From JBGPLH01 sp041486365 [NCBI: Thermodesulfobacteriota bacterium] (GTDB taxonomy: Bacteria > JAUYMQ01): a stretch of 5,604 nucleotides of DNA. Each line of letters opens with the position of its first letter. Position 1 is the stretch's first letter. Where the stretch lies: contig JBGPLH010000230.1 in NCBI GenBank assembly GCA_041486365.1, positions 1 through 5,604 of the forward strand, read 5' to 3'. Of the stretch, positions 1 through 5,604 are shown one piece after another. A program made the position numbers and the translations under genes. Under the pieces are notes generated by a model that was not told where the DNA came from, searched no databases, and saw only the letters and a program-made list of their open reading frames with translations.

Positions 1-573
1 GACGAGCAGCTTCGTGCGGAGCCCCAGCGGCTTGACCCGCTCGCCCAGCGCCTCGACGGACCGGTAGGCCTGGAAGGACGCCGCGACGGGCCGGAGGATC
101 CCCTTGAGCAGGAAGAACGAGAAGAGGCTCGAGATGAGTCCCGAGGACAAGCCCGCGAAGAAGATCTTCAGGAGGTCGTACCAGGACGTTCCGTGGAAGA
201 TCGCCATGTACGCGCCGGAGACCAGCGTTCCGATCGTCCAGAAGACGATCCCCAGGACGAGCTGGTTGCGAGGATGGTCGATCGTGGCCGCGTAGACCTC
301 GCGCACCCGCTCGGGATCGGCGATCCGCAGACCCGCCAGCTCCTGCCGCCAGTAGTTGTCGAGGATCCTCTGGTCGCGGCGTGTCGCGAAGAGCGCGGCA
401 ACGAACAACACCGGGAAGAGCACGATGAGACACCCGATGAACTGGTTCACCTGCTCGCGCGACCAGCGAAGCAGCGACACGAGGAACAGCGCCGCGAGCA
501 CCGTGGCCAGGAGCGACACGAGCAGGGACGCCAGCCGCGCCCTCCGGATGATGTTGATCTCGGTTCGTTTCAT
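1..573 (-). CDS. Polytopic membrane protein, N-terminal part; probable chemoreceptor (MCP-like), cut by left edge
   Basis: The frame is open from ATG at 573-571 to the first base of the window (191 codons), so the C-terminal part is missing. The start follows a GGAGGGAG ribosome site (581-588) at good spacing. I see a basic N-terminus (MKRTEINIIRRAR), then hydrophobic segments at about residues 14-35, 44-63, 104-126 and 133-157, each likely membrane-spanning. A charged loop of about 40 residues, rich in Arg, lies between the second and third and should be cytoplasmic by the positive-inside rule. After the fourth segment comes a charged stretch ending GLRTKLLV, which looks like the lead-in to a fifth segment. 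No HAMP or methyl-accepting signalling domain is within view. Its place 76 bp after the second cheW, on the same strand, suggests a receptor for this Che system. A membrane adenylate cyclase or sensor kinase with the same N-terminal layout is the main alternative. Membrane topology is well supported; function is inferred from context. Confidence 0.72.
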   Translation of the reverse strand, partial: MKRTEINIIRRARLASLLVSLLATVLAALFLVSLLRWSREQVNQFIGCLIVLFPVLFVAALFATRRDQRILDNYWRQELAGLRIADPERVREVYAATIDHPRNQLVLGIVFWTIGTLVSGAYMAIFHGTSWYDLLKIFFAGLSSGLISSLFSFFLLKGILRPVAASFQAYRSVEALGERVKPLGLRTKLLV

Positions 574-649
574 GCCGGATCTCCCTCCGAGAAAACCTTC
601 TCCGCCGCACGGCCCTGGCGCGGCCCTCGCGAGATGCCCCCCCCGCGGG

Positions 650-1222
650 TCACGCCGCGCTCTCCGCCACCGGCCGCTCCGCGGACAGCGCGAGCAGCCG
701 CTCCGGCGCGATCACCAGGTACGCGTCCCCGGCGCGCGAGCACAGCCCCGCGATGAAGTCCGACCCCTTCGAAAGCGCCAGGGACGGCGGGGGCTGGATC
801 TGCGATACCGGGAAGCGCACGACCGGCTGCAGGGCGTCCACGAGCAGACCGGCCACGCGGCCGCCCACGACCACCACGACGATTCTCGAGCACCGGGGAT
901 CGACGATCGTGCCGCCTCCTCCCAGCCGCTGCCGCACGTCGACGACAGGAATGAACGTCCCCCGCAGGTCGATCACCCCCACGATTCCCTCGGGCGAGCG
1001 GGGGACCGGCGTCAGGCGCTGCACGCGCGTGACTTCCTTCACGGCGCGAACGTCCAGCAGGTAGCGCTCTTCCGCCACGCGGAAGCAGAGGAAGAGCCCC
1101 TCCTCCTCCGCGCAGACGCGATCCTCGGCGTTCATCGGGCGCGGGCCGGCGGCCTCGCCACGGGCCTTGACCCGCCCGGCCTCCCCGATCTCAGCCACGC
1201 TCCTCGCCGTTCGTTCCTTCAC
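650..1222 (-). CDS. cheW: CheW-type coupling protein, short form
   Basis: Adaptor that links receptors to the CheA kinase; cytoplasmic. 190 residues from a GTG at 1222-1220 that overlaps the TGA of the upstream cheW by four bases (GTGA), preceded by a strong GGAGG. The CheW fold covers about residues 43-180: FLCFRVAEERYLLDV at the start, then GVIDLRGTFIPVVDVRQRLG (residues 81-100), including the LRG arginine (R87) that is conserved in CheW and lies at the kinase/receptor contact in studied members, and DFIAGLCSRAG near the end. The first 30 residues are charged and poorly conserved in character; an internal ATG at 1135 (residue 30) is a possible later start giving 161 residues, but it lacks the coupled overlap. 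The run of five valines (IVVVVVGG) is a hydrophobic core strand. It differs clearly in sequence from the adjacent cheW, so this is an old duplication or two separately acquired adaptors, not a recent copy. Confidence 0.93.
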   Translation of the reverse strand: MKERTARSVAEIGEAGRVKARGEAAGPRPMNAEDRVCAEEEGLFLCFRVAEERYLLDVRAVKEVTRVQRLTPVPRSPEGIVGVIDLRGTFIPVVDVRQRLGGGGTIVDPRCSRIVVVVVGGRVAGLLVDALQPVVRFPVSQIQPPPSLALSKGSDFIAGLCSRAGDAYLVIAPERLLALSAERPVAESAA

Positions 1223-2169
1223 CGCGCCCCTCCCTGCGCGCCGCGATCCTCTTGCGCGACGCGGCGGATGGCCTGATCGGCGTCGATGGCCGGGTCGACC
1301 AGGAACGCCAGCACGGCCTCGGCCTTCAGGATCGCGATCAGACGGCCCTGGTGGCGGCACACACCCGCGAGGAATCCCGACTCATGGGCGCCGAGCAGCG
1401 CCGCGGGCTGGGTCACCTGGGAGTCGAGCACGTGGATCTTGTGCGAGACCGCGTCCACGGCCATGCCGATCCGCCTTCCCTCGTGAATCGCCACGACGAT
1501 CTTCGCGGACGGATACGTGACCTCGGCCGGCGGGAAACCCAGCCGGGCGCGTAGATCGAGCACCGGCACGATCTCTCCGCGCAGCGCGATGATCCCGCTG
1601 ATGAATTCCGGCACACCGGGGATCTCCGTGACCGGCCGGAGCCGTATGATCTCCCAGACACGCTGGATGTCGATCGCGTACTCCTCCTGGGCGATCGTGA
1701 AGCAGAGGAGATCGCTACCCGATTCCTCCGCCTCGTCCCCGGACCGGTGCCATACCTCCTCGGAGGGGAATTCGATCGCGGGCGGGGCGATCATGGCCTG
1801 ATCGGCGGGCGCCGCCTCGGACGGGGGCGCGGGAGCCGCGGGCTCGGGGATCGACACGGGCCTCTGGGCTGGAGATTCCGCGGCGACCTCGCCTTCCCCC
1901 TCCGGAATGAAAGAGGAGAGCAGCTTGAAATCCTCCGCCGGATCCTGCGGGCTCGACGACTCCGGCGTCTCCGGCGCCGCCTCTTTCACCGGCGGCGGTT
2001 CCCGGGAATCCCCCGGGCGAACGCCCGCGGCGCTCGATTCCGGCGGCGTGGAAGGTCCGGGCTCGTCCGGGGACACTGGGGGCCCGATCGCGGGCCCGCC
2101 CGATCGCTTCGCCGCCGCATTCTTCTGCCCGTTCCTCGGGCGTACGTTTCCGTTGCGTTCCTTGGCCAT
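1219..2169 (-). CDS. cheW: CheW-type coupling protein with a ~150-residue disordered N-terminal arm
   Basis: 316 residues, about twice the usual CheW length of 150-170. The C-terminal half (about 151-292) is a complete CheW domain: SDLLCFTIAQEEYAIDI, then EFISGIIALRGEIVPVLDL (residues 188-206) with the conserved LRG arginine at R197, ARLG, and SGFLAGVCRHQGRLIAIL. The first 150 residues are rich in Pro, Ala, Glu and Ser, with a basic head (MAKERNGNVRPRNGQKN), and should be disordered. One hydrophobic island interrupts the arm, EDFKLLSSFIPEGEGE (79-94), with a second weaker one around IEFPSEEVWHR (132-142). ATG at 2169-2167 is nine bases after the cheA stop, with AGGT (2174-2177) as a modest ribosome site. 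The arm could tether the adaptor to another cluster component or widen its reach in the receptor array; that is inference. The CheW call is secure. Confidence 0.94.
   Translation of the reverse strand: MAKERNGNVRPRNGQKNAAAKRSGGPAIGPPVSPDEPGPSTPPESSAAGVRPGDSREPPPVKEAAPETPESSSPQDPAEDFKLLSSFIPEGEGEVAAESPAQRPVSIPEPAAPAPPSEAAPADQAMIAPPAIEFPSEEVWHRSGDEAEESGSDLLCFTIAQEEYAIDIQRVWEIIRLRPVTEIPGVPEFISGIIALRGEIVPVLDLRARLGFPPAEVTYPSAKIVVAIHEGRRIGMAVDAVSHKIHVLDSQVTQPAALLGAHESGFLAGVCRHQGRLIAILKAEAVLAFLVDPAIDADQAIRRVAQEDRGAQGGAR
1223..1235 (-). promoter_or_regulatory. Ribosome binding site deciding the GTG start of the short cheW
   Basis: On the minus strand AGGGAGGGG (1235-1227) stands before GTG at 1222, with GGAGG six bases from the start. 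It lies inside the last codons of the upstream cheW, and the start overlaps that gene's stop as GTGA, the usual arrangement for translational coupling. This rules in GTG 1222 over the in-frame ATG at 1360, which would overlap the neighbouring gene by about 140 bases. Confidence 0.8.
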
Positions 2170-2178
2170 GGCGACCTG

Positions 2179-4260
2179 CTACTCCCGCCGGCGAACCGAC
2201 TGTTCGATCAGTGAGCCGACGTCGAGGACGAGGATCGTTTCCTGGTCGCCCAGTTCCGTGGCGCCGGCGATCCCCCGGATGTTCTGCAGCGATTTCCCCA
2301 GCGACTTGATCACGATGTCCTGCCGGTCGCGGAGGCGGTCAACGATGATCCCGAGCCGGTGCTCGGCCAGGCCCACCACCACGACGAAGCACTTTTCCGG
2401 CATTTCCCCCTCGCGGCGCAGCCGGAACGCCCGGTCCAGCCGGAGCAGTGGCAGGATCGCGTCGCGGAGCTGGAGTACCTCCTGCCGCTCGATCGAACCG
2501 ATCTCGGTCCGTGTGAGCGTGAGGCATTCCAGCACCGAGTTGAGCGGCACGGCGTAGGCACGTCCGCAGGCCTCCACCACGAGCGCCTGGATGATCGCGA
2601 GCGTGATCGGCAGCACGAGCGAAAAGCAGGATCCCTGGCCGGGGCGGCTTTCGATGTCGATGATCCCCGAGAGCTTCGCGATGTTCTGCTTGACGACGTC
2701 CATCCCGACGCCGCGGCCCGACACCTCCGTGGCCTCCCGCTTGGTGGTGAAGCCGGGGAGGAAGATCAGATCCAGGAGCTCACGCGGGGCGAGCGAGGCG
2801 TTTGCAGGGATAAGCGCCTTCTCGACGGCCACCTCCTGGATCCGGGTCATGTCCATCCCGCGACCGTCGTCCCGGACTTCGATCACGACGTGATTGCCGC
2901 GCTGCGCAGCGCGGATCCGGATGACGCCCTCCTCGGGCTTCGACGCGGCGCGGCGCTCGGGGACCGGCTCGATCCCGTGATCGATGGCGTTGCGGACGAT
3001 GTGCATCAGCGGGTCGATGAGCCCTTCGATGATCAGCTTGTCGAGCTCCGTCTCGGCGCCCTCCACCTCCAGACGCACCCGCTTCCCGGAGTCCCGCGAG
3101 ATCTTCCGCACCACCCGCGAGAGTTTGTCGAAGACCTGCCGCAGGGGGACCATCCGGACGTCCATGACGCTTTCCTGGAGATTGGCGAGCTTGCGGTCGA
3201 GCTGCTTCTGGAGCTTATCGAGCTCCAACGCGTAACCGGTGAACCCGTGCTCGGCCTTCATCCGATCGCCCAGGCGCCCCACGTTGGAGCGAACGAGGCC
3301 CATCTCGCCCACGAGGTTCATCAGGTGGTCGAGCTTGGCGATGTCGACCCGCACCGTCTCGGTGATCGACCGGAGGCTCCCGACCGCGTCCTCCAATCCC
3401 TCCTTCTCGCCGCGGGTCCCACGCTCCTCCTCAACCTCGCCCACCATCTCCCAGGCTGCCCCGGTGCCGGCGGGGCCCGGCTGCGCCTCCGGCGCGTCGC
3501 GGTACTCGAGCGGTTCGATCGTGACTCCCTGGCGGAGCTCCGCGCCCAGCTCGCGCTCGTTGCGCCGGGAGCCCAGCAGGATGTCGAATTCGATCTCGGT
3601 ATCACTGGCGGCATTGGCCGAGGGAAGCGTCGTGATCACCTCGCCGAGCGTCCGAAGCTGGGCCGTGAGATCGTTCAGCGAGTGGTCGAAGGTCGCGAGA
3701 TCGAACTTCGCATGGATCTTGTGGATCCGATTCCGCTCCAGCACGTTCTCGGAGAGACGGTGCTCCTCGTACTCCGTGAGCACGCCGAGGATTTCGGGAT
3801 CGATTCGCAGCCGTTCGATCGGGTTCTCCGGGCCCTCCGACTTGCGAACAGACACGGCGGCGTCCAGGCGCACCAGCATCGTGTCCACTTCGTGCGGGTC
3901 CCCGGTCCCCGCCCCCGCGGAAGCCTGCTCCACGATCCGTCCGAGCAGCTCCAGCGACTCGAAGAGCAGGTCGAGCAGCGATCCCGTGAGTGTGATCTTC
4001 CCGAGGCGCAGCTTGTCGAGCATCTCCTCCAGGTGATGGGCGAGCGTCGTCATCGTGGAGATGCCGAACATCCCCGCCAGCCCCTTCAGCGAGTGGGCCG
4101 CCCGGAAGATCTCGTTCAACGTATCCGGATCGATGCGGCCCCCCTGGTCCCGGCGATCCAGGCGCAGGAGATTCTGATTCAGCCGCTCGATGATCTCCTC
4201 CGCCTCGGAGATGAACTCCTTCATCGCCTTGGGGGAGATCTCCTTGTGTTCGCCGGCCAT
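2179..4260 (-). CDS. cheA: Chemotaxis histidine kinase CheA
   Basis: 693 residues. Domain order: P1/Hpt about 10-135, with the phosphoacceptor His56 in RAAHSLKGLAGMFG; a P2-like segment about 147-240 (EYEEHRLSENVLERNRIH, then FDLATFDHSLNDL and LGEVITTLPS); an acidic, Gly-rich linker about 255-300; the P3 dimerisation helices about 302-375; the P4 ATPase about 376-553; and the P5 CheW-like coupling domain about 556-690. All ATP-site boxes are intact: N box HIVRNAIDHGIE (N424, H428), G1 DDGRGMD (464-470), F box FLPGFTT (500-506), G2 GRGVGMD (515-521), and GQGSCFSLVLP. It should therefore be an active kinase. There is no fused receiver, so phosphotransfer goes to a separate protein, most simply the CheY-like receiver just upstream. 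The ATG at 4260 has GGAG (4272-4275) eleven bases away, longer than ideal; no better in-frame start is seen. The stop is TAG at 2181-2179. Confidence 0.98.
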   Translation of the reverse strand: MAGEHKEISPKAMKEFISEAEEIIERLNQNLLRLDRRDQGGRIDPDTLNEIFRAAHSLKGLAGMFGISTMTTLAHHLEEMLDKLRLGKITLTGSLLDLLFESLELLGRIVEQASAGAGTGDPHEVDTMLVRLDAAVSVRKSEGPENPIERLRIDPEILGVLTEYEEHRLSENVLERNRIHKIHAKFDLATFDHSLNDLTAQLRTLGEVITTLPSANAASDTEIEFDILLGSRRNERELGAELRQGVTIEPLEYRDAPEAQPGPAGTGAAWEMVGEVEEERGTRGEKEGLEDAVGSLRSITETVRVDIAKLDHLMNLVGEMGLVRSNVGRLGDRMKAEHGFTGYALELDKLQKQLDRKLANLQESVMDVRMVPLRQVFDKLSRVVRKISRDSGKRVRLEVEGAETELDKLIIEGLIDPLMHIVRNAIDHGIEPVPERRAASKPEEGVIRIRAAQRGNHVVIEVRDDGRGMDMTRIQEVAVEKALIPANASLAPRELLDLIFLPGFTTKREATEVSGRGVGMDVVKQNIAKLSGIIDIESRPGQGSCFSLVLPITLAIIQALVVEACGRAYAVPLNSVLECLTLTRTEIGSIERQEVLQLRDAILPLLRLDRAFRLRREGEMPEKCFVVVVGLAEHRLGIIVDRLRDRQDIVIKSLGKSLQNIRGIAGATELGDQETILVLDVGSLIEQSVRRRE

Positions 4261-4278
4261 CGCTCAATCCACTCCGTC

Positions 4279-4304
4279 GCGCCTCCGGCCCAGGCCGGAC
4301 GCGC
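4279..4304 (-). other. GC-rich hairpin in the cheY-cheA spacer
   Basis: TCCGGCC and GGCCGGA (4284-4299) form a seven-base perfect stem around two central bases, followed outward by one C-C mismatch and four further pairs (4279-4282 with 4301-4304). It begins just after the cheY stop (4307) and ends four bases before the GGAG site of cheA. No U-tract follows on the minus strand, so it is not a classical terminator. It could be an mRNA stability element, a partial attenuator, or a fold that affects cheA translation; the pairing is read directly, the role is a guess. Confidence 0.5.
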
Positions 4305-4306
4305 CC

Positions 4307-4702
4307 TTATTCACCCAACCCCGCCTTGCCCGCGAGCCCCAGGTGCTTCGCCACCAGCCGCTGGAGCACCTGCGGGTCGAAGGGCTTCGTCAGATACTCC
4401 TCCGCCCCCAGCTCCAGCCCCTTCACCCGGTCGCGGTCACCGCGCTCCGTGGTAACGATGATGAGCGGGATTCCCTTCATGAGCGGGTTGCGCTTCACGA
4501 AGCTCACCAGCTCCAGCCCGTTGATGTCGGGCATGTTGATGTCGGTGATGATCAGGTCCGGCTTCTCCTGGGACAGGAACTTGAGGGCCTCGAACCCGCT
4601 GGAGGTCTCCGTGATCTCGAAGCAGCCCAGATCCTCCAGGGTCGAGACCAGCAGCGATCGCATGGTCGATGAGTCGTCCACAACGAGTATCCTGGAACTC
4701 AC
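4307..4702 (-). CDS. cheY: Single-domain response regulator, CheY type
   Basis: 131 residues, a stand-alone receiver domain with no output domain. Key residues are all present: acidic pair D9/D10 in ILVVDDSS, phosphoacceptor D54 in IITDINMPDINGLEL, T84 in PLIIVTTERGD, and K106 in YLTKPFDP, with Tyr103 at the position of the aromatic switch residue of E. coli CheY. Start chosen as GTG 4702-4700 because AGAGGTG stands seven bases upstream and the protein then begins three residues before the first beta strand, as in most CheY proteins. It ends with TAA 46 bases before cheA and is very probably phosphorylated by it. Output could be flagellar motor switching, pilus or gliding control, or a transcriptional route; nothing in the sequence decides. 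Named cheY for type, not proven orthology. Confidence 0.94.
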   Translation of the reverse strand: MSSRILVVDDSSTMRSLLVSTLEDLGCFEITETSSGFEALKFLSQEKPDLIITDINMPDINGLELVSFVKRNPLMKGIPLIIVTTERGDRDRVKGLELGAEEYLTKPFDPQVLQRLVAKHLGLAGKAGLGE

Positions 4703-4714
4703 GATGACACCTCT
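4703..4714 (-). promoter_or_regulatory. Ribosome binding site deciding the GTG start of cheY
   Basis: AGAGGTG (4714-4708 on the minus strand) precedes GTG 4702, with GAGG seven bases away. An ATG at 4786 overlaps the upstream TGA as ATGA and would add 28 residues, but those are a Gly/Arg-rich string unlike a receiver N-terminus, and no convincing ribosome site precedes that ATG. Confidence 0.65.
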
Positions 4715-4750
4715 TTGGAGCCGAACGCGCCGGCTTGGATCTTGTCGGGC

Positions 4751-4771
4751 GGAGGCGTCCGGGACGCCACC
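4751..4771 (-). other. GC-rich hairpin in the spacer before cheY
   Basis: GGCGTCC and GGACGCC (4754-4760 and 4762-4768) are perfect complements around a single base, realistically a six-base stem with a three-base loop. After one A-A mismatch, two more G-C pairs extend it (4751-4752 with 4770-4771). It lies between the stop of the GAF-like gene (4783) and the cheY ribosome site. No U-run follows on the minus strand, so I do not call a terminator. Confidence 0.45.
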
Positions 4772-4782
4772 CCCCGTCGTCC

Positions 4783-5604
4783 TCATCTCTGCCCGGTCTC
4801 GGAAAGGCGCCTTTCAAGGATCGCCTTCTCCAGCGCCAGCCCGGCCTGCGTCAGGAAGATCTCAAGCGCTTCCGTATCTCCCACGGGTCGCTCTTCCGGG
4901 AGATTGTCTCCATAGAGCAGCGCCACGACCTCGTCGCCCACGGTGATAGGCGCCACGAAAACCTCCGCGGGCTTGCCGCGCCCGAGGAGCGCCTGCAGGC
5001 GATCGTTCCCGGGGGAGGACTCTAGCCGGCCCCGCACTACGGACCGTTTCCCGACCACGTCGTGGAACACCGAGGGCACGTCCAACGGGATCCGGATGCG
5101 CCGGAGTGCCGCGCCGCGCGCGACGGAGGAGCGCCGTGCCGAGGAAGCCTCGTCCCGCAACACGCCCGGGCCGAGGCCGAACCCCCCGAGGCCGATCGCT
5201 TCGCCGTTCTTCACCATGAATAGCACCGCCCGGTTCATGATCTCCGCGGCGAACCGGAGCATGAGGAGCGTGATCTCCGCCCCCGTTTCCGGATTGGTGA
5301 GCTCGCAGAGCATCGATTTCAGGATCGCGAGCCCCGGCGTCGTCGTCCGGTCGGGTGCGCGATCCCCGTCGGTGAACAGATCGGGATCCGAGATACCGCC
5401 CAAGGCGCGGCGGAGATCGATCGTCCCCTCGCCTTCGCCGTCTGCCCTGTCATTGTTCGAGTCGACCGCCGCTCCGCGGCGGATCTCCGGGCTCGGGACG
5501 TCATTCTCAGAGTCGGCCCTGTCATTCTTGGAGTCGACCGCCGCTCCGCGGCGGATCTCCGGGCTCGGGACGTCATTCTCAGAGTCGGCCCTGTCATTCT
5601 CGGA
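4783..5604 (-). CDS. GAF-like regulatory protein, C-terminal part (DUF4388/PATAN-associated type?), 5' end outside window
   Basis: The frame is open from the right edge to TGA at 4785-4783: 273 residues, start not in view. Residues 1-67 are hydrophilic, made largely of 24-residue tandem repeats and then an acidic GEGEG stretch. From about residue 95 to 267 there is a globular domain with GAF-like character: LKSMLCELTNPETG, a helix FAAEIMNRAVLFMVKNGEAIGLGGFG, RIRIPLDVPSVF, then EVFVAPITVGDEVVALLYGDNLP and GDTEALEIFLTQAGLALEKA. I recall this C-terminal module from proteins whose N-terminus is a DUF4388 (PATAN) domain, often found near chemosensory genes in high-GC deltaproteobacteria-like genomes; that match is from memory and the N-terminal domain is not visible here. 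It probably senses or binds something and regulates, since no enzyme motif is seen. The spacing to cheY is 80 bases, on the same strand, so it is likely co-transcribed. Confidence 0.82.
   Translation of the reverse strand, partial: SENDRADSENDVPSPEIRRGAAVDSKNDRADSENDVPSPEIRRGAAVDSNNDRADGEGEGTIDLRRALGGISDPDLFTDGDRAPDRTTTPGLAILKSMLCELTNPETGAEITLLMLRFAAEIMNRAVLFMVKNGEAIGLGGFGLGPGVLRDEASSARRSSVARGAALRRIRIPLDVPSVFHDVVGKRSVVRGRLESSPGNDRLQALLGRGKPAEVFVAPITVGDEVVALLYGDNLPEERPVGDTEALEIFLTQAGLALEKAILERRLSETGQR
5440..5604 (-). repeat. 72-bp in-frame tandem repeats in the linker of the GAF-like protein
   Basis: Two full units, 5533-5604 and 5461-5532, are identical except at one position (C at 5601, T at 5529), which changes Glu to Lys. 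A 21-base partial unit at 5440-5460 matches at 17 positions. Each full unit encodes 24 residues: SENDRADSENDVPSPE followed by IRRGAAVD. Within the unit SEND recurs (SEND-RAD-SEND), so there is also an internal sub-repeat built on GAGAATGAC. Each full unit holds a perfect seven-base-pair hairpin, CCGCCGC-TCC-GCGGCGG on the plus strand, at 5466-5482 and 5538-5554. The array reaches the window edge, so the true copy number is unknown. Near identity points to recent expansion, or an assembly artefact; the unit length, a multiple of three, keeps the frame open. Confidence 0.93.

What the first reader, a model, noticed from the sequence alone, without database searches (positions are those of the whole stretch)
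5440..5604. Near-identical 72-bp coding tandem repeats in a regulatory protein linker
Two full copies differ by one base while a third partial copy has decayed, a pattern of recent slippage or unequal exchange. The unit is 24 codons, so copy-number change would alter the linker length of a signalling protein without breaking the frame. The peptide (SEND-RAD-SEND... IRRGAAVD) is charged and likely disordered. This could be a contingency-like length polymorphism in a chemosensory gene.
Basis: partly seen in the sequence, partly recalled or inferred. Interest (0 to 1): 0.6.

Follow-up and report, generated by a model that had tools for sequence, protein, structure and literature searches.

The report
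In-frame linker repeat, chemosensory GAF protein
A gene beside a bacterial chemotaxis-type gene cluster carries at least two nearly identical 24-amino-acid repeats, most likely in a floppy linker between two signalling domains; this is an ordinary kind of repeat, and whether its copy number varies or matters is untested.

Summary
The repeat is real: 19 nt of a diverged copy (5440-5458), two 72-nt units (5459-5530, 5531-5602) differing at one base, and 2 nt more, cut off by the window end, so the copy number is a lower bound. The minus-strand ORF through it ends in a GAF-fold domain. Relatives are DUF4388 - receiver (not in all) - linker - GAF proteins, mostly next to CheY and CheA as here; all 28 distinct relatives examined have at least 202 aa of open frame before the GAF match. 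The array lies where they have linker, so 'linker of a signalling protein' is probably right, though the window lacks the gene's 5' part. None of those 28 has a comparable repeat. An open frame proves little (5 of 6 frames are open), but the gene's frame has the best codon fit of the six. Copy-number polymorphism and contingency function have no evidence either way. An in-frame dispersed palindromic element is not excluded, because the source genome is not held. Verdict: probably an ordinary coding minisatellite; low interest.

The parts
5440..5458 (-). partial, diverged repeat copy (19 nt) at the edge of the array nearest the GAF domain
5459..5530 (-). full 72-nt (24-codon) unit 1
5531..5602 (-). 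full 72-nt unit 2, one base different from unit 1 (5601C against 5529T; Glu against Lys)
5603..5604 (-). 2 nt of a further unit; array cut by window end
4783..5604 (-). open frame of the repeat-bearing protein, 273 codons and stop, open at its 5' end
4786..5343 (-). GAF-fold domain (residues about 88-273), 39-51% identical to the 28 relatives examined
4307..4702 (-). CheY-like single receiver-domain protein (start taken as the GTG at 4702; one search lists a longer frame to 4786)
2179..4260 (-). CheA (Hpt, H-kinase_dim, HATPase_c, CheW domains)
1219..2169 (-). CheW-domain protein with long N-terminal tail
650..1192 (-). second CheW-domain protein (start not settled; one search lists the frame to 1360)

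Best explanation
It is a coding minisatellite: a 24-codon unit tandemly duplicated within the interdomain linker of a DUF4388/(receiver)/GAF signalling protein encoded next to CheY-CheA-CheW. Shown: the near-exact whole-codon duplication, the GAF domain and the neighbourhood. Inferred: that the gene continues upstream into DUF4388 and perhaps a receiver domain; that the unit arose by local duplication and was copied recently by slippage or unequal exchange; that the charged repeat is an unstructured spacer, each copy adding 24 residues between the N-terminal module and the GAF domain. The likeliest functional status is near-neutral variation in a length-tolerant linker; a tuning effect on signalling is possible but unshown.
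For: 72-nt periodicity far above chance. Of six frames the ORF frame has the best codon score against this window's other genes: 8.3 bits per unit, inside the range of true in-frame 24-codon pieces (n 119, median 15.2, 5% point 1.9) and above the out-of-frame 95% points of -9.2 and -4.6. Codon-position GC of the array (0.65/0.49/0.82) resembles the GAF part (0.72/0.48/0.84). 28 of 28 distinct relatives examined have 202-463 aa of open frame before the GAF match, 3 of them cut at the locus end. DUF4388 in 11 of 13 and a receiver domain in 11 of 13 genome contigs relatives. pLDDT below 50 over the array. No sigma-70 promoter-like or terminator-like site in 5000-5604.
Against: The gene's 5' part lies outside the window, so its N-terminal domains are inferred. 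The array is stop-free in 5 of 6 frames, and one plus-strand frame also scores 4.2 bits. Some pairwise alignments reach back to residues 52 and 60 (L008, L003), but the conserved motif before the GAF domain in relatives is not detectable in the window (987 of 2000 shuffles of residues 1-90 and 539 of 2000 of residues 56-90 reach the best score), so certain homology stops near residue 88, about 97 nt short of the array. None of the 28 relatives examined has such a repeat. Low pLDDT may partly reflect the 14-row alignment.
Confidence: 0.7

Rival explanations
1. A dispersed palindromic element (REP, MITE or Rickettsia-palindromic-element like) inserted in frame into the linker and then tandemly amplified; the sequence evolves as selfish DNA, not as a linker.
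For: Each unit holds a perfect 7-bp inverted repeat with a 3-nt loop (CCGCCGC/GCGGCGG; paired in the folds) and a nested GTCATTCT..GAGTCG repeat. REPs and RPEs inside genes are in print (passages of PMC10969869; abstract, one section and passages of PMC3733652).
Against: The unit's folding is not unusual (67 and 52 of 200 shuffles fold as well). No further copy in the window outside the array, no exact core match in the 45 fetched loci, 0 matches in three viral-contig scans; plasmids and phages gave one record each at E 0.5, ten relatives' genomes only short matches, best E 0.006. 0 of 395 genomes at E<=1e-4, but without a positive control and with few candidates scored per genome. The 7-bp stem and 3-nt loop do not fit the CGTC families (stems 8-9 bp, loops 4-5).
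Confidence: 0.15
2. The array is intergenic DNA upstream of a short GAF-only gene that starts after it (for instance at the TTG at 5403).
For: A TTG start at 5403 gives 206 aa with all of the GAF domain; homology between 5343 and 5440 is not secure.
Against: 28 of 28 relatives examined have a long N-terminal part in frame. No Shine-Dalgarno-like stretch at normal spacing before the TTG; the nearest, GAGGGGA, ends 20 nt upstream (read). No in-frame ATG/GTG/TTG between 5404 and 5604. No promoter-like site. Codon fit of the array.
Confidence: 0.1
3. Assembly artefact: copy number (or the duplication itself) is wrong because the sequence ends in a repeat.
For: The window ends inside the array, as contigs often do at repeats (general knowledge; whether the window end is a contig end is not known). 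No reads are available.
Against: The copies carry distinct variants (5443, 5455, 5457/5529/5601, 5458), so it is not a plain re-reading of one copy.
Confidence: 0.1

Closest known systems
Intragenic (coding) tandem repeats of bacteria, e.g. the 26 arrays described in Legionella pneumophila Philadelphia (PMC2639597; abstract and Results section read)
   Same: Unit length divisible by 3 and tens of bases long; high identity between copies, which in that study went with copy-number polymorphism; lies within an open frame
   Different: Nearly all of those had three or more copies and all had strain comparisons; here two full units are seen, the array is cut, and no second strain was available
Rickettsia palindromic elements and intragenic REPs (PMC10969869 passages; PMC3733652 abstract, one section and passages)
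   Same: Short palindrome-bearing DNA that stays open when translated inside a host gene
   Different: Defined by many dispersed copies; none found in what could be searched, source genome not held; stem and loop size do not fit the CGTC families (other REP families were not compared)
DUF4388-(receiver)-GAF proteins encoded beside CheY-CheA in Desulfuromonadales-type and CG2-30-53-67 genomes (names from record titles)
   Same: GAF domain 39-51% identical; the same CheY and CheA neighbours in 10 of 13 loci
   Different: None of the 28 examined has a comparable repeat

Membership tests
Coding tandem repeat (minisatellite) | Head-to-tail near-identical units above chance | tested here: met
Coding tandem repeat (minisatellite) | Unit length a multiple of 3 and array open in the gene's frame | tested here: met
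   72 nt; (weak, since 5 of 6 frames are open)
Coding tandem repeat (minisatellite) | Lies within a gene, with coding homology on both sides | tested here: inconclusive
   GAF homology downstream; upstream side outside window; homology not secure in the 97 nt next to the array
Coding tandem repeat (minisatellite) | Copy number differs between strains (common, not required) | not testable with these tools
   no second strain; own genome not held
DUF4388-(receiver)-GAF protein | C-terminal GAF fold homologous to the family | tested here: met
DUF4388-(receiver)-GAF protein | N-terminal DUF4388 (and receiver) domain | not testable with these tools
   gene cut by window end; Pfam finds no domain in the 273 aa at E<=0.001
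REP / RPE / MITE | Dispersed copies in the same genome | not testable with these tools
   own genome not held; no convincing copies in what was searchable
REP / RPE / MITE | Palindrome more stable than composition predicts | tested here: not met
   z -0.41 and -0.53 for one unit as DNA, -0.09 for the array as RNA
CGTC REP | 8-9 bp stem, 4-5 nt loop | tested here: not met
   7-bp stem, 3-nt loop against PMC3733652 section 6

The most novel reading that the evidence does not exclude
In an unsampled bacterial lineage, a short palindrome-bearing element colonises interdomain linkers in frame and then amplifies in tandem, so that selfish DNA sets the spacing of domains in a chemosensory regulator: the way Rickettsia palindromic elements enter proteins, but in an environmental bacterium and as arrays.
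Probability: 0.08. Interest if true: 0.55.

Novelty: new member of a known kind. Interest (0 to 1): 0.2.

Why it matters
If copy number varies, the locus would be a natural series of linker lengths between a DUF4388/receiver module and a GAF domain beside a CheA system. Otherwise it is one more in-frame repeat in a tolerant linker. The wider lesson is that an open frame through a GC-rich repeat proves little; comparison with relatives carries more weight.

Tried and rejected
Decayed copy below 5440 (one TRF row extends to 5406): rejected, chance-level. Conserved pre-GAF motif as a bridge of homology up to the array: not detectable. Stable RNA or DNA structure: not above shuffles. Rfam: no match at the gathering scores. 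Promoter or terminator: none by simple consensus scan. Pfam and NCBIfam on the window's 273 aa: nothing (at E<=0.001; at E<=0.1), so the GAF assignment rests on relatives (GAF_2 in 6 of 13 at E<=0.01) and on the fold. Literature search for GTCATTCT-type strings: only unrelated papers among the 10 listed of 52. My recollection that GTCATTCT-like motifs occur in dispersed repeats of environmental bacteria is memory only and found no support. Closer relatives: none above 55% identity, so the lineage is not named. Searches for precedents of linker repeats or of this protein family: titles and starts of abstracts in the listed rows only; general coding-repeat papers, none seen on this protein family. 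I make no claim that it is absent from print.

Full report
Observation. The minus-strand open frame 4783-5604 ends, at its open 5' side, in a tandem repeat. From 5440 to 5604, 89 of 93 positions match at lag 72, and the longest exact lag-72 run is 70 nt, against a maximum of 15 in 200 Markov resamplings of the window over lags 20-199. The best register is a 19-nt partial copy (5440-5458), two full units (5459-5530 and 5531-5602) that differ at one base, and 2 nt of a further unit. The array is cut by the window end, so copy number is a lower bound. Each unit also holds an inner imperfect repeat 21 nt apart.

Is it coding? Stop-freedom does not decide: five of six frames are open through the array. 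Codon usage leans towards the ORF frame: 8.3 bits per unit, best of the six, within the range of true coding pieces and well above out-of-frame pieces; a plus-strand frame scores 4.2. GC by codon position resembles the rest of the gene. Between full units the only difference is a Lys/Glu codon; the partial copy adds two synonymous changes and Asn at that codon (read). No rate ratio can be drawn from so few sites.

What the gene is. Pfam sees nothing in the 273 aa at E<=0.001 and NCBIfam nothing at E<=0.1, but 13 loci in genome contigs (by record title Desulfuromonadales, Geobacter, Desulfuromonas or Deltaproteobacteria, and two CG2-30-53-67 Nitrospirae MAGs) encode relatives at 39-51% identity. 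More were found in 19 of 247 (E<=1e-10), 6 of 8 (E<=1e-10) and 20 of 297 (E<=1e-20) genomes; searches drew mostly the same genomes. An AlphaFold model of the window protein on the 14-row alignment gives pLDDT of 70 or more to 162 of 273 residues and below 50 to residues 1-88 and 150-154. Foldseek matches in the PDB are led by GAF domains (best E 4.6e-8, 3trc). Of the 13 relatives in genome contigs, 11 carry DUF4388 and 11 a receiver domain; three of the 13 are cut at their 5' end.

Position of the array. I took 32 of the 45 loci held (leaving out L014-L021, fetched by weak DNA matches; L022, L036 and L037, repeats of places already held; and L038-L039, weak second matches), which gave 28 distinct genes. 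All 28 have 202-463 aa of open frame before the GAF match, 3 of them cut at the 5' end. Nine further genomes gave no locus and were not examined for repeats; the open frames listed for their best matches are 362-595 aa. So a protein of this family is expected to continue far upstream of the GAF domain, and the array sits in the stretch that in relatives is linker. Against this, the short conserved motif before the GAF domain in relatives cannot be recognised in the window (987 of 2000 shuffles of residues 1-90 and 539 of 2000 of residues 56-90 reach the best score). Pairwise alignments to L003 and L008 do reach back to residues 60 and 52, but secure homology ends near residue 88, about 97 nt before the array, and the upstream domains are outside the window. 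The alternative start at 5403 (TTG) has no ribosome-binding-like stretch at normal spacing (read), and no promoter- or terminator-like site is found in 5000-5604.

Neighbourhood. The window reads GAF protein, CheY, CheA, CheW-domain protein, CheW-domain protein, and an unassigned membrane-like protein. In 10 of 13 relatives' loci a CheY and then a CheA lie directly downstream of the GAF gene; in L011 a CheA alone does (31% identity); L009 has no CheA match and only a weak CheY match 0.9 kb on; the locus of L001 ends too soon to tell. This supports 'chemosensory gene'.

Is the repeat shared or dispersed? None of the 28 relatives has a comparable tandem repeat (highest TRF score 52 against 302 in the window). 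A 16-base core of the unit has no exact match in the 45 fetched loci, and no further match with up to 3 mismatches in the window outside the array. Viral contigs: 0 in three scans. Plasmids and phages gave one record each at E 0.5; ten relatives' genomes gave only short matches, best E 0.006. 0 of 395 genomes matched at E<=1e-4, but without a positive control that shows little. The source genome is not held, so a dispersed element cannot be excluded. The unit's fold, with its 7-bp palindrome, is no more stable than composition predicts, and the palindrome does not fit the CGTC repeat families.

Mechanism. Shown: near-exact whole-codon tandem duplication in an open frame that ends in a GAF domain. 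Inferred: generation by slippage or unequal exchange; a flexible charged spacer whose length changes by 24 residues per copy; near-neutrality. Not shown: polymorphism, contingency function. In Legionella, 26 selected intragenic repeats all had unit lengths divisible by 3, and 7 of 26 varied among strains, those with higher internal identity on average (PMC2639597, abstract and Results read). By that pattern this array could vary, but that is an extrapolation.

Verdict. A genuine, probably coding minisatellite in the linker of a chemosensory-associated GAF protein: a new member of a known kind. The contingency reading is untested.

Noticed in passing
window 5107-5169, minus strand (protein residues 146-148 and 158-166): The window's GAF domain has 12 extra residues in two places where all 13 aligned relatives have gaps; residues 150-154 between them have pLDDT below 50.
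   Followed up: partly
L001 and L012, residues about 59-111 of the DUF4388 protein: An MshE-type c-di-GMP-binding motif model matches inside the DUF4388 stretch, below its curated cut-off (30.1 and 35.6 against 38 bits), hinting at c-di-GMP input to these CheA-linked proteins.
   Followed up: no
window 1-573, minus strand: Membrane-like protein (by eye) without a Pfam match at E<=0.001 after the two CheW genes, cut by the window end.
   Followed up: no
L012, L013, L027, L030: Relatives of about 420-430 aa seem to lack the receiver domain between DUF4388 and GAF (Pfam for L012; the others by length and sequence), so the stretch before the GAF domain is itself variable in evolution.
   Followed up: partly
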